NCBI GenBank assembly: GCA_016869215.1
Contig: VGEP01000002.1
Location: 1-64,000 of the forward strand
Direction: 5' to 3'
Length of the DNA stretch: 64,000 nt
From: Alphaproteobacteria bacterium
GTDB taxonomy: Bacteria > Pseudomonadota > Alphaproteobacteria > Rhizobiales > Xanthobacteraceae
Part shown: positions 1-64,000 of the stretch, piece after piece
How positions within the stretch are numbered: position 1 is the stretch's first letter
Layout: each line of letters begins with the position of its first letter
Notes under the pieces: model-generated
The model's input: only the letters and a program-made list of their open reading frames with translations
What the model was told of the DNA's origin: nothing
Databases searched by the model: none
Made by a program: the position numbers and the translations under genes

Positions 1-1
1 G

Positions 2-215
2 CCGCGCGTCGCAGCGCCGCCGCAGCGCGTTGCCCCGCAGCGTCAGGCTCCGCAGCGCGCCACCCCGCAACCCCAGCAGGCCGCGCCAAGCCGCCCGGCC
101 GCACGGCCTCCCGCAAGCGCCGAGCGTCGCGAATTGCGTCAGCAGCGCATTCAGGAACGCGCCCAGCAGCAGCGTCAACCGCCTCGGCCGCGACGTCGCG
201 CAGACGACCCGCTGA
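2..215 (+). CDS. C-terminal tail of an unidentified low-complexity protein (5' end outside window, frame uncertain)
   Basis: The first 215 bases read as the end of a proline-, glutamine- and arginine-rich coding region that begins before the window. Two frames are plausible. One gives a P/Q/R-rich linker with runs such as QAPQRATPQPQQ but has no stop until base 613, well past a strong terminator. The other stops at 213-215, just before that terminator, and has about 90% G or C at third positions, but its product looks less natural. P/Q/R/A-rich protein puts G or C at first codon positions, so composition cannot decide. No domain is recognisable and no function is proposed. Confidence 0.3.
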   Translation, partial: RASQRRRSALPRSVRLRSAPPRNPSRPRQAARPHGLPQAPSVANCVSSAFRNAPSSSVNRLGRDVAQTTR

Positions 216-236
216 TTGCGGCCTTCGACATGCCGA

Positions 237-272
237 CCGGGACGGCCGAACGGCCGTCCCGGCTTTGTTTTT
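237..272 (+). terminator. Rho-independent terminator
   Basis: An 11-bp perfect stem (237-247 with 252-262) closes on a GAAC loop and is followed by CTTTGTTTTT. This is a classic intrinsic terminator for the gene entering from the left. It argues that this gene ends before base 237. Confidence 0.8.
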
Positions 273-377
273 CATCGTTCGAAATTCGATGCCGCAATTT
301 CACCCGGCGCATTGAGGGTGCGCGGCAGGCAATGCTAGGGTCCCGGCAACGCTCTCCGGAAGCCGTGGAACGCCGCC

Positions 378-884
378 ATGTGGCGCGAGTATTTGAGTTA
401 CGTCGGAACTGCCATCGCGGTCCTAAATGGCGTGCTGGCCTTCGCTATCGCAATGCTGCCCATGCGGCGCTCGGTCGCAAGATTGCGGCTGGCGGTCGCG
501 GCCCTGGCGCTCGGCGCGCTGGCCATCGGCGCGGTGTTCTACGCACGGCACCAGGGGCGCGTGCAAACCGAACAGCAGCAGACCGAGCGCCGCGACATCC
601 GCGAGCGCCTTGAAACGCTGGTGCTGGAAGGGCGCGCGCTGCTCAACCAGATCAAGGACCCGAACCGCGAATTGCCGAGCCGCCCGGCCGACGAATGGGC
701 GCAGCGCGTCGAGGTTTTCCTGAAGGACAGGCTCGGCGAGCGATTCATTCCGAAGTTCCGCAAGGAGATCACCGACCTCTACGGCGATCCCAACGTCACC
801 GCCGCGCGGCTCGCCTACTGGCGGGCGGTGCGTAACCGCGTAGTCAATCTCGAAATGATCGGCGCGGAGTTCCCGGCGCTTTGA
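378..884 (+). CDS. Hypothetical membrane protein with two N-terminal transmembrane helices
   Basis: This 168-residue protein is of no family I recognise. Residues 8-28 and about 37-55 form two hydrophobic segments with a short arginine-rich turn (MRRSVARLR). The rest, from about residue 56, is a charged, largely helical soluble domain rich in Glu and Arg (for example the run of Q, T, E and R near 62-72), likely a short coiled coil. The topology suggests an inner-membrane hairpin with a cytoplasmic or periplasmic helical tail. The ATG at 378 opens directly before the first membrane helix. It stands alone between the terminator at 237-272 and a convergent small gene. Confidence 0.6.
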   Translation: MWREYLSYVGTAIAVLNGVLAFAIAMLPMRRSVARLRLAVAALALGALAIGAVFYARHQGRVQTEQQQTERRDIRERLETLVLEGRALLNQIKDPNRELPSRPADEWAQRVEVFLKDRLGERFIPKFRKEITDLYGDPNVTAARLAYWRAVRNRVVNLEMIGAEFPAL

Positions 885-951
885 GCGTCCGCGATCCGCT
901 GCCCGAGGCCGTGCGCACCACACAGCCGGCTGCAACCGCCGTTGCGGCGGG

Positions 952-1374
952 TTATCGCCTGAGGGCGTCGGGTTGCATGATGACGCCGGTCGCACGCCCT
1001 TTGGTTTCGCCCGCGGCGTGACACGTCAGACAATCCGACTTGGTCATCCCGAACCACCACAGGCCGCCCTCGATGATCGGCCTTTGGAGGTAAAATGTGG
1101 GCAGCGGCGCAAGGCACAAGCGGACGCACTCCGCATACATCCGCCGCCCCTCGGGCGAAATGAGGTTCGGATCGGCCGTGTTGTAGGCTCGATAAAGGCC
1201 ATGGGTATTGCCGGAGCGGCAGTCCGCCCGGCATGTGGCCGTCCTGGCCGCAACACTGGTCGACTTCTTCGGTGCGGCGCTTTGCGCCTTCTTCGCCGGC
1301 TGGGCGTTCGCCAGCGTCTGCGCCTGGAACAGGACCGCGAACGATAAAGCCCCAATCAACAATCGCATCATCAT
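952..1374 (-). CDS. Small secreted cysteine-rich protein with a CXXCH (haem c-like) motif
   Basis: The protein has 140 residues from the ATG at 1374. An in-frame ATG lies further upstream at 1434, but the signal peptide (MMMRLLIGALSF... to ANA-Q near residue 25) begins at 1374. After an Ala/Lys/Ser linker, the mature part has a CRADC pair, a CVRLC pair and then CLTCH near the C-terminus. CXXCH is the covalent haem c attachment motif, so the protein could be a tiny periplasmic c-type cytochrome; alternatively the cysteines form disulfides. No distal Met or His axial ligand can be assigned with confidence. Function unknown. It converges on the membrane protein gene ending at 884. Confidence 0.6.
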   Translation of the reverse strand: MMMRLLIGALSFAVLFQAQTLANAQPAKKAQSAAPKKSTSVAARTATCRADCRSGNTHGLYRAYNTADPNLISPEGRRMYAECVRLCLAPLPTFYLQRPIIEGGLWWFGMTKSDCLTCHAAGETKGRATGVIMQPDALRR

Positions 1375-1520
1375 CGGACGCACCCGTACGGTAACAGCCG
1401 AAACGGAATTCACAGGCCGAAAATGATATTTCAACCGGGCAGTATTTCCAACCGGCCGCCCCGTCGCATTCTTCGCCCCCGAGCGGCGCTGGATGCATAG
1501 CGAGACATAGCGGACAGAAC

Positions 1521-1597
1521 TCCGGGCTCCGGTTTCTGTTTTGATGCGTTCTCTTCACGCGAAGCGGTACCCACTTCGCTTGAGAACGCTTTGGCGC
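1521..1597 (-). repeat. Dispersed intergenic repeat, family A, copy 1
   Basis: Read on the minus strand, this segment begins GCGCCAAAGCG, continues through AAGCGAAGTGGGTACCG and ACGCATCAAAACAG, and ends GGAGCCCGG. The plus strand at 6436-6514 is nearly the same sequence. It is a non-coding dispersed element of a type common between genes in Hyphomicrobiales. Confidence 0.75.
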
Positions 1598-1615
1598 CCT
1601 CCGCCGGCACCAAAC

Positions 1616-1645
1616 GACAAAACGGCCGCCCTGCGGCGGCCGTTT
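1616..1645 (-). terminator. Rho-independent terminator of pckA
   Basis: An 11-bp stem (1620-1630 with 1635-1645, core CGGCCGCC/GGCGGCCG) with a four-base loop is followed on the minus strand by TTTTG. It lies about 65 bp downstream of the pckA stop codon. Confidence 0.7.
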
Positions 1646-1708
1646 CGATTGCTATCCCAGGACTTGTGTTAACCCAGGTCTTGTTGCCAAGCCCTTGGCG
1701 CTCCCGCC

Positions 1709-3331
1709 TCACTCCGCCGCGATGCGAACCTCGGGCGCCGCCGCGCGCACTTCCGCGTCGACGTGCTGCTCGAACTTGACGAAGTTCTTCTGGAACATGC
1801 CGACGAGCTTGCGCGCGGTCTCGTCGAACGCGGCTTTGTCCTTCCAGGTCTTCATCGGATAGAGCAGGTGCGGCTCGATGCCCGGCACCGAGGTCGGCAC
1901 CGCGAAGCCGAAATACGGATCGGTGCGGAAGCTCGCGTTCTTCAGCGAGCCGTCGAGCGCGCCGGTCACCAGCGCGCGCGTCACCTTGATCGGCATGCGC
2001 CGGCCGACGCCATAGATGCCGCCGGTCCAGCCCGAGTTCACCAGCCAGCAGTCGACATTGTACTTCGCGATATATTCGCGCAGCAGGTTGCCGTACTCCT
2101 GCGGCGGGCGCGGCAGGAACGGCGCGCCGAAGCAGGTCGAGAACTCCGGCTCGACGCCGACCAGGCCCTTTTCGGTGCCCGCGACCTTCGCGGTGTAGCC
2201 GGACAGGAAGTGGTACATCGCCTGCGCCGGCGTGAGCTTGGCGATCGGCGGCATGACGCCGAAGGCGTCGGCGGCGAGGAAGACGATGTTCTTCGGATGG
2301 CTCGCCATGCCCGAGCGCGATGCGTTCGGGATGAAGTCGAGCGGATAGGCCGAGCGGGTATTCTCGGTCTTCTTGTCGCTGTCGTAGTCGGGCGCGCGCG
2401 TCTCCGGATCGAAGATCACGTTCTCGAGCACCGCGCCGAAGCGGTTGGTCGCGTCCCAGATCATCGGCTCCGCTTCCTGCGAGAGCTTGATGGTCTTGGC
2501 GTAGCAGCCGCCTTCGAAATTGAAGATGCCGTCCGGCGACCAGCCGGTTTCGTCGTCGCCGATCAGCACGCGGTTCGGATCGGCCGAAAGCGTGGTCTTG
2601 CCGGTGCCGGACAGGCCGAAGAACAGCGCGCTTTCCTTACCGTCCTTCGAGACGTTCGCCGAGCAGTGCATCGGCATGACGCCCTTCGCCGGCAGATAGA
2701 AGTTGAGGGTCGTGAACACCGACTTCTTCATCTCGCCCGCATAGGACGAGCCGCAGATCAGGACGATCTTGCGGGTGAAGTCGATGGCCACCATCGTGTC
2801 GGAACCGTCGCGGCCGCCGTGACGCTTGGCGTCGGGGCGGAACGACGGCATGTCGACGATGGTCATCTCCGGCATGAATTGCGCGAGCTCGGAGCGCTCC
2901 GGCCGGATCAGAAGCTGGCGGATGAACAGCGAGTGCCAGGCGAGCTCGGTGAACACGCGCACCTTGATGCGGTGCTTCGGGTCCGCACCGCCGTAGAGGT
3001 CCTGCACATAGAGCTGCTTGCCCTTCGCGTGCGTGAGGAAGTCGTTGTAGAGCAGCACGAACTGCGCCGGCGTCATCTTCCGGTTGCCGTCCCACCAGAC
3101 CGAGTTTTCCGTCAGCGCATCGCAGACCGTGTGCTTGTCCTTCGGCGAGCGGCCGGTGTGATGGCCGGTCTCCGCGCAGAGCGCACCGCCCGCGACGATC
3201 TCGGCCTCGCCGTTGCGGATCGCATGCTCGTAAAGCGGCGCTTCGAGCAGGTTCCAGTGCAACGCGGAAACGTCGCTGAAGCCGAACTTGTCGGCGCCGA
3301 AAGCCGAATTGCGCAGACCGGTTTCTTTCAC
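1709..3331 (-). CDS. pckA: Phosphoenolpyruvate carboxykinase (ATP)
   Basis: The enzyme converts oxaloacetate and ATP to phosphoenolpyruvate, ADP and CO2, the first committed step of gluconeogenesis, in the cytoplasm. The 540-residue length matches the ATP-dependent family. Visible signatures are the RSPKDKH segment near residue 61, the P-loop GLSGTGKTT at 239-247 and the following acidic pair in IGDDETGW at 257-264. The ATG at 3331 follows a purine-rich AGGAGG-type site (GAGGAGGATT on the minus strand). Its nearness to chvI/chvG is typical of Hyphomicrobiales, and in relatives ChvI is reported to affect pckA expression. A terminator lies downstream at 1616-1645. Confidence 0.97.
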
Positions 3332-3621
3332 GGAAAATCCTCCTCACGCCTCCGGCCGCAACCTGCGCCCGGAATCTCCCCGAAACGGCCGCCCCCGGGA
3401 CGGCTCTTGAGCGACAATGCCCCTCAACTCTCAACCGGATTTGGGCGACCTATAGTCGCGAAACCGCCGCCTGCCAAGACCATTCCGGCGCATGAGAACA
3501 TCGGAGAACGCGCTCTTGATCTTCATCAATGCGCGGCGTGCGGCACGGCTCGCGGGTAAGGTTACCGCCGCGACCGCCGCTGCGCTGCAATATCGCCGAC
3601 GGCGGCCCGACGGCTGTCCCG

Positions 3622-4641
3622 CTAATCCACAACGCCCTTCGACACGAGCCACTTCTGGATCAACTCGGCGATCGCGCCGTTGTTCTTGTCCTGCATCAGC
3701 ATGTGGGAATTGCCCTTGATACCGACGTCGGGAAGGTTGACCCAGTCGGCGGTACCGCCGGCCGCCTTGATGGCATCGCCGTATGCCATGTCGAGCTTCT
3801 TGAAGTGCGACCAGCGCGGATGCTGGTCCACGTAGTCGCCAAAAATCTGCAGCACCGGGACGCCCTTGAGCTTCGGCGCGTTGGCGATGTTGCCCGGGCT
3901 CGCAGCCTCCACCGCGACGATGGCCTTGAACTTGTCGGGCCGCTGCTCGGCAACCTGGAAGCCGAACGTGCCGCCCTGGCTATGCGCGAGCAGCACGCAG
4001 GGGCAAATCTTGTCGACCAGTTCGAGATACGCCGCGACGATGGCCTTGTCGGTGGACAGCCAGCGCGGCACCGACTGCTTCATGTAGTTGTCGTAGGCTT
4101 CGGCCGGGAACGCGCTGCCGGGAAGGAGCCTGCGCTTGGCTGGGTCGGAATTCCACGACCCCGCGCCGTCACCGATGCGGAAGCGCTCGTACGGATCCTG
4201 GTAGGTCAGGAAGATCGGCTGATCGGTCCACACGTCCGGATTGGCAAAGCCCGCGCGGCCGCGCTCGACCGCATCGGACACGTAGGTGTCCCAGCCGAAG
4301 CGCACGAACATGTTGAGCCAGCCCTCGCGGCCGTCCGGCGTGCTTTCGTAGGTGACGCCGGTGAGCCCGCCGCCGTGCCACATCAACAGCGGATATTTCC
4401 CTTTCTTGTTCTTCGGCTGGAAAAACTGAACGTACATCTGCTCGACCATGTACTGGCCGTTCGGATCGAGCTTGGTCAGCGGGCCGCCGGGCTGGCGCTG
4501 GATCGTCCGCACCTCCTTGCCCTTGACCTCGGCGATGCGGCCGCCGACGTGGAACGAGCCCATGCCGCGCAGCACGATGTCGTTTGCAGATGCGGGAACG
4601 GCAAGCAGCGTCAACAGCGACGCGAACAGCAGACGGCGCAT
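3622..4641 (-). CDS. Secreted alpha/beta hydrolase (esterase-like)
   Basis: This is a 339-residue protein with a clear signal peptide (MRRLLFASLLTLLAVPASA, cleavage near residue 19). The oxyanion region is MWHGGG near 88-93. The nucleophile elbow AHSQGG places the catalytic serine at residue 221, and a C-terminal GNSHM places the likely catalytic histidine at 313. The aspartate is probably in the IFGDY segment near 267-270. These define an exported serine hydrolase of the alpha/beta fold; its ester or amide substrate cannot be read from the sequence. It lies in the same direction as pckA with a gap of about 290 bp (3332-3621), in which I see no gene or strong signal. Confidence 0.85.
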   Translation of the reverse strand: MRRLLFASLLTLLAVPASANDIVLRGMGSFHVGGRIAEVKGKEVRTIQRQPGGPLTKLDPNGQYMVEQMYVQFFQPKNKKGKYPLLMWHGGGLTGVTYESTPDGREGWLNMFVRFGWDTYVSDAVERGRAGFANPDVWTDQPIFLTYQDPYERFRIGDGAGSWNSDPAKRRLLPGSAFPAEAYDNYMKQSVPRWLSTDKAIVAAYLELVDKICPCVLLAHSQGGTFGFQVAEQRPDKFKAIVAVEAASPGNIANAPKLKGVPVLQIFGDYVDQHPRWSHFKKLDMAYGDAIKAAGGTADWVNLPDVGIKGNSHMLMQDKNNGAIAELIQKWLVSKGVVD

Positions 4642-4740
4642 GGAATCCTCCCCAACTTGAAATTGTCGTTGCCGGAGAGTCTGCCGCAGCGGCGGCGCGC
4701 GCGTCCATCCGTGGGCAGCGGTGGGCAGTCGCGAAAAATG

Positions 4741-5463
4741 TCAGGCGGCGCGCGCCTGGTCGGCGAGTTGCTTGAGCACCGCGCGCAGCACGCCGGGCTG
4801 GGTCACGCGCTGGGGGAACGGCAGCCGCAATCCCGTCCGCTCGCATTGCAGGTCGAGCCCTTCCGGATCGCAGCCGACGCAGCGCCACGCGCCGTCCGGC
4901 GCGCCGAGCAGCTTCGTGGCATAGAGTCGGCAGGTTTCGGCGTGGTCGGCGTTCATGTGCTCGATTGCCTCGGTCTCTGCGGCGATCATTGCCTCTGCGC
5001 CTGACAGGTCGGTCAGCAGATCGGCCGGCGCAAGATCGACGATGCGCCCGAAGCCCGCGACCAGATGCGCGCCCTTGAGCTTGATTTCGTAGAACGCAAA
5101 GTCGGCGAAGTCCGCAAACATTTCGGCCTCGGGCTGCTGCGCGAGATAGCGCCGCCGCGCGTCGGGATTGCCGCTGACTGCGGCCGTGCCCATCAACATC
5201 ACGCGCGCGCCCTGCAGCGGATCGCCCTCCTTGCGCTCGTCCAGCATCAGCGAAACGCGCGAGTCGGCGAGAATGTTCTTTGTGTGCACCGCCAGCCGCG
5301 AGATCAGCAGCAGCGGCGAACCATCGGCCGCGGCCGCGACGTTGACGAGGGAGCAGTAAGGATCGCCGCTGCCGGTCATCAACGTGCCGAGCGCGCCCGA
5401 ACGGGCCTCCCGCATCAGCTTTTTGGCGCTGGTCTTGGGATCGAAGTCGGCCGTGGGCTTCAT
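4741..5463 (-). CDS. HugZ-like haem-utilisation / pyridoxamine 5'-phosphate oxidase-fold protein
   Basis: The 240-residue protein has an N-terminal split-barrel domain of the pyridoxamine-phosphate oxidase type, starting at [13 protein letters not shown], with strands around 30-130. It also has a C-terminal helical domain of the DUF2470 type with [11 protein letters not shown] near residue 167. This two-domain layout is that of the HugZ family, which binds haem or flavin and in some bacteria degrades haem. No haem uptake genes are nearby, so the substrate stays open. It starts at 5463 and is divergent from chvI, sharing a 248-bp promoter region (5464-5711) in which I see no clear operator. 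Confidence 0.8.
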
Positions 5464-5711
5464 ATCGGGATTGCGCTCCCCATATCGTGATCGATGGCGC
5501 AGGTTTGCACTCCAACCCGATCGCAGACCGGCCGCAAGTGCACTGCCGGCAATTCACTTGGAATTGCTCTCGCCCGCCGGCCGGCAAGGGGTCCGTCAGC
5601 CTCGCCAAAGGATTGACGAATCACGTATTTGTCGAAGGCCTGTCACATTTCGGCCTAGCTTTGCAGGCTTCAAATTCGGTGGGAATTGAACCGCTACGGG
5701 GAACCGGGCTT

Positions 5712-6413
5712 ATGCCGACCATCGCTCTCGTCGACGATGACCGCAACATCCTGACCTCGGTTTCCATCGCCCTGGAGGCCGAGGGCTACCGGATCATGAC
5801 CTACACCGACGGGGCCTCGGCGCTGGAAGGGTTCAAGACCTCGCCGCCCGACCTCGCCATCCTCGACATCAAGATGCCGCGCATGGACGGAATGGAGCTG
5901 CTCCGCCGCCTGCGCCAGAAGACCGATATGCCGGTGATCTTCCTCACCTCCAAGGACGAGGAGATCGACGAGCTGTTCGGCCTGAAAATGGGCGCCGACG
6001 ACTTCATCCGCAAACCGTTCTCGCAACGGCTGCTGGTCGAGCGCGTCAAGTCGGTGCTGCGCCGCGCGACGCCCAAGGACGGCAATGCGGCCCCGAAGGA
6101 GCCCGACATCAAGGCGCTGGAACGCGGGCAGCTGCGGATGGACCCGGAACGGCACACCTGCACCTGGAAGGGCGAAGCGGTGACGCTCACCGTCACCGAA
6201 TTCCTCATCCTGCAGGCGCTCGCCGCGCGTTCCGGCGTGGTCAAGAGCCGCAACGCGCTGATGGACGCCGCCTACGACGACCAGGTCTATGTCGACGACC
6301 GCACCATCGACAGCCACATCAAGCGGTTGCGCAAGAAGTTCAAGGCGGTCGACGACGACTTCGACATGATCGAAACGCTGTACGGCGTCGGCTACCGTTT
6401 CAAGGAAGATTGA
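5712..6413 (+). CDS. chvI: ChvI-type two-component response regulator
   Basis: This 233-residue OmpR-class regulator has a receiver domain with the acidic cluster D8-D10, phosphoacceptor D52 in [11 protein letters not shown]79 and K101. A C-terminal winged-helix domain begins near 130 and includes [16 protein letters not shown]. The frame is open further upstream, but the ATG at 5712 fits the receiver start exactly. It pairs with ChvG downstream. In Agrobacterium, Sinorhizobium and Brucella the ChvG-ChvI (ExoS-ChvI, BvrS-BvrR) system responds to acidity and envelope stress and controls exopolysaccharide and outer-membrane genes. A 205-bp gap holding a dispersed repeat separates it from chvG. 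Confidence 0.95.
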
Positions 6414-6435
6414 CGGGGGCCTCCCCCGGTGCGCT

Positions 6436-6534
6436 GCGCCAAAGCGCTTTCGAGCGAAGCGGGGACCGGTTCGCATGAAGAAAACGCGTCAAAACAAGAG
6501 AAACTGGAGCCCGGCTTTGATTTCATCAAAGCCG
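6436..6534 (+). repeat. Dispersed intergenic repeat, family A, copy 2, with trailing hairpin
   Basis: Bases 6436-6514 repeat the element at 1521-1597 in the opposite orientation. It is followed by a perfect hairpin, GGCTTTGAT-TTC-ATCAAAGCC (6514-6534). It lies between chvI and chvG, so the chvI transcript probably folds here. It could attenuate or stabilise the mRNA. Confidence 0.75.
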
Positions 6535-6618
6535 AAAAGGCTCTAGAATATCGGGCGTGCCCCGTTGGTGTTCCGACCGGGGCGCGCGAGGGGCACACGA
6601 TAGACGGCAGCGACCCCA

Positions 6619-8466
6619 TTGCTCGACAAGACATCCGAAGCCACGACACGACCCGCCGAGACCGCGCGTCCCGACGACCGTGAGCTGCGCGCGAGGACCG
6701 GCGCGTTCGCCAACCTGCCGCGGCGGATCGCACGGGTCTACGTCGACCGGGGCGTCGGCGGCGTGGCGCGGCGGGCGTGGGATTTCTTCGTCAATCAAAG
6801 CTTTTCGAGCCTGACGCGGCGCATCGTCTTTCTCAACGTCGCCGGACTGCTCGCGCTTGTCATCGGCATTCTTTACCTCTCGCAGTTCCGCGCCGGCCTG
6901 ATCGACGCGCGCGTGCAGAGTCTCGTGGTTCAAGGCGAGATCATCGCCGGCGCGATCGCGGCCTCCGGCACCGCCGACACCTACGGCACGGTGATCGATC
7001 CCGACCGGCTGCTCGAATTGCAGCCGGGAGAAAACTACGGCCCGATCGACGAGGGCCTGAGCGGACTTGAATTCTCGATCAATCCCGAGCGCGTGGCGCC
7101 GGTGCTGCGCCGCCTGATCTCGCCGACCAAGACGCGCGCGCGCATCTACGACCGCAACGGCTATCTGATCCTGGACAGCCAGAACGTCTATATCCCCGGC
7201 GAAGTGCTGCGCTTCGAACTGCCGCCGCCGACCGAAACGAGGCCCGGTGTGCTGCGGCGCGCCTGGAATCAGTTCCGCGCCTGGCTCGGCCGCGGTGACT
7301 TGCCGATCTATCGCGAGCTCGGGCCCGCCGACGGCAAGGACTATCCGGAGGTCGCGCAGGCCTTGCTCGGCGCCAAGAGCGCATCGATGGTGCGCGTCAA
7401 CGACCGCGGCGAGGTGATCGTGTCGGTCGCGGTGCCGGTGCAGCGATTCCGTGCCGTGCGCGGCGCACTCCTGCTGTCGACGCAAGGCAGCGACATCAAC
7501 CAGTCGGTCGAGGCGGAACGGCTGCAGATCGTCAAGCTGTTCGTGATCCTGCTCGGCGTGATGGTGGTGCTGTCGATCCTGTTGGCCGGCACGATCGCGG
7601 GCCCGGTGCGGCGGCTTGCCGAAGGCGCGGAGCGCGTGCGCCATCGCATCCGCTCGCGCGTTGAAATTCCGGACTTCACCGCACGCGGCGACGAGATCGG
7701 CGATTTATCCGGCGCGCTGCGCGACATGACCAGCGCACTCTATCGGCGCATCGAGGCCATCGAGCGGTTCGCGGCCGACGTCGCGCACGAGCTGAAGAAC
7801 CCGCTCACCTCGCTGCGGTCCGCGGTCGAGACCTTGCCGTTGGCCAAGACCCCCGAGAGCCGCAGCCGGCTGCTGGAGGTCATTCAGCACGACGTCAAAC
7901 GGCTCGACCGGCTGATCTCCGACATCTCCGACGCCAGCCGGCTCGACGCCGAATTGCAGCGCAACGAAATGGCGCCGGTCGACCTGGACAAGCTGCTCAA
8001 GACCGTGGTGACGATCCAGAACGAAACCCGCCGGGAGCATGGCGCGCAGGTATCGCTGACGTTCGAGGGCGGTGGAGCGGCGGCCTTCGTCGTTCCCGGA
8101 AACGATTCCCGGCTCGGCCAGGTGGTGGACAATCTGATCGATAACGCGCGCTCCTTTGCGCCGGACGACAGCACGGTCCGCGTCACCTGCCGCCGGCTGC
8201 GCGAAGAAATCGAGATCGTGATCGACGACGACGGTCCGGGAATCCGGCCTGAGGCCTTCGACAAGATCTTCGAGCGCTTCTACACCGACCGTCCGCACCA
8301 GGGCTTCGGTCAGAACTCCGGACTCGGTCTGTCGATCTCCAAGCAGATCGTCGATGCCCACGGCGGCCGCCTGTGGGCCGAGAACCGCACCGCTCTGCCG
8401 GCCGCCGGTGGCGAGCCGCCGCCGGTGCTGGGCGCGCGTTTCGTGGTCCGCCTGCCGACGCTCTGA
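6619..8466 (+). CDS. chvG: ChvG-type sensor histidine kinase
   Basis: This is a 615-residue inner-membrane kinase and the sensor partner of ChvI. A transmembrane segment lies near 73-91, followed by a periplasmic sensor region to about 300 and a second helix near 310-332. A HAMP linker follows, then the dimerisation motif AHELKNPLTSLR with phosphoacceptor H390, and an HATPase domain with the N box DNLIDNA, DDDGPGI and GLGLSISKQI. The annotated start is a TTG at 6619 with only a weak ribosome site, so a slightly later start is possible. Its stop overlaps the hprK start by one base, indicating translational coupling between the two-component system and the PTS branch. Confidence 0.94.
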   Translation: MLDKTSEATTRPAETARPDDRELRARTGAFANLPRRIARVYVDRGVGGVARRAWDFFVNQSFSSLTRRIVFLNVAGLLALVIGILYLSQFRAGLIDARVQSLVVQGEIIAGAIAASGTADTYGTVIDPDRLLELQPGENYGPIDEGLSGLEFSINPERVAPVLRRLISPTKTRARIYDRNGYLILDSQNVYIPGEVLRFELPPPTETRPGVLRRAWNQFRAWLGRGDLPIYRELGPADGKDYPEVAQALLGAKSASMVRVNDRGEVIVSVAVPVQRFRAVRGALLLSTQGSDINQSVEAERLQIVKLFVILLGVMVVLSILLAGTIAGPVRRLAEGAERVRHRIRSRVEIPDFTARGDEIGDLSGALRDMTSALYRRIEAIERFAADVAHELKNPLTSLRSAVETLPLAKTPESRSRLLEVIQHDVKRLDRLISDISDASRLDAELQRNEMAPVDLDKLLKTVVTIQNETRREHGAQVSLTFEGGGAAAFVVPGNDSRLGQVVDNLIDNARSFAPDDSTVRVTCRRLREEIEIVIDDDGPGIRPEAFDKIFERFYTDRPHQGFGQNSGLGLSISKQIVDAHGGRLWAENRTALPAAGGEPPPVLGARFVVRLPTL

Positions 8467-8918
8467 TGTCCAGACCGACAATTCATGCTTCCGCAGTCTT
8501 GACCGGCGTGCGCGCAGTGTTGATCCGGGGGCCGTCAGGCTCCGGCAAATCCCGGCTGGCGCTCGCACTGATGCACGAGGCGGCGCAAGGCGGGCTTCCG
8601 CTGGCGCGTCTGGTTGCGGACGACCGCGCCTTCGTCGAGCCCGCGCACGGCCGCCTGCTGGTTCGCCCGGCGCCCGAACTGGCCGGCCTGATCGAGGTGC
8701 GCGGGATCGGAATCGTGCGTGTGCCGCACGAACCGGTCGCCGTTGCCGGCCTGATTGTCGACCTTGGCCTGGCTGCGGCCGAGCGGCTCCCTGACCCCAA
8801 TCAAATGGCGTCGATCGAGGGCATCACCCTGCCGCGACTTGCCGTCGCAGACGGCACGGACCCCCTGCCGGTGCTTCTGGCGTGGCTTCGAACCGTCGGC
8901 TGGCTGCGGCGATTTTGA
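8466..8918 (+). CDS. hprK: HPr kinase/phosphorylase, short alphaproteobacterial form
   Basis: The 150-residue protein phosphorylates, and in full-length relatives also dephosphorylates, the regulatory serine of HPr. The Walker A motif GPSGSGKS is at 22-29, and the region with VADDRAFVEP corresponds to the catalytic/Walker B segment. It lacks the N-terminal domain of Firmicutes HprK, which is normal in Alphaproteobacteria. The ATG at 8466 overlaps the chvG stop (TGATG). Downstream come EIIA and HPr, forming the regulatory PTS of this order, with no sugar permease here. The gene most likely links phosphate and carbon status to ChvG/ChvI output. Confidence 0.93.
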   Translation: MSRPTIHASAVLTGVRAVLIRGPSGSGKSRLALALMHEAAQGGLPLARLVADDRAFVEPAHGRLLVRPAPELAGLIEVRGIGIVRVPHEPVAVAGLIVDLGLAAAERLPDPNQMASIEGITLPRLAVADGTDPLPVLLAWLRTVGWLRRF

Positions 8919-9117
8919 CCAGCCAAGCCACTGAAAATCCGGTAGCGAATACCGATATTGGCGAGTGGAATCCGGGGCGGCGAACGGCGGGAACCGGCCC
9001 GTTTACCGCAATGCAGCATTGCCTTAAAATCGCAGTCCAAGCCCTTGAAGTCGGGCTTTGGACGGTCATTATTGTGGCCCTTTCGTGCGGCGCAACCGCG
9101 TCTGCCGGGATTTCCCG

Positions 9118-9525
9118 ATGATCGGTCTCGTTCTCGTTACCCACGGGCGGCTCGCCGTCGAGTTTCGCTCGGCGTTGGAGCACGTGGTCGGTCCGCAGAA
9201 GCAGATCGAAGCGGTGATGATCGGGCCCGACGACGACGTCGAGCAGCGCCGCAAGGACATTATCGAGGCGGTCAAGCGCGTCGACACCGGCCAGGGCGTC
9301 GCCATCCTCACCGACATGTTCGGCGGCACGCCGTCGAACCTCGCCATCTCCTGCATGGGCCAGCCCAACGTCGAAGTGCTCGCCGGCATCAACATGCCGA
9401 TGCTGGTGAAGATCGCCAAGATTCGCGGCTATACGCCGTTGGAAGAGGCCGTCACGGAGGCCCAGACCGCCGGCCGCAAGTACGTCACCATCGCCAGCCG
9501 TGTGCTCGCCGGCACCGGCAAATGA
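9118..9525 (+). CDS. PTS EIIA component of the mannose family (regulatory)
   Basis: This 135-residue cytoplasmic protein starts MIGLVLVTHG, placing the phosphorylated histidine at residue 9. LTDMFGGTPSNLA near 61-73 is the mannose-family EIIA signature. In Hyphomicrobiales this protein takes phosphate from HPr but has no EIIB/EIIC partner nearby, so it is read as a regulatory phosphoacceptor rather than a transporter part. A 199-bp gap separates it from hprK. Its stop codon overlaps the ptsH start (ATGA), so EIIA and HPr are co-translated. Confidence 0.92.
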   Translation: MIGLVLVTHGRLAVEFRSALEHVVGPQKQIEAVMIGPDDDVEQRRKDIIEAVKRVDTGQGVAILTDMFGGTPSNLAISCMGQPNVEVLAGINMPMLVKIAKIRGYTPLEEAVTEAQTAGRKYVTIASRVLAGTGK

Positions 9526-9848
9526 GCGGCATCGAGGATCTCGACGGCGACCTGCCCGACCGCCGCGAACCCTCGGACGCGGTGGTTCGTGTGCTGGAAA
9601 TCGTCAACAAGAAGGGCCTGCATGCCCGCGCTTCGGCAAGGTTCGTGCAGACCGCCGAACGCTTCGACGCCACGATCCGAGTGACGCGCGGCGCAGAGAC
9701 GGTCGGCGGCACATCGATCATGGGCCTGATGATGCTGGCCGCAGCGCCCGGCACCACCATCCGGGTGGAGGCGACCGGTGCGGAAGCCACGGCCGCCGTC
9801 GACGCCCTGACAAAGCTGGTCGAATCCGGGTTTGGCGAGGACGATTGA
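9522..9848 (+). CDS. ptsH: Phosphocarrier protein HPr
   Basis: The 108-residue protein carries the PEP-dependent phosphorylation histidine in KKGLHARAS (H34) and the HprK-targeted serine in GGTSIMGLMML (S65). The usual HPr is about 88 residues; the extra 20 at the N-terminus are acidic (EDLDGDLPDR) and may be a local addition. It overlaps the EIIA stop by four bases. Together with hprK it forms a phosphate relay that ends in regulation. The gene for enzyme I (PtsP) is not in the window. Confidence 0.95.
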   Translation: MSGIEDLDGDLPDRREPSDAVVRVLEIVNKKGLHARASARFVQTAERFDATIRVTRGAETVGGTSIMGLMMLAAAPGTTIRVEATGAEATAAVDALTKLVESGFGEDD

Positions 9849-9863
9849 GGGCCGGCGGCCCTC
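9847..9863 (+). terminator. GC hairpin after ptsH (weak terminator or processing site)
   Basis: A perfect 7-bp stem, GAGGGCC-GGC-GGCCCTC, begins at the ptsH stop codon. There is no T-tract, so it is at most a partial terminator or an RNA-stability element. Confidence 0.35.
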
Positions 9864-9880
9864 CATCGGGCGGCCAGCCT

Positions 9881-9900
9881 ATATAAAGATTTCTTTATAT
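9881..9900. promoter_or_regulatory. Candidate operator upstream of ahcY (perfect AT-rich dyad)
   Basis: The sequence ATATAAAGA-TT-TCTTTATAT is a perfect 9+9 dyad in otherwise GC-rich DNA, about 143 bp upstream of the ahcY ATG. Its symmetry and composition fit an ArsR-family operator. SahR, an ArsR-type regulator that senses S-adenosylhomocysteine, is known to control ahcY in Proteobacteria and is my preferred candidate. No such regulator gene lies in the window. Confidence 0.6.
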
Positions 9901-9964
9901 CCTCATTGCACCGCCGGATTGGCCCTGCTATAGCCACCCGCGACGAGGCTGGGCCAAGCCTGTC

Positions 9965-9994
9965 GCGCCAAAACGTGTGGCGCCAAAACGTGTC
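9965..9994 (+). repeat. Tandem 15-bp repeat in the ahcY leader
   Basis: Two copies of GCGCCAAAACGTGT plus one base lie head to tail, with a third partial copy (GCACCAAG) after them. It sits between the dyad and the ahcY start. It could be a leader-RNA or binding-site repeat, or replication slippage. Confidence 0.6.
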
Positions 9995-10042
9995 GCACCA
10001 AGCCCGGCCGCTTCCGCCATTCCAGCCTCAATAAGGATCGCC

Positions 10043-11479
10043 ATGACCGCCGCCGCGAACAAGAAGCCTGCGCCCGCCACCGAATACATCGTCAAGGACA
10101 TCGGGCTCGCCGACTTCGGCCGCAAGGAAATCTCGCTCGCCGAGACGGAGATGCCGGGCCTGATGGCCACCCGCGAGGAGTTCGGCCCGAAGCAACCGCT
10201 GAAGGGCGCGCGCATCGCAGGCTCTCTGCACATGACGATCCAGACCGCGGTGCTGATCGAGACGCTGGTCGCGCTCGGCGCCGACGTTCGCTGGGTGTCG
10301 TGCAACATCTATTCGACGCAGGACCACGCGGCCGCTGCGGTCGCCGCGGCAGGCGTGCCTGTGTTCGCGGTCAAGGGCGAAACGCTGAAGGATTACTGGG
10401 ACTACACCGCCAAGCTGTTCGACTGGCACGGCGGCGGCTATCCGAACATGATCCTCGACGACGGCGGCGACGCCACCATGTTCGTGCATCTCGGCGTGCG
10501 CGCCGAGAAGGGCGACACCGCGTTCCTCGACAAGCCGGGCTCCGAGGAAGAGGAAGTGTTCTTTGCGCTGCTCAAGCGCCTCCTGAAGGAAAAGTCGAAG
10601 GGCTACTTCGCCGAGATTGCGAAAAGCATCAAGGGCGTCTCGGAAGAGACCACGACGGGTGTCCACCGCCTCTACGACATGCAGAAGGCCGGCACGCTGC
10701 TGTGGCCCGCGATCAACGTCAACGACTCGGTCACCAAGTCGAAGTTCGACAACCTCTATGGCTGCCGTGAATCGCTGGTCGACGGCATCCGCCGCGGCAC
10801 CGACGTGATGATGTCGGGGAAGGTCGCGATGGTCGCGGGCTTCGGCGACGTCGGAAAGGGCTCGGCGGCGTCGCTGCGCCAGGCCGGCTGCCGCGTGATG
10901 GTCTCCGAGGTCGATCCGATCTGCGCGCTGCAGGCCGCGATGGAAGGCTATCAAGTCGTGACCATGGAGGACGCGGCCCCGATCGCCGACATCTTCGTCA
11001 CCGCGACCGGCAACAAGGACATCATCACCATCGACCACATGCGCAAGATGAAGGACCGCGCCATCGTCTGCAACATCGGTCACTTCGACAACGAGATCCA
11101 GATCGCCTCGCTGAAGAACCTGAAATGGAACAACGTGAAGCCGCAGGTGGACGAGATCGAGTTCCCCGATGGCCACCGCATCATCCTGTTGTCGGAAGGC
11201 CGCCTGGTGAACCTCGGCAACGCCATGGGCCATCCTTCGTTTGTGATGTCGGCGTCGTTCACCAACCAGACGCTGGCGCAGATCGAACTTTATGCGAACA
11301 ACAAGGACGGCAAGTTCAAGAAGGAAGTCTACGTGCTGCCGAAGGCGCTCGACGAGAAGGTCGCGCGGCTGCACCTCGCCAAGATCGGCGTAAAGCTGAC
11401 CGAGTTGCGCAAGGACCAGGCCGACTATATCGGCGTGCCGCAGCAGGGTCCGTTCAAGAGCGATCACTACCGGTATTGA
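10043..11479 (+). CDS. ahcY: Adenosylhomocysteinase
   Basis: The 478-residue cytoplasmic enzyme hydrolyses S-adenosylhomocysteine to adenosine and homocysteine, keeping the methyl cycle running. Signatures include [16 protein letters not shown] near 56-71, the NAD-binding loop [19 protein letters not shown] and the C-terminal PFKSDHYRY, in which the Lys/Tyr tail completes the partner subunit's NAD site. The ATG at 10043 follows AAGGATCGCC. Upstream in-frame codons lie in the tandem repeat and are unlikely to be used. A perfect dyad upstream suggests dedicated repression, and a terminator follows at 11538. Its place after chvG-hprK-EIIA-ptsH is conserved in the order. Confidence 0.97.
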
Positions 11480-11537
11480 GCGCAGCGGCGGCTAACGACC
11501 GCCGCCCTGGTAGATTTTCCGCGCGTTGGTAAACGAG

Positions 11538-11570
11538 AGTTCCCGGCACGCCCGTGCCGGGAACTTTGTT
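11538..11570 (+). terminator. Rho-independent terminator of ahcY
   Basis: The hairpin GTTCCCGGCAC ... GTGCCGGGAAC (11539-11564, short GCCC loop) is followed by TTTGTT. It lies about 60 bp after the ahcY stop. Confidence 0.75.
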
Positions 11571-11689
11571 CCATGCATCGTGTTCCATGTGCAGGAGCCC
11601 GGATTCCGCTTCGTATTGTGGACACAATCGCGTGACACTTGCGCGCGCTGATTTGCGCGGAGGCGCGCTCGCAAAATTCGAGAGGGACG

Positions 11690-11917
11690 ATGAAAGGCAC
11701 TATTGTCGCTATTCTGCTTTGCACTTCCGCCACTGTCGCCGGCGCGGTCGACATGAAGAGTCTCGCGCCATGCAAGCCCGCCGCGGCGAAGTTCTGCGAC
11801 AAGTCGAAAGGCATGACGATGGCGAGCCTCATGCAATGCGGAGCGATCCTCGCGGGCTTGAGGCATCGGGTCGGCAGCCAGTGCCGCGAGGCGCTGCGGC
11901 GCTACGGTCAGCTTTGA
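11690..11917 (+). CDS. Small secreted four-cysteine protein
   Basis: A 75-residue product starts at the ATG at 11690, preceded by GAGAGGGA. Residues 1-18 (MKGTIVAILLCTSATVAGA) are a signal peptide, leaving a mature chain of about 56 residues. This has cysteines in LAPCKPAAAKFC, MQCGAIL and SQCRE, a spacing like cysteine-rich-repeat domains, and probably forms two disulfides in the periplasm. Function unknown. It lies alone between the ahcY terminator and a dispersed repeat. Confidence 0.55.
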   Translation: MKGTIVAILLCTSATVAGAVDMKSLAPCKPAAAKFCDKSKGMTMASLMQCGAILAGLRHRVGSQCREALRRYGQL

Positions 11918-11934
11918 CCGCCGGGCTTCCTTTT

Positions 11935-11986
11935 CGAGCGTGATCTTGTCCGAAAACCGGTTCCCGCTTTTCGGGATCGTGATCTA
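11935..11986 (+). repeat. Dispersed intergenic repeat, family B, copy 1
   Basis: The segment from GAGCGTGATCTTGTCCG through AAAACCGGTTCCCG to CGGGATCGTGATC repeats at 35843-35893 with only a few changes. Its ends form an imperfect dyad (GAGCRTGATC/GATCGTGMTC). This is a REP-like element typical of the order. Confidence 0.8.
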
Positions 11987-13513
11987 AGGCCGCGGCGGCA
12001 CGACAATGATCGCGTAGCGCTCGCTGCGGCCCGCGACTCCGAAATAGCTGCGCGAAATCTCCACATCGACGCGCGGGCCGCCGAGCCCGTAGGCGCTGGC
12101 CGCCACCGGGCACGTCGGGTCGGCGGCGTGGCAGACGATCGCCATGCCCTCGCGCCGCAGCCGCTCGACGTCGATCCAGGGCGCGGCCTTGCGGTTGAAC
12201 TCGGGGAAGGCCGACGGCCTGCCCGGCAGATAGAACGCCACGCCATAGGCGAGATCGGCGTCACCGCCGACAGTGCGCAGCGGCCAGTCGGTGCGCCTGC
12301 GCCATTCGTGCGCGACGCGTTGCGCCAGCAGGTCGGAATGAACCGCGGCCGGCTGGCCGCCGGCGCGATGGATGACATACGAAATGCCGGGCGCGACGGC
12401 GACCATCGCGACGGGGAGAGCGATTGCGAAGGCAATGAGGTGCAAGAGGGCACGGTGATCGACCGCAACCAGCGGCGACGACAGCAGCACCACCGGCATC
12501 AGCGCCCAGGCCGACATGGACCAGAGCGATGTGATGCGCACGCCCGCGAGCGGCGCGCAAACCACCGGCAGCAGCAGCGGCAGCCAGAATGCCATGGCTG
12601 CCAGCCGCCGCTCCTGAGTAGCGGGAACAAGCATGTCGGCCGCGGCAAGGCGGCTCGGCCGCGTCGCTGCAAGCCCCAGCACCACGGCGAGCGCCGCGTA
12701 GCCGGCCGAACCCGCGAGATAGCCGCCGACGGCCGACAACGCGGATGCAAACGTGGCGCTGCCGCGTGCCGATGCATAGGCGAACGGCGCGAAGTCGTTG
12801 ACGGCGAGCCACGCGAGATGCGGCGCGAGCGCAAGCGCACCGACAGCGGCGGTCACGTAAGGCGCGGGCGACCGGAAATAGGCCACGCGGCGGGAATCGA
12901 TCAGCGCGGCGAGAACCAGGCCCAGCACCAGCACGACCGACCAGTACTTGCCGAGTATCGCGCCTGCGGCGGCGAGACCCGCGAGCGCGGCCCACAGCGG
13001 GCTGCGCCGCTCGTATGAGCGAAGAAAGCACAGAGCCGCCGCCGCCCACATCGGCAGCAGCACGCTGTTGGCGTTGTATTTGAGCGCGTGGAAATTGAAG
13101 AACGGCACCAGCATCAGAAGCACCAGCGCCAGCACGCGCTTGTCGCCGTCGAGATAGTCGCCCGCCAGATGCCACGCGATCCAGAGCGCTACGCCCACGA
13201 CGGCCATGGACAGGAGATAGAAGGCCCAGTCCGCGGCCGGAAACACCGCGAACCAGACCGCGGCGATCCACGCCGACAGGGGCGGATGCTTGGGATAACC
13301 GAGCGCAAGCTCGCGCGCCCAGGCGGCAACCTCGGTCATATCGACATGCAAATCCTGGCTCGACTTCGCCAGCACGCCGTACAGCGTCCAGATCGCCACG
13401 TAGCCGGCCAGAACGGCGACGACCGTCCGCTCGCGCCGCGCCGGATCGGTCAACGCCGCGGCCAGGCCTTCGGCCGGCGCGAGGAGGCGGCTGGATGGCG
13501 AAGGCTCGGTCAT
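11984..13513 (-). CDS. Integral membrane glycosyltransferase, family 39 / PMT-like
   Basis: The 509-residue protein from the ATG at 13513 has about ten transmembrane helices. Its first periplasmic loop carries DLHVDMTEVAAWA and KHPPLSAW. The acidic loop followed by HPPL is the hallmark of GT39/ArnT-like enzymes, which transfer sugars from a polyprenyl-phosphate donor on the outer face of the inner membrane. A soluble C-terminal domain of about 130 residues follows the last helix. The acceptor (lipid A, glycan or protein) cannot be read. An in-frame upstream ATG at 13600 would add a charged tail and is less likely. It is divergent from the amidotransferase at 13693. Confidence 0.82.
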   Translation of the reverse strand: MTEPSPSSRLLAPAEGLAAALTDPARRERTVVAVLAGYVAIWTLYGVLAKSSQDLHVDMTEVAAWARELALGYPKHPPLSAWIAAVWFAVFPAADWAFYLLSMAVVGVALWIAWHLAGDYLDGDKRVLALVLLMLVPFFNFHALKYNANSVLLPMWAAAALCFLRSYERRSPLWAALAGLAAAGAILGKYWSVVLVLGLVLAALIDSRRVAYFRSPAPYVTAAVGALALAPHLAWLAVNDFAPFAYASARGSATFASALSAVGGYLAGSAGYAALAVVLGLAATRPSRLAAADMLVPATQERRLAAMAFWLPLLLPVVCAPLAGVRITSLWSMSAWALMPVVLLSSPLVAVDHRALLHLIAFAIALPVAMVAVAPGISYVIHRAGGQPAAVHSDLLAQRVAHEWRRRTDWPLRTVGGDADLAYGVAFYLPGRPSAFPEFNRKAAPWIDVERLRREGMAIVCHAADPTCPVAASAYGLGGPRVDVEISRSYFGVAGRSERYAIIVVPPRP

Positions 13514-13692
13514 AGTGCGAGGCTCATCGGCCGCGGCGCGGGTTTCGCAGAGGGGGCGCCGGCCTTGGCGGGCCGGAGCCGGGATTCTATCGCACGGCAC
13601 GAGCCGACGGGACAGTTGCCGCCACGATGCCGCATTGTTTGTGCACTCTGCCTTCGGTGTTAGAATTTTCCCGAGATTCGCCGAATCGGACG

Positions 13693-14484
13693 ATGTGCCG
13701 CTGGATTGCCTATCACGGCGAGACGACCTCCCTGGACCGATACGTCACGGAGCCGTCGCATTCGCTGGTGGTGCAGAGCCTGAAGGCGCTGGAATCGGCG
13801 GGCAGCACCAACGGCGACGGGTTCGGCCTCGGCTGGTACGGCGACCGCGACGAACCGGGCCTCTATCGCGAGGTGCGTCCGGCCTGGTCGGACGAGAACC
13901 TGCGGCACCTGTGCCGCCACATCCGTTCGCACCTGTTCTTCGCGCACGTCCGCGCCTCGACCGGCACGCCCACGACGCGGCCGAACTGCCATCCGTTTTC
14001 GCACGGGCGCTGGATGTTCATGCACAACGGCCAGATCGGCGACTGGACGCTGATCCGCCGCCGGGTCGAGGCGATGATCCCCGATTCGATCTACGGCTCG
14101 CGCCACGGCACCACGGACTCGGAGGCGGTATTCCTGGCGATCCTGGGCGCCGGCGCCGAGGACGATCCGCTGGCCGCGACCGAACACGCACTCGCCACCA
14201 TCGCGGAGATGGTCCGCGATAGTGGAACCCGGGAGCCGCTGCGCTTCACCGCGGCCCTGAGCGACGGCCGCAACCTCTACGCCTTCCGCTACGCCAACAA
14301 CGAAACGTCGAACTCGCTCTACTACCGCGAGACGGGCGCAGGCGTCGTCATCGTGTCCGAGCCGCTCGACATGGAGCGCGCGTTCTGGAAGCCGGTGCCG
14401 CACAGTCACGCGCTGGTGGTCCGCGCGGGCGAGCGGGTGCAGACGCGGCCGTTCCTGGCCGAGCGTCCGATCGCGGCTGAGTGA
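13693..14484 (+). CDS. Class II glutamine amidotransferase (YafJ-like)
   Basis: The start at 13693 gives MCRWIAYHG, so removal of Met exposes the catalytic N-terminal Cys. This is the reason for rejecting upstream starts. The 263-residue protein contains NGDGFGLGWYG, FAHVRAST and the NCHPF/FMHNGQIG segments that hold the glutaminase site. It is a stand-alone N-terminal nucleophile hydrolase domain with no synthase domain. In relatives it works with a partner, as EgtC does in ergothioneine synthesis, but no partner is nearby. Its stop codon is close to the next gene on the same strand. Confidence 0.88.
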   Translation: MCRWIAYHGETTSLDRYVTEPSHSLVVQSLKALESAGSTNGDGFGLGWYGDRDEPGLYREVRPAWSDENLRHLCRHIRSHLFFAHVRASTGTPTTRPNCHPFSHGRWMFMHNGQIGDWTLIRRRVEAMIPDSIYGSRHGTTDSEAVFLAILGAGAEDDPLAATEHALATIAEMVRDSGTREPLRFTAALSDGRNLYAFRYANNETSNSLYYRETGAGVVIVSEPLDMERAFWKPVPHSHALVVRAGERVQTRPFLAERPIAAE

Positions 14485-14642
14485 CCGGCGCTGCAGCAGA
14501 CTGCACCACGCCCGGGCGCCACATCCGGACGATCCAACGGACTTCGCAATTGCCGCAGCGCCAAAGCGGCCATATTGTTTTGTCCGGCAAGTTACGCGCG
14601 ACGGCGAGCAGAGCCCGTCGCGGAGCGAAGGCTGCCGCGCCC

Positions 14643-15437
14643 ATGCTGGCGACCAGCAAAGTGCTTGATTGGGTCGGGGCCGTCGTCGCCCGCCAGTTGT
14701 CCAAGCCGACCAGCGGCTACGAACCCTATGCCGCCGCGCGGCCCGAACTCGTGGCCATGACAATCCGGCCGGCGGATGTCCTGCTGGTCGAGGGACGGCG
14801 TTCCAAGATCAATGCCGCGATCCGCTATCTGACGCAGTCGACGTGGTCGCATTCGGCGCTCTACGTCGGGCTCGGCGCAAACCTCGGCGAGCGCGACGGC
14901 GAACCGCTGGTGCTGGTCGAGGCGGAACTGGGCAAGGGCGTGATCGCGTCGCCGCTGTCCAAATACGCGACGTTCAACACCCGCATCTGCCGGCCGGTCG
15001 GCCTCACACCTGAGGATCGCACCGCCGTCGCGCGATACGCCGTCGAGCGCATCGGTCACGACTACGACCTCAAGAACATCATCGATCTGATGCGGTACTT
15101 TCTGCCGCAGCCGCCGGTGCCGGAACGCTGGCGCCGGCGCATGATCGCGCTCGGATCGGGCGAGCCGACGCGCGCCATCTGCTCGACGCTGATCGCGCAG
15201 GCGTTCGAGTCGGTGCGCTATCCCATTCTACCCGAGGTCAAACGCGTCGATGACGAAAGCCGCAGCGAGATCCTGCATATCCGTCATCACTCCCTTTACG
15301 ACCCGCGCGATTTCGACGTGTCGCCGTTCTTTGCCGTCGTCAAGCCGACGATCGAGACCGGCTTCGATTACAAGCAGATGGCGTGGGCCACCGATGCCGC
15401 ATCGTCCGGTGGCGCGCGAGCGTCCCGGCACGGCTGA
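14643..15437 (+). CDS. YiiX-like permuted papain-fold hydrolase (NlpC/P60 clan)
   Basis: The protein has 264 residues from the ATG at 14643; the upstream frame is open but unstructured. Key features are the DVLLVEGRRSKINAAIRYL start of the fold, STWSHSALYVG with the active-site His, EAELGKGV, and AICSTLIAQAF with the likely catalytic Cys. This His-before-Cys order is the circular permutation seen in YiiX/YebB proteins, which act on amides in lipids or peptidoglycan. There is no signal peptide, so it is probably cytoplasmic or peripheral. It follows the amidotransferase on the same strand and may be co-transcribed with it. Confidence 0.75.
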   Translation: MLATSKVLDWVGAVVARQLSKPTSGYEPYAAARPELVAMTIRPADVLLVEGRRSKINAAIRYLTQSTWSHSALYVGLGANLGERDGEPLVLVEAELGKGVIASPLSKYATFNTRICRPVGLTPEDRTAVARYAVERIGHDYDLKNIIDLMRYFLPQPPVPERWRRRMIALGSGEPTRAICSTLIAQAFESVRYPILPEVKRVDDESRSEILHIRHHSLYDPRDFDVSPFFAVVKPTIETGFDYKQMAWATDAASSGGARASRHG

Positions 15438-15557
15438 CGCCAAGGCCTGAAAGTGCCAAGACCTGAAATCGCCGAGACTTGGAAGCGCACGCCTGCGATG
15501 CTATCGACGCCGTTCAGGACGGCGCCGTGCAGCGCCGTGCAATGACGGGAGGATGGG

Positions 15558-16577
15558 ATGGTGTCGAGGCGCGAATTGGCGGTAGCCCTATGCGGAGCGC
15601 TCCTGCTCTCGGCCGGCGTACTTGATGCAAAGGCCGACTCGGTCGCCGACTTCTACAGGGGCAAGACCGTCAACGTGCTGATCGGCGTCGGCGTCGGCGG
15701 CGAATACGACATCCAGGCGCGCCTCGTTGCGCGGCACATCGGCAAGCACATCCCCGGCAATCCGACTGTGGTGGCGCAGAACATGACCGGCGCCGGCGGC
15801 CTGAAGATGCTCAACTATCTCTATTCCGTCGCGCCCCGCGACGGCACGCAGATCGGCATGATCCAGAACGCCTTCCCGGCTCTGCAGGCGGTCGGCCATC
15901 CCGGCGTGCAGTTCGACGCCGGCAAGATGCACTGGCTCGGCACGATCGCGCCGGTGGTCGAGACCATGGCGGTCTGGCACACGTCCGGAATCAAGAGCAT
16001 CGACGACGTGAAGAAGCGCGAGACGATTGCCGGAGCCTCGGCGCGCGGCGCGATCACCTTTTTCTATCCAGCGATGATGAACGAGCTGCTCGGCACCCGA
16101 TTCAAGATCGTTACCGGCTATCAGGGCGGCAATGCCATCAACCTCGCCATGGAGCGCGGCGAGGTGGAGGCGCGCAACAACACCTGGTCGAGCTGGAAGG
16201 CGACGCGGCCGGCCTGGCTCGCCGAGAAGAAAATCACGGTGATCGCGCAGGCCGGGCCGCGCGCGCCGGACCTCGACGCGCCGTCGGTCGAAGCGCTGGC
16301 GCGCACGCCGGAAGACCGGCAGCTGATCGAGCTGGTGGTGTCCGGCACCCAGTTCGGCCGCCCGATGACGACCAACGCCGGCGTGCCGGCCGAGCGGGTG
16401 AAGGCGCTGCGCGAGGCCTATGCCAGGACCATGAAGGACCCGGAGTTCCTGGCGGAAGCCAAGAAGCTGAACTTCGAGGTTAACCCTGTGCTCGGCGAGG
16501 CGATGCAGAAGACGGTCGAAAAGATTCTGGCGACGCCAAAGCCAATCGCGGCCCGGGCGAAGGGGTTGCTGGAGTAA
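15558..16577 (+). CDS. Bug-family (tripartite tricarboxylate transporter) periplasmic binding protein
   Basis: This is a 339-residue exported solute-binding protein with a signal peptide to about residue 26 (LLLSAGVLDAKA). The fold starts at DFYRGKTVNVLIGVGVGGEYD, a divergent form of the Bug signature in which VGGEYD replaces the usual AGGxxD. QNMTGAGGL and APRDGTQIGM follow. The ligand is probably a carboxylate. No TctA/TctB membrane genes are adjacent, so it is an orphan. An ATG with GGAGGATGGG upstream supports the start. It ends just before a large intergenic palindrome. Confidence 0.85.
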   Translation: MVSRRELAVALCGALLLSAGVLDAKADSVADFYRGKTVNVLIGVGVGGEYDIQARLVARHIGKHIPGNPTVVAQNMTGAGGLKMLNYLYSVAPRDGTQIGMIQNAFPALQAVGHPGVQFDAGKMHWLGTIAPVVETMAVWHTSGIKSIDDVKKRETIAGASARGAITFFYPAMMNELLGTRFKIVTGYQGGNAINLAMERGEVEARNNTWSSWKATRPAWLAEKKITVIAQAGPRAPDLDAPSVEALARTPEDRQLIELVVSGTQFGRPMTTNAGVPAERVKALREAYARTMKDPEFLAEAKKLNFEVNPVLGEAMQKTVEKILATPKPIAARAKGLLE

Positions 16578-16590
16578 CAGCGCTCGCTCC

Positions 16591-16696
16591 GTGTCCCGGG
16601 CGAGCGAAAGCGAGACCCGGGACCCCGGTTTCTTGCTTCCTTGTGTCAAACCGGGGTCCCGGCTCGCGCTCGCTCACGCTTGCTTGGCCGGGACAC
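16591..16696. repeat. Large intergenic palindrome, family C, copy 1
   Basis: A nested inverted repeat has outer arms GTGTCCCGG/CCGGGACAC and inner arms GGGACCCCGGTTT/AAACCGGGGTCCC around a short AT-richer loop. The same arms recur at 51242-51392. It ends about 46 bp before lepA and could form a long RNA hairpin. Confidence 0.8.
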
Positions 16697-16742
16697 GAAA
16701 CCATCCTTGCCGGTGCGGGTCGCCGGTGTTATCTGCCCGCCC

Positions 16743-18548
<1,806 letters not shown>

Positions 18549-18703
18549 CGCTCTGCGCCGGACTATGGCTGAAGATGGACGTTCAGCCCGCCCGCGGTTC
18601 GTTTCCCACCCGGCCGGCCGCCGTCGTTTGACGCCGATCAAGGCGGCGGTGCCTCGGATTTTCGATTATGATTTCCGATGCAGCGCCGCCGAGGAGCACC
18701 GCC

Positions 18704-19525
18704 ATGAGTTATTCCAGCATCATGGTCCATCTCGATCTGGACCAGCCGAACGATGCGCGGCTGCAGATCGCGGGCGAGCTGGCCGGCCGTTTCGAGGCGC
18801 GGCTGATCGGAATCGCGGCCGGGGTCGTGCAGCCGCTGTATTTCGCGGAGGGCGCGGCCGCCGAGTCGTTCCTCGAAAAAGACCGCGCTGCGATCGAAAG
18901 CCGGATCGCGGCCTGCGAAGCCGCCTTCCGTGCCGCACTCAAGGGTCATAGCCAGCCGCTGCAATGGCGCAGCGCGCTCGACCGGCCGGGCGACTACGTC
19001 GCCGAGCAGGCGCGCGCCGCCGACCTCATCGTCGTCGCGGGCCACCGCGAATGGATCGACCCGCTGCGCCAGGTCGACGCCGGAGAACTGGCATTGACCG
19101 CCGGCCGGCCGATTCTGGTGGTGCCGCCGGGCATCACGCGGCTCGGCGGGCAGAAAGTCCTGATCGCCTGGAAGGACACCCGCGAGGCGCGGCGCGCCGT
19201 CAGCGACGCGCTGCCGATGCTGCACAAGGCGACGGAGGTGGTCGTCGCCGAGATTTCCGAGCGCGACGCCGAACGCCCCGGCGCCAAGGACCGCGTTGCG
19301 GACGTCGCGGCCTGGCTCCGGCAGCGCGGCATTCCCGCCGCCTCGATCGCGACCAAGGCGCTGATCGGCGTGCCGGAGCAGATCGACATCATCGCGCAGG
19401 ACGAAGGCGCCGACCTGATCGTGGCCGGGGCCTACGGTCATTCGCGGCTGCGCGAATGGATTTTCGGCGGCGTCACGCACGGCCTGCTGTCCAACAGCAA
19501 GCGCTGCGTGCTGCTCGGCCACTAA
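18704..19525 (+). CDS. Universal stress protein, tandem UspA domains
   Basis: The 273-residue cytoplasmic protein has two UspA domains. The first (about 1-145) is degenerate, and the second ends in the nucleotide-binding motif GAYGHSRLREWIFGG with S/N-rich continuation LLSNSKRCVLLGH. The start at 18704 has GAGGAGCACC upstream. Double-Usp proteins bind ATP or other ligands and respond to stress; the specific role is not readable. It converges on ridA with a gap of only four bases. Confidence 0.9.
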   Translation: MSYSSIMVHLDLDQPNDARLQIAGELAGRFEARLIGIAAGVVQPLYFAEGAAAESFLEKDRAAIESRIAACEAAFRAALKGHSQPLQWRSALDRPGDYVAEQARAADLIVVAGHREWIDPLRQVDAGELALTAGRPILVVPPGITRLGGQKVLIAWKDTREARRAVSDALPMLHKATEVVVAEISERDAERPGAKDRVADVAAWLRQRGIPAASIATKALIGVPEQIDIIAQDEGADLIVAGAYGHSRLREWIFGGVTHGLLSNSKRCVLLGH

Positions 19526-19529
19526 GGCG

Positions 19530-19922
19530 CTATCCGCCGATCACCGCAACGCCCTGGATCTCGATCAGCATTCCGGGGCGGGCGAAGTTCGAAACCGTGA
19601 TCAACGCGCTCGCGGGATAGTTGCCGTCCGGAAAGAAGCCGGCCCGCATCGACACGAAGGTGTCGCCGTGGCGCGGGTCGATGATGAACACCGTCATGGT
19701 TACCATATTGGCGAGGCTTCCGCCCGCGCGCTTCAGCGTCTTGTCGATGAGGCTGAAGATGGTGCGGACCTGCGCCTCGAAATTCGCGGAAATGTCGTTG
19801 CCCTGCTCGTCGCGGGTCGCGGTCTGGCCAGCCAGCCAGACGGTCTTGCCGCCCTGGGTGATGACCGCCGGCGAATAGGCCCGCGACTTCTGCTGTTCCG
19901 ACTTTTCCATGTATTCGGCCAT
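19530..19922 (-). CDS. RidA/YjgF family deaminase-like protein
   Basis: The 130-residue protein carries the family core AGQTATRDEQGN, VTMTVFIIDP and the C-terminal LIEIQGVAV. RidA proteins hydrolyse reactive enamine/imine intermediates released by PLP enzymes; trimeric assembly is expected. The canonical catalytic arginine before the C-terminal E is not clearly present (PGMLIEIQG), so it may belong to a non-archetypal Rid subgroup. It converges with the UspA gene. Confidence 0.85.
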   Translation of the reverse strand: MAEYMEKSEQQKSRAYSPAVITQGGKTVWLAGQTATRDEQGNDISANFEAQVRTIFSLIDKTLKRAGGSLANMVTMTVFIIDPRHGDTFVSMRAGFFPDGNYPASALITVSNFARPGMLIEIQGVAVIGG

Positions 19923-20041
19923 GACCGTTCCTCGCCGATTGCGCGTTGGGGCGCATAGTCTAGCGAACGGAACCTGCCGGTGTCTGCCGGAACGGCCGCA
20001 ATGTGCTCGAAACCAAACCCGAGGCGCGAAGCGCGTTGCCG

Positions 20042-20770
20042 CTATTCCGCGCTGGACGTTTCGGAGCCGGAATCCGCGGCTTGCGGCGCGGGGATCGGAA
20101 CGCGCACGGACGCCGTTTCATCCACCGCCGCAGGCGCGGCCTCGGGCTTTGCCGCTTCGGCCACCGCCTCGGAAGCCGTCGCAACGGACACCGACGTCAC
20201 ATTTGCCGGCGTCACAATCTCCGGCGCGGCCGTTGCGGGCGCCACCGATGTCACAGTTGCCGGAATCTCCGGCGCAGGCGCGGCAATCTCGGGCACCGCC
20301 GGCAGCACGCGCGCAGCGACATGCGTCGTGCTCGACACCACGACCGTGGTGGTGGTGTGATGCGCGCGGACCAGTTCGAACAGCTTGGCGGCGTTGTCGG
20401 GATGCAGCCGCACGCAGCCCTTCGACGCGCGCCGGCCGAGCTGCTTGATGTGATAGGTGCCGTGGATCGCATAGTTGCCGTCGAAGAAGATCGAATGCGG
20501 CATCGGCGCCATGTTGTACTTGCGCGAGAACCACTTGCGCTCCATGCGCCCGGCCTTGTAGCTGCCGTCGTGCGGCCCGCCGCCCAGTCCCGTCGACACC
20601 ACCCAGCGGTGCCGCTCGACGCCGTCGACCAGCACCGACATGCTTTGCGTCGACTTATCGATGCTGATGACGACCTCGTTGGCGCCGGCGGAGCCCAGGC
20701 CGCCCGCGGCGATCAGGATCGCTCCGGCGGCCAGCGCCGCAGCACCGCGCAATCGCATTGCAGTCCCCAT
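20042..20770 (-). CDS. Exported L,D-transpeptidase (YkuD) with long C-terminal linker
   Basis: This is a 242-residue periplasmic enzyme with a signal peptide ([20 protein letters not shown]...). The YkuD domain runs to about residue 150 and includes IHGT and the catalytic SKGCVRLHP, whose cysteine attacks the donor peptide to make 3-3 cross-links or attach proteins. Beyond the domain is a disordered Ala/Pro/Thr/Val/Glu tail of about 90 residues with AP and TxV repeats. The start could be ATG 20770 or ATG 20758; the later one has GGGGA at better spacing. A second YkuD gene follows on the same strand at 20873-21526. Confidence 0.88.
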   Translation of the reverse strand: MGTAMRLRGAAALAAGAILIAAGGLGSAGANEVVISIDKSTQSMSVLVDGVERHRWVVSTGLGGGPHDGSYKAGRMERKWFSRKYNMAPMPHSIFFDGNYAIHGTYHIKQLGRRASKGCVRLHPDNAAKLFELVRAHHTTTTVVVSSTTHVAARVLPAVPEIAAPAPEIPATVTSVAPATAAPEIVTPANVTSVSVATASEAVAEAAKPEAAPAAVDETASVRVPIPAPQAADSGSETSSAE

Positions 20771-20872
20771 CCCCAATTCCGATTCGTCCCGACCGCCATT
20801 TAGTGCGACATTATCCGGCAAAGTTGCAAACGGATTCTTGACGCATCGGACCGCCAGGCCGGCACCGGCGAG

Positions 20873-21526
20873 TCACGGGCGCCCAGCATAGACCTGAGAA
20901 TTGGAAACAACGATGGTGGTCCGGCCCATGCCCGCGCTCTTGACCAGCGCGAACAGCGCGGACGCGTGGCTCGGGTGCAGCCGCACGCAGCCCTTCGAGG
21001 CGCGATTGCCGAGCCGGCGGACCTCGGTCGTGCCGTGAATGGCGTAGCCCTTGTGGAAGAAGATCGAGTGCGGCATCGGCGCCCAGTCGTATTTGCGCGA
21101 ATGCCAGGTCCGCTCCAGCCGCTCCGGACGGAACGTGCCCGAAGGGGGACCGCCGTCGCGGCCGGTCGACACCGGCCAGCGATGCCGGACCTGTCCGTCG
21201 ACAGTGACGGTCATGCGCTGCGCCGCCTTGTCGACGGCGATGAACACATTGGCGGCCCGGCTCTGCGGCAGGTCGGACGCGCGACGATCTTGTGGAACGG
21301 ATCTCGGTTCGACGGACCTTGGTTTGACGGACCTTGGTTCGACGGACCTGGGAGCAAATTGGGGGCGAACGAACCGGGGCCGCTCGTATTCGGGCGGTCC
21401 ATAATATGGCGAAACGTGTTGCGGCTGAATGTACTGAGGCCGGTAGTGGTATTGGGCTTCGGCAGCCCCGGCAGTCAAAAGCGGCGTCCAGGTGAGGACA
21501 GCCGCCAAAAACGCAAAACGACGCAT
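20873..21526 (-). CDS. Exported L,D-transpeptidase (YkuD) with repetitive N-terminal linker
   Basis: The 217-residue protein has a signal peptide (MRRFAFLAAVLTWTPLLTAGAAEA). A Pro/Arg/Tyr-rich linker follows, containing three 5-residue repeats of the RSVEP type, and then a YkuD domain from about residue 90. The domain carries AIHGTTEVRRLG and SKGCVRLHPSHA with the catalytic cysteine. The ATG at 21526 has GGGGACC upstream. The linker precedes the catalytic domain, the mirror image of its neighbour. The two share the MPHSIFF ... IHGT region and are likely duplicates. Both act in the cell wall beside mepA, which is divergent from this gene. Confidence 0.88.
   Translation of the reverse strand: MRRFAFLAAVLTWTPLLTAGAAEAQYHYRPQYIQPQHVSPYYGPPEYERPRFVRPQFAPRSVEPRSVKPRSVEPRSVPQDRRASDLPQSRAANVFIAVDKAAQRMTVTVDGQVRHRWPVSTGRDGGPPSGTFRPERLERTWHSRKYDWAPMPHSIFFHKGYAIHGTTEVRRLGNRASKGCVRLHPSHASALFALVKSAGMGRTTIVVSNSQVYAGRP
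21306..21350. repeat. Three tandem 15-bp coding repeats in the L,D-transpeptidase linker
   Basis: Units GGTTCGACGGACCTT, GGTTTGACGGACCTT and GGTTCGACGGACCTG lie head to tail and encode the RSVEP/RSVKP repeats. Unit length is a multiple of three, so copy changes keep the frame. Confidence 0.85.
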
Positions 21527-21664
21527 GTTGGTCCCCGAAATTCGGGTCTGCGCCGCATCTACGGTTAACCTTGCCGCACCTCCGCCGTATTGTAAAGGCG
21601 AAGGAATTCGGCGGCCGGCGGCCCCCAACTTTCCGCCATGCCGAAGCTTGGGTACAAATACGCC

Positions 21665-22588
21665 ATGGCCCGATTCTCCATACCAAACCTGTTGATCCGG
21701 TGCCTCATTGCGACCGCCATCGCCGGCGGCGCCGCGCATGCCCAAACCGTCGGCTCGCTCGACCCGAAGCCGCTGCCGCCGCTCGCCATCAAGGCCGACG
21801 ACCCCAAGGCGCCGGCCAACCAGCTGTTCGGCCGCAAGACCGCGCCGGCGCCGCTCGAAGCCCGCGTGATCGGCTACTACACCAGCGGCTGTCTTGCCGG
21901 CGCCAAGGCCATGCCGATCAACGGCAAGACCTGGCAGGTGATGCGGCTGTCGCGCAACCGCAACTGGGGCCACCCCGAACTGATCGCGATGCTGGAGCGG
22001 CTTGCCGACAAGGCGCCGTCGGTCGGCTGGAACGGCCTCCTGATCGGCGACCTCGCGCAGCCGCGCGGCGGACCGATGCTGACCGGCCATTGGAGCCATC
22101 AGGTCGGACTCGACGCCGACATCTGGCTGACCCCGATGCCCAACCGCGAGCTCAGCCGGAAGGAGCGCGAGGAGATGTTCGCGACCAACGTGGTCGCGGA
22201 GGATTGGATGGACGTCAACCCGAAGATCTGGTCGCCGGCCCACATCGCCATCCTGAAAGCCGCCGCGACCGACAAGGACGTCGAGCGCGTCCTGATCAAT
22301 CCGGCAATCAAGAAGGCGCTGTGCCGCGACGTCAAAGGCGACCGCAGCTGGCTGAAGAAGATGCGCCCCGTGTTCGGGCACAACTACCACTTCCACGTCC
22401 GCATCGGCTGCCCGAAGGGCGACACCGCCTGCAAGCCGCAGCCGGCCGGGCCTGCCGAGGAAGGCTGCGGCAAGGACCTCGACTGGTGGTTCGGCAAGGA
22501 AGCGCGCTCGATCAAGCCGGGCAAGCGCGAGCCGCTCAAGATGTCCGCCCTGCCCGCGGCCTGCAAGCAGGTTCTGCTGGCGGAATAA
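21665..22588 (+). CDS. mepA: Penicillin-insensitive murein endopeptidase
   Basis: The 307-residue periplasmic zinc LAS-type peptidase cleaves D-Ala-mDAP cross-links and, in E. coli, also 3-3 cross-links. A signal peptide (MARFSIPNLLIRCLIATAIAGGAAHA) starts at the ATG at 21665; an in-frame ATG at 21638 is also possible. Metal-site motifs are SHQVGLDADIW and FGHNYHFHVRIGCP, and paired cysteines near the C-terminus fit the family disulfides. Its divergent neighbour makes 3-3 cross-links, so the two genes form a make-and-break pair for the same bond. Confidence 0.93.
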   Translation: MARFSIPNLLIRCLIATAIAGGAAHAQTVGSLDPKPLPPLAIKADDPKAPANQLFGRKTAPAPLEARVIGYYTSGCLAGAKAMPINGKTWQVMRLSRNRNWGHPELIAMLERLADKAPSVGWNGLLIGDLAQPRGGPMLTGHWSHQVGLDADIWLTPMPNRELSRKEREEMFATNVVAEDWMDVNPKIWSPAHIAILKAAATDKDVERVLINPAIKKALCRDVKGDRSWLKKMRPVFGHNYHFHVRIGCPKGDTACKPQPAGPAEEGCGKDLDWWFGKEARSIKPGKREPLKMSALPAACKQVLLAE

Positions 22589-22596
22589 CATTGCGC

Positions 22597-23346
22597 TCAC
22601 AGCAGCCGGAACGCCCGCGCCAGCTGTATCACCGACAGTGCCACGATCAGCGAACCGACCGCGAGCATTAGTCCGCGCGCCGGAATGCGCTTGACGGCCC
22701 AGCCGCCGAGCGGGGCTGCCAGCACGCCGCCGAGCACGAGCGGCAGAAGATATTGCAACGGCGACACGCCCAGTTCGACGAAGAAGGTCGTCGCCGCGGC
22801 AACGGTGACGAAAAACTCCGCGGTGTTGACCGAGCCCACCGACTGGCGCGGCGCATGGCCCGAGCCGATCAGGGTCGAGGTGACGACCGGCCCCCAGCCG
22901 CCGCCGCCGCTGGCGTCGAGGAACCCGCCGGCAAATCCGAGCGGCGCGGTCCAGCGCGCCGGCGCCTGCCGCGCCAGCGCGATCCGCAACGCCTTGAACA
23001 GGATGTAGAGACCCATCAGCAGCAGATACGCATAGACGTATCGCCGCGCCGCGGTGACGTCGATGTTGGACAGAATCTACGCGCCGAGGATCGCGCCCAG
23101 CACGCCGGCAATGCCGAGCCGCCGCACCAGCCGCCAGTCGACGTTGCGGTGATAGATGTGCGACGCGGCCGACGCCCCGGTAGTAAAGATTTCCGCAGTG
23201 TGGACCACCGCGCTGGCGTGCGCGGGCGGAATGCCCATGGTCAGCAGCGCGGCGTTCGAGACGATGCCGAACGCCATGCCCAGGGCGCCGTCGATAAGTT
23301 GCGCGAGAAATCCGATCGCGAACAGGATCAGGAAATCGGCCGGCAT
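22597..23346 (-). pseudogene. TauE/SafE sulfite exporter-type permease interrupted by one amber codon
   Basis: One continuous 250-codon frame encodes a complete TauE/SafE permease. It starts MPADFLILFAIGFLAQLIDGA and includes PPAHASAVVHTAEIFTTGASA and the second-half motif GSGHAPRQSVGSVNTAEFF, with about seven membrane helices. A single TAG at 23077-23079 cuts it after GVLGAILGA, where relatives commonly have Tyr (GAY-type). TAC to TAG is one change. No frameshift or other damage is visible and codon use is intact on both sides. This suggests a recent nonsense mutation, a sequencing error or, less likely, readthrough. If functional it would export sulfite or organosulfonates. Downstream restarts are possible but would give half a channel. 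Confidence 0.85.
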
Positions 23347-23405
23347 ACCCTGCTCTCCCGCGCTTCAACCGGCTTCAGGTCGTTCGGTTCCAGGCCGCCC
23401 GGCAT

Positions 23406-25040
23406 TCAACGCGACCGCGCATCCTCGATGACCATGCCCGCGCCTTTCTCCGCGATCATCATGGTCGGCGAGTTGGTGTTGCCCGACGTGATGGTCGGCA
23501 TCACCGAGGCGTCGATGACGCGCAAGCCCTCCAGCCCGAGCACGCGCAGGCGCTCGTCGACCACGGCCATCGGATCGCTCGGCAGGCCCATCTTCGCCGT
23601 GCCGACCGGATGGAAGATGGTGGTGCCAACGTCGCCCGCGGCCTTCACCAGCGCGGCCTCGTCGTCGTCGCGCACCTGATCGCCCGGCAATAACTCGACA
23701 GGGCTGAACGGCCTGAGCGCGGGCTGCGAAACGATCCGCCGCGTGACACGCAGCGAGTCGGCCGCAACGCGGCGGTCCTCGTCGGTTGCAAGATAATTCG
23801 GCTGGATCGCCGGCTTGTCGGCGGGATCGGCCGACTTCAGCCGGATATGACCGCGGCTGGTCGGATGCACATTGGTCACGCTCGCGGTGAAGGCCGGGAA
23901 CGTGTGCAGCGGCTCGCCGAAGCGGTCGAGCGAGAGCGGCTGCACGTGATACTGGATGTTGGCGCGCTCGCGCTTGGCATCGGAGCGCGTGAAGATGCCG
24001 AGCTGCGACGGCGCCATGGTCAGCGGCCCGCGCCGGAACAGCGCGTAGTCCATCAGCATGCGCGCAAAGCCGATGTGGGAGTGATAGTCCACGTTCAGGG
24101 TCTTTGCGCCGGTGACCTTATAGATCGTCCGCAATTGCAGATGGTCCTGCAGATTCTCGCCGACGCCGGGCTTGTCCAGCACGATCGGAATACCGAGTTC
24201 GCCGAGATGGCGTGCGGGCCCGACGCCCGAGAGCAACAGCGTCTGGATCGAGCCGATGGAGCCCGCCGCGAGGATCACCTCGCCGCGGCAGCGCGCCTCG
24301 CGCACCGCGCCGCCCTGGCGGAAACGCACGCCCACGGCGCGCTTGCCGTCGAACAGCACGCGCTCGACCAGACACTCGGTCTCCAGCCGCAGATTCGGAC
24401 GGTTCAAAACCGGCTTGAGGAAGCCGCGCGCTGCCGACCAGCGCCGGCCGCGCTTCTGGTTGACGTGGTAGGGCGCGGAGCCTTCGTTGTCGCCGGTGTT
24501 GAAGTCGACGATGCGCTTGATGCCGTACTGCTCGGCCGCCGTGCGGAACGCATCCAGCAGGTCCCAGCGCACGCGCGGATGCTCGACGCGCCATTCGCCG
24601 CCGGTGGCGTGATGCTCGCTGTCGCCGAGGAAATGGTGCTCATGCTTCTTGTACGCGTGAAGCACGTCGCTCCAGCCCCAGCCGTTGAGCCCGAGCTGAC
24701 GCCAGTGATCGTAGTCGGCGGCCTGCCCGCGCATGTAGATCATGGCGTTGATGGACGACGATCCGCCGATCACCTTGCCGCGCGGATAGTTCAGCGCGCG
24801 GCCGTTGAGGCCAGGCACGGCTTCGGTCTTGAACATCCAGTCCGAGCGCGGATTGCCGATGGCGAACAGGTAGCCGACCGGGATGTGATACCAGATCCAG
24901 TTGTCGCGCCCGCCGGCTTCGAGGATCAGCACGCGCTTCGAGGTGTCCGCGGACAGCCGGTTGGCCAGCACGCAGCCGGCGGAGCCTGCGCCGACGATGA
25001 TGAAGTCGTAGTCGCCTTCGAGTGCTGCGGCTTTCGGCAT
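23406..25040 (-). CDS. GMC-family FAD-dependent oxidoreductase (choline/alcohol dehydrogenase-like)
   Basis: This 544-residue flavoprotein oxidises an alcohol to an aldehyde or ketone. The Rossmann motif FIIVGAGSAGCVLANRLS is at about 13-30 and the GMC signature PRGKVIGGSSSINAM follows near 84-98. The C-terminal catalytic region has FHPVGTAKMG with the active-site His and TSGNTNSPT with the Asn partner. The true substrate (choline, PEG or another alcohol) is not determinable; no betaine genes are near. The start at 25040 is chosen over an upstream ATG at 25106 because the FAD motif then begins at the usual distance. Confidence 0.9.
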   Translation of the reverse strand: MPKAAALEGDYDFIIVGAGSAGCVLANRLSADTSKRVLILEAGGRDNWIWYHIPVGYLFAIGNPRSDWMFKTEAVPGLNGRALNYPRGKVIGGSSSINAMIYMRGQAADYDHWRQLGLNGWGWSDVLHAYKKHEHHFLGDSEHHATGGEWRVEHPRVRWDLLDAFRTAAEQYGIKRIVDFNTGDNEGSAPYHVNQKRGRRWSAARGFLKPVLNRPNLRLETECLVERVLFDGKRAVGVRFRQGGAVREARCRGEVILAAGSIGSIQTLLLSGVGPARHLGELGIPIVLDKPGVGENLQDHLQLRTIYKVTGAKTLNVDYHSHIGFARMLMDYALFRRGPLTMAPSQLGIFTRSDAKRERANIQYHVQPLSLDRFGEPLHTFPAFTASVTNVHPTSRGHIRLKSADPADKPAIQPNYLATDEDRRVAADSLRVTRRIVSQPALRPFSPVELLPGDQVRDDDEAALVKAAGDVGTTIFHPVGTAKMGLPSDPMAVVDERLRVLGLEGLRVIDASVMPTITSGNTNSPTMMIAEKGAGMVIEDARSR

Positions 25041-25667
25041 GCGGTTGCTCTCTTTTCTCGGTGTCAGTCTGCGGCTCGCGCGCCGCCGTTGCAATCGCGT
25101 AGCCAACGCTGCGCTGCCCGGGGTTTTGCGCGGCGCCCGGACGCCGTCTCTTTTTCCGTCCCCCGGACAATGCCCGAGGGGATGGAGCGCCGAGCGGCGC
25201 CCTTTCTCAAGTTCCCCGCGTCGGCCTTTCGGCTTTCGCGGGGGCGCTCCCGTAACGCGAGAGCGCGCGCCTCTCGGCGCTCCATCGCGGCGATTTTGGG
25301 CCTGGGGACCGTACTTCCGGGACGCGGACGGCCCACTCTTCGCGGACCTTATCCGGCAGGCTTCCGCCCGCCTTCATCCGGCCCCGTCCAGCCCTACCGA
25401 GGGCAGCTCCCCGTAGTGGGAACGGACGGTGACCCGAGGCCTCCCGGATGCCGGTTTGCGAAACCGATCCGCGGGCGCCGCATCCCGCTCCGTCAAAAAG
25501 ACGCCTCTAGATGACGCCCTCGGATGAGCGGGACGCAGGAAAGATAAGGCCGGTTCGGCGGGCGGGGATAAGTTTTTTCCGCAAGGGCGATTTGCGCACG
25601 ATGACAGACACATGCGCGCAGCCGCGGCTGAATTGAATCCGGCGGTCGCATTGCGTAGCTTGCGCCC
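25041..25667. other. Long intergenic region with no convincing gene
   Basis: These 627 bp separate the GMC oxidoreductase from the molybdate genes. Short open frames on both strands have biased composition, no ribosome sites and no recognisable domain, so I do not call genes. The region holds a structured inverted-repeat element at 25181-25286 and, downstream of it, GC-rich sequence with several small dyads. The last 130 bp before 25668 should contain the modE promoter. Confidence 0.6.
25181..25286. ncRNA. Candidate structured RNA / three-way junction element
   Basis: Perfect 14-bp closing arms GATGGAGCGCCGAG (25181-25194) and CTCGGCGCTCCATC (25273-25286) enclose two further hairpins. These are CCCCGCG ... 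CGCGGGG around a TTTC-type loop, and GCGCTC ... GAGCGC. Together they make a three-way junction of about 106 nt. The strand is undetermined because the arms are symmetric. It could be a small RNA, a leader element or a repeat-derived fold. No Rfam family is assigned. Confidence 0.45.
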
Positions 25668-26009
25668 ATGCCGTCGCTCAGCCTTCGCATCGACCTCGAT
25701 TCCGGCGCCCGCATCGGCCCCGGCAAGATCGCGCTGCTCAAGGCCATCGACGAGACCGGCTCGATCTCGGCGGCGGGCCGCTCGCTCGGCATGTCGTATC
25801 GCCGCGCCTGGCAGCTCATCGAGGAGTTGAACGGCTGCTTCCGCTCGCCGGTCGTCGCAGCCCAGATCGGCGGCAAGAGCGGCGGCGGAGCCACGCTGAC
25901 GAAGCTCGGCAAGAACGTGGTCGCGCATTATGTCGCGATCGACGGCATGACGCGGCGCCGGGCGACGCGGCATCTCAAGGCGCTGCAGGCGGCAAGCCGC
26001 GCGCGCTGA
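25668..26009 (+). CDS. ModE N-terminal-type winged-helix regulator
   Basis: This 113-residue DNA-binding protein is built like the N-terminal domain of ModE/LysR-type regulators: IALLKAIDETGSISAAGRSLGMSYRRAWQLIEELN is the classic winged-helix segment (about residues 24-58). The C-terminal molbindin (TOBE) domains of full ModE are missing, so molybdate would have to be sensed otherwise or not at all. It lies directly upstream of modABC on the same strand with a 165-bp gap, which points to a role in controlling molybdate uptake. The ATG at 25668 gives the standard N-terminus. Confidence 0.82.
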   Translation: MPSLSLRIDLDSGARIGPGKIALLKAIDETGSISAAGRSLGMSYRRAWQLIEELNGCFRSPVVAAQIGGKSGGGATLTKLGKNVVAHYVAIDGMTRRRATRHLKALQAASRAR

Positions 26010-26174
26010 CGCGGCCTGCGCCGCCTGCTTGCGTCCTTTGCGCGCGGCTGATAGGAATCCGGTCGACCCGCGGCGCGCTGCGCGCGCGCCGCTGTTGCCG
26101 GAACGGCGATTCCGGTCGGTCACTCCATCAGATCGGAATTCGGAACGGCGCCATTGCGCCGAAGGAGTGATCCC

Positions 26175-26954
26175 ATGCTCAGGCGTGTCTTTTTGTCCGC
26201 AGTCGTCCTGGCCCTGACCGCGCTCCCTGTGCGCGCGCAGCAGGATGTGCCGGTCATTGTTGCGGCCTCCGACCTGCAATTCGCGGTCGCGGAGATTGCC
26301 GAAAACTTCACCAAGCAAACCCGTCGCGACCTGAAGCTGACGTTCGGTTCGTCGGGAAACTTTGCCCGGCAGATTCAGCAAGGCGCGCCGTTTCAGATGT
26401 ACCTTTCGGCCGACGAACAATTCGTCTTCAATCTCGCCGGCAAGGGCCTCACGCTCGACCGCGGCACGCTCTATGCCATCGGCCGCATCGTCATCATGGT
26501 CCCGCACGGCTCGCCGCTGAAGGCAGACGGCACACTGGCCGATCTGAAGGCCGGGCTGGCCGACGGTCGTGTCACCAAGTTCTCGATCGCCAACCCGGAA
26601 CACGCGCCCTATGGAGCGCGGGCTGTCGAGGCCTTGCGGCACGCCGGATTGTGGGACGCGCTCAAGTCCAGGCTTGTGCTTGGCGAGAACGTTTCGCAAG
26701 CGGCGCAATTCGCCACCTCGGGCGGCGCGCAGGGCGGCATCATCGCGTATTCGCTTGTCCTGTCGCCCGCCGTGTCGAAGCTCGGCAACTACGCGCTGAT
26801 CGACGACCGATGGCACGAGCCGTTGCGCCAGCAGATGGTGCTGCTCAAGAACGCCGGCGAGACGGCAAGGCTTTTCTACGCCTACATGCAAAGCCCGCCT
26901 GCACGTGCGATCATGCGGAAATACGGCTTTGTGCTGCCGGGCGAATCCTCCTGA
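26175..26954 (+). CDS. modA: Molybdate ABC transporter, periplasmic binding protein
   Basis: The 259-residue exported protein binds molybdate or tungstate and hands it to ModBC. The signal peptide (MLRRVFLSAVVLALTALPVRA) starts at 26175 after GGAGTGATCCC. The mature chain opens with VPVIVAASDLQFAVAEIA. It contains TFGSSGNFARQIQQGAPFQMYLSAD, in which the SSG and A residues contact the oxyanion, and a later ANPEHAPYG segment that also lines the site. It is followed 25 bp later by modB. Confidence 0.93.
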   Translation: MLRRVFLSAVVLALTALPVRAQQDVPVIVAASDLQFAVAEIAENFTKQTRRDLKLTFGSSGNFARQIQQGAPFQMYLSADEQFVFNLAGKGLTLDRGTLYAIGRIVIMVPHGSPLKADGTLADLKAGLADGRVTKFSIANPEHAPYGARAVEALRHAGLWDALKSRLVLGENVSQAAQFATSGGAQGGIIAYSLVLSPAVSKLGNYALIDDRWHEPLRQQMVLLKNAGETARLFYAYMQSPPARAIMRKYGFVLPGESS

Positions 26955-26979
26955 TCGTCGCGATTGAGCGCTACGACCG

Positions 26980-27648
26980 ATGGATTGGGACGCGCTTTGG
27001 CTGACGCTGCGGCTCGGGGTGGTGACGGTCGCCATCCTGATCCCGCTGGCGATGATCGTCGGCCGCTGGCTGGCGTTGACGCACATCCGGGGCAAGGGAT
27101 TGCTTGAGGCAACCCTTGCCCTGCCGCTCGTGCTACCGCCGACGGTCGTCGGGTTCTATCTGCTGGTGGCCTTCGGGTCCGGCTCGTGGTTCGGACAGAC
27201 CTATCAGAAGCTGTTCGGCCACGCGCTGGTCTTCACCTTCGAGGGCCTCGTGGTCGCATCGGTGATCGTCAATATCCCGTTCGCCGTGCAGCCGGTGCAG
27301 CGCGCCTTCGAATCGATCCCGCCCGATCTGCGCGACGCGGCGGCGACCTGCGGCATGTCGTGGTGGCGCATGATCCGCAAGATCGAGCTGCCGCTGGCAT
27401 GGCCCGGCATCCTGACGGGCCTCGTGCTGACCTTCGCACACACGCTCGGCGAATTCGGCGTCGTCCTCATGGTCGGAGGCAGCATTCCCGGCGAGACCAA
27501 GACCGTGGCGATCGCCATCTACGACCGGGTGCAGGCGTTCGACGACGTGGGCGCAGGTCGCATGGCGCTGCTGCTGCTGGCGATCTCGCTGGTGACGATT
27601 GCGCTGAGCTACATCTTCACCCAACGGCTGGGGCGGCGCTATGCGTGA
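26980..27648 (+). CDS. modB: Molybdate ABC transporter, permease
   Basis: The 222-residue inner-membrane subunit has about five or six transmembrane helices. The cytoplasmic EAA loop, DAAATCGMSWWRMIRKIELPLAWPG, couples it to the ATPase. FAHTLGEFGVVLMVGG is the conserved ModB segment near the translocation gate. It starts at 26980 and its end overlaps modC by eight bases. Confidence 0.93.
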   Translation: MDWDALWLTLRLGVVTVAILIPLAMIVGRWLALTHIRGKGLLEATLALPLVLPPTVVGFYLLVAFGSGSWFGQTYQKLFGHALVFTFEGLVVASVIVNIPFAVQPVQRAFESIPPDLRDAAATCGMSWWRMIRKIELPLAWPGILTGLVLTFAHTLGEFGVVLMVGGSIPGETKTVAIAIYDRVQAFDDVGAGRMALLLLAISLVTIALSYIFTQRLGRRYA

Positions 27649-28387
27649 ACCGGACGCACAGCCATTCGGCCTCTCGGTGGCGCTTCGCCAGGACGCGCCG
27701 ATTCCGCTCGACGTCGATCTTTCGGTCGCACCCGGCGAGTTGATGGCGCTGGTCGGCCCCTCCGGCAGCGGCAAGACCACGACGCTGCGCGCGATCGCGG
27801 GACTCTACCGTCCCTTGCATGGCCGGATCGCCTGCAACGGATCGGTCTGGTTCGACAGCACGGCCGGATCGTTCGTGCCGGCCCGCCAGCGGCGGATCGG
27901 CCTGGTGTTCCAGTCCTACGCGCTGTTTCCGCATCTCACCGCCATCGAGAACGTGATGGAAGCGCTCGGCGACCTGCCCGCAGATCAGCGCCGCGATCAC
28001 GCGCGGACGCTGCTTGAGCGCATGCACCTGCACGACATGGACGACCGCAAGCCGGCGCAGATGTCGGGCGGCCAGCAGCAGCGCGTGTCGGTCGCGCGCG
28101 CGCTGGCGCGCCGCCCGGACGTGCTGCTGCTCGATGAGCCGTTTTCCGCCGTCGATCGGGTCACGCGCCGGCGGCTGCGCCGCGAGCTTGCCGAGATTCG
28201 CCGCGATCTCCCGATGCCGGTGATCCTGGTGACGCACGATCTCGACGACGTGACGCGGCTCGCCGACCGGGTTTGCGTCATGGACCGCGGGGCGATCCTG
28301 CAGCGCGGGACGTTAGACGATGTGATGCGGCAGCCGGCAAATGCAAAGGTAGCGGAGCTACTCGATCTGCTGCCCGATGAGGCTTGA
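27641..28387 (+). CDS. modC: Molybdate ABC transporter ATP-binding protein lacking the regulatory domain
   Basis: The 248-residue ATPase has Walker A GPSGSGKTTT near 44, the Q-loop FQSYALFPHL, the signature MSGGQQQRVSVARAL, Walker B VLLLDEPFSAVD and the switch HD in LVTHDLDDV. Full-length ModC is about 350 residues and ends in a TOBE/Mop domain that binds molybdate and gives feedback; here the protein stops after the nucleotide-binding domain. Together with the ModE that lacks its molbindin part, both molybdate-sensing modules are absent from this locus. It overlaps modB by eight bases and the next gene by eleven. Confidence 0.92.
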   Translation: MREPDAQPFGLSVALRQDAPIPLDVDLSVAPGELMALVGPSGSGKTTTLRAIAGLYRPLHGRIACNGSVWFDSTAGSFVPARQRRIGLVFQSYALFPHLTAIENVMEALGDLPADQRRDHARTLLERMHLHDMDDRKPAQMSGGQQQRVSVARALARRPDVLLLDEPFSAVDRVTRRRLRRELAEIRRDLPMPVILVTHDLDDVTRLADRVCVMDRGAILQRGTLDDVMRQPANAKVAELLDLLPDEA

Positions 28388-29267
28388 CCTCGAATTCGGT
28401 CATGGACGTCAATCAGTCGATCTGAATGAAAAGTCTTTGCCGGACACCGTCGCCATGTTCCCGCCCCGCCGCATCGTCTGCCTGACCGAAGAAACCGTCG
28501 AGACGCTCTATCTCCTCGGCGAGGAGGCGCGCATCGTCGGCGTTTCGGGCTACGCCGTGCGGCCGCCGCAGGTGCGGCGCGAGAAGCCGCGGGTGTCGGC
28601 TTTCATCAGCGCGGACGTGCCGAAAATCCTCGCGCTCGAACCCGACCTGGTTCTGACGTTCTCCGACCTGCAGGCCGATATCGCCGCCGAGCTGATCCGC
28701 AAGGGCGTCGCGGTGCACGCCTTCAACCAGCGCGACGTCGCGGGCATCCTTGCCATGATCCGCACGCTCGGCGCGCTGGTGGGTGCGGCGGAGAAGGCGA
28801 ACGCGCTTGCAACGTCGCTTGAGCGGCGCGTCGGCGAGGCACGCGAACGCGCCGCAGCCCTCCCCCGACACCCGCGCGTCTATTTCGAGGAATGGGACGA
28901 GCCCATGATCTCGGGCATCGGCTGGGTGTCGGAGCTGGTCGAGGCCGCGGGCGGCATCGACATGTTCAAGAACCTGTCGACGCACAAGAGCGCGAAGGAT
29001 CGCATCGTATCGCCCGACGCCGCGATCGCCGCCGCGCCCGACATCGTGATCGGCTCCTGGTGCGGCAAGAAATTCGTGCCGTCGAGGTTCGCAGCGCGCC
29101 CCGGCTTCGGCGCCATCCCGGCGGTGCGCTCGGGCTTTCTGCGCGAGATCAAGTCGGCGCTGATCCTGCAGCCCGGACCTGCGGCGCTGACCGACGGGCT
29201 CGACGCGCTGGAGGCGATTGTCCGGGAATGGGCGGTGGCGCAAGACGCGCGGCGGGCCGCGCCGTGA
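28377..29267 (+). CDS. BtuF-like cobalamin-binding protein without signal peptide
   Basis: The protein has 296 residues if the ATG at 28377, which overlaps modC, is used; an ATG at 28455 immediately before PPRRIVCLTEETVETLYLLG is the alternative. The two-lobed helical-backbone binding fold of the BtuF/FecB class is clear (VSGYAVRPP, LEPDLVLTFSDLQADIAAELI, HAFNQRDVAGI). Neither start gives a signal peptide, so the protein may be cytoplasmic. Relatives in this order are annotated as cobalamin-binding and are likewise leaderless. A cytoplasmic BtuF-like protein could store or relay corrinoids or carry another role. It is probably co-transcribed with modABC. Confidence 0.78.
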   Translation: MRLDLEFGHGRQSVDLNEKSLPDTVAMFPPRRIVCLTEETVETLYLLGEEARIVGVSGYAVRPPQVRREKPRVSAFISADVPKILALEPDLVLTFSDLQADIAAELIRKGVAVHAFNQRDVAGILAMIRTLGALVGAAEKANALATSLERRVGEARERAAALPRHPRVYFEEWDEPMISGIGWVSELVEAAGGIDMFKNLSTHKSAKDRIVSPDAAIAAAPDIVIGSWCGKKFVPSRFAARPGFGAIPAVRSGFLREIKSALILQPGPAALTDGLDALEAIVREWAVAQDARRAAP

Positions 29268-29337
29268 CAGCGCCCGCCCGGCTGTGATATTGTGTTGCAA
29301 CGCAACAGATTCCACAGCGATTCATCAGGACATGCCG

Positions 29338-29907
29338 ATGACCACCATGCCGACCGCCAACCGGATTTCACAAAATCTCCGGACCGACCTGCTGTTGGCC
29401 GCATTCCTGATCGCGCTTGTGGCGGTGGCGCGTCTCACGCCGCACGCCTGGAATTTCGCTCCGGTGATCGCCGCGGGCCTGTTCGCCGGCGCCACGCTGG
29501 GCACCCGCAGCTTGGCATTCGCCGTTCCGATCGGAGGCATGCTGCTTAGCGACATCGTCCTTGGTTCCGATCATTGGGGCATCAAGGCATTTGTCTACGC
29601 ATCGCTCGCCGCTTCGCCATTGATCGGCATGTTCGCGCGGCGGTTCCGGGTGTCCGTCATGCTCGTTCCAGCGGTGCTGTCGGGCTCGCTGATCTTCTTC
29701 GCCGCGTCGAACTTCGCGGTCTGGCTGTTCAGCGGCATGTACAGCCTCGATTGGGCCGGGCTGGCCGCATGCTACGTCGCGGCACTGCCCTTCTTCCAAT
29801 ATACACTGGCCGGCGAGACGTTCTGGAGCGTCGCGCTGTTCGGCGGCGCGTGGCTGGTGCAGCGGGCGACCGCGCGGCGCGCTCCGGACGCGCTGGCGCA
29901 CTCCTGA
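29338..29907 (+). CDS. Small polytopic membrane protein, DUF6580-like (putative transporter subunit)
   Basis: The 189-residue protein has five or six membrane helices. Motifs are RLTPHAWNFAPVIAAGLFAGATLG, VPIGGMLLSDIVLG and a last helix FQYTLAGETFWSVALFGGAWLV. This layout matches the DUF6580 group and resembles ECF-type substrate-binding subunits, which have the same size and helix count. The gene lies 70 bp after the BtuF-like gene, so a link to cobalamin is possible but unproven. Start codons at 29332, 29338 and 29347 compete; CAGGA suits 29338. No cobalamin riboswitch fits in the 70-bp gap. Confidence 0.65.
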   Translation: MTTMPTANRISQNLRTDLLLAAFLIALVAVARLTPHAWNFAPVIAAGLFAGATLGTRSLAFAVPIGGMLLSDIVLGSDHWGIKAFVYASLAASPLIGMFARRFRVSVMLVPAVLSGSLIFFAASNFAVWLFSGMYSLDWAGLAACYVAALPFFQYTLAGETFWSVALFGGAWLVQRATARRAPDALAHS

Positions 29908-29916
29908 TTCCAACCT

Positions 29917-31731
29917 TTATGACTTCCCGGCGCCCCGCCTGAAGCGGGCGAGCAGCCGCCGGAACGCCCGGCGGCTCAGAACGCGAATCTTGTCGGTCAT
30001 GGTTCGCGCCACCGGCTCCGGCTCGGCGAGCTGCAGGCCGACCGTTGCGACCCGGCCGTCGGTCAGCGTGTGCACCACCAGCGCCACGGGGCCGAGCCGG
30101 ATGGTGTCGCCGACCCGCGGCGGATGCGAGACGAAGTGCTCGGCGAAGAAGTTCGACAGCGGCATCGCCGCCTTGTCGGGCGGAATCGGCAGGCCGTAGA
30201 TTTCGGCCAGTGCGCCGAGCGTGGCGTCGCCGGGGACGAAGAAGTCCTCGACCAGCCCCGCCTCGGGCGCGATCACGGGCGGATGATCGACGAAGAACCG
30301 GTCGAGGCCCTGCACGCGGTCGGGCGGCGCGAGGAAATAGACATGGTCGCCCTCGCGCACGCCGCCAGCCTCCTCCGGCGTGAACACGCGCTCGTCGCGC
30401 ACCACCAGCGTCAGCTTGGCCCACGACGGCCTGATCCCGCGCCGAAGATAGGGGCTGTTGGCGACCACCGGATAGCCCACCAGCTCCTGTTCGAGCTGGC
30501 CCGGCAGATCGAGTTCGGTGCGCCGCGCCGAGACGTCAGCGCGCGGCATGGCGATGCGCAATTCGCGTGCGGCTGCGGGAATCGTCCAGCCCTGCACCAG
30601 CAGCGAGATCACGACCACGACGAAGGCCACGTCGAAATAGACCTGCGCATCGGGCAGCCCGACCATCAGCGGAATCGACGCCAGGAAAATGCCGACGGCG
30701 CCGCGCAGGCCGACCCAGGAGATGAACAGCTTCTCGCGGACCGAGAAGCGGAACGGCGCAAGGCAGACGAAGACCGCCACCGGGCGCGCAATCGCGATCA
30801 GCACCAGCGCGATCAGGAGCGCCGGCAGCGCGCGCTGGAACAGAAGCTCCGGCCAGGCGAGCAGGCCGAGCAGAACGAACATCGCGATCTGCGCGAGCCA
30901 GGTCGCGGCGTCGAGGAACGCGACCAGCGCGTTGTGGGCGCGGATCGAGCTGTTGCCCACGATCAGTCCGGCCAGATAAACCGCAAGGAACCCCGAACCC
31001 TGAAGCACCGAGGTCAGCGCAAACACCACCAGCGCCCCGGTCGCGACGAACGGCGCGTGCAGGCCCTGCGGCAGGTCGACGCGATTGAGCACCAACACCA
31101 TGGCGTAGCCGCCGGCCGCGCCGATCAGCGTGCCGACGAACAGCTGCAACCCGAGCAGCTGGGCCATCGCGCCGATCGACTTGTTGCCGATCAGCAGGAT
31201 TTCGATCAGCAGGATGGTCAGGAAGATCGCGCAGGGATCGTTGGTCGCGGATTCGACTTCAAGGGTGGCGCTGACGCGCGGCCGCAGGCGCAGGCCCTTG
31301 GCGTGCAGGAGGAAGAACACCGCCGCGGCATCGGTCGAAGCGACCACCGCGCCGACCAGCAGCGACTCGGTCCAGGTCAGGCCCAGCGTCCAGGCTGCGG
31401 CGGGCGCGAGCAGAGCTGCGGTGATGAGCACGCCGACGGTCGCGAGCAGTCCGGCCGGCCCGAGCACAAGCCGAAATGTGGCGATCTTCGTGCGCAGACC
31501 GCCGTCGAACAGGATCAGCCCCAGCGCGACCGATCCGACGGTGTAGACCAGCCGGACGTCGTCGAACTTGTAGCCGCCCGGACCCGCCTCGCCCGCAAGC
31601 AGGCCGACGATCAAGAACACGAGCAGCAACGGGGCGCCGAAGCGCAGCGCAATCAGGCTCGACAGGATACCGGCGAGCACCAGCACCGCGCCGATCAGAA
31701 TCGTCAAGCTGACTGCGTCGAGGGATTCCAT
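29917..31731 (-). CDS. Potassium/proton antiporter (CvrA/NhaP2 type)
   Basis: The 604-residue protein has an N-terminal CPA1 exchanger domain of about 12-13 helices (1-385, with GLILFDGGLRTKIATF and ESATNDPCA as ion-path motifs). A TrkA-C-like regulatory domain (about 400-490) and a C-terminal CorC/HlyC-type domain follow. This architecture defines the CvrA/NhaP2 K+/H+ antiporters, which expel potassium and protect cells from low osmolarity or excess cytoplasmic K+. It is encoded convergently with the DUF6580 gene, nine bases apart. Confidence 0.9.
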   Translation of the reverse strand: MESLDAVSLTILIGAVLVLAGILSSLIALRFGAPLLLVFLIVGLLAGEAGPGGYKFDDVRLVYTVGSVALGLILFDGGLRTKIATFRLVLGPAGLLATVGVLITAALLAPAAAWTLGLTWTESLLVGAVVASTDAAAVFFLLHAKGLRLRPRVSATLEVESATNDPCAIFLTILLIEILLIGNKSIGAMAQLLGLQLFVGTLIGAAGGYAMVLVLNRVDLPQGLHAPFVATGALVVFALTSVLQGSGFLAVYLAGLIVGNSSIRAHNALVAFLDAATWLAQIAMFVLLGLLAWPELLFQRALPALLIALVLIAIARPVAVFVCLAPFRFSVREKLFISWVGLRGAVGIFLASIPLMVGLPDAQVYFDVAFVVVVISLLVQGWTIPAAARELRIAMPRADVSARRTELDLPGQLEQELVGYPVVANSPYLRRGIRPSWAKLTLVVRDERVFTPEEAGGVREGDHVYFLAPPDRVQGLDRFFVDHPPVIAPEAGLVEDFFVPGDATLGALAEIYGLPIPPDKAAMPLSNFFAEHFVSHPPRVGDTIRLGPVALVVHTLTDGRVATVGLQLAEPEPVARTMTDKIRVLSRRAFRRLLARFRRGAGKS

Positions 31732-31847
31732 GTTCGCCGTTCCGCCTGCCTTCTATTGAAGGCCGGAGCGGCGGAACGCAATGGAAAATCGGGCGGCCGG
31801 CGCGCGTCAGGCGCAGCGCCTGCGATGAGAATCTCCGATGCAACGAA

Positions 31848-32312
31848 CTACTTCAATTCGGTGGCGCCCCGGAACCGCGCGTAAACGCGCCGGTTCGGGC
31901 CGAACAGGATCACGTCGTACTCATCGGGCGGGGTGCCGGGAATCTCCATGCCCGGCGATCCGACCGGCATGCCGGGCACGGCAAGCCCTCTGGCGTTTGG
32001 ACGTTCCATGAGAAGCCGCCGCAGCGCCGGCGCAGGCACGTGGCCTTCGATCACATAACCCATGACCTCAGCGGTGTGACACGAAACGAGATCGTCGGGA
32101 ACGCCAAGGCGTGCCTTGATCCGGTTGACGTCGCCGACATCGCGGACCTCGACTGCAAACGCAGACTCGCGGAGATGGTCGACCCAGCCGTTGCAACAGC
32201 CGCAGTTGGGATCCTTCGTGACGACGATCGTCGGTCCCGCGGCTCTGCTCAGGCGCACACTTGCAAGCGATACGAACGCCGACATTCCGATCATGACGCG
32301 CCGACGATTCAT
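31848..32312 (-). CDS. DUF411 metal-binding exported protein
   Basis: The protein has 154 residues from the ATG at 32312, which has GGGAGGGCG upstream; an in-frame ATG at 32339 is less likely. An N-terminal signal of the twin-arginine-like form MNRRRVMIGMSAFVSLASV precedes the DUF411 domain. That domain has DPNCGCCNGW with three closely spaced cysteines, a further SCHTAEVMGYVIEGHVPA with Cys/His and a Met-Pro-Gly-rich C-terminal part (GMPVGSPGMEIPG). The Cys/His/Met set suggests copper binding in the periplasm, as is proposed for this family near copper resistance genes. No copper transporter is adjacent here. Confidence 0.85.
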   Translation of the reverse strand: MNRRRVMIGMSAFVSLASVRLSRAAGPTIVVTKDPNCGCCNGWVDHLRESAFAVEVRDVGDVNRIKARLGVPDDLVSCHTAEVMGYVIEGHVPAPALRRLLMERPNARGLAVPGMPVGSPGMEIPGTPPDEYDVILFGPNRRVYARFRGATELK

Positions 32313-32417
32313 GACGCCCTCCCGAATGCGACCCAGCATGATACCGTCACCTGGGAATCGCTGTTCTCACATTCCCGCGACCGAGTCATGCGCCCGCGTG
32401 GCGCGACGCCCGATCGC

Positions 32418-33353
32418 CTAGAACGCCACCTTGTCGCCGCCCTTGAGCGAGAGGATTTCGCGCGCCTCGTCGGGCTTGGCGACTTCGAGGCCGAGGCCTT
32501 CCAGAATCTGCCGCACCCTCGTCACCTGCTGGGCGTTGGACTCGGCGAGCTTGCCCGGCCCGAGCCACAGCGAGTCCTCCATGCCGACACGGACGTTGCC
32601 GCCCATCGCGGCGGCCTGCGCGGCGATCCGCATCTGGCTCGCACCCGCGCCCAGCACCGACCAGTGATAGTTGTCGCCGAGCAGCCTGTCGGCGGTGCGC
32701 TTCATCATGATGACGTCTTCCGGGTGCGTGCCGATGCCGCCCAGAATGCCGAACACCGACTGCACGAACAGCGGCGGCTTGACCACGCCGCGGTCGAGGA
32801 AATGCTTCAACGTGTAGAGATGGCCGATATCGTAGCACTCGATCTCGAAGCGGGTGTCGTTGCCGGAGCATGTCGTCAGGATGTACTCGATGTCGGCGAG
32901 CGTGTTCTTGAACATGCCCTTGCGGGTGCCTTCGAGATAGGGCTCCTCCCAATCGTGTTTGAACTTGCCCTTGTAGCGCGGGATCATCGGATAGAGCCCG
33001 AAGTTCATCGTGCCCATGTTGAGCGAGGCGACCTCCGGCTTGAAGGTGGCGGCGGGCTTGACCCGCTCCTCCACCATCATGGTCGGCGAACCGCCGGTGG
33101 TGATGTTCACCACCACGTTGGAGCGCTGCTTGATCACCTTGAGGAACGGCGCGAACGCCTCCGGCGTCTGGTCCGGGCGGCCGTCCTTCGGATTGCGCGC
33201 GTGCAGATGGACCACCGCGGCGCCCGCCTCGGCGGCGCCGATGGCGGCGTCGGCGATCTCCTGGGCGGTGATCGGCAGGTGCGGCGACATCGACGGCGTA
33301 TGGATCGAGCCGGTCACGGCGCAGGTGATGATGACTTTGTTGCCCTTGGCCAC
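32418..33353 (-). CDS. BKACE-family beta-keto acid cleavage enzyme
   Basis: The 311-residue TIM-barrel enzyme cleaves a beta-keto acid with acetyl-CoA to give acetoacetate and a CoA ester. HLHARNPKDGRP gives the zinc-binding HxH, and NITTGGSP, NMGTMNFG and QSVFGILGGIG are family segments. The classical member acts on 3-keto-5-aminohexanoate in lysine fermentation, but the family is broad and this member's substrate is unknown. The start codon is GTG at 33353, preceded by AGGGAG. It is an isolated gene divergent from the DMT exporter. Confidence 0.88.
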   Translation of the reverse strand: MAKGNKVIITCAVTGSIHTPSMSPHLPITAQEIADAAIGAAEAGAAVVHLHARNPKDGRPDQTPEAFAPFLKVIKQRSNVVVNITTGGSPTMMVEERVKPAATFKPEVASLNMGTMNFGLYPMIPRYKGKFKHDWEEPYLEGTRKGMFKNTLADIEYILTTCSGNDTRFEIECYDIGHLYTLKHFLDRGVVKPPLFVQSVFGILGGIGTHPEDVIMMKRTADRLLGDNYHWSVLGAGASQMRIAAQAAAMGGNVRVGMEDSLWLGPGKLAESNAQQVTRVRQILEGLGLEVAKPDEAREILSLKGGDKVAF

Positions 33354-33412
33354 GGTTCACTCCCTTTCGGCTGGGGCCGATCCTATTGGATGTTCGATGC
33401 AATTTGAAATGC

Positions 33413-33550
33413 CCTCGGCGTCATGCGCGGGCTTGACCCACGCATCCCGATTGAGGTTGCACTGTGCCCTTGTGTTCGGGATGGCCGGGACACAGGCGAG
33501 CGAAGCGACGCCGTCCTTCGGGACGGCTATGCCGGCCATGACGGCGGAGT
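33413..33550. repeat. Dispersed intergenic repeat, family D (MRGLDPRI-type)
   Basis: The segment contains GCGCGGGCTTGACCCACGCATCCCG and, further on, GGATGGCCGGGACA ... TATGCCGGCCATGACGG with a GTCCTTCGGGAC hairpin. Sequences of this kind are dispersed widely in Hyphomicrobiales genomes and often give a false short reading frame starting MRGLDPRI. It precedes the DMT exporter gene. Confidence 0.6.
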
Positions 33551-33557
33551 AGGCCGG

Positions 33558-34445
33558 ATGCGCTTTGGAGTACGGCTCGGTCCTGTGGCCGCCGGCATCG
33601 CCTGCGGCACGGGCGCTGCTGTGTTCTGGGCCGCGGGCTTCACCGCCGCGCGCCACGGCATCGACATCGGCTTCTCGCCCTTCGACCTGACGCTGCACCG
33701 CTGCATCTGGGCGGGCCTCGCGCTGCTGCCGCTGCTGCTGCGTGACGGCGCGGCCGACCTCGGCGGCATCGGTTGGGCCCGCGGCGTCGCACTGACCGTC
33801 CTCGGCGGGCCGGGCATCGCGATGCTGAGCTATTCCGGCTTCATCCTCGTGCCGCTCGGCCACGGCGCGGTGATCCAGCCGTCGTGCGCCGCGCTGTTCG
33901 GCATCCTGCTGGCGTGGCTGATGCTGCACGAGCGGCTGCCGCTGTCGCGCGTGCTGGGCGTCGCGACCATCGTCGCCGGGTTGCTGGTGATCGGCGGCGA
34001 GGCCATGACCACGATCGGCGCCAGCGGCGTCATGGGCGATCTCATTTTCGTTCTGGCGGGCGGATTCTTCGCCATGTTCGGCACGCTCAACCGGCTCTGG
34101 CGGATCGACCCGATGCGCGCGACCGTCGTGGTCAGCGTGGTGTCGCTGGCGATCATTCCGCTGCATGGGGCGTTCGCGGGCTACGAGCGCATGATCGCGC
34201 TCGGCCTCTGGGAAAACCTGCTGCAGGCCGCAATCCAGGGCATCCTGGCCGGGCCCGGTGCGATCTGGCTGTTCGTGCGTTCGGTGGTGCTGCTCGGCGC
34301 GGCGCGCGCCGCGGTATTTCCCTCGCTGGTGCCGGGTTTCACGCTGCTGGTCGGCTGGATCGCACTCGGCGAAGTCCCCACGCTGGCCCAGGTCGCGGGC
34401 TTCGCCGTGGTGCTCGTCGGCTTTCGGCTCGCGCAACGCGGCTGA
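33558..34445 (+). CDS. DMT-superfamily (EamA) exporter
   Basis: The 295-residue inner-membrane protein has ten helices in two EamA repeats. These are an N-terminal half ending near the LGVATIVAGLLVIGGEA segment and a C-terminal half with LIFVLAGGFFAMFGTLNRLW and LVPGFTLLVGWIALGEVP. Such carriers export amino acids or other small metabolites. The substrate is unknown. The true start at 33558 follows the dispersed repeat; an upstream open frame is repeat-derived. Confidence 0.88.
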   Translation: MRFGVRLGPVAAGIACGTGAAVFWAAGFTAARHGIDIGFSPFDLTLHRCIWAGLALLPLLLRDGAADLGGIGWARGVALTVLGGPGIAMLSYSGFILVPLGHGAVIQPSCAALFGILLAWLMLHERLPLSRVLGVATIVAGLLVIGGEAMTTIGASGVMGDLIFVLAGGFFAMFGTLNRLWRIDPMRATVVVSVVSLAIIPLHGAFAGYERMIALGLWENLLQAAIQGILAGPGAIWLFVRSVVLLGAARAAVFPSLVPGFTLLVGWIALGEVPTLAQVAGFAVVLVGFRLAQRG

Positions 34446-34517
34446 GCCCGCGCCGGCGGGTGTCAGGACGGGCCGAATCGCGTATCTCCGGACGCGGTCA
34501 GCGCGGAGAGCCCGATC

Positions 34518-35813
34518 ATGAACGCGGACACTCTGGAATCGGCGATTGCCGCGTTCGTCGCCACGCTCCGCGTCACGATCCGCACCGAGTTCACCTCGAT
34601 CTGGCTGCCGGTCCAGATCGTCGCGATCGTGCTGGCAGGCCTCGCGGCGGTCGCCATCGGAACGCTGCTGCGCCGGCGCTTCGATCTTATGTCGGCGACC
34701 GAAAGTTGGCCGGCCTATCTGCGGCTCGCGATCCGCGCGCTGATCGAGAATTTCGGCGTATTGGCCTTCATCGTGCTGGTCAGCGCGGTCCGCAGCGCCA
34801 TCGAGGCCGGCGCGGCGCATCCGCGCACCTACCTGCTGCATGTCGCCGTCAATCTTGCGACCGCATGGGTGATCATCGCGATCTTCGCAAGCCTGATCCG
34901 CAACCCGTTCGTGAACCGCGTGGTCGCGGTCACCGCCTGGACCATTGCGGCGCTGAGCATCCTCAACCTGCTCGACCTGACGATCGGGGCACTCGACGCC
35001 CGCGGCATCATGCTCGGGGGCTTAAGGGTCACTCCGCTGCTGCTGCTCAAGACCGCGGCGCTGCTGCTGGTCGCGCTGTGGGCGGGCACAACGTTCAGCA
35101 ATTTCGTCGTGCGCCGTATCCAGGACGCGCCCGAGCTGACTCCGTCGATCCAGACGCTGATCGCGACGCTGGTGCGCATCACGGTGATGACGGTCGCGAT
35201 CGTGATCGTGCTCAGCATGGTCGGCATCGACCTGTCGGCGTTCGCATGGTTCACCGGCGCCATCGGCGTCGGCATCGGCTTCGGCCTGCAGAAGATCGTG
35301 TCGAACCTCGTCAGCGGCATCATCCTGCTGGCCGACAAGTCGGTGAAGCCGGGCGACATCGTCTCCGTCGGCGACCATTTCGGCTGGGTCACCAACATGG
35401 GCGCGCGCTACACCTCGATCGACACGCGCGACGGCCGCGAAATCCTGATTCCGAACGAGGACTTCGTCACGCAGCGGGTGGTGAACTGGTCCTATTCCAA
35501 CGATCTCGTGCGGGTCGACGTGAAGTTCTCCGCGACCTACGGCAGCGACCCGCGCAAGACGCAAGGAGCGGCGATTGCGGCGGCGCTCGCCGTGCCACAG
35601 GTTCTGAAGCTGCCCGCGCCGCTGTGCCACGTGTCGGCGTTCGGCACCGTCGCGGTCGAATACGTGTTGTGGTTCTGGATCAGGAATCCGAACGGTGACC
35701 CGCTGACGGTGCGAAGCGCCGTGCTGCTGTCGCTGTGGGACGCGCTCGACCGCGAGGGCCTATCGCTGCCCAAACCCGGCCCGACGCGGGTGATATTGGA
35801 CCAGGCAAGCTAA
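34518..35813 (+). CDS. Mechanosensitive channel, MscS family
   Basis: The 431-residue inner-membrane protein has about five N-terminal helices. A pore-lining TM3-type helix follows (GAIGVGIGFGLQKIVSNLVSGIILL), then the beta domain (PGDIVSVGDHFGWV, NMGARYTSIDTRDGREILIPNEDF, VVNWSYSN) and a cytoplasmic cage domain. It opens at membrane tension and releases solutes on hypo-osmotic shock. Extra N-terminal helices make it larger than the 286-residue E. coli MscS, as in the MscK/YbdG-like subgroup. It follows the DMT gene by 72 bp. Confidence 0.92.
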   Translation: MNADTLESAIAAFVATLRVTIRTEFTSIWLPVQIVAIVLAGLAAVAIGTLLRRRFDLMSATESWPAYLRLAIRALIENFGVLAFIVLVSAVRSAIEAGAAHPRTYLLHVAVNLATAWVIIAIFASLIRNPFVNRVVAVTAWTIAALSILNLLDLTIGALDARGIMLGGLRVTPLLLLKTAALLLVALWAGTTFSNFVVRRIQDAPELTPSIQTLIATLVRITVMTVAIVIVLSMVGIDLSAFAWFTGAIGVGIGFGLQKIVSNLVSGIILLADKSVKPGDIVSVGDHFGWVTNMGARYTSIDTRDGREILIPNEDFVTQRVVNWSYSNDLVRVDVKFSATYGSDPRKTQGAAIAAALAVPQVLKLPAPLCHVSAFGTVAVEYVLWFWIRNPNGDPLTVRSAVLLSLWDALDREGLSLPKPGPTRVILDQAS

Positions 35814-35842
35814 GCCGCGGCTTAAGCCTGTTCTGCTCATTT

Positions 35843-35893
35843 GAGCATGATCTTGTCCGAAAACCGGTTCCCACTTTTCGGGATCGTGCTCTA
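35843..35893 (+). repeat. Dispersed intergenic repeat, family B, copy 2
   Basis: This copy is nearly identical to 11935-11986, with ends GAGCATGATC and GATCGTGCTC forming a better dyad than in the first copy. Its last few bases reach the stop codon of kdgD. Confidence 0.8.
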
Positions 35894-36808
35894 TTCCTGC
35901 GGGCCGAGCTTTTCGATCAGCGCGCGCAGCATCGCCACCTCATCAGGCGTGCAGTCGGACAACGGCGGCCTCACCGGACCTGCCGAGCGCCCGACGATGG
36001 CCGCGCCGGCCTTGACGATGCTGACCGCGTAGCCCGGCTGGCGGTTGCGGATGCGCGCGTACGGCAGGATGAAGTCGCGCAGCACCGCGTCGACGGTCGC
36101 GTCGTCGCCGGCGTTGACGGCCTGTTGGAATTGCAGCGCCGTGCGCGGCACGAAGTTGAAGATCGCCGACGAGTACACGGGAATGCCGATGCCGCGGTAG
36201 GCGCGCGCGTAGGTTTCCGCGGTCGGCATGCCGTTGAGGAACACGAGGCGGGTTCCGAGCGCGCTGCGGATCGCGGTGAGCTGCTCGGTGTCGCCGACGC
36301 CGTCCTTGAAGCCGATCAGGTTCGGACAGTCCTGCGCGAGCTTCGCGACCGTATCGGCCGCGAGCCGGCAATTGGCGCGGTTGTAGACGATGACACCGAG
36401 CTGCGTCGACTTGCACACCGCGGCGATATGCGCGCGCAGGCCCTCCTGCGAGCCCTCGGTGAGATAGGGCGGCAAGAGGAGAATGCCGTCGGCGCCGAGC
36501 CGTTCGGACTCGCGCGCGTATTCGATCGCGGTCCTTGTGCCGAAGCCCGAAGCCGCGATCACCGGGAGCTTGCCGCCGCAGGTCTTCACGGCGGTTTCGA
36601 CGACGGCCGAGAACTCGGCGGGCGTCAGCGAGAAGAATTCGCCCGCGCCGCCGGCGATGAAGAATGCCGCGGGCTTGTACCCCGCGAGCCATTCCAGCCG
36701 CCTGACGTAGCCGTTGCGCTCGAACGCATTGCCGGAATCGAAATCGGTGAGCGGAAACGCCAGCATCCCGCGCGGCACGGCGGCTTTCAGTTCGTCGGGC
36801 GTCAGCAC
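35891..36808 (-). CDS. kdgD: 5-dehydro-4-deoxyglucarate dehydratase
   Basis: The 305-residue TIM-barrel aldolase-class enzyme (DHDPS family) converts 5-keto-4-deoxyglucarate to 2-oxoglutarate semialdehyde, releasing CO2 and water, in glucarate/galactarate breakdown. The Schiff-base lysine is in NLIGFKDGVGD, and AFPLTDFD near the N-terminus and the VYNRANC segment are also typical. A GTG start at 36808, preceded by GAGGGA, gives the family N-terminus LTPDELK; an open frame further up has no homology. It is divergent from a Bug binding-protein gene, suggesting joint use of a sugar acid. Confidence 0.9.
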   Translation of the reverse strand: MLTPDELKAAVPRGMLAFPLTDFDSGNAFERNGYVRRLEWLAGYKPAAFFIAGGAGEFFSLTPAEFSAVVETAVKTCGGKLPVIAASGFGTRTAIEYARESERLGADGILLLPPYLTEGSQEGLRAHIAAVCKSTQLGVIVYNRANCRLAADTVAKLAQDCPNLIGFKDGVGDTEQLTAIRSALGTRLVFLNGMPTAETYARAYRGIGIPVYSSAIFNFVPRTALQFQQAVNAGDDATVDAVLRDFILPYARIRNRQPGYAVSIVKAGAAIVGRSAGPVRPPLSDCTPDEVAMLRALIEKLGPQE

Positions 36809-36843
36809 GGGCGCAGTCCCTCGCGTCGCACATGGTCCGCAAC

Positions 36844-36859
36844 TTGGGCAATCGCCCAA
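36844..36859. promoter_or_regulatory. Candidate operator between kdgD and the Bug gene
   Basis: A perfect 6-bp-arm dyad TTGGGC-AATC-GCCCAA lies inside direct repeats of AACTTG, in the 131-bp divergent promoter region. A TATACT-like -10 box follows toward the Bug gene at about 36901. It is a candidate binding site for a regulator of both genes; no regulator gene is adjacent. Confidence 0.4.
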
Positions 36860-36939
36860 CTTGCAAATGCGCGATCGCTCGCGGCGCGCGCGCATTCGAC
36901 TATACTGCGAACAATCAAACGCAACACGGGGGAAGCGCC

Positions 36940-37920
36940 ATGATCCGGACATCGCTTGCAGCAGCGGCAACGCTCGCACTCGGCACGACGGCCTTCGTCG
37001 TGGCGACGGTCGGCGCGTCGGCGCAGAATTTTCCGTCGAAGCCGATCAAGATTCTGGTCGGCTTCCCCGCCGGCGGGCCGAGCGACGTGCCCGCGCGCCT
37101 GATTGCGACGAAGATGCAGGCCGCGCTGGGCCAGCCGGTCGTGGTCGAGAACAAGACCGGCGCCGCCGGCATGATCGCGCTGAAAGACCTGCTGGCGCAG
37201 CCGCGCGACGGCCACACGCTGCTGCTCTGCTCCTACATCGACGCGATCAATCCGTCGATCTTCAAGAAGGTCGACTACAAGCTCGACGACATCGTGCCGG
37301 TGTCGCTGATCCAGAAGGCGTACTACGCCATCGCGGTGCCGACGGCGTCGCCCGCGAACGACCTGAAAGGCTTCGTCGCGCATGCCAAGGCCAATCCGGG
37401 CAAGCTGAACTACGGCCGCGTCGGCACCGGCTCCGTGACCGAAGTGGTGCCGCGGCAGTTCGAGAAGACGGCGGGCATCGCGATGACCGGCGTGACGTTC
37501 CGCGGCACCGGCCCGGCGCTGCAGGAGGTCGTGGCGAACCGCCTCGACTTCATGGTCGGGCCGCTGTCGCTCACCATGCCGCTGCTCCAAGGCCAGAAGC
37601 TCAAGGTGATCGCGATGACGAGCCCGCAGCGGATCGCGAGCGCGCCGAGCGTACCGACCATGCGCGAACAGGGCGTCAACATCGTCAGCGAAGGCTGGTG
37701 GGGCGTCTGCGCGGCGTCGGGCACGCCCGCGCCGGTGCTGGAGGCGGTGAACAAGCAGGTGGTGGCGGCGGTGAACTCAGCCGATTTCAAGACGCCGATC
37801 GAGAAGACCGGCGTGATCGCGGGCGCGACCTCGCTCGCCGACGCTGCGAAGATTTGGAAGGAGACCGCGGCGGAGGCGGAGAAGCTTTACAAGGAGATTG
37901 GATTCCAGAAGGTGGATTAG
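36940..37920 (+). CDS. Bug-family periplasmic binding protein (divergent from kdgD)
   Basis: The 326-residue protein has a signal peptide to about residue 28. The Bug signature FPSKPIKILVGFPAGGPSDVPARL is followed by VENKTGAAGMIA and PRDGHTLLLC, which shape the carboxylate pocket. The ATG at 36940 follows GGGGGAA. Its partner divergently encodes a glucarate-pathway enzyme, so a sugar diacid or its breakdown product is a reasonable ligand. No TctAB genes are close. Confidence 0.9.
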   Translation: MIRTSLAAAATLALGTTAFVVATVGASAQNFPSKPIKILVGFPAGGPSDVPARLIATKMQAALGQPVVVENKTGAAGMIALKDLLAQPRDGHTLLLCSYIDAINPSIFKKVDYKLDDIVPVSLIQKAYYAIAVPTASPANDLKGFVAHAKANPGKLNYGRVGTGSVTEVVPRQFEKTAGIAMTGVTFRGTGPALQEVVANRLDFMVGPLSLTMPLLQGQKLKVIAMTSPQRIASAPSVPTMREQGVNIVSEGWWGVCAASGTPAPVLEAVNKQVVAAVNSADFKTPIEKTGVIAGATSLADAAKIWKETAAEAEKLYKEIGFQKVD

Positions 37921-37944
37921 GGGCGGCTCGCCGCGGCCACCGCG

Positions 37945-38003
37945 CCACCCTCTCCCCTCCGGGGGAGAGGGTGCCCGCGCGAAGCGCGGGCGGGTGAGGG
38001 GGC
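37945..38003 (+). repeat. Bipartite REP element, left flank of the DUF559 gene
   Basis: This element has the hairpin CCCTCTCCCC ... GGGGGAGAGGG, then GTGCCCGCGCGAAGCGCGGGC (second hairpin), then GGGTGAGGGGG. The same layout in inverted orientation lies at 38371-38428 on the other side of the gene. Confidence 0.8.
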
Positions 38004-38004
38004 C

Positions 38005-38364
38005 CTAGTTGTCCGGCGGCTGCAATCGCTCGAACAAATCCATCAGCACACCATCCGGATTCTTGAGGATGTCGATGTTCGAGTAGCGGACGACGGCATA
38101 ACCCTCCTCAGCAAGCCAGCGGTCCCGCGCAGCATCGTACCTAGTGTCCGCATGTTGCCCGCCGTCCGCTTCGACAATCAGCTTACGGCGCAGGCACACG
38201 AAATCTGCGATGTAAGGACCGACGGGCGCCTGCCTGCGAAATTTTGCGCCACCCAACCTTCGGTCGCGCAACAGCAGCCAAAGCCTCTTTTCAGCGTCCG
38301 TGGCGTCGCGGCGCATCGCGCGGGCGCGTCTGGTGGCGAGCGGTGGACGCTCGAATTTCACCAC
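38005..38364 (-). CDS. DUF559 (Vsr/restriction-endonuclease-fold) protein
   Basis: The 119-residue protein has the DUF559 layout: RRDATDAEKRLWLLLRDRRLGGAKFRRQAPVG, then YIADFVCLRRKLIVEADGGQH with the nuclease-type D...E acid pair, then a C-terminal AVVRYSNIDIL strand. The fold is that of very-short-patch-repair and type II restriction enzymes, so DNA cleavage is plausible. The gene is tightly enclosed by inverted bipartite REP elements, which may be its mode of spread. No methyltransferase is adjacent. Confidence 0.88.
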   Translation of the reverse strand: MVKFERPPLATRRARAMRRDATDAEKRLWLLLRDRRLGGAKFRRQAPVGPYIADFVCLRRKLIVEADGGQHADTRYDAARDRWLAEEGYAVVRYSNIDILKNPDGVLMDLFERLQPPDN

Positions 38365-38370
38365 GAGGAA

Positions 38371-38428
38371 GCCCCCTCACCCGGTCCGGCCTTCGGCCGG
38401 ACCACCCTCTCCCCCAACGGGGAGAGGG
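38371..38428 (-). repeat. Bipartite REP element, right flank of the DUF559 gene (inverted)
   Basis: Read on the minus strand, this element gives CCCTCTCC ... GGGGGAGAGGGTGG, a second hairpin GGTCCGGCC-GAA-GGCCGGACC, then GGGTGAGGGGGC. It mirrors the left flank, with the central hairpin differing in sequence but not in design. Confidence 0.8.
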
Positions 38429-38455
38429 AAACCCGCGGCACGGCTTGGCTACACG

Positions 38456-39637
38456 TCAAGCCGCCTTGCGCGTCGCCAGGAACTCGCTCATCCGCCCGAG
38501 CGCCTTCAAAATATTCTCGGTCGAGTTGGCGTAAGACAGCCGCAGATAGCCCTCGCCCAGAATGCCGAAGTCCGGGCCGCCGATGGTGACAACGCCGGTT
38601 TCGTTCAGCAGCGTCGTCGCAAGCTCCTTCGCCTTCCAGCCGGTGCGCTTGACGTTGGGGAACGCATAGAACGCGCCCTTGGGCACCGCGCAGGACACGC
38701 CGGGCAATTTGTTGAGCCCTTCGACCACCACCTTCCGGCGCTTGTCGAACTCGGCGACCATCCGCTCTGCCTCGTCCTGCGGGCCGGTTAGCGCGGCGAG
38801 CCCCGCGTACTGCGCCGAGGCGTTGACGCAGGAGTGCAAATTGACCGCGAGCTTGCGCGCATAGTCGTAGAGCTTGCCGGGCCACACCGCGTAGCCGAGC
38901 CGCCAGCCGGTCATGGCGTAGGTCTTGGACCAGCCGTTGAGCAGGATCAGCCGGTCGCGGATCGACGGATAGGACAAGAGGCACACATGCGTCTCGCCGT
39001 CGTAGACCATGTGATCGTAGATCTCGTCGGACATCACGCAGACGTCGGGAAATCTTTCCAGACCGGCAACGAGCTTCTCGATTTCGGCTTTGCCGGTCAC
39101 GCCGCCGGTCGGGTTGGCCGGCGAGTTGATAATCAGCAGCCGCGTCTGCGGCGTGATCAGCGACAGCGTCTCCTCGGCGGAAAACGCAAAGCCGTTCTCC
39201 TCGCGGATCGGCACCGGGATCGGCCGCGCGCCGGTGAACTCGATCATCGAGCGGTAAATCGGGAATCCCGGATCGGGATAGAGGATGTCCACGCCCGGCT
39301 CGCCGAACATCAGGATCGACATGAACATGGTCGGCTTGCCGCCGGGCATGATCATCACGCTGTCGGGTGAGACCTCGACCTTGAAGCGCTTGTGCAGATC
39401 GGCGGCCACCGCCTCGCGCAGCGGCGGAATGCCGTTCGCCGCCGTGTAGCCATGATGCCCGTCGCGCAGCGCCTTGATCGCCGCCTCGACGATGTGGTCC
39501 GGCGTGCGGAAATCCGGCTGGCCGATGCCGAGGCTGATGATGTCGCGGCCCTGGGCGGCCAGCGCGTTGGCGCGCGCGAGCACGGCGAAGGCGTTTTCCT
39601 CGCCGATACGGTCGAAGGCCGCAATGGTCTTCAGCAT
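38456..39637 (-). CDS. Class I/II PLP-dependent aminotransferase (aspartate-aminotransferase-like)
   Basis: The 393-residue enzyme has the PLP-lysine motif SKTYAMTGWRLGY near residue 240. The cofactor-binding Asp/Tyr region is SDEIYDHMVY, substrate-binding NSPANPTGG lies near 171, and the C-terminal LRLSYANS arginine contacts the alpha-carboxylate. N-terminal GIGQPDFRTP is typical of the I-gamma subgroup. It transfers an amino group to a keto acid, most likely 2-oxoglutarate; specificity is open. It ends near the right REP of the DUF559 cassette. Confidence 0.9.
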   Translation of the reverse strand: MLKTIAAFDRIGEENAFAVLARANALAAQGRDIISLGIGQPDFRTPDHIVEAAIKALRDGHHGYTAANGIPPLREAVAADLHKRFKVEVSPDSVMIMPGGKPTMFMSILMFGEPGVDILYPDPGFPIYRSMIEFTGARPIPVPIREENGFAFSAEETLSLITPQTRLLIINSPANPTGGVTGKAEIEKLVAGLERFPDVCVMSDEIYDHMVYDGETHVCLLSYPSIRDRLILLNGWSKTYAMTGWRLGYAVWPGKLYDYARKLAVNLHSCVNASAQYAGLAALTGPQDEAERMVAEFDKRRKVVVEGLNKLPGVSCAVPKGAFYAFPNVKRTGWKAKELATTLLNETGVVTIGGPDFGILGEGYLRLSYANSTENILKALGRMSEFLATRKAA

Positions 39638-39716
39638 GTCGGTGGTCCCCGGAGCTTGCTATCGATCCGGGGCGACTTTGCGGCGGCCGCCCGGCCGCCG
39701 TCAACCGCGGCCGGGT

Positions 39717-40031
39717 TCAGTCGTAGCCGCCGAACCGGGTCATATCCCGCATCAGTTCGAACCGGATGTTCGGATCGGGATCGTCGCCGAGATACTCGTT
39801 GGCGAAATAAATCGGACCGGCGGGCACAAGGTCGGTGCCCCAATAGCCCGGCCGCGCCCGCTGGGCGGTCCGTTGGCGCGGCTTGCCTTTGGCCGCAACC
39901 GAAGCGGCGGCCGTGGCCTTCTTCTTCGACGCGGAGGACTTGGCGGCTTCCGCCGCGGTCGGCAACGCCGCCGCCGTGGCGAAGGCGAGGCCGAACACAG
40001 CGATCATGAGTTTTGCGGGAAAGCGCATCAT
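39717..40031 (-). CDS. Small exported protein with conserved GDDPDP C-terminus (paralogue 1)
   Basis: The 104-residue product starts at the ATG at 40031 (a second ATG follows at once) with GAGG upstream. Signal peptide (MMRFPAKLMIAVFGLAFATAAALPTAAEA) is followed by a Lys/Ala/Ser/Arg-rich basic stretch of about 35 residues and a C-terminal region of about 40. That region reads FANEYLGDDPDPNIRFELMRDM ending in FGGYD. The same C-terminal pattern occurs in the next gene. Function unknown. Confidence 0.65.
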   Translation of the reverse strand: MMRFPAKLMIAVFGLAFATAAALPTAAEAAKSSASKKKATAAASVAAKGKPRQRTAQRARPGYWGTDLVPAGPIYFANEYLGDDPDPNIRFELMRDMTRFGGYD

Positions 40032-40132
40032 GGCGAGCCTCAATGTTTCATCTGCGATTCTGCGGTCATGCCGCCCGGCGAGGCGTGGCAACGGCCTGCA
40101 ACGGGCGTGCGATCGTTTTGCGTTGCGGACGT

Positions 40133-40435
40133 TCAGTCCACGCCGCCGTAGCGCGCCGACAACTCGCGCATCAGTTCGAACCGGATGTGCGGGTCCGGGT
40201 CGTCGCCGAGGTAATCGGGCCCGTTGTAGAGCGGCCCGGGCCGCACCAGGTTCGCGCCCCGGTGGCGGACCTGCGCCGAACGGCGCGGCTGAGCCTTGGC
40301 GACTTTCGCCTGCTTTGCGGCGACGCGCTTTTTGCCCTCGGACGACTGGGCCTCGGCTGGCACCGCTGCGGTCATCGCCAGTCCGACGGTGGCCGCAGCA
40401 GCCGCCAATAGCAGCTTGGAGGTGCGGATTCGCAT
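40133..40435 (-). CDS. Small exported protein with conserved GDDPDP C-terminus (paralogue 2)
   Basis: The 100-residue protein from the ATG at 40435 has a signal peptide (MRIRTSKLLLAAAAATVGLAMTAA), a basic Lys/Arg/Ala/Gln linker and the C-terminal GPDYLGDDPDPHIRFELMREL ending GGVD. The layout and tail match its downstream neighbour closely, while the linkers differ, so they arose by tandem duplication. The invariant GDDPDPxIRFELMR segment is likely the functional part. Unknown role. Confidence 0.65.
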   Translation of the reverse strand: MRIRTSKLLLAAAAATVGLAMTAAVPAEAQSSEGKKRVAAKQAKVAKAQPRRSAQVRHRGANLVRPGPLYNGPDYLGDDPDPHIRFELMRELSARYGGVD

Positions 40436-40709
40436 GGTGGACCTCGAAATATTGGGCCGCGGTGTGAAATGCTGTCCCGGCCTGCGAACGGCAAACCCCG
40501 CGCTGCGCAATGTCGTCCGTGCAAACGGATCACATTGTGGTGTTGGAGCGGCGCGCAGCGGGACGATTCGAAGGGCCGGGCCGGCACGACATGAGCGAAC
40601 CCCGAGTCGCTTCGACGCCCCTCGTCCATGTTGACACCCCCCGCGCCGATTTCCGATGCTGCCGCACTGCAACGACAACAGCCGCCCTCAGGCGGCCGGG
40701 GAGGACACG

Positions 40710-41780
40710 ATGACGATCCGCACTTTGGTGAAGGCGATGGCATGCGCCGCCGTGCTGGCTGCCGCGGCGCCGGCTTCCGCGCAGGAGACGATCCGGCTCC
40801 GGATCGCGTCCGGCCATCCGCCGGTCAACACCTACGCCAACCTGATGCAGAACTTCTTCGGCCCGGAGGTGACGAAACGCGTCGCGGCGCGGACCAAGCA
40901 CAAGGTCGAGTTCGTGCACGGCTATGGCGGCGCGATGGTGAAGGTCGCCGACACGCTGGAAGGCGTACAGGCCGGTATCATCGACATCGGCGGCTTCTGC
41001 TTCTGCTTCGAGCCGTCGAACCTGCCGCTGCATGCGTTCCAGGTGATGCTGCCGTTCGGCACCATGGACCCGGTCACGAGCCTCAAGGTGGCGCGCGCCG
41101 TGTACGACAAGGTGCCGTACATGTCGAAGGTGTTCGAGGACAAGTTCCGCCAGAAGCTGATCGCGCTGATCGCGGACAACGGCTACAACCTCGGCACCAC
41201 GATGGAGTGGAACAACGTCGCCGACCTCAAGGGCGTGAAGCTCGCAGGCGCAGGGCTGAACCTGAAGTGGCTTGAGTTCGCGGGCGCAGTGCCGGTGCAG
41301 GGCTCGCTGGTCGAGGCCTATCAGGGCCTGCAGACCGGCGTCTACAACGGCTGGATCATGTTCCCGTCGGGCTACGTGAACTTCAAGCTCTACGAGAAGG
41401 GCAAGTACTACACCGAGATCGGCTTCGGCGCGATCACCTGGCACGGCCTGACCGTCAATTCGGCGCGCTGGGCCAAGCTCCCGAAGGAAGTGCAGGACAT
41501 CATCCTGGAGGTCGCCAGGGAATACGAGACGATGACCGGGACGGTGAACAAGGAGAACTATCCGAAGCAGATCGCCGAGCTGAAGGCGAAGGGCGCCGTG
41601 GTCCGGCAACTGCCCGACAAGGTGCGGCTCGACTGGGCCAACTCGCTCGCCAAGTGGCCGGCGCAGATGGCCAAGGAGCTCGACGCCAAGGGCCTGCCCG
41701 GCACGCTGGTGCTGGAGACGGCGCTCAAGGCCGCCGAGGACAACGGCCACAAGTGGCCGGTGCGGTATAATTTGAAGTAG
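40710..41780 (+). CDS. dctP: TRAP transporter substrate-binding protein (DctP type)
   Basis: The 356-residue exported protein binds a carboxylic acid and delivers it to DctQM. Signal peptide MTIRTLVKAMACAAVLAAAAPASA is followed by TIRLRIASGHPPVNTYANLMQNFF. The middle of the protein has the NGWIMFPSGYVNFKLYE segment typical of DctP-like lobes; the usual carboxylate-binding Arg is not securely assigned. The ATG at 40710 has GAGGACACG upstream. It is followed by a 150-bp palindromic element and then dctQ. Confidence 0.9.
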   Translation: MTIRTLVKAMACAAVLAAAAPASAQETIRLRIASGHPPVNTYANLMQNFFGPEVTKRVAARTKHKVEFVHGYGGAMVKVADTLEGVQAGIIDIGGFCFCFEPSNLPLHAFQVMLPFGTMDPVTSLKVARAVYDKVPYMSKVFEDKFRQKLIALIADNGYNLGTTMEWNNVADLKGVKLAGAGLNLKWLEFAGAVPVQGSLVEAYQGLQTGVYNGWIMFPSGYVNFKLYEKGKYYTEIGFGAITWHGLTVNSARWAKLPKEVQDIILEVAREYETMTGTVNKENYPKQIAELKAKGAVVRQLPDKVRLDWANSLAKWPAQMAKELDAKGLPGTLVLETALKAAEDNGHKWPVRYNLK

Positions 41781-41794
41781 CGGCTGGCTCGGAT

Positions 41795-41940
41795 ACCTCC
41801 CCCTGAAAGGGGGAGGTCGGCAGGCCGAAAGCGCGTGTCCGCGCATCTTGGACGCGCTATGGCTTGCCGGGTGGGGGTTGGTCGTCCGACATCCAACCGT
41901 CGACCCCCACGCCACCCCTCCCCCTTTCAGGGGGAGGGAG
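41795..41940. repeat. Large palindromic element, family E, between dctP and dctQ
   Basis: Hairpin ACCTCCCCCTGAAAGGGGGAGGT (41795-41817) at the left and CCCTCCCCCTTTCAGGGGGAGGG at the right flank an interior with further inverted segments (GTGGGGGTTGG/CCAACCGTCGACCCCCAC). A partial copy lies at 48345-48372. As it sits inside an operon it should strongly fold in the mRNA and may cause higher DctP than DctQM expression. Confidence 0.8.
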
Positions 41941-41958
41941 TCACGCGCGGAGCTGCCT

Positions 41959-42480
41959 GTGTTCCACCGCATCAACGACCGCCTCGTCCACGCGCTGCTT
42001 GCGGTGGCGGCGCTGCTGACGTTCCTGCTGAGCTTTCTCGTGGTCGCGGACGTGGTCGGCCGCGGCGCGTTCTCGAGCCCGGTCAAGGGCACGCCCGAGA
42101 TCGTGTCGATGTCGATCGTCATCATCTGTTTCCTGCTCGCGGGCTATTCCGTGCACAGCCGCAGCATGCTGCAGACCGACGCCCTGGTCGGCTTGATGGG
42201 CCGGCACGGGCCGCGGATCGCCGTCGTCTTGTCCGGCATTCTCGGCTTCATGTTCTTCGGGCTGATCGTCTGGGGCAGCATCGAACCCGCGCTGCACGCC
42301 TGGCGCAGCGGCGAGTTCGAGGGCGAAGGCGCGCTGCGCGTTCCGGTATGGCCGGCGCGCTTTGTGGTCATGTTCGGCGCACTGCTGGTGGCGCTGATCT
42401 ATCTGGGTCAGGCTGCCGAGGCAGCGACGTCGATCCTGCGCGGCGAAACCGACGACAATCCGCCGCCTCGGGCGCACTAG
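41959..42480 (+). CDS. dctQ: TRAP transporter small membrane subunit
   Basis: The 173-residue protein has four transmembrane helices, the DctQ norm. GTG at 41959, with CGGAG at about -8, gives VFHRINDRLVHALLAVAALL; upstream in-frame codons fall in the palindromic element and are unlikely. VVADVVGRGAF and PVKGTPEIVSMSIVIICFLLA are the conserved first-loop and second-helix segments. It joins DctM to form the membrane part of a sodium-driven secondary transporter. dctM follows 28 bp later. Confidence 0.88.
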   Translation: MFHRINDRLVHALLAVAALLTFLLSFLVVADVVGRGAFSSPVKGTPEIVSMSIVIICFLLAGYSVHSRSMLQTDALVGLMGRHGPRIAVVLSGILGFMFFGLIVWGSIEPALHAWRSGEFEGEGALRVPVWPARFVVMFGALLVALIYLGQAAEAATSILRGETDDNPPPRAH

Positions 42481-42508
42481 GCGCACGGGAGGCGCCGAAA
42501 GCACCGCC

Positions 42509-43861
42509 ATGCTGCAAAGCTTCGACATGATCGCCATTGTGGTGGTGCTGCTGGCGCTGGTGTTCGCCGGCGTGCACATCGCGATCGCACTCGGCATCAC
42601 CGCGGTGCTCGGTATCTACCTGATGCTGGGCGATATCGAGGTCGTCCGCACCTTCGTCGCCAACACCGCTTACGAGGCGCTGCGCGACTACGTGTTTGCG
42701 GTGATCCCGCTGTTCATGCTGATGGGCGAGTTCCTCGCCAAGTCGGGCGCGGCGCGCGATCTCTACGCGCTGGCGCACCGGATCAGCCGCTGGCTGCCCG
42801 CGCAGCTTGCGGTCGCAACCATCCTCAGCAACGCATTGTTCGCCTTCGTGACCGGCGTGAGCATCGCCGCCGCGGCCGCGTTCGCGCGCATCGCCTATCC
42901 GGAAATGCGGCGGTTCGGCTACCGGCGCGATTTCGCGCTCGGCTGCGTCACCGGCAGCGCCTGCCTCGGCATGCTGATCCCGCCGTCGGTGCTGATGATC
43001 GTGTGGGCGGTGCTGACCGAAATCTCGATCGGCAAGCTGTTCCTGGCCGGCATCGTGCCCGGTGCGCTGACTGCCGGCGCGATGATCGCCTATGTGGTGA
43101 TCGCGGCGCTGCTCGATCCGAGACTCGCCGGCGGGAACCTCGCGCCGGCAGGCGCGGTGCCGCTCGGCGCCGCCGTCACGGGTGCGGCGAGCGAACAGGC
43201 CGACGAACCGCTCGGCCGCCTCCTGTTCAGCACCGGGCTCGTGATCGCGCTCGTCGTCGGCGTGCTGGGCTCGATCTGGTTTGGCCTGTGCACGCCGACC
43301 GAAGGCGCCGGCGTCGGTGCCGTGGGCGCGCTGGTGCTGGCCATCATCAAGGGCATCAGGCCGCGTGAGGTCTGGGAGGTCGTCCTGTCGGTCGGCCGGA
43401 CCTCAGGGCCGCTGCTGCTGCTCTTGTTCTGCGCCCAGCTCTATTCGCGCGTCCTTTCGATGACCGGATTCACCGACGCCGCGAAGGATTTCCTGCTGGC
43501 CGTCGGGGCCGGACAATGGGGTGTCCTGACGGTGATGGTCGGGATCTGGCTGGTGCTGGGCTGCCTGATCGATTCCATTTCCATCATCCTGCTGACGGTG
43601 CCGATCTTCGCGCCGATTGCGACCCAGCTCGGGTTCGATCCGCTGGCCTTCGCCATCATCGGTATTCTGGCGGTCGAATGTGGCCTGCTCACCCCGCCGT
43701 TCGGACTGCTGGTGTTCACGGTCAAGGCCGCGGTGCCGGACGAGAATGTCACGCTCGCCGAAATATTCCGCGGATCGGCGCCCTACTGGCTCGTGCTCCT
43801 GCTGGTGATCGTGGCGATCGCGATGGTTCCACAGATCGCAACGTTCCTGCCGAATTTGTAG
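42509..43861 (+). CDS. dctM: TRAP transporter large membrane subunit
   Basis: The 450-residue protein has about 12-13 helices. It includes PLFMLMGEFLAKSG, GVSIAAAAAFARIAYPEMRRFGY, GMLIPPSVLMIVWAVLTEISIGKLFLAGIVPG and a second-half ECGLLTPPFGLLVFTVKAA that mirrors the first (inverted repeat topology of DctM). It carries the transport path for the acid captured by DctP. Its stop lies only four bases from the stop of the convergent SBP gene. Confidence 0.93.
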   Translation: MLQSFDMIAIVVVLLALVFAGVHIAIALGITAVLGIYLMLGDIEVVRTFVANTAYEALRDYVFAVIPLFMLMGEFLAKSGAARDLYALAHRISRWLPAQLAVATILSNALFAFVTGVSIAAAAAFARIAYPEMRRFGYRRDFALGCVTGSACLGMLIPPSVLMIVWAVLTEISIGKLFLAGIVPGALTAGAMIAYVVIAALLDPRLAGGNLAPAGAVPLGAAVTGAASEQADEPLGRLLFSTGLVIALVVGVLGSIWFGLCTPTEGAGVGAVGALVLAIIKGIRPREVWEVVLSVGRTSGPLLLLLFCAQLYSRVLSMTGFTDAAKDFLLAVGAGQWGVLTVMVGIWLVLGCLIDSISIILLTVPIFAPIATQLGFDPLAFAIIGILAVECGLLTPPFGLLVFTVKAAVPDENVTLAEIFRGSAPYWLVLLLVIVAIAMVPQIATFLPNL

Positions 43862-43865
43862 CCCG

Positions 43866-44576
43866 CTACGGCGCAACAGCGAGCTCGCGCAGCCCCGCTC
43901 TATCGAACGCACGGCGCACGATTCCATCGCGCTTGGCGCGCTCCAGGAATGCCGAGGCGGCGGCGAGCGCGGCCGGCCGACCCTTCGGCACCGCGATGGC
44001 GACGCCGGTCTGCTGGAAGCCGCCCTCGACGATGCGCGAGCCCGGAAGCTGCGCAACGAACGGCGGCAGCGAATCGCGCGACAGCGCGAACGCGTCGGCC
44101 CGGCCCGATATCATCGCCGCCATCGCCTCGGCGATGGACGGCGCGGCCTCGACCGCGGTGTTCTTCAACGTGCGCCCCGCGGCGCGGATGGTCGTGGTGT
44201 TGGCAATTCCGACGACGCGGATACCCGGACGGTCCACCTCGGCGACCGTGCGGATGCCCGACGCGCCCGTGACCATGTAGGTGCTCTCCACCAGGAAATA
44301 GACCGGGCCGAAATCGATGCGTTTCTTGCGCTCGTCGTCCACCGGCATGAACGACACGTCGATCGCGCCCGACGCCAGCGCGTCGGTCAGCTCACCGGTG
44401 TTGGGCGCGGCCGTCAGTTCGAGCGGCACGCCGAGCTCCGCCGCGAGAGCGTTCGCGAGATCGACGGTCACACCGCGCGGCGTGCCGTCCGCGTCCTTGA
44501 CCACGAACAGCGGCGACGGTGCGGGCGCGAAAGCCACGCCCGCGCGCAGCCTGCCGGTGGGGGTCAGTTCGTTCAT
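43866..44576 (-). CDS. Family 3 solute-binding-like protein without signal peptide
   Basis: The 236-residue protein has the SBP_bac_3 fold: GRLRAGVAFAPAPSPLFVVKDADGTPRGVTVDLANALAAELGV, then the TGELTDALASGAIDVSFMPVDDERKKRIDFGPVY lobe. It starts at 44576 with no leader, and its ATG overlaps the stop of the oxidase gene upstream (ATGA). A cytoplasmic binding protein translationally coupled to an enzyme suggests sensing or sequestering of the oxidase's substrate or product, rather than import. No ABC permease is adjacent. Confidence 0.82.
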   Translation of the reverse strand: MNELTPTGRLRAGVAFAPAPSPLFVVKDADGTPRGVTVDLANALAAELGVPLELTAAPNTGELTDALASGAIDVSFMPVDDERKKRIDFGPVYFLVESTYMVTGASGIRTVAEVDRPGIRVVGIANTTTIRAAGRTLKNTAVEAAPSIAEAMAAMISGRADAFALSRDSLPPFVAQLPGSRIVEGGFQQTGVAIAVPKGRPAALAAASAFLERAKRDGIVRRAFDRAGLRELAVAP

Positions 44577-45628
44577 TGCTTCACCAAATCCGGGGTCAGC
44601 GCCGCAAGACTCGCCGCGCCGCAAAGCCGCATCGCCCGCAGCATCTCGTCGTGCAGATGCTCCATCACCGCCTGCACGCCGGACGCCCCCGCGACGCTCA
44701 GGCCCCACAGCGGCGGGCGGCCGACCAGGACGGCGCGCGCCCCGAGCGCCAGCGCCTTGACGATGTCGGTGCCGCGCCGGATGCCGCCGTCGACGTAGAC
44801 CTCGGCGGCGGAACCGACCGAGGCGGCGATCTCGGCGATGACCTCGGCGGTCGTCACGGTCGTATCGAGATGGCGGCCGCCGTGGTTGGAAACCATGACG
44901 CCCTTCGCGCCGCAATCGACGCAGCGCAGCGCGTCGTCGGCGCGCAGCACGCCCTTCACGACCACCGGCATCTTCGTGCGTTTCGAAAGCCACTCCAGAT
45001 CGCCGAAGTTGGTCGGAAACATCACCACGCCCTTGCGGGTGGCGTCGTAGGCGGTCCGCGCGATCGGCTGCCCGACCATGTTGACGCTGCGGATGTCGGG
45101 CGACGGCAAGACCGGCTGGCGCGCGGCGCGCGGGCTCCAGCCCGGCACCGGCTGGTCCACCGTCAGCACCAGTGCGCGGAATCCCGCCGCCTCGCAGCGG
45201 TCGAGCAATGCGCCGGTCGCGTCGCGGTCCGGCTGCATGTAGAGCTGGAACCACTGCGGCATGCCGGCGCTTTCCGCCGCCACCTGCTCGACCGTGGTGG
45301 TGCCGCTGGTCGACATGACGTAAAGCGCACCGGCCGCCGCCGCCCCGCGCGCGGTTTCGCGCTCGGCGTCCTTGTGGAACAGGTGATGCCGCCCGGTCGG
45401 CGCGATCATGATCGGCGTCCTGACGCGCGTGCCGAGCAGCGTCGTGCCGGCGTCCACCTCGACGATGTCGCGCAGCACGCGCGGCCTGAGCTTCAGCTTG
45501 TGCCAGGCCTGGATGTTCTCCGCCGCTGTGATCTCGTCGTCGGCGCCGGTGTCGCAGAACGCCCAAGATTCGGGGCGCATGACGCGCTTCGCTTCCTGCT
45601 CCAGCGCATCCAGGTCCTTGCAGTCCAA
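44573..45628 (-). CDS. FMN-dependent alpha-hydroxy acid oxidase/dehydrogenase (lactate-oxidase-like)
   Basis: The 351-residue TIM-barrel flavoenzyme oxidises an L-2-hydroxy acid to the 2-oxo acid. Active-site segments include the catalytic SNHGGRHLD near 249-257, VVKGVL (flavin lysine) and VDGGIRRGTDI, and APTGRHHLFHKD near the N-terminus. The start codon is TTG at 45628 with GCGGAG upstream. It overlaps the coupled binding-protein gene downstream by four bases and is divergent from the PEP-mutase-like gene. Lactate, mandelate and glycolate are all possible substrates. Confidence 0.88.
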   Translation of the reverse strand: MDCKDLDALEQEAKRVMRPESWAFCDTGADDEITAAENIQAWHKLKLRPRVLRDIVEVDAGTTLLGTRVRTPIMIAPTGRHHLFHKDAERETARGAAAAGALYVMSTSGTTTVEQVAAESAGMPQWFQLYMQPDRDATGALLDRCEAAGFRALVLTVDQPVPGWSPRAARQPVLPSPDIRSVNMVGQPIARTAYDATRKGVVMFPTNFGDLEWLSKRTKMPVVVKGVLRADDALRCVDCGAKGVMVSNHGGRHLDTTVTTAEVIAEIAASVGSAAEVYVDGGIRRGTDIVKALALGARAVLVGRPPLWGLSVAGASGVQAVMEHLHDEMLRAMRLCGAASLAALTPDLVKQ

Positions 45629-45744
45629 TGTCCACTCCGCACTGTCATACCATCAGGCGCGTTGATGGCGGCCATCGCGGAATTGCGCTGTCCCGCAGGT
45701 GGCCGCCATGGCAAGCTTGCGCGTCCGAACCGAGCGAGTGTTCC

Positions 45745-46593
45745 ATGTCCGCAACCCGTCCGTCTACCGCCGACAAGCGCCGGACGTTCCGCACGCTGCA
45801 CGAGTCCGGCTGCTTCGTCATTCCCAACCCGTGGAATATCGGCAGCGCGCGCTATCTCGAAGGCCTCGGCTTCAAGGCGCTGGCAACGACCAGCTCCGGC
45901 CACGCGCATTCGGTGGGCCGCTCCGACGGCGACCAGTCGCGCGACGAGGTGCTGGCGCATTTCCGGGAGCTGGCCGCGGCAACCGACCTGCCGCTCAACG
46001 CCGACTTCGAGAACGGCTATGCCCACGAACCGGACGAGGTGGCCTCGAACGTGACCATGTGCTGCCTCACCGGCGTTGCGGGACTGTCGATCGAGGACGC
46101 GACCGGCGACGACGCCAATCCGCTCTACGACTTCGATCTGGCGCTGGCGCGGGTCAAGGCCGCGCGCGCCGCCATCGACAAGACCGGCGGCGACGTGGTG
46201 TTCACCGCGCGCGCCGAGGGCTTCATCCGCGGCCGGCCGGACCTCGACGACGTGATCAAGCGGCTCAAGGCGTTTGCCGATGCGGGCGCGGACTGCCTTT
46301 ATTCGCCCGGCATCAAGACCCGCGAGCAGATCGAGGCCACGGTGAAAGCCGTGGCGCCCAAGGCGATCAACTTTCTCAACTCGGGCGCGTTCGGATTCAC
46401 GGTGAGCGATCTTGCAGGCATGGGCGTGCGTCGGATCAGCGTCGGCGGAACCCTGGCGCGCGTGGCGATGGACGCCTTCATCAAGTCGGCGAAGGCGATC
46501 GCGACCGAAGGCCGGTTCGACAGCTTCGCCGGCGTCGTCACCAACGCCGAGTTGAACACGTTCTTCGACGCGCACAAGAAGGCCGGGTCATGA
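45745..46593 (+). CDS. Isocitrate lyase / PEP mutase-superfamily enzyme
   Basis: The 282-residue TIM-barrel enzyme belongs to the group of carboxyphosphonoenolpyruvate mutases and 2-methylisocitrate-type lyases. Visible are NPWNIGSARYLEGLGFKALATTSSG, the metal-binding NADFENGY and GLSIEDATGD. The KKCG-type lyase cysteine loop of isocitrate lyase is not seen, so oxaloacetate hydrolase or another C-C/P-C activity is as likely. Its stop codon overlaps the GNAT gene start (ATGA). The start at 45745 is preceded by no clear Shine-Dalgarno. Confidence 0.85.
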   Translation: MSATRPSTADKRRTFRTLHESGCFVIPNPWNIGSARYLEGLGFKALATTSSGHAHSVGRSDGDQSRDEVLAHFRELAAATDLPLNADFENGYAHEPDEVASNVTMCCLTGVAGLSIEDATGDDANPLYDFDLALARVKAARAAIDKTGGDVVFTARAEGFIRGRPDLDDVIKRLKAFADAGADCLYSPGIKTREQIEATVKAVAPKAINFLNSGAFGFTVSDLAGMGVRRISVGGTLARVAMDAFIKSAKAIATEGRFDSFAGVVTNAELNTFFDAHKKAGS

Positions 46594-47270
46594 ACGTTCA
46601 CGCGGCACGGCCGCTCGGCGACACGGTCGATGCGACGCCGGCGCCGATGCCGGGCGACATCACGCTGACCGGACGGTTCGGGTCGCTGGAGCGGACCAAT
46701 GCCGCGCAGCACGGCGCAGACCTGTGGGACGCGGTGCGCGGCCACATCGAAATCTGGGACTACATGCCCGCCGGGCCTTACGCCGACGCAGCGTCGTTTA
46801 CCGCCTATGTGAAGCAGTGCGAGACCAGCAAGGAGCGCATTTTTTACAGCGTGCTGCAGCCCGACGGCCGCGCCGTCGGCTTCCTCGCATTGATGGAAAT
46901 CCGCCCCGCCCATCGCGTCATCGAAGTCGGCAACATCGTCTATGGCGCGCCGCTGCAGCGCACGCCGCTCGGCACCGAGGCGCAATTCATGATCGCGCGC
47001 TACGCCTTCGAGACGCTGGGCTACCGGCGCTACGAGTGGAAGTGCAACGCGCTCAACGCCGCCTCGCGCCGCGCCGCCGAGCGCTTCGGCTTCGTGTATG
47101 AGGGCACGTTTCGCCAGCACATGATCGTCAAGGGGCGCAGCCGCGACACTTATTGGCTTTCGATCCTCGACGGCGAATGGCCGGCGCGCAAGGCCGCGTT
47201 CGAGCGCTGGCTCGCACCGGAAAATTTCGATAGCCAGGGGAATCAGAAGAAGAAGCTCGGCGAGGCGTAG
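46590..47270 (+). CDS. GNAT-family N-acetyltransferase (RimJ/RimL-like)
   Basis: The 226-residue protein starts at 46590 inside the stop of the previous gene. It has the GNAT core RAVGFLALMEI near 92-102, VIEVGNIVYG, and the acetyl-CoA segment LGTEAQFMIARYAF. The C-terminal CNALNAASRRAAERFGFVYEG is typical of RimJ/RimL-like enzymes that acetylate protein N-termini or small molecules. It is translationally coupled to the lyase upstream, and DenD follows six bases later. Substrate unknown. Confidence 0.85.
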   Translation: MNVHAARPLGDTVDATPAPMPGDITLTGRFGSLERTNAAQHGADLWDAVRGHIEIWDYMPAGPYADAASFTAYVKQCETSKERIFYSVLQPDGRAVGFLALMEIRPAHRVIEVGNIVYGAPLQRTPLGTEAQFMIARYAFETLGYRRYEWKCNALNAASRRAAERFGFVYEGTFRQHMIVKGRSRDTYWLSILDGEWPARKAAFERWLAPENFDSQGNQKKKLGEA

Positions 47271-47276
47271 GCGCCA

Positions 47277-48260
47277 ATGCACATCCTCATCACCGGCGCG
47301 GCGGGCATGATCGGCCGCAAGCTGACGGCGCGGCTGGTCGTCGACCGCGGACTGAACGGCGAACCCATCGAAAAGCTGACGCTGCTCGACGTGGTCGCGC
47401 CCGAGCGGCCGGCGAGCTTTTCCGACCGCACCAAGGCGCGCACCGGCGATCTGACCGATCCAGGCGTCGCGGCCAAGGCGGTGTCGGAACGGCCCGCCGC
47501 GATCTTCCATCTCGCCGGAGTGGTGTCGGGCGAGGCCGAGCTCGATTTCGAAAAGGGCTACCGCGTCAACCTCGACGGCACGCGCGCGCTGCTGGAGGCG
47601 ATCCGCAATGTGGGCGACGGCTACCGGCCGCGGGTGGTCTTCACGTCGTCCATAGCCGTGTTCGGTGCGCCATTCCCGCACGCCACTCCGGACGACTTTC
47701 ATCTTACGCCGCTCACCTCCTACGGCGCGCAGAAGGCGATGTGCGAGGCGATGCTGTCGGACTACACGCGCAAGGGCTTCGTCGAGGGCGTCGGCATCCG
47801 CCTGCCGACCGTCGCGGTGCGGCCGGGCAAGCCGAACCGCGCGGCGTCGGGCTTCTTCTCCGGCATCGTCCGCGAGCCGCTGAACGGCGAGGAGGCGGTG
47901 CTGCCGGTGGCGGAGACGGTCGTTCACACCCACGCCAGCCCGCGCACGGCGGTGAATTTCCTGATTCATGCCGCGGGGCTTCCACGCGACATGATCGAGC
48001 CGCGGATCAACCTCTCCATGCCGGGCGTGTGCTGCACGGTCGCCGAGCAGATCGCGGCGCTGCGCCGCGTCGCGGGCGACAAGGTCGCGGCGCGCATCCG
48101 CCGCGAGCCGGACGAACTGGTCGCACGCATCGTCGCCGGCTGGCCGCAGCGCTTCGATCCGCAGCGCGCGCTGGCGCTCGGCTTCCGCGCCGAAAGCACG
48201 TTCGACGAGATTGTCCGCGTGCATATCGAGGACGACCGCGGCGGGAGTTTTGTGGGGTGA
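47277..48260 (+). CDS. denD: NAD-dependent SDR epimerase-like, D-erythronate dehydrogenase type
   Basis: The 327-residue extended-SDR enzyme has the Rossmann motif [12 protein letters not shown] at 5-16, [10 protein letters not shown] (catalytic Ser) and [10 protein letters not shown] (Tyr/Lys). [37 protein letters not shown] is the DenD-specific region. DenD oxidises D-erythronate (or related tetronates) at C2. No DenK/OtnK kinase or OtnC aldolase is visible beside it, so the exact pathway is uncertain. It forms a likely three-gene operon with the lyase and the acetyltransferase. Confidence 0.83.
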
Positions 48261-48344
48261 CGGCATTGCTGTCGAGCACTACAGACCCGCGAAGCCCGCT
48301 CACCCGCAGAGTCGGGCATTTGGCGCAGCAGCACGTCAAACTCG

Positions 48345-48372
48345 GCTTACCTCCCCCTTTCAGGGTGAGGGA
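48345..48372 (+). repeat. Partial copy of palindromic element family E
   Basis: CTTACCTCCCCCTTTCAGGGTGAGGG is a half copy of the hairpin at 41795-41940, just upstream of sfsA. It is degenerate (GGTGAGG in place of GGGGAGG). Confidence 0.6.
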
Positions 48373-48417
48373 GCGCACTGCCCGCGTTGCGGCGCAAAAC
48401 TCAGCAACAAATCACGC

Positions 48418-49131
48418 ATGCGCTTCCCTGCCCCGCTGATCCCCGCGACGCTCATCAAGCGCTACAAGCGCTTTCTCGCCGACGTCGTGCTGCCGGACGG
48501 CCAAGCGATCACCGCGCATGTCGCCAATCCCGGCGCAATGACCGGACTCGCCGCGCCCGGCTCGCGGGTGTGGCTGTCGAAGTCGGACAGCAAGACGCGC
48601 AAGCTGCCGTACAGCTGGGAGCTGGTGGAGGTGGACCTTGGCGCAGGACCGGAGCTGGTCGGCGTCAACACCGGCCATCCCAATCCTCTGGTCGGCGCCG
48701 CGCTTGCGGCCGGTGCGATCCCCGAGTTGACCGGCTACGGCTCGATCCGGCGGGAGGTGAAATACGGCAAAAACTCGCGGGTCGATTTCTTGCTGGAAGA
48801 CGCAACGCGCCCGCCCTGCTACGTGGAGATCAAGAACGTCCACCTCATGCGTAAGCCCGGCCTCGCCGAATTCCCCGACGCGAAAACCGAGCGCGGGACG
48901 AAGCACCTCGAAGAACTGGGCGATGCCGTCGAACGAGGCTGCCGGGCGGTGATGCTCTATCTGATCCAGATCGGCTCGGCCGGGCGCTTCACGCTCGCCC
49001 GCGATGTCGATCCGAAGTATGCAGCAGCCTTCGACAAGGCGCGATCGCGCGGCGTCGAGGCGCTGGCGCTCCGCTGCGTTATCGAAAAGGAAGGGATTGA
49101 GATCGGCAGTCCGGTGCCTATCGAAACTTGA
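48418..49131 (+). CDS. sfsA: Sugar fermentation stimulation protein homologue
   Basis: The 237-residue protein has an N-terminal OB-like domain ([29 protein letters not shown]) and a C-terminal PD-(D/E)XK nuclease-like domain with VDFLLED and CYVEIKNV. In E. coli it binds DNA and affects maltose genes; the physiological role in this order is not known. Start 48418 is chosen over a longer repeat-derived frame because [13 protein letters not shown] is the family N-terminus. Downstream, the CoA-transferase is 40 bp away. Confidence 0.92.
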
Positions 49132-49170
49132 TCGGTGTTCACCCGGCAACCGTTCCTCTATTCTGACGCC

Positions 49171-50400
49171 ATGCACAGCACGACCGAGAAATCGCCGATC
49201 CGGTTCGACGCCGCCGCAACCGGGCCGCTCGCAGGCCTCCGCGTGATCGACATATCGCGGCTGGTCGCCGGCAACATGCTGTCGCTGCAGCTTGGCGATT
49301 TCGGCGCCGACGTGATCAAGGTCGAGCCGCCGGACGGCGACCCGCTGCGCGACTGGCGCGACCAGGGCCATTCGCTGCACTGGAAGACCTACGCGCGCAA
49401 CAAGCGCTCCATCGTCCTCAACTTGCGGCACGCGGCGGCGAAGGACGCGCTGCTGAAGCTCGCGGCCGGCGCGGATGTGCTGATCGAGAACTTCCGGCCG
49501 GGAATGCTGGAGGAGATCGGGCTTGCGCCGGATGTCCTGCATGGGCGCAATCCCCGCCTCGTCATCGTGCGCGTCAGCGGCTTCGGCCAGACCGGGCCCT
49601 ACGCGCCGCTGCCGGGCTTCGGCACGCTGGTCGAGGCGATGAGCGGCTTTGCAGCGCGCAACGGCTTCCCGGACCGCGAGCCGGTGCTGCCGCCGCTCGC
49701 CATCGCCGACATGATCGCCGGCATCTATGGCGCGTTCGCGGTGATGACCGCGCTCCGCGCGCGCGACACGGGGGCGGCGCGCGGACAGGTCGTCGACCTG
49801 TCGCTGCTGGAATCGATCTTCTCGGTGCTGGGCCCCGAAGCCGCCATCTACCAGACCACAGGGATCGTGAAGCAGCGCTCCGGCAGCGCGTCGAATACGT
49901 CGTCGCCGCGCAACGTGTACAAGTGCTCCGACGGCAAATATTGCGCGGTCTCGGCCTCGATCCAGTCCATGGCGGAGCGGCTGTTCCGCGCCGTCGGCCG
50001 GCCCGACATGGTCGAGGACCCGCGCTTTCGCACCAACAGCGACCGCGTGAAGAACCGCAACCTCGTGGACGAGGCGGTCGGCGCCTGGTTTGCGACCAAG
50101 ACGCGCGACCAGGCGCTCGACGCCATGCGCGCGGCCGAAGTCACGGTCGGTCCCGTGTACGACATCGCCGACGCCGTCGTGGACGATCATTTCCGCGAGC
50201 GCGGAATTATCGTCGGCGTCGAGGACGCCGACTTCGGCGCGCTTTCGATGCACAACATCCTGCCGCGGCTGTCGGCGACGCCGGGCGTCTGGCGGCGGCC
50301 CGCGCCGAAGCTCGGCGAGCACACCGATGCCGTTCTGGCCGAAGCCGGCTTCGATGCCGCCGCAATCGCACAGTTGAGAAAAGACGGAGCCGCCGCGTGA
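49171..50400 (+). CDS. Class III CoA-transferase (CaiB/BaiF family)
   Basis: The 409-residue enzyme moves CoA between carboxylic acids. The N-terminal GPLAGLRVIDISRLVAGNMLSLQLGDFGADVIKVEPP and ENFRPGMLEEIGL are family hallmarks, and the LPPLAIADMIAGIYGA region holds the acceptor Asp. It overlaps the start of the CitE-like gene by four bases (GTGA), so the two products are made together. A CoA-transferase plus malyl/citramalyl-CoA lyase pair is known for activating and then cleaving C4-C5 hydroxy diacids such as citramalate, itaconate or malate. Confidence 0.92.
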   Translation: MHSTTEKSPIRFDAAATGPLAGLRVIDISRLVAGNMLSLQLGDFGADVIKVEPPDGDPLRDWRDQGHSLHWKTYARNKRSIVLNLRHAAAKDALLKLAAGADVLIENFRPGMLEEIGLAPDVLHGRNPRLVIVRVSGFGQTGPYAPLPGFGTLVEAMSGFAARNGFPDREPVLPPLAIADMIAGIYGAFAVMTALRARDTGAARGQVVDLSLLESIFSVLGPEAAIYQTTGIVKQRSGSASNTSSPRNVYKCSDGKYCAVSASIQSMAERLFRAVGRPDMVEDPRFRTNSDRVKNRNLVDEAVGAWFATKTRDQALDAMRAAEVTVGPVYDIADAVVDDHFRERGIIVGVEDADFGALSMHNILPRLSATPGVWRRPAPKLGEHTDAVLAEAGFDAAAIAQLRKDGAAA

Positions 50401-51230
50401 TCCGTTCGCTTTTGTACGTGCCGGCGCATCAGGAGCGCTTCGTCTCGAAAGCGCACGAGCGCGGGGCCGACGCGATCATTCTCGACCTGGAGGACGCGGT
50501 GCCGCCGGGCGAGAAGGCCAACGCGCGCGCGGCGCTGGCCAAAGCCGCGCCGCAAGTCGCGCAGAACGGCGCGCTTTCGTTTGTGCGGATCAACGCCGGC
50601 GACGACGCCGACGCGGAGGCTGCCTGCCGCGCCGGCGCCTATGGCCTGCTGCTGCCGAAGTCGCGCGAGCCGGAGGCGCTGCGGCGGCTCGCGGCGCGGC
50701 TCGAAACGGCGGAGCGCGCGATGGGCCGCGAACCGATGCGCTTCGTGCCGATGATCGAGGACCCGGGCGCGATCTTCGACGCCCGCGCCATCGGCTCGGC
50801 GACGCCGCGCGTCATGGCGATGATGACCGGCGGCGAGGACATGGCGACCGCGCTCGGCGCGGAGCCCTCGCCCGAAGGCCTGCGCTTTCCCAAGATGATG
50901 GTGCATCTCGCGGCCAAGGCCGTGGGCGTGATGTCGCTCGGCCTGATCCGCACCGTCGCGGACTATCGCGACACCGAGGGCGTGACGCGCGCAGCCCGCG
51001 AGGCGCGCGAGCTCGGCTTCGACGGCGCAAGCTGCGTGCACCCGTCGAGCGTGCCGATCCTCAACGCGGCGTTCGCGCCGTCGCCGGAACAGGTCGAAGC
51101 CGCGCGGCGGCTGATCGCAGCTGCGGAAGCTGCGGCGAAAGAGGGCAAGGGTGCGTTCGTGCTCGACGGCAAGATGGTCGACGAGCCGGTGGTGGCGCGG
51201 GCCAAAGCGCTGCTGGCGCGGGCAAGGTGA
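50397..51230 (+). CDS. HpcH/HpaI (CitE-like) aldolase/lyase
   Basis: The 277-residue TIM-barrel enzyme starts with GTG at 50397, giving VIRSLLYVPAHQERFVSKA. DAIILDLEDAVPP provides the Mg-binding acidic residues. FVPMIEDPGAIFDARAI, MTGGEDMATALG and the C-terminal GASCVHPSSVPILNAAF are typical of malyl-CoA/citramalyl-CoA lyases. It probably cleaves the CoA thioester made by the overlapping CoA-transferase into acetyl-CoA or pyruvate plus an aldehyde or keto acid. Confidence 0.9.
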   Translation: MIRSLLYVPAHQERFVSKAHERGADAIILDLEDAVPPGEKANARAALAKAAPQVAQNGALSFVRINAGDDADAEAACRAGAYGLLLPKSREPEALRRLAARLETAERAMGREPMRFVPMIEDPGAIFDARAIGSATPRVMAMMTGGEDMATALGAEPSPEGLRFPKMMVHLAAKAVGVMSLGLIRTVADYRDTEGVTRAAREARELGFDGASCVHPSSVPILNAAFAPSPEQVEAARRLIAAAEAAAKEGKGAFVLDGKMVDEPVVARAKALLARAR

Positions 51231-51241
51231 CGGGGAGAGGT

Positions 51242-51392
51242 GTGTCCCGGACGCGGTGCAGCGCAAGCGCAGCGTAGCGGTGCACCGCAGATCCGGGACC
51301 CCGGTTTCGTAAGACAAAAGATACCGGGGTCCCGGGTCTGCAGCGCACCACTCCGCGCTGTCGCGCTACGTGCTGCGCTGCGCCCGGGACAC
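51242..51392. repeat. Large intergenic palindrome, family C, copy 2
   Basis: Outer arms GTGTCCCGG/CCGGGACAC and inner arms CGGGACCCCGGT/ACCGGGGTCCCG match copy 1 at 16591-16696. The intervening halves are mutually complementary at GCAGCGCA/TGCGCTGC. It lies between the CitE-like gene and the convergent pirin gene and may serve as a bidirectional transcription stop. Confidence 0.8.
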
Positions 51393-51397
51393 GAGCC

Positions 51398-52303
51398 CTA
51401 CCCCTTGATGAACGTCCCGTTCCGCAGCTCGGTCATCGCCTGCTGCAGCTCGGCCTTGTTGTTCATCACGATCGGGCCGTACCACGCCACCGGCTCCTCG
51501 ATCGGCTTCCCGGACACCAGCAGAAACCGGATGCCCTGCTCGCCGGCCTGCACCGTGACCTCGTCGCCGGTGCCGAACAGCACCAGCGAACGGTTGCCGG
51601 TGGTCTCGCGGAGCTTCACCTCGCGGCCGGCGACCTCCTTCTCGGTCAGCACGCCGAACGGCTGCGACGAGTCGCGGAACGTGCCCGCGCCCTCGAACAC
51701 ATAGGCGAAGGCGTGGCGCTCGATCTCGACCTTGAAGGTCTTGCGCCGGCCCGGCGGCACGAAGATGTCGAGGTAGCGCGGATCGGCGGCGACGCCGTCG
51801 ACCGGACCGCGCTTGCCCCAGAACTCGCCGGTGATGACGCGCAGGCGCGTGCCGTCGTCGTCGACAATCTCCGGAATCTCCGCGGCCTTGACGTCCTGGT
51901 AGCGCGGCTTCGTCATCTTCAGCGACGACGGCAGGTTGGCCCAGAGCTGGAAGCCGTGCATCCGGCCCTGCGCGTCGCCGCGCGGCATCTCCTGATGCAT
52001 GATGCCGCTGCCCGCGGTCATCCACTGCACGTCGCCCGCACCGAGCGTGCCCTTGTTGCCGAGGCTGTCGCCGTGATCGACCTCGCCAGCGAGCACGTAG
52101 GTGATCGTCTCGATGCCGCGATGCGGATGCCAGGGGAAGCCCGCGAGATAAGCGCCGGGATTGTCGTTGCGGAAGTCGTCGAGCAGCAGGAACGGATCGT
52201 ACTCTGCCGTTTCGCCGAAGCCGAAGGCGCGGCGGAGCTGCACGCCCGCACCCTCCATGGTGGGCTTTGACTCGACGATGCTTTTGACCGGACGGATGGA
52301 CAT
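51398..52303 (-). CDS. Pirin-family cupin protein
   Basis: The 301-residue bicupin protein has the metal-binding set in the N-terminal cupin: PWHPHRGIETITYVLAGEVDHGDS and SGIMHQEMPRG supply three His and one Glu. This matches human pirin and the E. coli quercetinase YhhW. The C-terminal cupin lacks a full set. It may act as a quercetin dioxygenase-like or redox-sensing protein. It lies 38 bp downstream of the FMN reductase gene and is likely co-transcribed with it under HxlR control. Confidence 0.92.
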   Translation of the reverse strand: MSIRPVKSIVESKPTMEGAGVQLRRAFGFGETAEYDPFLLLDDFRNDNPGAYLAGFPWHPHRGIETITYVLAGEVDHGDSLGNKGTLGAGDVQWMTAGSGIMHQEMPRGDAQGRMHGFQLWANLPSSLKMTKPRYQDVKAAEIPEIVDDDGTRLRVITGEFWGKRGPVDGVAADPRYLDIFVPPGRRKTFKVEIERHAFAYVFEGAGTFRDSSQPFGVLTEKEVAGREVKLRETTGNRSLVLFGTGDEVTVQAGEQGIRFLLVSGKPIEEPVAWYGPIVMNNKAELQQAMTELRNGTFIKG

Positions 52304-52341
52304 GATCTGACCTTTCTTTCTTACTTTCTATATCGCAACGT

Positions 52342-52914
52342 TCACGCCGCCACACGGACCGGCGCGGTGAAGCGGGCGAGCAAGGCGGCGAAGCGGTCGA
52401 TGAAGTCGTTCAGAAAAGCGCGGGAGCTGTCGTCCGCCAAATTCCCCGATGCGCCGAAAGTGTCGGGCTTGACCGCGATGTAGGCCTCGCCGCCCATCAC
52501 CAGCACGCCGACATTGCCGAGCACCTGCCGCAGATGCTGCTGCGCCACAGCGGTGCCGATCGCACCGGGCGACGCGCCGGTCACGGCCGCGACCTTGCCG
52601 TCCCAGGAGTTCTTGCCCCAGGGGCGCGTGCCCCAGTCGATGGCGTTCTTCAGCACCGCCGGGATCGACCGGCTGTGCTCGGGCGTGACGACCAGGATTC
52701 CGTCGGCCGCCTCGATCTCCGCCTTGAAGCGGACAACACTGGCGGGCAGATCGGCCTCCAGGTCCTGGTTGTAGAGCGGCAAGTCGTCGATCCGGACGAA
52801 GCGGAAGTCGAAGCGATTGCCGCCGCCCAGGCGGGCCAGCGCCTCGGCCAGCCTGCGGTTGACGGATTCGCGGCGGTTGCTGCCCACCACAACGGCGATC
52901 TTGAACGGAGCCAT
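52342..52914 (-). CDS. NADPH-dependent FMN reductase / quinone reductase-like
   Basis: The 190-residue flavodoxin-fold protein has the FMN phosphate loop GSNRRESVNRRLAEAL at 11-26, the conserved LPLYNQDLE region and TPEHSRSIPAVLKNAIDW near 75-92. This is the signature of ChrR/YieF-like reductases that perform two-electron reduction of quinones, azo compounds or metals. The ATG at 52914 is divergent from hxlR with a 52-bp shared promoter region, the usual layout for HxlR-controlled oxidoreductases that respond to quinones and electrophiles. Confidence 0.92.
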   Translation of the reverse strand: MAPFKIAVVVGSNRRESVNRRLAEALARLGGGNRFDFRFVRIDDLPLYNQDLEADLPASVVRFKAEIEAADGILVVTPEHSRSIPAVLKNAIDWGTRPWGKNSWDGKVAAVTGASPGAIGTAVAQQHLRQVLGNVGVLVMGGEAYIAVKPDTFGASGNLADDSSRAFLNDFIDRFAALLARFTAPVRVAA

Positions 52915-52918
52915 GACG

Positions 52919-52954
52919 GTGTTACCTTTCGTTACGTGGTTATCCTTTGATACC
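52919..52954. promoter_or_regulatory. Candidate HxlR operator between the FMN reductase and hxlR
   Basis: The 52-bp divergent gap contains GTTACCTTTCGTTAC (52921-52935) and a near-dyad GGTTATC-CTT-TGATACC (52938-52954). A perfect GTTAC-CCG-GTAAC dyad also lies inside the hxlR gene at 53002-53014. The repeated GTTACC boxes are the best operator candidates. Confidence 0.45.
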
Positions 52955-52966
52955 GAGGCTAGATAG

Positions 52967-53377
52967 ATGACCGTCCGCAAGCCGCAAGAAGGCACACGGG
53001 TGTTACCCGGTAACCTGCATGAGCCCGAGGACTGCCGGGCCGTGAGCGAGGTGCTGTCGCGGGTCGGCGACAAATGGACCGTGCTGGTGGTCACCGTGCT
53101 GGGCGCGGGCCCGAAACGGTTCAGCGAAATCCGCCGCGGGCTCGGCAGCATTTCCCAGCGCATGCTGACCCTGACGCTGCGCGCGCTGGAGCGCGACGGC
53201 CTCGTGCTGCGCACGGTGTTTCCGACCGTCCCGCCCAAGGTCGAGTACGAACTGACCAGGCTCGGCCACTCGCTGCTCGAACCGGTGAACGGGCTCGGCC
53301 AATGGGCGCAACGCAACCGCGCGGCGATCGAGACCGCGCGCCAACGCTTCGACACGGCAAACGGCGCGCGCAAATGA
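52967..53377 (+). CDS. HxlR-family winged-helix regulator
   Basis: The 136-residue DNA-binding protein has DKWTVLVVTVLGAGPKRFSEIRRGLGSISQRMLTLTLRALERDGLVLRTV, the whole HxlR winged helix. A cysteine early in the chain (ECD-type CRAVSEVL at about residue 23) is in the place used as the redox switch in YodB/HypR relatives. It very likely represses the divergent FMN reductase-pirin genes. Its stop overlaps the hydrolase start (ATGA), so the hydrolase is in the same transcript. Confidence 0.92.
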   Translation: MTVRKPQEGTRVLPGNLHEPEDCRAVSEVLSRVGDKWTVLVVTVLGAGPKRFSEIRRGLGSISQRMLTLTLRALERDGLVLRTVFPTVPPKVEYELTRLGHSLLEPVNGLGQWAQRNRAAIETARQRFDTANGARK

Positions 53378-54342
53378 GCCTGCGCGCCGAATTGCTGCGC
53401 ATCGTGCTGCGGACGTTCTGCAAGCGCGGCTGCGATCCCGAACCCGACATTCCGGCGATCCGGCGCAAGCTGCACACGCTCAAGCGCTTCATTCCGGGAC
53501 CGGCGCGCCGCACGGCACGATCGCCGTTCGACGCCGGCGGCGTCACCGGCCTGCGGATCGCTACGCCGCAGTCGGAGCCCGGCCGCATCGTGCTCTACCT
53601 GCACGGCGGTGCGTACTGCTTCGGCTCGCCCGCGCATTACCGCGACTTCCACTGGCGGATCGCCAGAGCGGCGCGCGCCGAAGTCGTGTGCATCGACTAC
53701 CGGCTCGCGCCGGAGCACCGTTTCCCCGCAGCGCTCGACGATGCGGTGTGCAGCTACCGCGGGCTTCTCGCGCAGGGCGCAGACCCGCGGCGGATCGCGA
53801 TCATGGGCGATTCCGCAGGCGGCGGACTCGTATTTGCAACGCTGCTGCGGTTGCGCGACGAGGGTGCGCCGCTACCGGCCTGCGCCGTGGGGATGTCGCC
53901 CTGGACCGACCTCGCCGCGGCCGGAGCATCGTTCACGGCCAACGCCGAAGCCGACCCGATGCTCGACGGGCCGCAATCGCTGTATTTCGCCAGGACCTAT
54001 CTCGGCGGTGCGGACCCCAGGCATCCCTATGCCTCGCCGCTCTACGGCGATCCGGCCGGACTGCCGCCGGCGCTGATCCAGGTCGGGAGCGACGAAATCC
54101 TGCTCGACAACGCGACGCGCCTTGCCGAAAGAATGCGCGCCGCGGGCTGCCGGGCCGAGTGCCGGGTCTGGCCCCGGATGCCGCACGTCTGGCAGCTCTA
54201 CGCGCGCATCCTGCCGGAGGGCCGGCGCGCCATCGCCGAGATCGGCGAATTCGTGCAGCGCATGACGCCCCAAACGCCGTCTGCTGTGCCGCTTGCCTTG
54301 CCGCGGTCAAACCTTACATTGCAGGCCCATGACCTACGTTGA
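53374..54342 (+). CDS. HSL-family alpha/beta hydrolase (esterase)
   Basis: The 322-residue hormone-sensitive-lipase-like esterase has the oxyanion motif YLHGGAYCFGS, the nucleophile elbow GDSAGGG, ADPMLDG as in the family and a C-terminal MPHVWQLY with the catalytic His; the acid is in GSDEILLDN. It lacks a signal peptide. It is coupled to hxlR upstream and overlaps map by 14 bp downstream, which is unusual and suggests that map relies partly on this transcript. Confidence 0.9.
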   Translation: MSLRAELLRIVLRTFCKRGCDPEPDIPAIRRKLHTLKRFIPGPARRTARSPFDAGGVTGLRIATPQSEPGRIVLYLHGGAYCFGSPAHYRDFHWRIARAARAEVVCIDYRLAPEHRFPAALDDAVCSYRGLLAQGADPRRIAIMGDSAGGGLVFATLLRLRDEGAPLPACAVGMSPWTDLAAAGASFTANAEADPMLDGPQSLYFARTYLGGADPRHPYASPLYGDPAGLPPALIQVGSDEILLDNATRLAERMRAAGCRAECRVWPRMPHVWQLYARILPEGRRAIAEIGEFVQRMTPQTPSAVPLALPRSNLTLQAHDLR

Positions 54343-55153
54343 AGCCGCCACCGCCCCGCTGCGGAAAACCGGCCAGATCAAGCTGCATGGCAAGGATGCC
54401 TTCGAAGGCATGCGCAAGGCCGGCCGGCTGACGGCCGAGTGCCTCGACATGCTGGTCGACGCGGTGAAGCCCGGCGTGCCGACCGAAACCATCGACCGGC
54501 TGGTGCACGAGTTCGCGCGCGACCATGGCGCACTGCCCGCGACGCTGATGTATCGCGGCTACCGCAAGTCGACCTGCACCTCGATCAATCACGTCGTGTG
54601 CCACGGCATTCCCGGCGACAAGCCGATGAAGGAAGGCGACATCGTCAACATCGACGTGACGCTGATCCTCAACGGCTGGCACGGCGACTCCAGCCGCATG
54701 TACGCGGTCGGCGAGATCCCGCGCCGCGCCGAGCGGCTGATCGAGGTGACCTACGAGGCGATGATGCGCGGCATTGCCGCGATCAAGCCCGGCGCAACGA
54801 CCGGCGACATCGGCGCCGCGATCCAGACCTTCGTCGAGGCCCAGCACATGAGCGTGGTGCGCGACTTCTGCGGCCACGGCCTCGGCCGGCTGTTCCACGA
54901 CGAGCCGAACATCGTGCACGTCGGCAGGCCCGGCGAAGGCATCGTACTCAAGTCCGGCATGTTCTTCACCGTCGAGCCGATGATCAATCTCGGCCGTCCG
55001 CACGTGAAGGTGCTGTCCGACGGCTGGACCGCGGTGACGCGCGACCGCTCGCTGTCGGCGCAGTTCGAGCACACCATCGGCGTGACGCCCACCGGCGTCG
55101 AGGTGTTCACGCCCTCGCCCAAGGGGCTGGACAAGCCGCCGTACCGGGGCTGA
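54329..55153 (+). CDS. map: Type I methionine aminopeptidase
   Basis: The 274-residue metallopeptidase removes N-terminal Met from new proteins. Metal ligands are in NIDVTLILNGWHGDSSRMY (two Asp), FCGHGLGRLFHDEP (His), FTVEPMIN (Glu) and QFEHTIGVT (Glu). CTSINHVVCHGIP is the substrate-binding His segment. The ATG at 54329 lies within the hydrolase gene's last 14 bases. It is followed by radC, a conserved pairing in the order. Confidence 0.96.
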   Translation: MTYVEAATAPLRKTGQIKLHGKDAFEGMRKAGRLTAECLDMLVDAVKPGVPTETIDRLVHEFARDHGALPATLMYRGYRKSTCTSINHVVCHGIPGDKPMKEGDIVNIDVTLILNGWHGDSSRMYAVGEIPRRAERLIEVTYEAMMRGIAAIKPGATTGDIGAAIQTFVEAQHMSVVRDFCGHGLGRLFHDEPNIVHVGRPGEGIVLKSGMFFTVEPMINLGRPHVKVLSDGWTAVTRDRSLSAQFEHTIGVTPTGVEVFTPSPKGLDKPPYRG

Positions 55154-55219
55154 TCGCGCCGCTCGCTTCCCGATTGCAAAGCCCGCAAACTACCCTCATC
55201 CTGACGGGGTGCGTGCGGG

Positions 55220-55957
55220 GTGGTTGCGTTGCCGAAGTCAGCAAAACTGAAGGATGCCGCCGGCAAGCCCGGCCTGGCCGAGGCGCCGCCGCATTATCAC
55301 GGCCACCGCGAGCGCCTGCGGGCACGCTTCCGCGAGGCCGGCGCGGATGCGCTCCGTGACTACGAGCTGCTCGAACTGCTGCTGGCCCGGACCATTCCCC
55401 GAATGGACGTCAAGCCGATAGCCAAAGAGCTGATCGAGACATTCGGCTCGTTCGCGGAGGTGCTGGCCGCGCCGCGGCTGCGGCTCGAGGAGGTCAAGGG
55501 GATCAAGGAAGCCACCAGCACCGATCTCAAGATCATTCATGCCGCCGCAAGCCTGATGACGCGCGGCGCGGTCAAGAAGCGCCCGGTGCTGTCGTCATGG
55601 ACTGCGGTGCTCGATTATTGCCGCACCGCCATGGCGTTCGCCGACAAGGAGCGCTTCAGCATCATCTTCCTCGACAAGCGCAACCAGGTGATCGCCGACG
55701 AGGTGCAGCAGACCGGCACCGTGGACCACACGCCGGTCTATCCGCGCGAGGTGGTCAAGCGCGCGCTGGAGCTCTCCGCAACCGCGATCATTCTGGTGCA
55801 CAATCATCCCTCCGGGGACCCGACGCCGAGCCGCGCCGACATTCAGATGACGCAGTCGATCGTGGAGATCGCGAAGCCTTTGGGAATTGCCGTGCACGAC
55901 CACATCATCGTCGGCAAGGACGGGCACGCGAGCTTCAAGGGGCTGAAGCTGATCTAG
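55220..55957 (+). CDS. radC: RadC/MPN-domain DNA-associated protein
   Basis: The 245-residue protein has an N-terminal UPF0758/HhH region ([26 protein letters not shown]). A C-terminal MPN domain has the JAMM motif [16 protein letters not shown]. The start codon appears to be GTG at 55220 with GACGGGG upstream. RadC's cellular function remains debated. Its final 77 bases are duplicated about 1 kb downstream, flanking the next gene. Confidence 0.93.
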
Positions 55958-55995
55958 ACATCGGCTTCCGAAGGCAAAGCGGACAGGAGTTTGCC

Positions 55996-56898
55996 ATGCT
56001 CAAAATAGCTCTTGCTTCGCGCATCCAGGCAAGACAGTCCCGGTCGGGCAACGGGATTCCCATGCGGATCGCAAGCGACATCCGAAACTGGACTTGCGGC
56101 TCGCTGATTGCCATTGCCGTCATTTTCCTCAATGGCGCTGCGGCGGCCGACGATGGCGCGCTATGTGTAAGAGGATCCGGACGCGCCGCTATCGACGCCT
56201 GCACCCGTGCCCTCAACTCGGGCCGATTTGACCGGCGCAACATGGCGCTGATCCTCAGCAATCGAGCCAACCAGCACGAGCGCTTCGGCGAATATGAGAA
56301 AGCCATCGCCGATCATAACGAGGCGATCCGGACCGATCCGACCTACGCCGGCGGTTTCATGCATCGTGGCAATACCTACGCTCGGCGCGGCGAACTGGAT
56401 CGCGCGCTCGCCGATCACTCCGAAGCAATCCGGCTCGCCCCCAAGGATGCCGACACGTTTTACAACCGGGGCCTCACGTACAAGCATAAGGGCGACCACG
56501 AGCGGGCCATTGCGGATTACACGGCAGGAATTGAATTGGACGCCAACCAATCGCGACTTTGGGGTCAACGCTGCTGGTCGCGCGCTGTTGTCGGCAAGCA
56601 ATTGCGGGAAGCGCTGGACGACTGCAACAAGGCCAGCAGTCTCAGCCCGAAGATTCCCCAAATCTTTGCCTATCGCGGGTTCGTCAATTTGAAGCTCGGG
56701 CAATTCGACAAGGCGCTTTCCGACTACGACACAGCTTTCCTGTTGACCAAAATTCCCGACCATGCCGACTGGCTCTATGGCCGCGGCGTGACCAAAGTGA
56801 GAAAGGGCGACATCGCCGGCGGCAATGCCGATATTGCGAGAGCGAAGACCATCAAGGCCGACATCGCAGAAGAGTACGCGAAGTATGGAATAAAATAG
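55996..56898 (+). CDS. Exported TPR-repeat protein, possibly acquired
   Basis: The 300-residue protein has about six tetratricopeptide repeats, with motifs such as RANQHERFGEYEKAIADHNEAIRTDP, RGNTYARRGELDRALADHSEAIRLAP and RGLTYKHKGDHERAIADY (from about residue 87). A signal peptide would begin at the ATG 56062 (MRIASDIRNWTCGSLIAIAVIFLNGAAAA). The ATG at 55996 has the better ribosome site (ACAGGAG) but adds 22 residues before it. The gene uses more A/T third positions than its neighbours and is bracketed by copies of the radC tail, so it probably inserted here. Its partner proteins are unknown. Confidence 0.8.
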   Translation: MLKIALASRIQARQSRSGNGIPMRIASDIRNWTCGSLIAIAVIFLNGAAAADDGALCVRGSGRAAIDACTRALNSGRFDRRNMALILSNRANQHERFGEYEKAIADHNEAIRTDPTYAGGFMHRGNTYARRGELDRALADHSEAIRLAPKDADTFYNRGLTYKHKGDHERAIADYTAGIELDANQSRLWGQRCWSRAVVGKQLREALDDCNKASSLSPKIPQIFAYRGFVNLKLGQFDKALSDYDTAFLLTKIPDHADWLYGRGVTKVRKGDIAGGNADIARAKTIKADIAEEYAKYGIK

Positions 56899-56919
56899 AC
56901 GCCAGGACCCGGAAGCGGA

Positions 56920-56994
56920 TGGGGATTGCGGCTCACGATCTCATCGTCGTCGGCAAGGGCGGGCACGCGAGCTTCAAGGGTTGAAGCTGATCTA
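56920..56994 (+). pseudogene. Duplicated fragment of the radC 3' end
   Basis: These 75 bases match the last part of radC (55881-55957) at about 85% by eye, with one base missing near the end (CAAGGGTTGAAGC versus CAAGGGGCTGAAGC). The peptide reads MGIAAHDLIVVGKGGHASFKG, against [20 protein letters not shown] in RadC. It has no upstream coding part and is a remnant. Confidence 0.85.
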
Positions 56995-57011
56995 TCTAGG
57001 GATGCCGGCGC

Positions 57012-58217
57012 TTACGCCGCATACACCGCCGGAACCGACGGCTCCTTGTTCCACTCCGCCACGGGATCGAAGCCCCAGACCCATTCCGAGTTGCCGTGGG
57101 CGCTGCCCTTGCCGGACGCGATCAGGTCCTTCTGCACCGCGGCGTCGCGCATGTGCTTGAAGCGGGCGTTGGACAGCGACAGCCGCTGCACGCCGTGCAC
57201 GCGCGGGATGCGCACCCTGCGGAAGTTGTCGAACGCTTCGGCCGGATCGGAGCAGGCTTGGAGCCAGCGCGACAGAATGTAGGCGTCCTCGAACGCCTGG
57301 CAGGCGCCCTGCCCCGCGTTCGGCAGCATGGCGTGCGCGGCGTCGCCGATCAGCTGGATGCGGCCGCGGCCCCAGTTACGCGTCAGCGGTCGCGTGAACA
57401 GGCCCCATTTCGAAACTTCGGTGACGAGGCTCATGAGCTTCGCCAGGCGCGGCTCGGGATTGGGAAAGCTCAGGCGCATCTCGTCGGGATCGCCGCGGGT
57501 CGACCAGCCCTCCTCGACCCACTTGTCGGTGTCCTCCTGGGTGACGATGTTCACCTGCCGGCCCCGGCGGATGTAATAGCCGATGAAGTGGCAGCCCGGC
57601 CCGACCCACTGGGTGTGGCCCATGGGCTCCAGCACGTCCTCCGGCACGTCAGCGGCATCGAGCAGCGCGCGCCAGACCATCTGGCCGGTGTAGGCCGGGT
57701 TGTCGTCGCCGTAGAGCGCCTGCCGGACGACCGAGCGGATGCCGTCGGCGGCGATCACGTATTCGGCTTCGATCTGCGCGCCGTTGGCGAACGCGAGTTC
57801 CACGCGGTCGCCCCGCTCCTCCAGCCCGGTCAGCCGATGTCCCAAGTGGACGGCGCCGAGATCGACCCCGCCGGCCAACGCATCCACCAGATCGGCGCGA
57901 TGGAAGGTGTAGTAGGGAGCGCCAAACCGCTCCGCAGCCTTGTGGCGGTCGTTGAATTCCAGGAACTCGCCGGTCTGCATGTTGCGCGTATAGATGCCGC
58001 GCGACAGGTGCCCGACGGCCGCGACCCGGTCGCCGGCGCCGATGGCGCGCAGCGCCTTGACCGCCTGCGGGCTGGCGTTGACCGCGGCGCCGATCTCGCC
58101 CAGCGCGGGGGCGGCTTCGAAGACCTGCGCCTCGATGCCGGCGCGCTTCAGCGCATTTGCGGCTGCGAGGCCGGCAAGCCCGCCGCCGACGATCGCGATC
58201 CTGGTGCCTGACGGCAT
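57012..58217 (-). CDS. FAD-dependent aromatic monooxygenase (salicylate-hydroxylase-like)
   Basis: The 401-residue flavoenzyme has the GXGXXG motif AIVGGGLAGLAAANALKRAG, the DG-type segment ADGIRSVVRQAL and GDAAHAMLPNAGQGACQAFEDAYIL. Together these are diagnostic of class A single-component hydroxylases acting on aromatic acids. ATG 58217 gives the standard N-terminus. A 24-bp site 38 bp upstream is shared with the Bug gene at 59163. The TetR gene is divergent. Substrates might include salicylate or 3/6-hydroxynicotinate-like compounds. Confidence 0.9.
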   Translation of the reverse strand: MPSGTRIAIVGGGLAGLAAANALKRAGIEAQVFEAAPALGEIGAAVNASPQAVKALRAIGAGDRVAAVGHLSRGIYTRNMQTGEFLEFNDRHKAAERFGAPYYTFHRADLVDALAGGVDLGAVHLGHRLTGLEERGDRVELAFANGAQIEAEYVIAADGIRSVVRQALYGDDNPAYTGQMVWRALLDAADVPEDVLEPMGHTQWVGPGCHFIGYYIRRGRQVNIVTQEDTDKWVEEGWSTRGDPDEMRLSFPNPEPRLAKLMSLVTEVSKWGLFTRPLTRNWGRGRIQLIGDAAHAMLPNAGQGACQAFEDAYILSRWLQACSDPAEAFDNFRRVRIPRVHGVQRLSLSNARFKHMRDAAVQKDLIASGKGSAHGNSEWVWGFDPVAEWNKEPSVPAVYAA

Positions 58218-58254
58218 TCGCCTGCCCTCGACCAACTTCACCCGTGCGCCGAAC

Positions 58255-58278
58255 CTAATTAAACAACCAGTTAACTGG
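58255..58278. promoter_or_regulatory. Putative TetR operator, site 1
   Basis: The sequence CTAATTAA-N6-AGTTAACTGG lies 38 bp upstream of the monooxygenase ATG and 67 bp before the TetR ATG. The same site in the opposite strand orientation occurs at 59101-59124, 39 bp before a Bug gene, with 19 of 24 identical positions. It contains the perfect dyad CCAGTTAACTGG. Confidence 0.7.
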
Positions 58279-58345
58279 CGCGCCGCGTTGCTGTCAACGG
58301 CATGCGGTCGTTGCTTTGCCGGGCCGCCGGGGGCATGGTTGCGCC

Positions 58346-59053
58346 ATGAAACGCCGCAAACGCGCGACGGCTCCGCAGAAGCGAAACGCCGACGCCACCC
58401 GAGCGAAGATTCTGCAAGCCGCACTCGATGAATTCAGCGAGCGCGGCCTGCCCGCCGCCAGCACCGACGACATCGCCGACCGCTGCGGCGTCAACAAGCG
58501 GATGATCTACTACTATTTCGGCAGCAAGGAGGGGCTCTATCTCGCCGCCCTGGAGTCGGTGTTCGAACGGTTCGTCGCGCTCGAACGGGAGATCGACGTC
58601 GAGCACCTGGAGCCCGCGGCCGCGATCGAGGCAATGATCGACCTCAAGATCGACTACTACGTCGAGAACCCGCACTTCGTGTCGTTTCTCGCGATGGAGA
58701 ACTTCTACAAGGCGCGGCACCTGCGCAAGTCGAAGAAGCTGCACATGTTCAAGACGCCGCTGACGGAGGTCATCGCGCGCATCCTGAAGCGCGGCCAGAG
58801 CAGCGGCCAATTCCGGCAGGACGTGGACCCGGTCGACTTCTACGTTTCCATGTGCGCGCTCTGCATCATGTATTTCTCCAACCAGCACAGCCTGGGCGCG
58901 ATCTTCCAGCGCGACATGATGTCCGGCGCCAACATCGAACGGCGCCGGCGCACGGTCGTCGACTTCGTGCTGAGCTATCTGCAGATGACGGACGGCGCGC
59001 GGACACCGGCGCCCGGACGCAAGCCCGCACGGCAGGCCGCGCTGGTGTCGTGA
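58346..59053 (+). CDS. TetR-family regulator of the monooxygenase/Bug genes
   Basis: The 235-residue protein has an N-terminal TetR DNA-binding domain (RAKILQAALDEFSERGLPAASTDDIADRCGVNKRMIYYYFGSKEGLYLAALE, residues about 18-68) and a helical ligand-binding domain. A basic C-terminal tail (GRKPARQAALVS) is unusual. It is divergent from the flavin monooxygenase, and the repeat of its probable operator at the next gene suggests that it controls both. The inducer is likely the aromatic substrate. Confidence 0.9.
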   Translation: MKRRKRATAPQKRNADATRAKILQAALDEFSERGLPAASTDDIADRCGVNKRMIYYYFGSKEGLYLAALESVFERFVALEREIDVEHLEPAAAIEAMIDLKIDYYVENPHFVSFLAMENFYKARHLRKSKKLHMFKTPLTEVIARILKRGQSSGQFRQDVDPVDFYVSMCALCIMYFSNQHSLGAIFQRDMMSGANIERRRRTVVDFVLSYLQMTDGARTPAPGRKPARQAALVS

Positions 59054-59100
59054 TCCGCCGCAGGCCGCGACAAGCCGGCCGTTGACAGCCGTTCCAGGCC

Positions 59101-59124
59101 CCAGTTAACTCCCCGGTTAATTAG
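59101..59124. promoter_or_regulatory. Putative TetR operator, site 2
   Basis: CCAGTTAACT-N6-TTAATTAG lies 39 bp upstream of the Bug gene start. It is the inverted copy of site 1, and both have the same orientation relative to their own gene. Confidence 0.7.
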
Positions 59125-59162
59125 AGGCGGAACGCGCCTCGCAAGCCTGTGGGGGAAACGCC

Positions 59163-60125
59163 ATGAAGCGGAGAATCGTCGCCATTCTGGTTGCGCTTCT
59201 TGCGTATCCGGTCGCACTCCATGCACAGACGTTTCCCGACCGGCCGGTCCGGCTGATCGTGCCGTCGCCCGCGGGCGGGCCGCCGGACGTCATGGCGCGG
59301 CTCCTGTCGGACAAGATGGCCGCCAATCTCGGGCAGCCCGTGATCGTGGAGAACCGTCCGGGCGCGGGCGGCACGATCGGAGCGCGGACGGTGCTCGGCA
59401 CCGCGCCCGACGGCTACACCATGCTGATGGGAAGCACGAGCACGCTGCTGATCGCGCCCGCGATCTACAAGAACGCCGGCTACCACGCCGGGTCGTTCGC
59501 GCCGATCGCGCGCGTCGCGGACAGCCGCGAGGTGCTCGCAGTCCATCCGTCGGTTCCCGCCAAGTCGGTGGCCGAGCTGGTGGCGCTGGCGAAGGCCAAG
59601 CCCGGCACGCTGAACTTTGCCTCTGCGGGGATCGGAACGCTGCCCCATATCGAGGGCGAGCTCCTCAAGGCGCGCGCCAGGATCGACATCAGCCATGTCC
59701 CCTATCGCGGCGGCGGACTGGCGCTTACGGGGCTGATGGGCGGCCAGGTCCACTTCATGTTTTCCACCCTGACCCAGATGCTGCCGAACATCCGCGAGGG
59801 CCGCGTGCGCGGACTGGCGGTGACGAGCGCCGACCGCAGCAAGCTCGCGCCGGAGATTCCGACCATGGTCGAGAGCGGGTTCGACAATTTCGTCGTGACG
59901 TCGATCTCGGCGGTGGTCGCGCCGCCGGGGACGCCGGCCGCGATCGCGTGGCGGCTCAATCAGGCCGTGGCTGCCGCGCTCAATTCGGAAGAGGTCCGGC
60001 AGGCGCTGGCGAAGATGGGCGGCGAAGCGCGCCAAGGCACGCCGGAAGACCTCGCTGCGTTCCTTTCCGTGGAACAGAAGCGCTGGGCCGAGATCATCAA
60101 GACCACGGGCGTTTCGCTCGAATAG
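59163..60125 (+). CDS. Bug-family periplasmic binding protein (TetR-controlled)
   Basis: The 320-residue exported protein has a signal peptide ending at ALHA-Q. The Bug signature FPDRPVRLIVPSPAGGPPDVMARLL and VENRPGAGGTIGA are present, with APDGYTMLMGSTST in the ligand loop. The shared operator with the monooxygenase suggests it captures the aromatic acid, or a related compound, for that enzyme. No TctAB genes are close; a membrane partner encoded elsewhere is expected. It is convergent with another Bug gene, separated by a bidirectional terminator. Confidence 0.9.
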   Translation: MKRRIVAILVALLAYPVALHAQTFPDRPVRLIVPSPAGGPPDVMARLLSDKMAANLGQPVIVENRPGAGGTIGARTVLGTAPDGYTMLMGSTSTLLIAPAIYKNAGYHAGSFAPIARVADSREVLAVHPSVPAKSVAELVALAKAKPGTLNFASAGIGTLPHIEGELLKARARIDISHVPYRGGGLALTGLMGGQVHFMFSTLTQMLPNIREGRVRGLAVTSADRSKLAPEIPTMVESGFDNFVVTSISAVVAPPGTPAAIAWRLNQAVAAALNSEEVRQALAKMGGEARQGTPEDLAAFLSVEQKRWAEIIKTTGVSLE

Positions 60126-60157
60126 ACGGCGGCGGCGCGCAGGCGCATGAAACGGCC

Positions 60158-60190
60158 GAGGCCGCGTGCATGGCACGCGGCCTCGTCTTT
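60158..60190. terminator. Bidirectional rho-independent terminator
   Basis: A 12-bp perfect stem (60158-60169 with 60173-60184, GAGGCCGCGTGC/GCACGCGGCCTC) with a three-base loop is followed by GTCTTT on the plus strand. On the minus strand it is followed by GGCCGTTT. It separates the two convergent Bug genes. Confidence 0.75.
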
Positions 60191-60219
60191 CACGGCCCGG
60201 CTTGCCGGACGACGCGCGA

Positions 60220-61188
60220 TCAATCGATCTTGATGTTCGCGGCCTTGGCAACGGCGCGCCACTGCGCGAGGTCCTTCAGGATGAAGTCCCGGTAGGCGTC
60301 GCCGAGCTGAAGATCGGTCTGGTAGCCGAGCTTGGCCAGACGATCGAGCAAGTCCTTGTCCTTCATCATTGCAGAGATGCCCTGCTTGAGCTTGTTCAGG
60401 ACCGGCTCCGGCGTCTTCGCGGGCGCGCTCAGGCCATAACCGACGATCGTCGTCACGTTCAGCCCGAGTTCGCGCAGCGTCGGCACGTCGGGCAGCTGGT
60501 GGTAACGCTTGTCGCCGGTCACGGCGAGCACGCGGATCTTGCCCCCCTCCGCATGTGGCTTCGCCTGCGGCGGCGTCACCAGCGAGACGTCGACCGTGCC
60601 GGCGATCAGCGCGTTGGTCGCGGGGCCGAGGCCCGCGAACGGCACGTGGACCATGTTCATCCCGGCGGCCTGGTTCATCAGCACGATGCCGAGCTGCGGC
60701 GCGCTGCCGATGCCGGCGCTGCCGAAGTTCAGCTTGCCTGGATTGGCCTTGGCATAGGCGATCAGCTCCGCCAACGACTTCACCGGCACCTTGACGTTGA
60801 CCGACACGGCGAACGGCAGCTGCAGAACGCCCGCGATGAAAGCGAAGTCGTCCGGGATTTTGTACGGCACGGACGCCTTCACGGCCGGCAGGATCGACAG
60901 GCCGTCGGTGACGGTCCAGAGCAGCGTGTAGCCGTCGGGCGCCGACTTCGCGACCAGATCGGTGCCGAGCTGCGCCGCGGCGCCCGGCCGGTTCTCCACG
61001 AAGAACTGCTGGCCGAGGCGCTTGGTCAGCTCCGCGGCGATGACACGTCCGACCGTGTCGGTGCCGCCGCCGGCCGCAAATGGCACCAGCATCCGCACCG
61101 GCTTCGTCGGATAGTCCTGCGCCGCCGCGTGCTGAAGTCCAGCCGCCAGTCCGGTAACGGCCAGTGTGGCCAGAAGCAATTTTCGCAT
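60220..61188 (-). CDS. Bug-family periplasmic binding protein (MarR-associated)
   Basis: The 322-residue exported protein has the signal peptide MRKLLLATLAVTGLAAGLQHAAA. The Bug opening YPTKPVRMLVPFAAGGGTDTVGRVIA is followed by VENRPGAAAQLGTD and APDGYTLLWTVTD. A dyad 86 bp upstream matches the one before the LigB dioxygenase, so both are probably switched together. The ligand is likely a carboxylated aromatic. It is an orphan, as its membrane partners are absent from the window. Confidence 0.9.
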   Translation of the reverse strand: MRKLLLATLAVTGLAAGLQHAAAQDYPTKPVRMLVPFAAGGGTDTVGRVIAAELTKRLGQQFFVENRPGAAAQLGTDLVAKSAPDGYTLLWTVTDGLSILPAVKASVPYKIPDDFAFIAGVLQLPFAVSVNVKVPVKSLAELIAYAKANPGKLNFGSAGIGSAPQLGIVLMNQAAGMNMVHVPFAGLGPATNALIAGTVDVSLVTPPQAKPHAEGGKIRVLAVTGDKRYHQLPDVPTLRELGLNVTTIVGYGLSAPAKTPEPVLNKLKQGISAMMKDKDLLDRLAKLGYQTDLQLGDAYRDFILKDLAQWRAVAKAANIKID

Positions 61189-61273
61189 GACAGGTTCCTC
61201 CCGATTTCCGAGTTCTGCCGGCGGCTCGGACGCGGTGGAACGGCGGCCGCCCGGCGCCTGGGCTCGGCGGTAC

Positions 61274-61289
61274 AGTATGTTACGATACT
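61274..61289. promoter_or_regulatory. Putative MarR operator, site 1 (upstream of the Bug gene)
   Basis: The perfect dyad AGTAT-GTTACG-ATACT lies between the LigB gene and the Bug gene start. It shares 11 of 16 positions with the site at 62366-62381, including both outer boxes. Confidence 0.6.
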
Positions 61290-61323
61290 ATGGTGTCAAT
61301 GCGGGCGCCCGGCAGGCGGCCGC

Positions 61324-62310
61324 TCAGCGCCAGCTTGCAAAGCAGAGCCCGACGCCGGTCATGGCGCGCGAGCGGTACGCCGGCACGTAGGTGAGCCAGT
61401 CGAGCTTCAGGTCCGCCGCCGCTGCCGCAACCGCGATCCAGTTGCGGATTTCCGACGAGCCGGTGTGCAGCAGGCGCGGGGGCAAGGACTTCAGCGCCGC
61501 GTAATCGTTGTTGCGCAGCGCCGCCACGACCTTGCCGTCCAGGTCCTCGTTGACCAGAAAGTGGCTTAAGCCCCCGGACGCCATGACGCCGACGCGGAGG
61601 TCGTCCGGGAAGCTCGCGGCAAGATCGCGGATCGCGGCGCCCAATTCGAAGCAGCGCGCCGGGCTCGGCTGATTGGGCGGATAGTACGTGTTGAGGAACA
61701 CCGGCACGATCGGGATCGGCGGCTCGGCCATGTAGCGCCGGTGCACGAACGAATAGGCATGGCCCTCGAATTGGTCGCTCACCAATGCCTTGACGGCGGT
61801 GATGTCGAAGTTTCGATCCATCAATCCGGCGATGATGTGCGTCGCCAGCGCCGGATGACAGGGATAGAACCGGTCCTTGCCGTCCTCCATGCGCTTGCGC
61901 TGGTCGAGCAGATACCAGTCGGCGGCCGGCGCCGTGGGTGCGGCCGCGTTGCGGATCGTCTCGCCGTGATAGATCCCGATCGCCGGGCGGCAGGCGTCCT
62001 GGAAGATTTCCCGCTGATCGTCGCCGACGACGATCAGCACGTCGAGCCTGGCCGCCGCGAGATCGGCCTGAAGGCGGTCCATCGCGCCCCAGGTCGTCCG
62101 GTGCCGCTGCGCGATCGCCTCCTTGGAAATCTTGGCCGCCGCCGCGGGCGGCGTCGACTTCAGCAACTCGTCGAACGAGCGGGGTGTGCCTTCGAAATCG
62201 TTGATCGGCGCCTTGCAGTCGACGTGATCGAACAGCGCCTGCCAGTTCTCCACCGCCGAGAACAACATAGTGCTATGCGAGGTTCCGAATGCTGCTACAA
62301 TCCGCGCCAT
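61324..62310 (-). CDS. LigB-type (class III) extradiol ring-cleavage dioxygenase
   Basis: The 328-residue Fe(II)-dependent enzyme of the LigB superfamily opens a catechol-type ring. MARIVAAFGTSHST carries the first metal-site His, and VVGDDQREIF, SFVHRRY and SGGLSHFLVNEDLD supply further conserved His and acid residues. It lacks the alpha subunit of protocatechuate 4,5-dioxygenase, so it is a stand-alone type. The ATG at 62310 is followed in the opposite direction by a dyad and the MarR gene. Substrate class: protocatechuate, gallate or a substituted catechol. Confidence 0.88.
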   Translation of the reverse strand: MARIVAAFGTSHSTMLFSAVENWQALFDHVDCKAPINDFEGTPRSFDELLKSTPPAAAAKISKEAIAQRHRTTWGAMDRLQADLAAARLDVLIVVGDDQREIFQDACRPAIGIYHGETIRNAAAPTAPAADWYLLDQRKRMEDGKDRFYPCHPALATHIIAGLMDRNFDITAVKALVSDQFEGHAYSFVHRRYMAEPPIPIVPVFLNTYYPPNQPSPARCFELGAAIRDLAASFPDDLRVGVMASGGLSHFLVNEDLDGKVVAALRNNDYAALKSLPPRLLHTGSSEIRNWIAVAAAAADLKLDWLTYVPAYRSRAMTGVGLCFASWR

Positions 62311-62365
62311 CTATTCCCCCGACACGCCACTTTTGCCTGCGGCGAGAGCTTCGCGATCCGCCAAT

Positions 62366-62381
62366 TGGTATGGTTTCATAC
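62366..62381. promoter_or_regulatory. Putative MarR operator, site 2 (upstream of the LigB gene)
   Basis: The dyad GTATG-GTTT-CATAC, within GGTATGGTTTCATACT, is 56 bp upstream of the dioxygenase ATG and 207 bp from the MarR start. Confidence 0.6.
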
Positions 62382-62587
62382 TAAATGAGTCAAGCCGCGG
62401 CGTCGGGGGCAACGGCCCACGTGAAATCGCCACAGCGATTCGATTGGGCGGGGCTGCATTCCGCGGCGGCGCTCGCCTTCGGTTGCGCAGCCGTGCTATT
62501 GCGTTGCGGCCGCTCCCCATGGCTGCGGCGATGCGATGGCGGGCCGCCGGCGGCCACGGCCTGGAACCCGCGGCGGAATTGAACCCT

Positions 62588-63091
62588 ATGGCGCTACGAC
62601 GCGAAGCCACCCGAACCCTCAGGGCCGTCGACCGCAATGCGCAGACGACTTCCGACGACCCGGAATTCGCCGGCATGTCGCAAAGCCTGGGTTATCAGAT
62701 CCGCTACGCCTATCGCGCGTTCGTCAAGGCGCTCGCCGACGAACTCGGCATTCACCGGCTAACCACGAGCCAATGGTCGGCCTTGCGCGTGCTCTGGGAG
62801 ACCGAGGGCCTCAGCCAGGTCGAGTTGGCGCAGCGGATGATGGTCGAGAAGGCGTCGCTGACGTCGGTGCTGCAGGCAATGGAAAAGTCGGGCCTGATCC
62901 TGCGCACGCGCAACGCCGACGACCGCCGCAAGGTGAACGTCTTTCTCACCGCGGCGGGGCGAAAGCTCAGAGACAAGGTGCTGCCGCTCGGCGCCGGGAT
63001 CAACCGGCGCGCGGCGCGCGGCCTTTCGGCCGAGGAGGTGCGGCAGTTGCGCACGCTGCTGGCCAAGGTGATGAGAAACCTTCAGAGCTGA
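62588..63091 (+). CDS. MarR-family regulator
   Basis: The 167-residue protein has the MarR winged helix LTTSQWSALRVLWETEGLSQVELAQRMMVEKASLTSVLQAMEKSGLILRTRNADDRRKVNVFLT. The DDRR wing is typical, and a C-terminal dimerisation helix follows. The start at 62588 is the first ATG giving a family-like N-terminus; upstream frames are open, and an internal Met begins MSQSLGYQIRY. It is divergent from the LigB gene and probably represses it and the Bug gene, with the aromatic substrate as inducer. The 277-bp divergent region also contains low-complexity sequence without genes. Confidence 0.88.
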   Translation: MALRREATRTLRAVDRNAQTTSDDPEFAGMSQSLGYQIRYAYRAFVKALADELGIHRLTTSQWSALRVLWETEGLSQVELAQRMMVEKASLTSVLQAMEKSGLILRTRNADDRRKVNVFLTAAGRKLRDKVLPLGAGINRRAARGLSAEEVRQLRTLLAKVMRNLQS

Positions 63092-63139
63092 CGCGCGCCG
63101 CGGCGGCTCGGACCGCGACGGCGCACGCCGCCGGACGCG

Positions 63140-64000
63140 TCATCTCGGTTGCAGCCACTTCGGCAGGAAGCCGTACGCATCGGCGCCGTTCGCCGGCTTG
63201 CAGGCGACACCTGCGCCCCGCAAAAGCTCTTGAAGCCGCCCGGCGTTGAACGCGTCGAAGGTCTCGGTGCAGCCGCCAACGTGCGTGCCGCCGACAAAGA
63301 CCTGCGGGATCGTCGGCGAACTGGTTTGCGCTTTCAGCACCGCACGGATTTTCCCGCCCCAGTCGTTGTTCCGGTACTCGGCCGAGTCGAGATCGATCGA
63401 GCGGTACGGAACGCCGTAGGCCTTGAACAGCTTCCGCACCGACCAGCAGAACTCGCACCATTCGAGCGCAAACATGACGACCGGCTGCGCCGCGTCGCCG
63501 GTCGCTTCGGCGACGAACGCCTGCGCCTCCAGCGCGAGGATTGCGGGCGCTTCGACCTTGGGCGCGGCGGGCGCGGGCTTCACGTCGAAGCGATAGCGCG
63601 GCGTCGACTTCGAAATCGCGATTTCCTCATCCGACATCTCCGAAGCGACGTCGTCGAACAGCGGCGTGCTGAGATAGCGTTCGCCAGTGTCCGGCAACAT
63701 GCACAGGACGTTCGCGCCCCGCAGCGCCCGCGCGCAAACCTCCAGCGCGGCGGCAAAGGTCGCGCCGCCGGAAATTCCGGTGAATATCCCTTCCTGCCGC
63801 GCAAGCTCGCGCGCCAGACGCAGCGCCTCGCCGCCTTTGACCGGAACGATCTCGTCGATCAGACCGGCATCGACGGCGTCCTCGGCGAGCTTCGGGATAA
63901 AGTCGGGCGTCCAGCCCTGGATCGGGTGCGGACGAAAGCGCGGATGACTCTCGGCCGGCGCACCGCTGGCGTCCCGCGGCTGGCGAACGCCGCTGCCGAG
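63140..64000 (-). CDS. PLP-dependent cysteine synthase fused to a C-terminal glutaredoxin (5' end outside window)
   Basis: One open frame runs from the stop at 63140 to the end of the window. The N-terminal part shown is the end of a cysteine synthase (PHPIQGWTPDFIPKL, EGIFTGISGGATFAAALEV, CMLPDTGERYLSTPLF). After a Pro/Ala/Lys linker comes a complete glutaredoxin domain with CEFC in the active site, TIPQVFVGG with the cis-proline and GGCTETF. The fusion would make cysteine and carry a thiol-disulfide exchange domain in one polypeptide. The PLP lysine lies outside the window. Confidence 0.85.
   Translation of the reverse strand, partial: LGSGVRQPRDASGAPAESHPRFRPHPIQGWTPDFIPKLAEDAVDAGLIDEIVPVKGGEALRLARELARQEGIFTGISGGATFAAALEVCARALRGANVLCMLPDTGERYLSTPLFDDVASEMSDEEIAISKSTPRYRFDVKPAPAAPKVEAPAILALEAQAFVAEATGDAAQPVVMFALEWCEFCWSVRKLFKAYGVPYRSIDLDSAEYRNNDWGGKIRAVLKAQTSSPTIPQVFVGGTHVGGCTETFDAFNAGRLQELLRGAGVACKPANGADAYGFLPKWLQPR

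Follow-up and report, generated by a model that had tools for sequence, protein, structure and literature searches.

A common 43-bp putative promoter-operator block on either side of a tetR gene, upstream of a flavin monooxygenase gene and an orphan Bug gene

Local repressors of the TetR/AcrR family, acting at a dyad that lies over divergent or neighbouring promoters, are the closest described systems. The regulator studied here resembles them in its TetR_N and TetR_C_29 domains, in a rare dyad beside its own gene and its neighbours, and in a predicted operator over a putative -10 element; it differs in scoring far under the cut-off of named equivalogs such as RutR, and in standing as a unit with its site beside different genes in two genomes. 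Nicotinate catabolism, with its local repressors NicR and NicS, offers a second comparison. Among solved structures the flavin-dependent monooxygenase (FMO) of this locus is closest to NicC, and in both cases a local repressor (here a predicted one) adjoins the oxidative FMO, whereas the present enzyme has Asn47 and Asn300 for NicC histidines. A ligand has been assigned to an orphan Bug protein by gene context in Bordetella, where Bug27 and Bug69 occur with nadC/nadQ, according to the accessible part of that report (PMC11452294). The Bug protein described here has Bug27 as one of its close solved relatives; in contrast, the regulator and partner enzyme are different, and the present protein is nearest to a terephthalate-binding protein. 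In the TTT expansion of Rhodoplanes sp. Z2-YC6860, 434 binding proteins, 70 of them with an adjoining transcription factor, were counted against 9 full transporters (PMC5994714, accessible in part). Our source genome is similar in its very many TctC and few TctA proteins (at least 150 versus 9), whereas neither the FMO-Bug pair nor the operator is described in the accessible text of that paper. Genomes of this group encode hundreds of Bug proteins with few membrane partners, most ligands being unknown according to the accessible parts of both sources (PMC5994714, PMC11452294). No published report of an FMO-TetR-Bug set or of the operator, including GTTAGTTA together with a TetR, was found in the search listings of the literature collection used.

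The window (the whole stretch of DNA that was analysed, 64,000 nucleotides) belongs to a genome of 5,150,839 bases (5.15 Mb) in 123 contigs. It encodes an FAD-dependent monooxygenase of 401 amino acids, similar to NicC and salicylate hydroxylase (57012..58217, minus strand), a TetR-family regulator of 235 amino acids (58346..59053, plus strand) and an orphan Bug/TctC solute-binding protein of 320 amino acids (59163..60125, plus strand). The FMO and Bug genes are divergent, with tetR between them. Two 24-bp sites of the form CCAGTTAACT-N6-TTAATTAG, which an earlier note had placed at 58255-58278 and 59101-59124 in the same orientation relative to the downstream gene, were confirmed by aligning the minus strand of the first with the plus strand of the second. 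They are identical at 19 of 24 positions, including all 18 outside N6, and their half-sites are imperfect. In gene direction the FMO site (58278-58255) reads CCAGTTAACTGGTTGTTTAATTAG and the Bug site (59101-59124) reads CCAGTTAACTCCCCGGTTAATTAG. The distances to the two ATGs, formerly given as 38 and 39 by counting to the A, correspond to 37 and 38 intervening bases.

A perfect TTGACA, within CCGTTGACAGC and absent from the earlier note, is located 17 bases upstream of the common TTAACT in both promoters; the common unit is therefore 43 bp long, TTGACA-N17-TTAACT-N6-TTAATTAG. Upstream of the FMO gene this block occupies 58255..58297 on the minus strand (TTGACA 58292-58297, 17-base spacer, TTAACT 58269-58274, N6, TTAATTAG 58255-58262), and upstream of the Bug gene 59082..59124 on the plus strand (TTGACA 59082-59087, 17-base spacer, TTAACT 59105-59110, N6, TTAATTAG 59117-59124), with the 24-bp dyad at its downstream end in each case. 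The simplest reading would be a -35 element, a spacer, a -10 element and an operator, the dyad lying over the -10 and the start. Since TTAACT matches TATAAT at three of six positions and a consensus promoter scan of 58200-59170 returned no promoter, the -10 assignment is based upon position and conservation. That the FMO-side site is a terminator hairpin was considered and rejected (1 terminator-like match versus 0.9 expected); judged from its letters, the Bug-side site has no such hairpin.

The earlier proposal that TetR controls the FMO and Bug genes jointly proved to be the best reading by computation, because the perfect site goes with TetR and because FMO and Bug form a conserved pair; its description of the site as a bare operator was abandoned, the left half appearing to be the -10 region. 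Our analysis argues that a local TetR switch probably represses both genes, and that the tetR-operator unit most likely came to stand between an established FMO-Bug pair.

Chance similarity of the two sites was rejected by shuffling. When the two 96-base upstream regions were subjected to 3000 mononucleotide shuffles, no 24-base match exceeded 18, a value reached 5 times, and with up to two mismatches allowed the dyad had 2 matches in the window versus 0 in 100 dinucleotide shuffles. A genome-wide search bore out that the dyad is particular to this locus: the only perfect CYARTTAA-N8-TTAAYTRG places were the two flanking tetR. The other 10 of 12 places in the genome had 3 mismatches each and are regarded as background, since the reversed control was commoner than the pattern (28 per strand versus 12, whole genome). 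No place between 0 and 3 mismatches was present in the whole genome, and a wider regulon with near-perfect sites was rejected on this ground. A looser core gave fewer matches than its reversed control in genomes G000, G003 and G012, the last two each having a single place with 2 mismatches. When the composite pattern TTGACA-N17-TTAACT-N6-TTAATTA was searched in 385 genomes of the class other than G003, 27 places with 1-2 mismatches were found in 24 genomes in addition to the two window sites, compared to 26 for the reversed control. Of these 27 loci 23 are more than half A+T, and none has a relative of TetR, FMO or Bug (tblastn, E 1e-4); they are background. One of them (L159, one mismatch) lies upstream of an ORF that resembles a binding protein.

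Among 296 genomes of the family the perfect dyad was identified in two, at two places here and at one in G003, making three perfect sites in all, in two genomes of one genus. This rarity bears upon the reading that the common block is a promoter type or a copied promoter, similar because of TTGACA and the -10-like element and involving no TetR binding. Twelve of the conserved bases do belong to TTGACA-N17-TTAACT, and both places need a promoter anyway; an ordinary promoter would, however, recur, whereas every perfect dyad in the 296 genomes accompanies this TetR or its ortholog, and conservation is just as strong for TTAATTAG, which follows the putative -10, in the three block promoters (two here and one in G003), whose intervening bases mostly differ. 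This explanation is considered unlikely.

The domains of the TetR protein were identified as an N-terminal TetR_N helix-turn-helix (PF00440, E 1.2e-17, residues 22-68) with NKRMIYYYF in the recognition-helix region, and a C-terminal ligand-binding domain (PF17938 TetR_C_29, E 1.5e-37, residues 90-208). The RutR equivalog cut-off of NCBIfam was missed by a wide distance (71.7 bits versus 368). Autoregulation is likely, as 67 bases separate the left dyad from tetR. The G+C content of tetR is 63.8%, versus 69.5% for FMO and 68.5% for Bug; the lower value fits a later arrival of tetR and is no proof of it. A perfect inverted repeat, CATGG-TTGCG-CCATG, spans the tetR start at 58334-58349, start codon included, and a tiny ORF (ATG GTT GCG CCA TGA) overlaps the same start; the letters of both are identical in G003. 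The repeat possibly folds into a hairpin at the start, or provides an additional site.

A search of 100 other relatives recovered one TetR ortholog, 79% identical, in G003, a genome assembled as one contig of 8,193,889 bases. In G003 the perfect dyad stands between the tetR ortholog and a Bug gene that diverges from it, within a 43-bp block of the same form and 65 bases before tetR compared to 67 here; the region running from the operator to the start of tetR can be aligned. The operator-linked Bug protein of G003 is 36% identical to that of the window, and the FMO-Bug pair of G003 lies about 0.9 Mb from its tetR, without a site. As the sole other family genome with a perfect dyad has it next to the TetR ortholog, upstream of another Bug gene, the site follows TetR. 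No second genome with the FMO-TetR-Bug order was found among the 100 relatives searched for TetR and FMO.

Because the FMO-side site can be aligned with the tetR-linked site of G003, the Bug-side site would, judged against one outgroup, be the extra one. The same observation favours the alternative that TetR acts on just one gene of the pair, or on its own gene plus a single neighbour, and that the remaining site is a vestige of duplication or of a tetR rearrangement; G003 works with a single site. Nevertheless, neither site of the window has lost any of the 18 defining positions or the 17-base spacing to TTGACA, although the intervening bases have diverged, as would be expected under selection, and control of only one gene is therefore judged quite improbable.

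The history of the unit was considered at the G003 locus, in which tetR, the block and the Bug gene lie between cofC and an epimerase gene, the Bug and epimerase genes belonging to a Bug-epimerase-M24 cluster. In the source genome the ortholog of this epimerase is encoded at C1:199199, directly behind cofD and cofC (read by eye), with neither tetR nor a Bug gene between cofC and the epimerase gene. A relative of the operator-linked Bug of G003 precedes the epimerase gene in G007 (78%) and G010 (65%), and no tetR relative was found nearby in the locus DNA examined. This pattern could be the trace expected of a movable tetR-operator unit; loss or rearrangement would look alike. At loci L171 (15-3823) and L068 (8346-13152), F420 biosynthesis genes (cofD and cofC, by eye) were observed beside the epimerase gene and an M24-peptidase-like gene, joined in G003 by the Bug gene. 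In addition to G003, six genomes of the genus have the epimerase, with 86-95% conservation.

More distant relatives of TetR were also surveyed. In 397 genomes of the order other than G003 one further relative was detected at E<=1e-56 (44% identical), and every match in 72,556 plasmid records was less than 60% identical. The tetR relative of G012 (51% identical) is followed by a relative of the epimerase gene of the G003 cluster, and TTGACA-N16-TTAACT-N10-TTAATTAG, with spacing 4 bp wider, was found before that gene. In 58 more distant relatives (443,950 bases; L007 and L008 excluded as motif sources) the core TTAACT-N6-TTARTTA was present within 250 bp of tetR in three, two Cloacimonadota loci and one spirochaete, and in 0, 1 and 0 of 300 dinucleotide shuffles of those regions. 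The Cloacimonadota loci, which probably represent one event, both have TTGACA again 17 bases upstream of TTAACT. In the spirochaete (L066) the 19-bp core lies just before the start of tetR itself (138-156), and a fully palindromic version, found on both strands and counted once, occurs at 1379-1397, 29 bases before the next downstream ORF; here too, and independently, a TetR gene and its neighbour have a predicted operator in common. Two Xanthobacter loci have one core each, about 1.8 kb from the tetR relative and in L051 between two divergent ORFs. The core was not found in the available DNA of the remaining 53 of 58 loci.

The sequence NKRMIYYYF occurs in 29 of these 58 loci, including all five with a core (P 0.026, the helix-bearing loci being mostly longer stretches and four of the five core loci forming two related pairs), and the recognition helix is weakly linked to the core. 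Presence of the helix is not enough to predict a site, as 24 of the 53 loci lacking the core have the helix in some frame.

The second line of evidence is the conservation of the FMO-Bug pair. FMO orthologs were identified in seven of the 10 other same-genus genomes at 79-83% identity, the next matches being at most 42%, and Bug orthologs in the same seven at 62-76%, giving eight of 11 genomes with both when the source genome is counted. In the three others (79-84% complete) no ortholog of either was found at those identities, the Bug search covering at most 150 candidates per genome. The two genes are adjacent in all eight genomes that have the FMO, in changing order: divergent in G008 and G010, convergent in G004, FMO then Bug in G003, and Bug then FMO in G001, G007 and G006, with about 0.9 kb separating them in G006. 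Beyond these two, no gene group was common to more than two of the FMO loci (38% identity over 60% of length, ORFs called by a codon-position rule). Chance adjacency to one Bug among at least 150 was rejected, the neighbour being the same ortholog in 8/8. The Bug ortholog of G007 (L114, 7495-8561) is split over two overlapping frames by a frameshift or an assembly error, and was left split. No site within 4 mismatches was found at the seven other FMO-Bug loci. As the pair persists without TetR in these seven genomes, TetR is not required for its function, and we infer that the pair is older than the TetR arrangement.

The FMO (FAD_binding_3, E 6e-28; nearest solved relatives 5eow, 8uiq and 8rqh) is closest among solved structures to 6-hydroxynicotinate 3-monooxygenase (NicC) and tropone 2-monooxygenase. 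Asn47 aligns to the active-site His47 of NicC, and Asn300 to another NicC histidine; 8uiq, a near-identical chain, has Gln at the position of His47. Identity as NicC was rejected because of these two replacements, and identity as 3-hydroxybenzoate 6-monooxygenase because of a score under the NCBIfam equivalog cut-off (231.7 bits versus 459); the enzyme is below the salicylate hydroxylase cut-offs too. The Bug protein (TctC, E 3e-70; PF03401 at 237.1 bits versus a curated cut-off of 27) has a terephthalate-binding protein as its closest solved relative, followed by Bug27. These relatives hint at an aromatic or pyridine carboxylate, and no more. With at least 150 TctC proteins (150 of 229 candidates scored) and 9 TctA in the source genome, and no TctA on contig C2, this Bug counts as an orphan by common usage; its surroundings do not encode a complete TTT transporter (TctABC).

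Downstream, a second Bug gene (60220-61188, minus strand), a LigB-type extradiol-dioxygenase-like gene (61324-62310, minus strand) and a MarR-family gene (within 62270-63091) may constitute a separate aromatic-catabolic unit (60220-63091). That another regulator binds the sites, for example this MarR-family protein encoded about 3 kb away (best NCBIfam match HpaR, 65 bits versus a cut-off of 121), is highly improbable, given that the perfect dyad accompanies the TetR ortholog at another locus and that related cores occur at tetR genes in other phyla.

Under joint control by TetR, a TetR dimer would bind one 24-bp dyad in each of the two outward-facing promoters flanking tetR. With the dyad over the putative -10 and the start, the bound repressor would exclude RNA polymerase from the FMO and Bug promoters, and an effector, probably the Bug ligand or a substrate or product of the FMO, would release it. 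Capture and oxidation of one compound are probably switched on together in this way. As to history, the FMO-Bug pair would have come first, and the tetR unit would have landed between both genes later in this lineage.

A broader proposal, put forward tentatively, is that TetR and its block form a plug-in unit set beside different Bug-linked catabolic genes (FMO/Bug here, the cofC-like gene and Bug-epimerase-M24 in G003), joining existing genes for an enzyme and a binding protein under one switch. The FMO-Bug pair might then be a substrate-specific capture-and-oxidise module, the compound of which could be found from the enzyme.

The system would be of a known kind, a local TetR repressor switch; its value lies in site evidence and gene-pair evidence, mutually independent, that assign one orphan Bug to one enzyme. 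A Bug protein kept beside one monooxygenase through repeated rearrangement, and sharing with it a predicted repressor site, provides a concrete ligand hypothesis drawn from the substrates of the enzyme. In addition, the core TTAACT-N6-TTARTTA may help to predict the targets of related TetR proteins.
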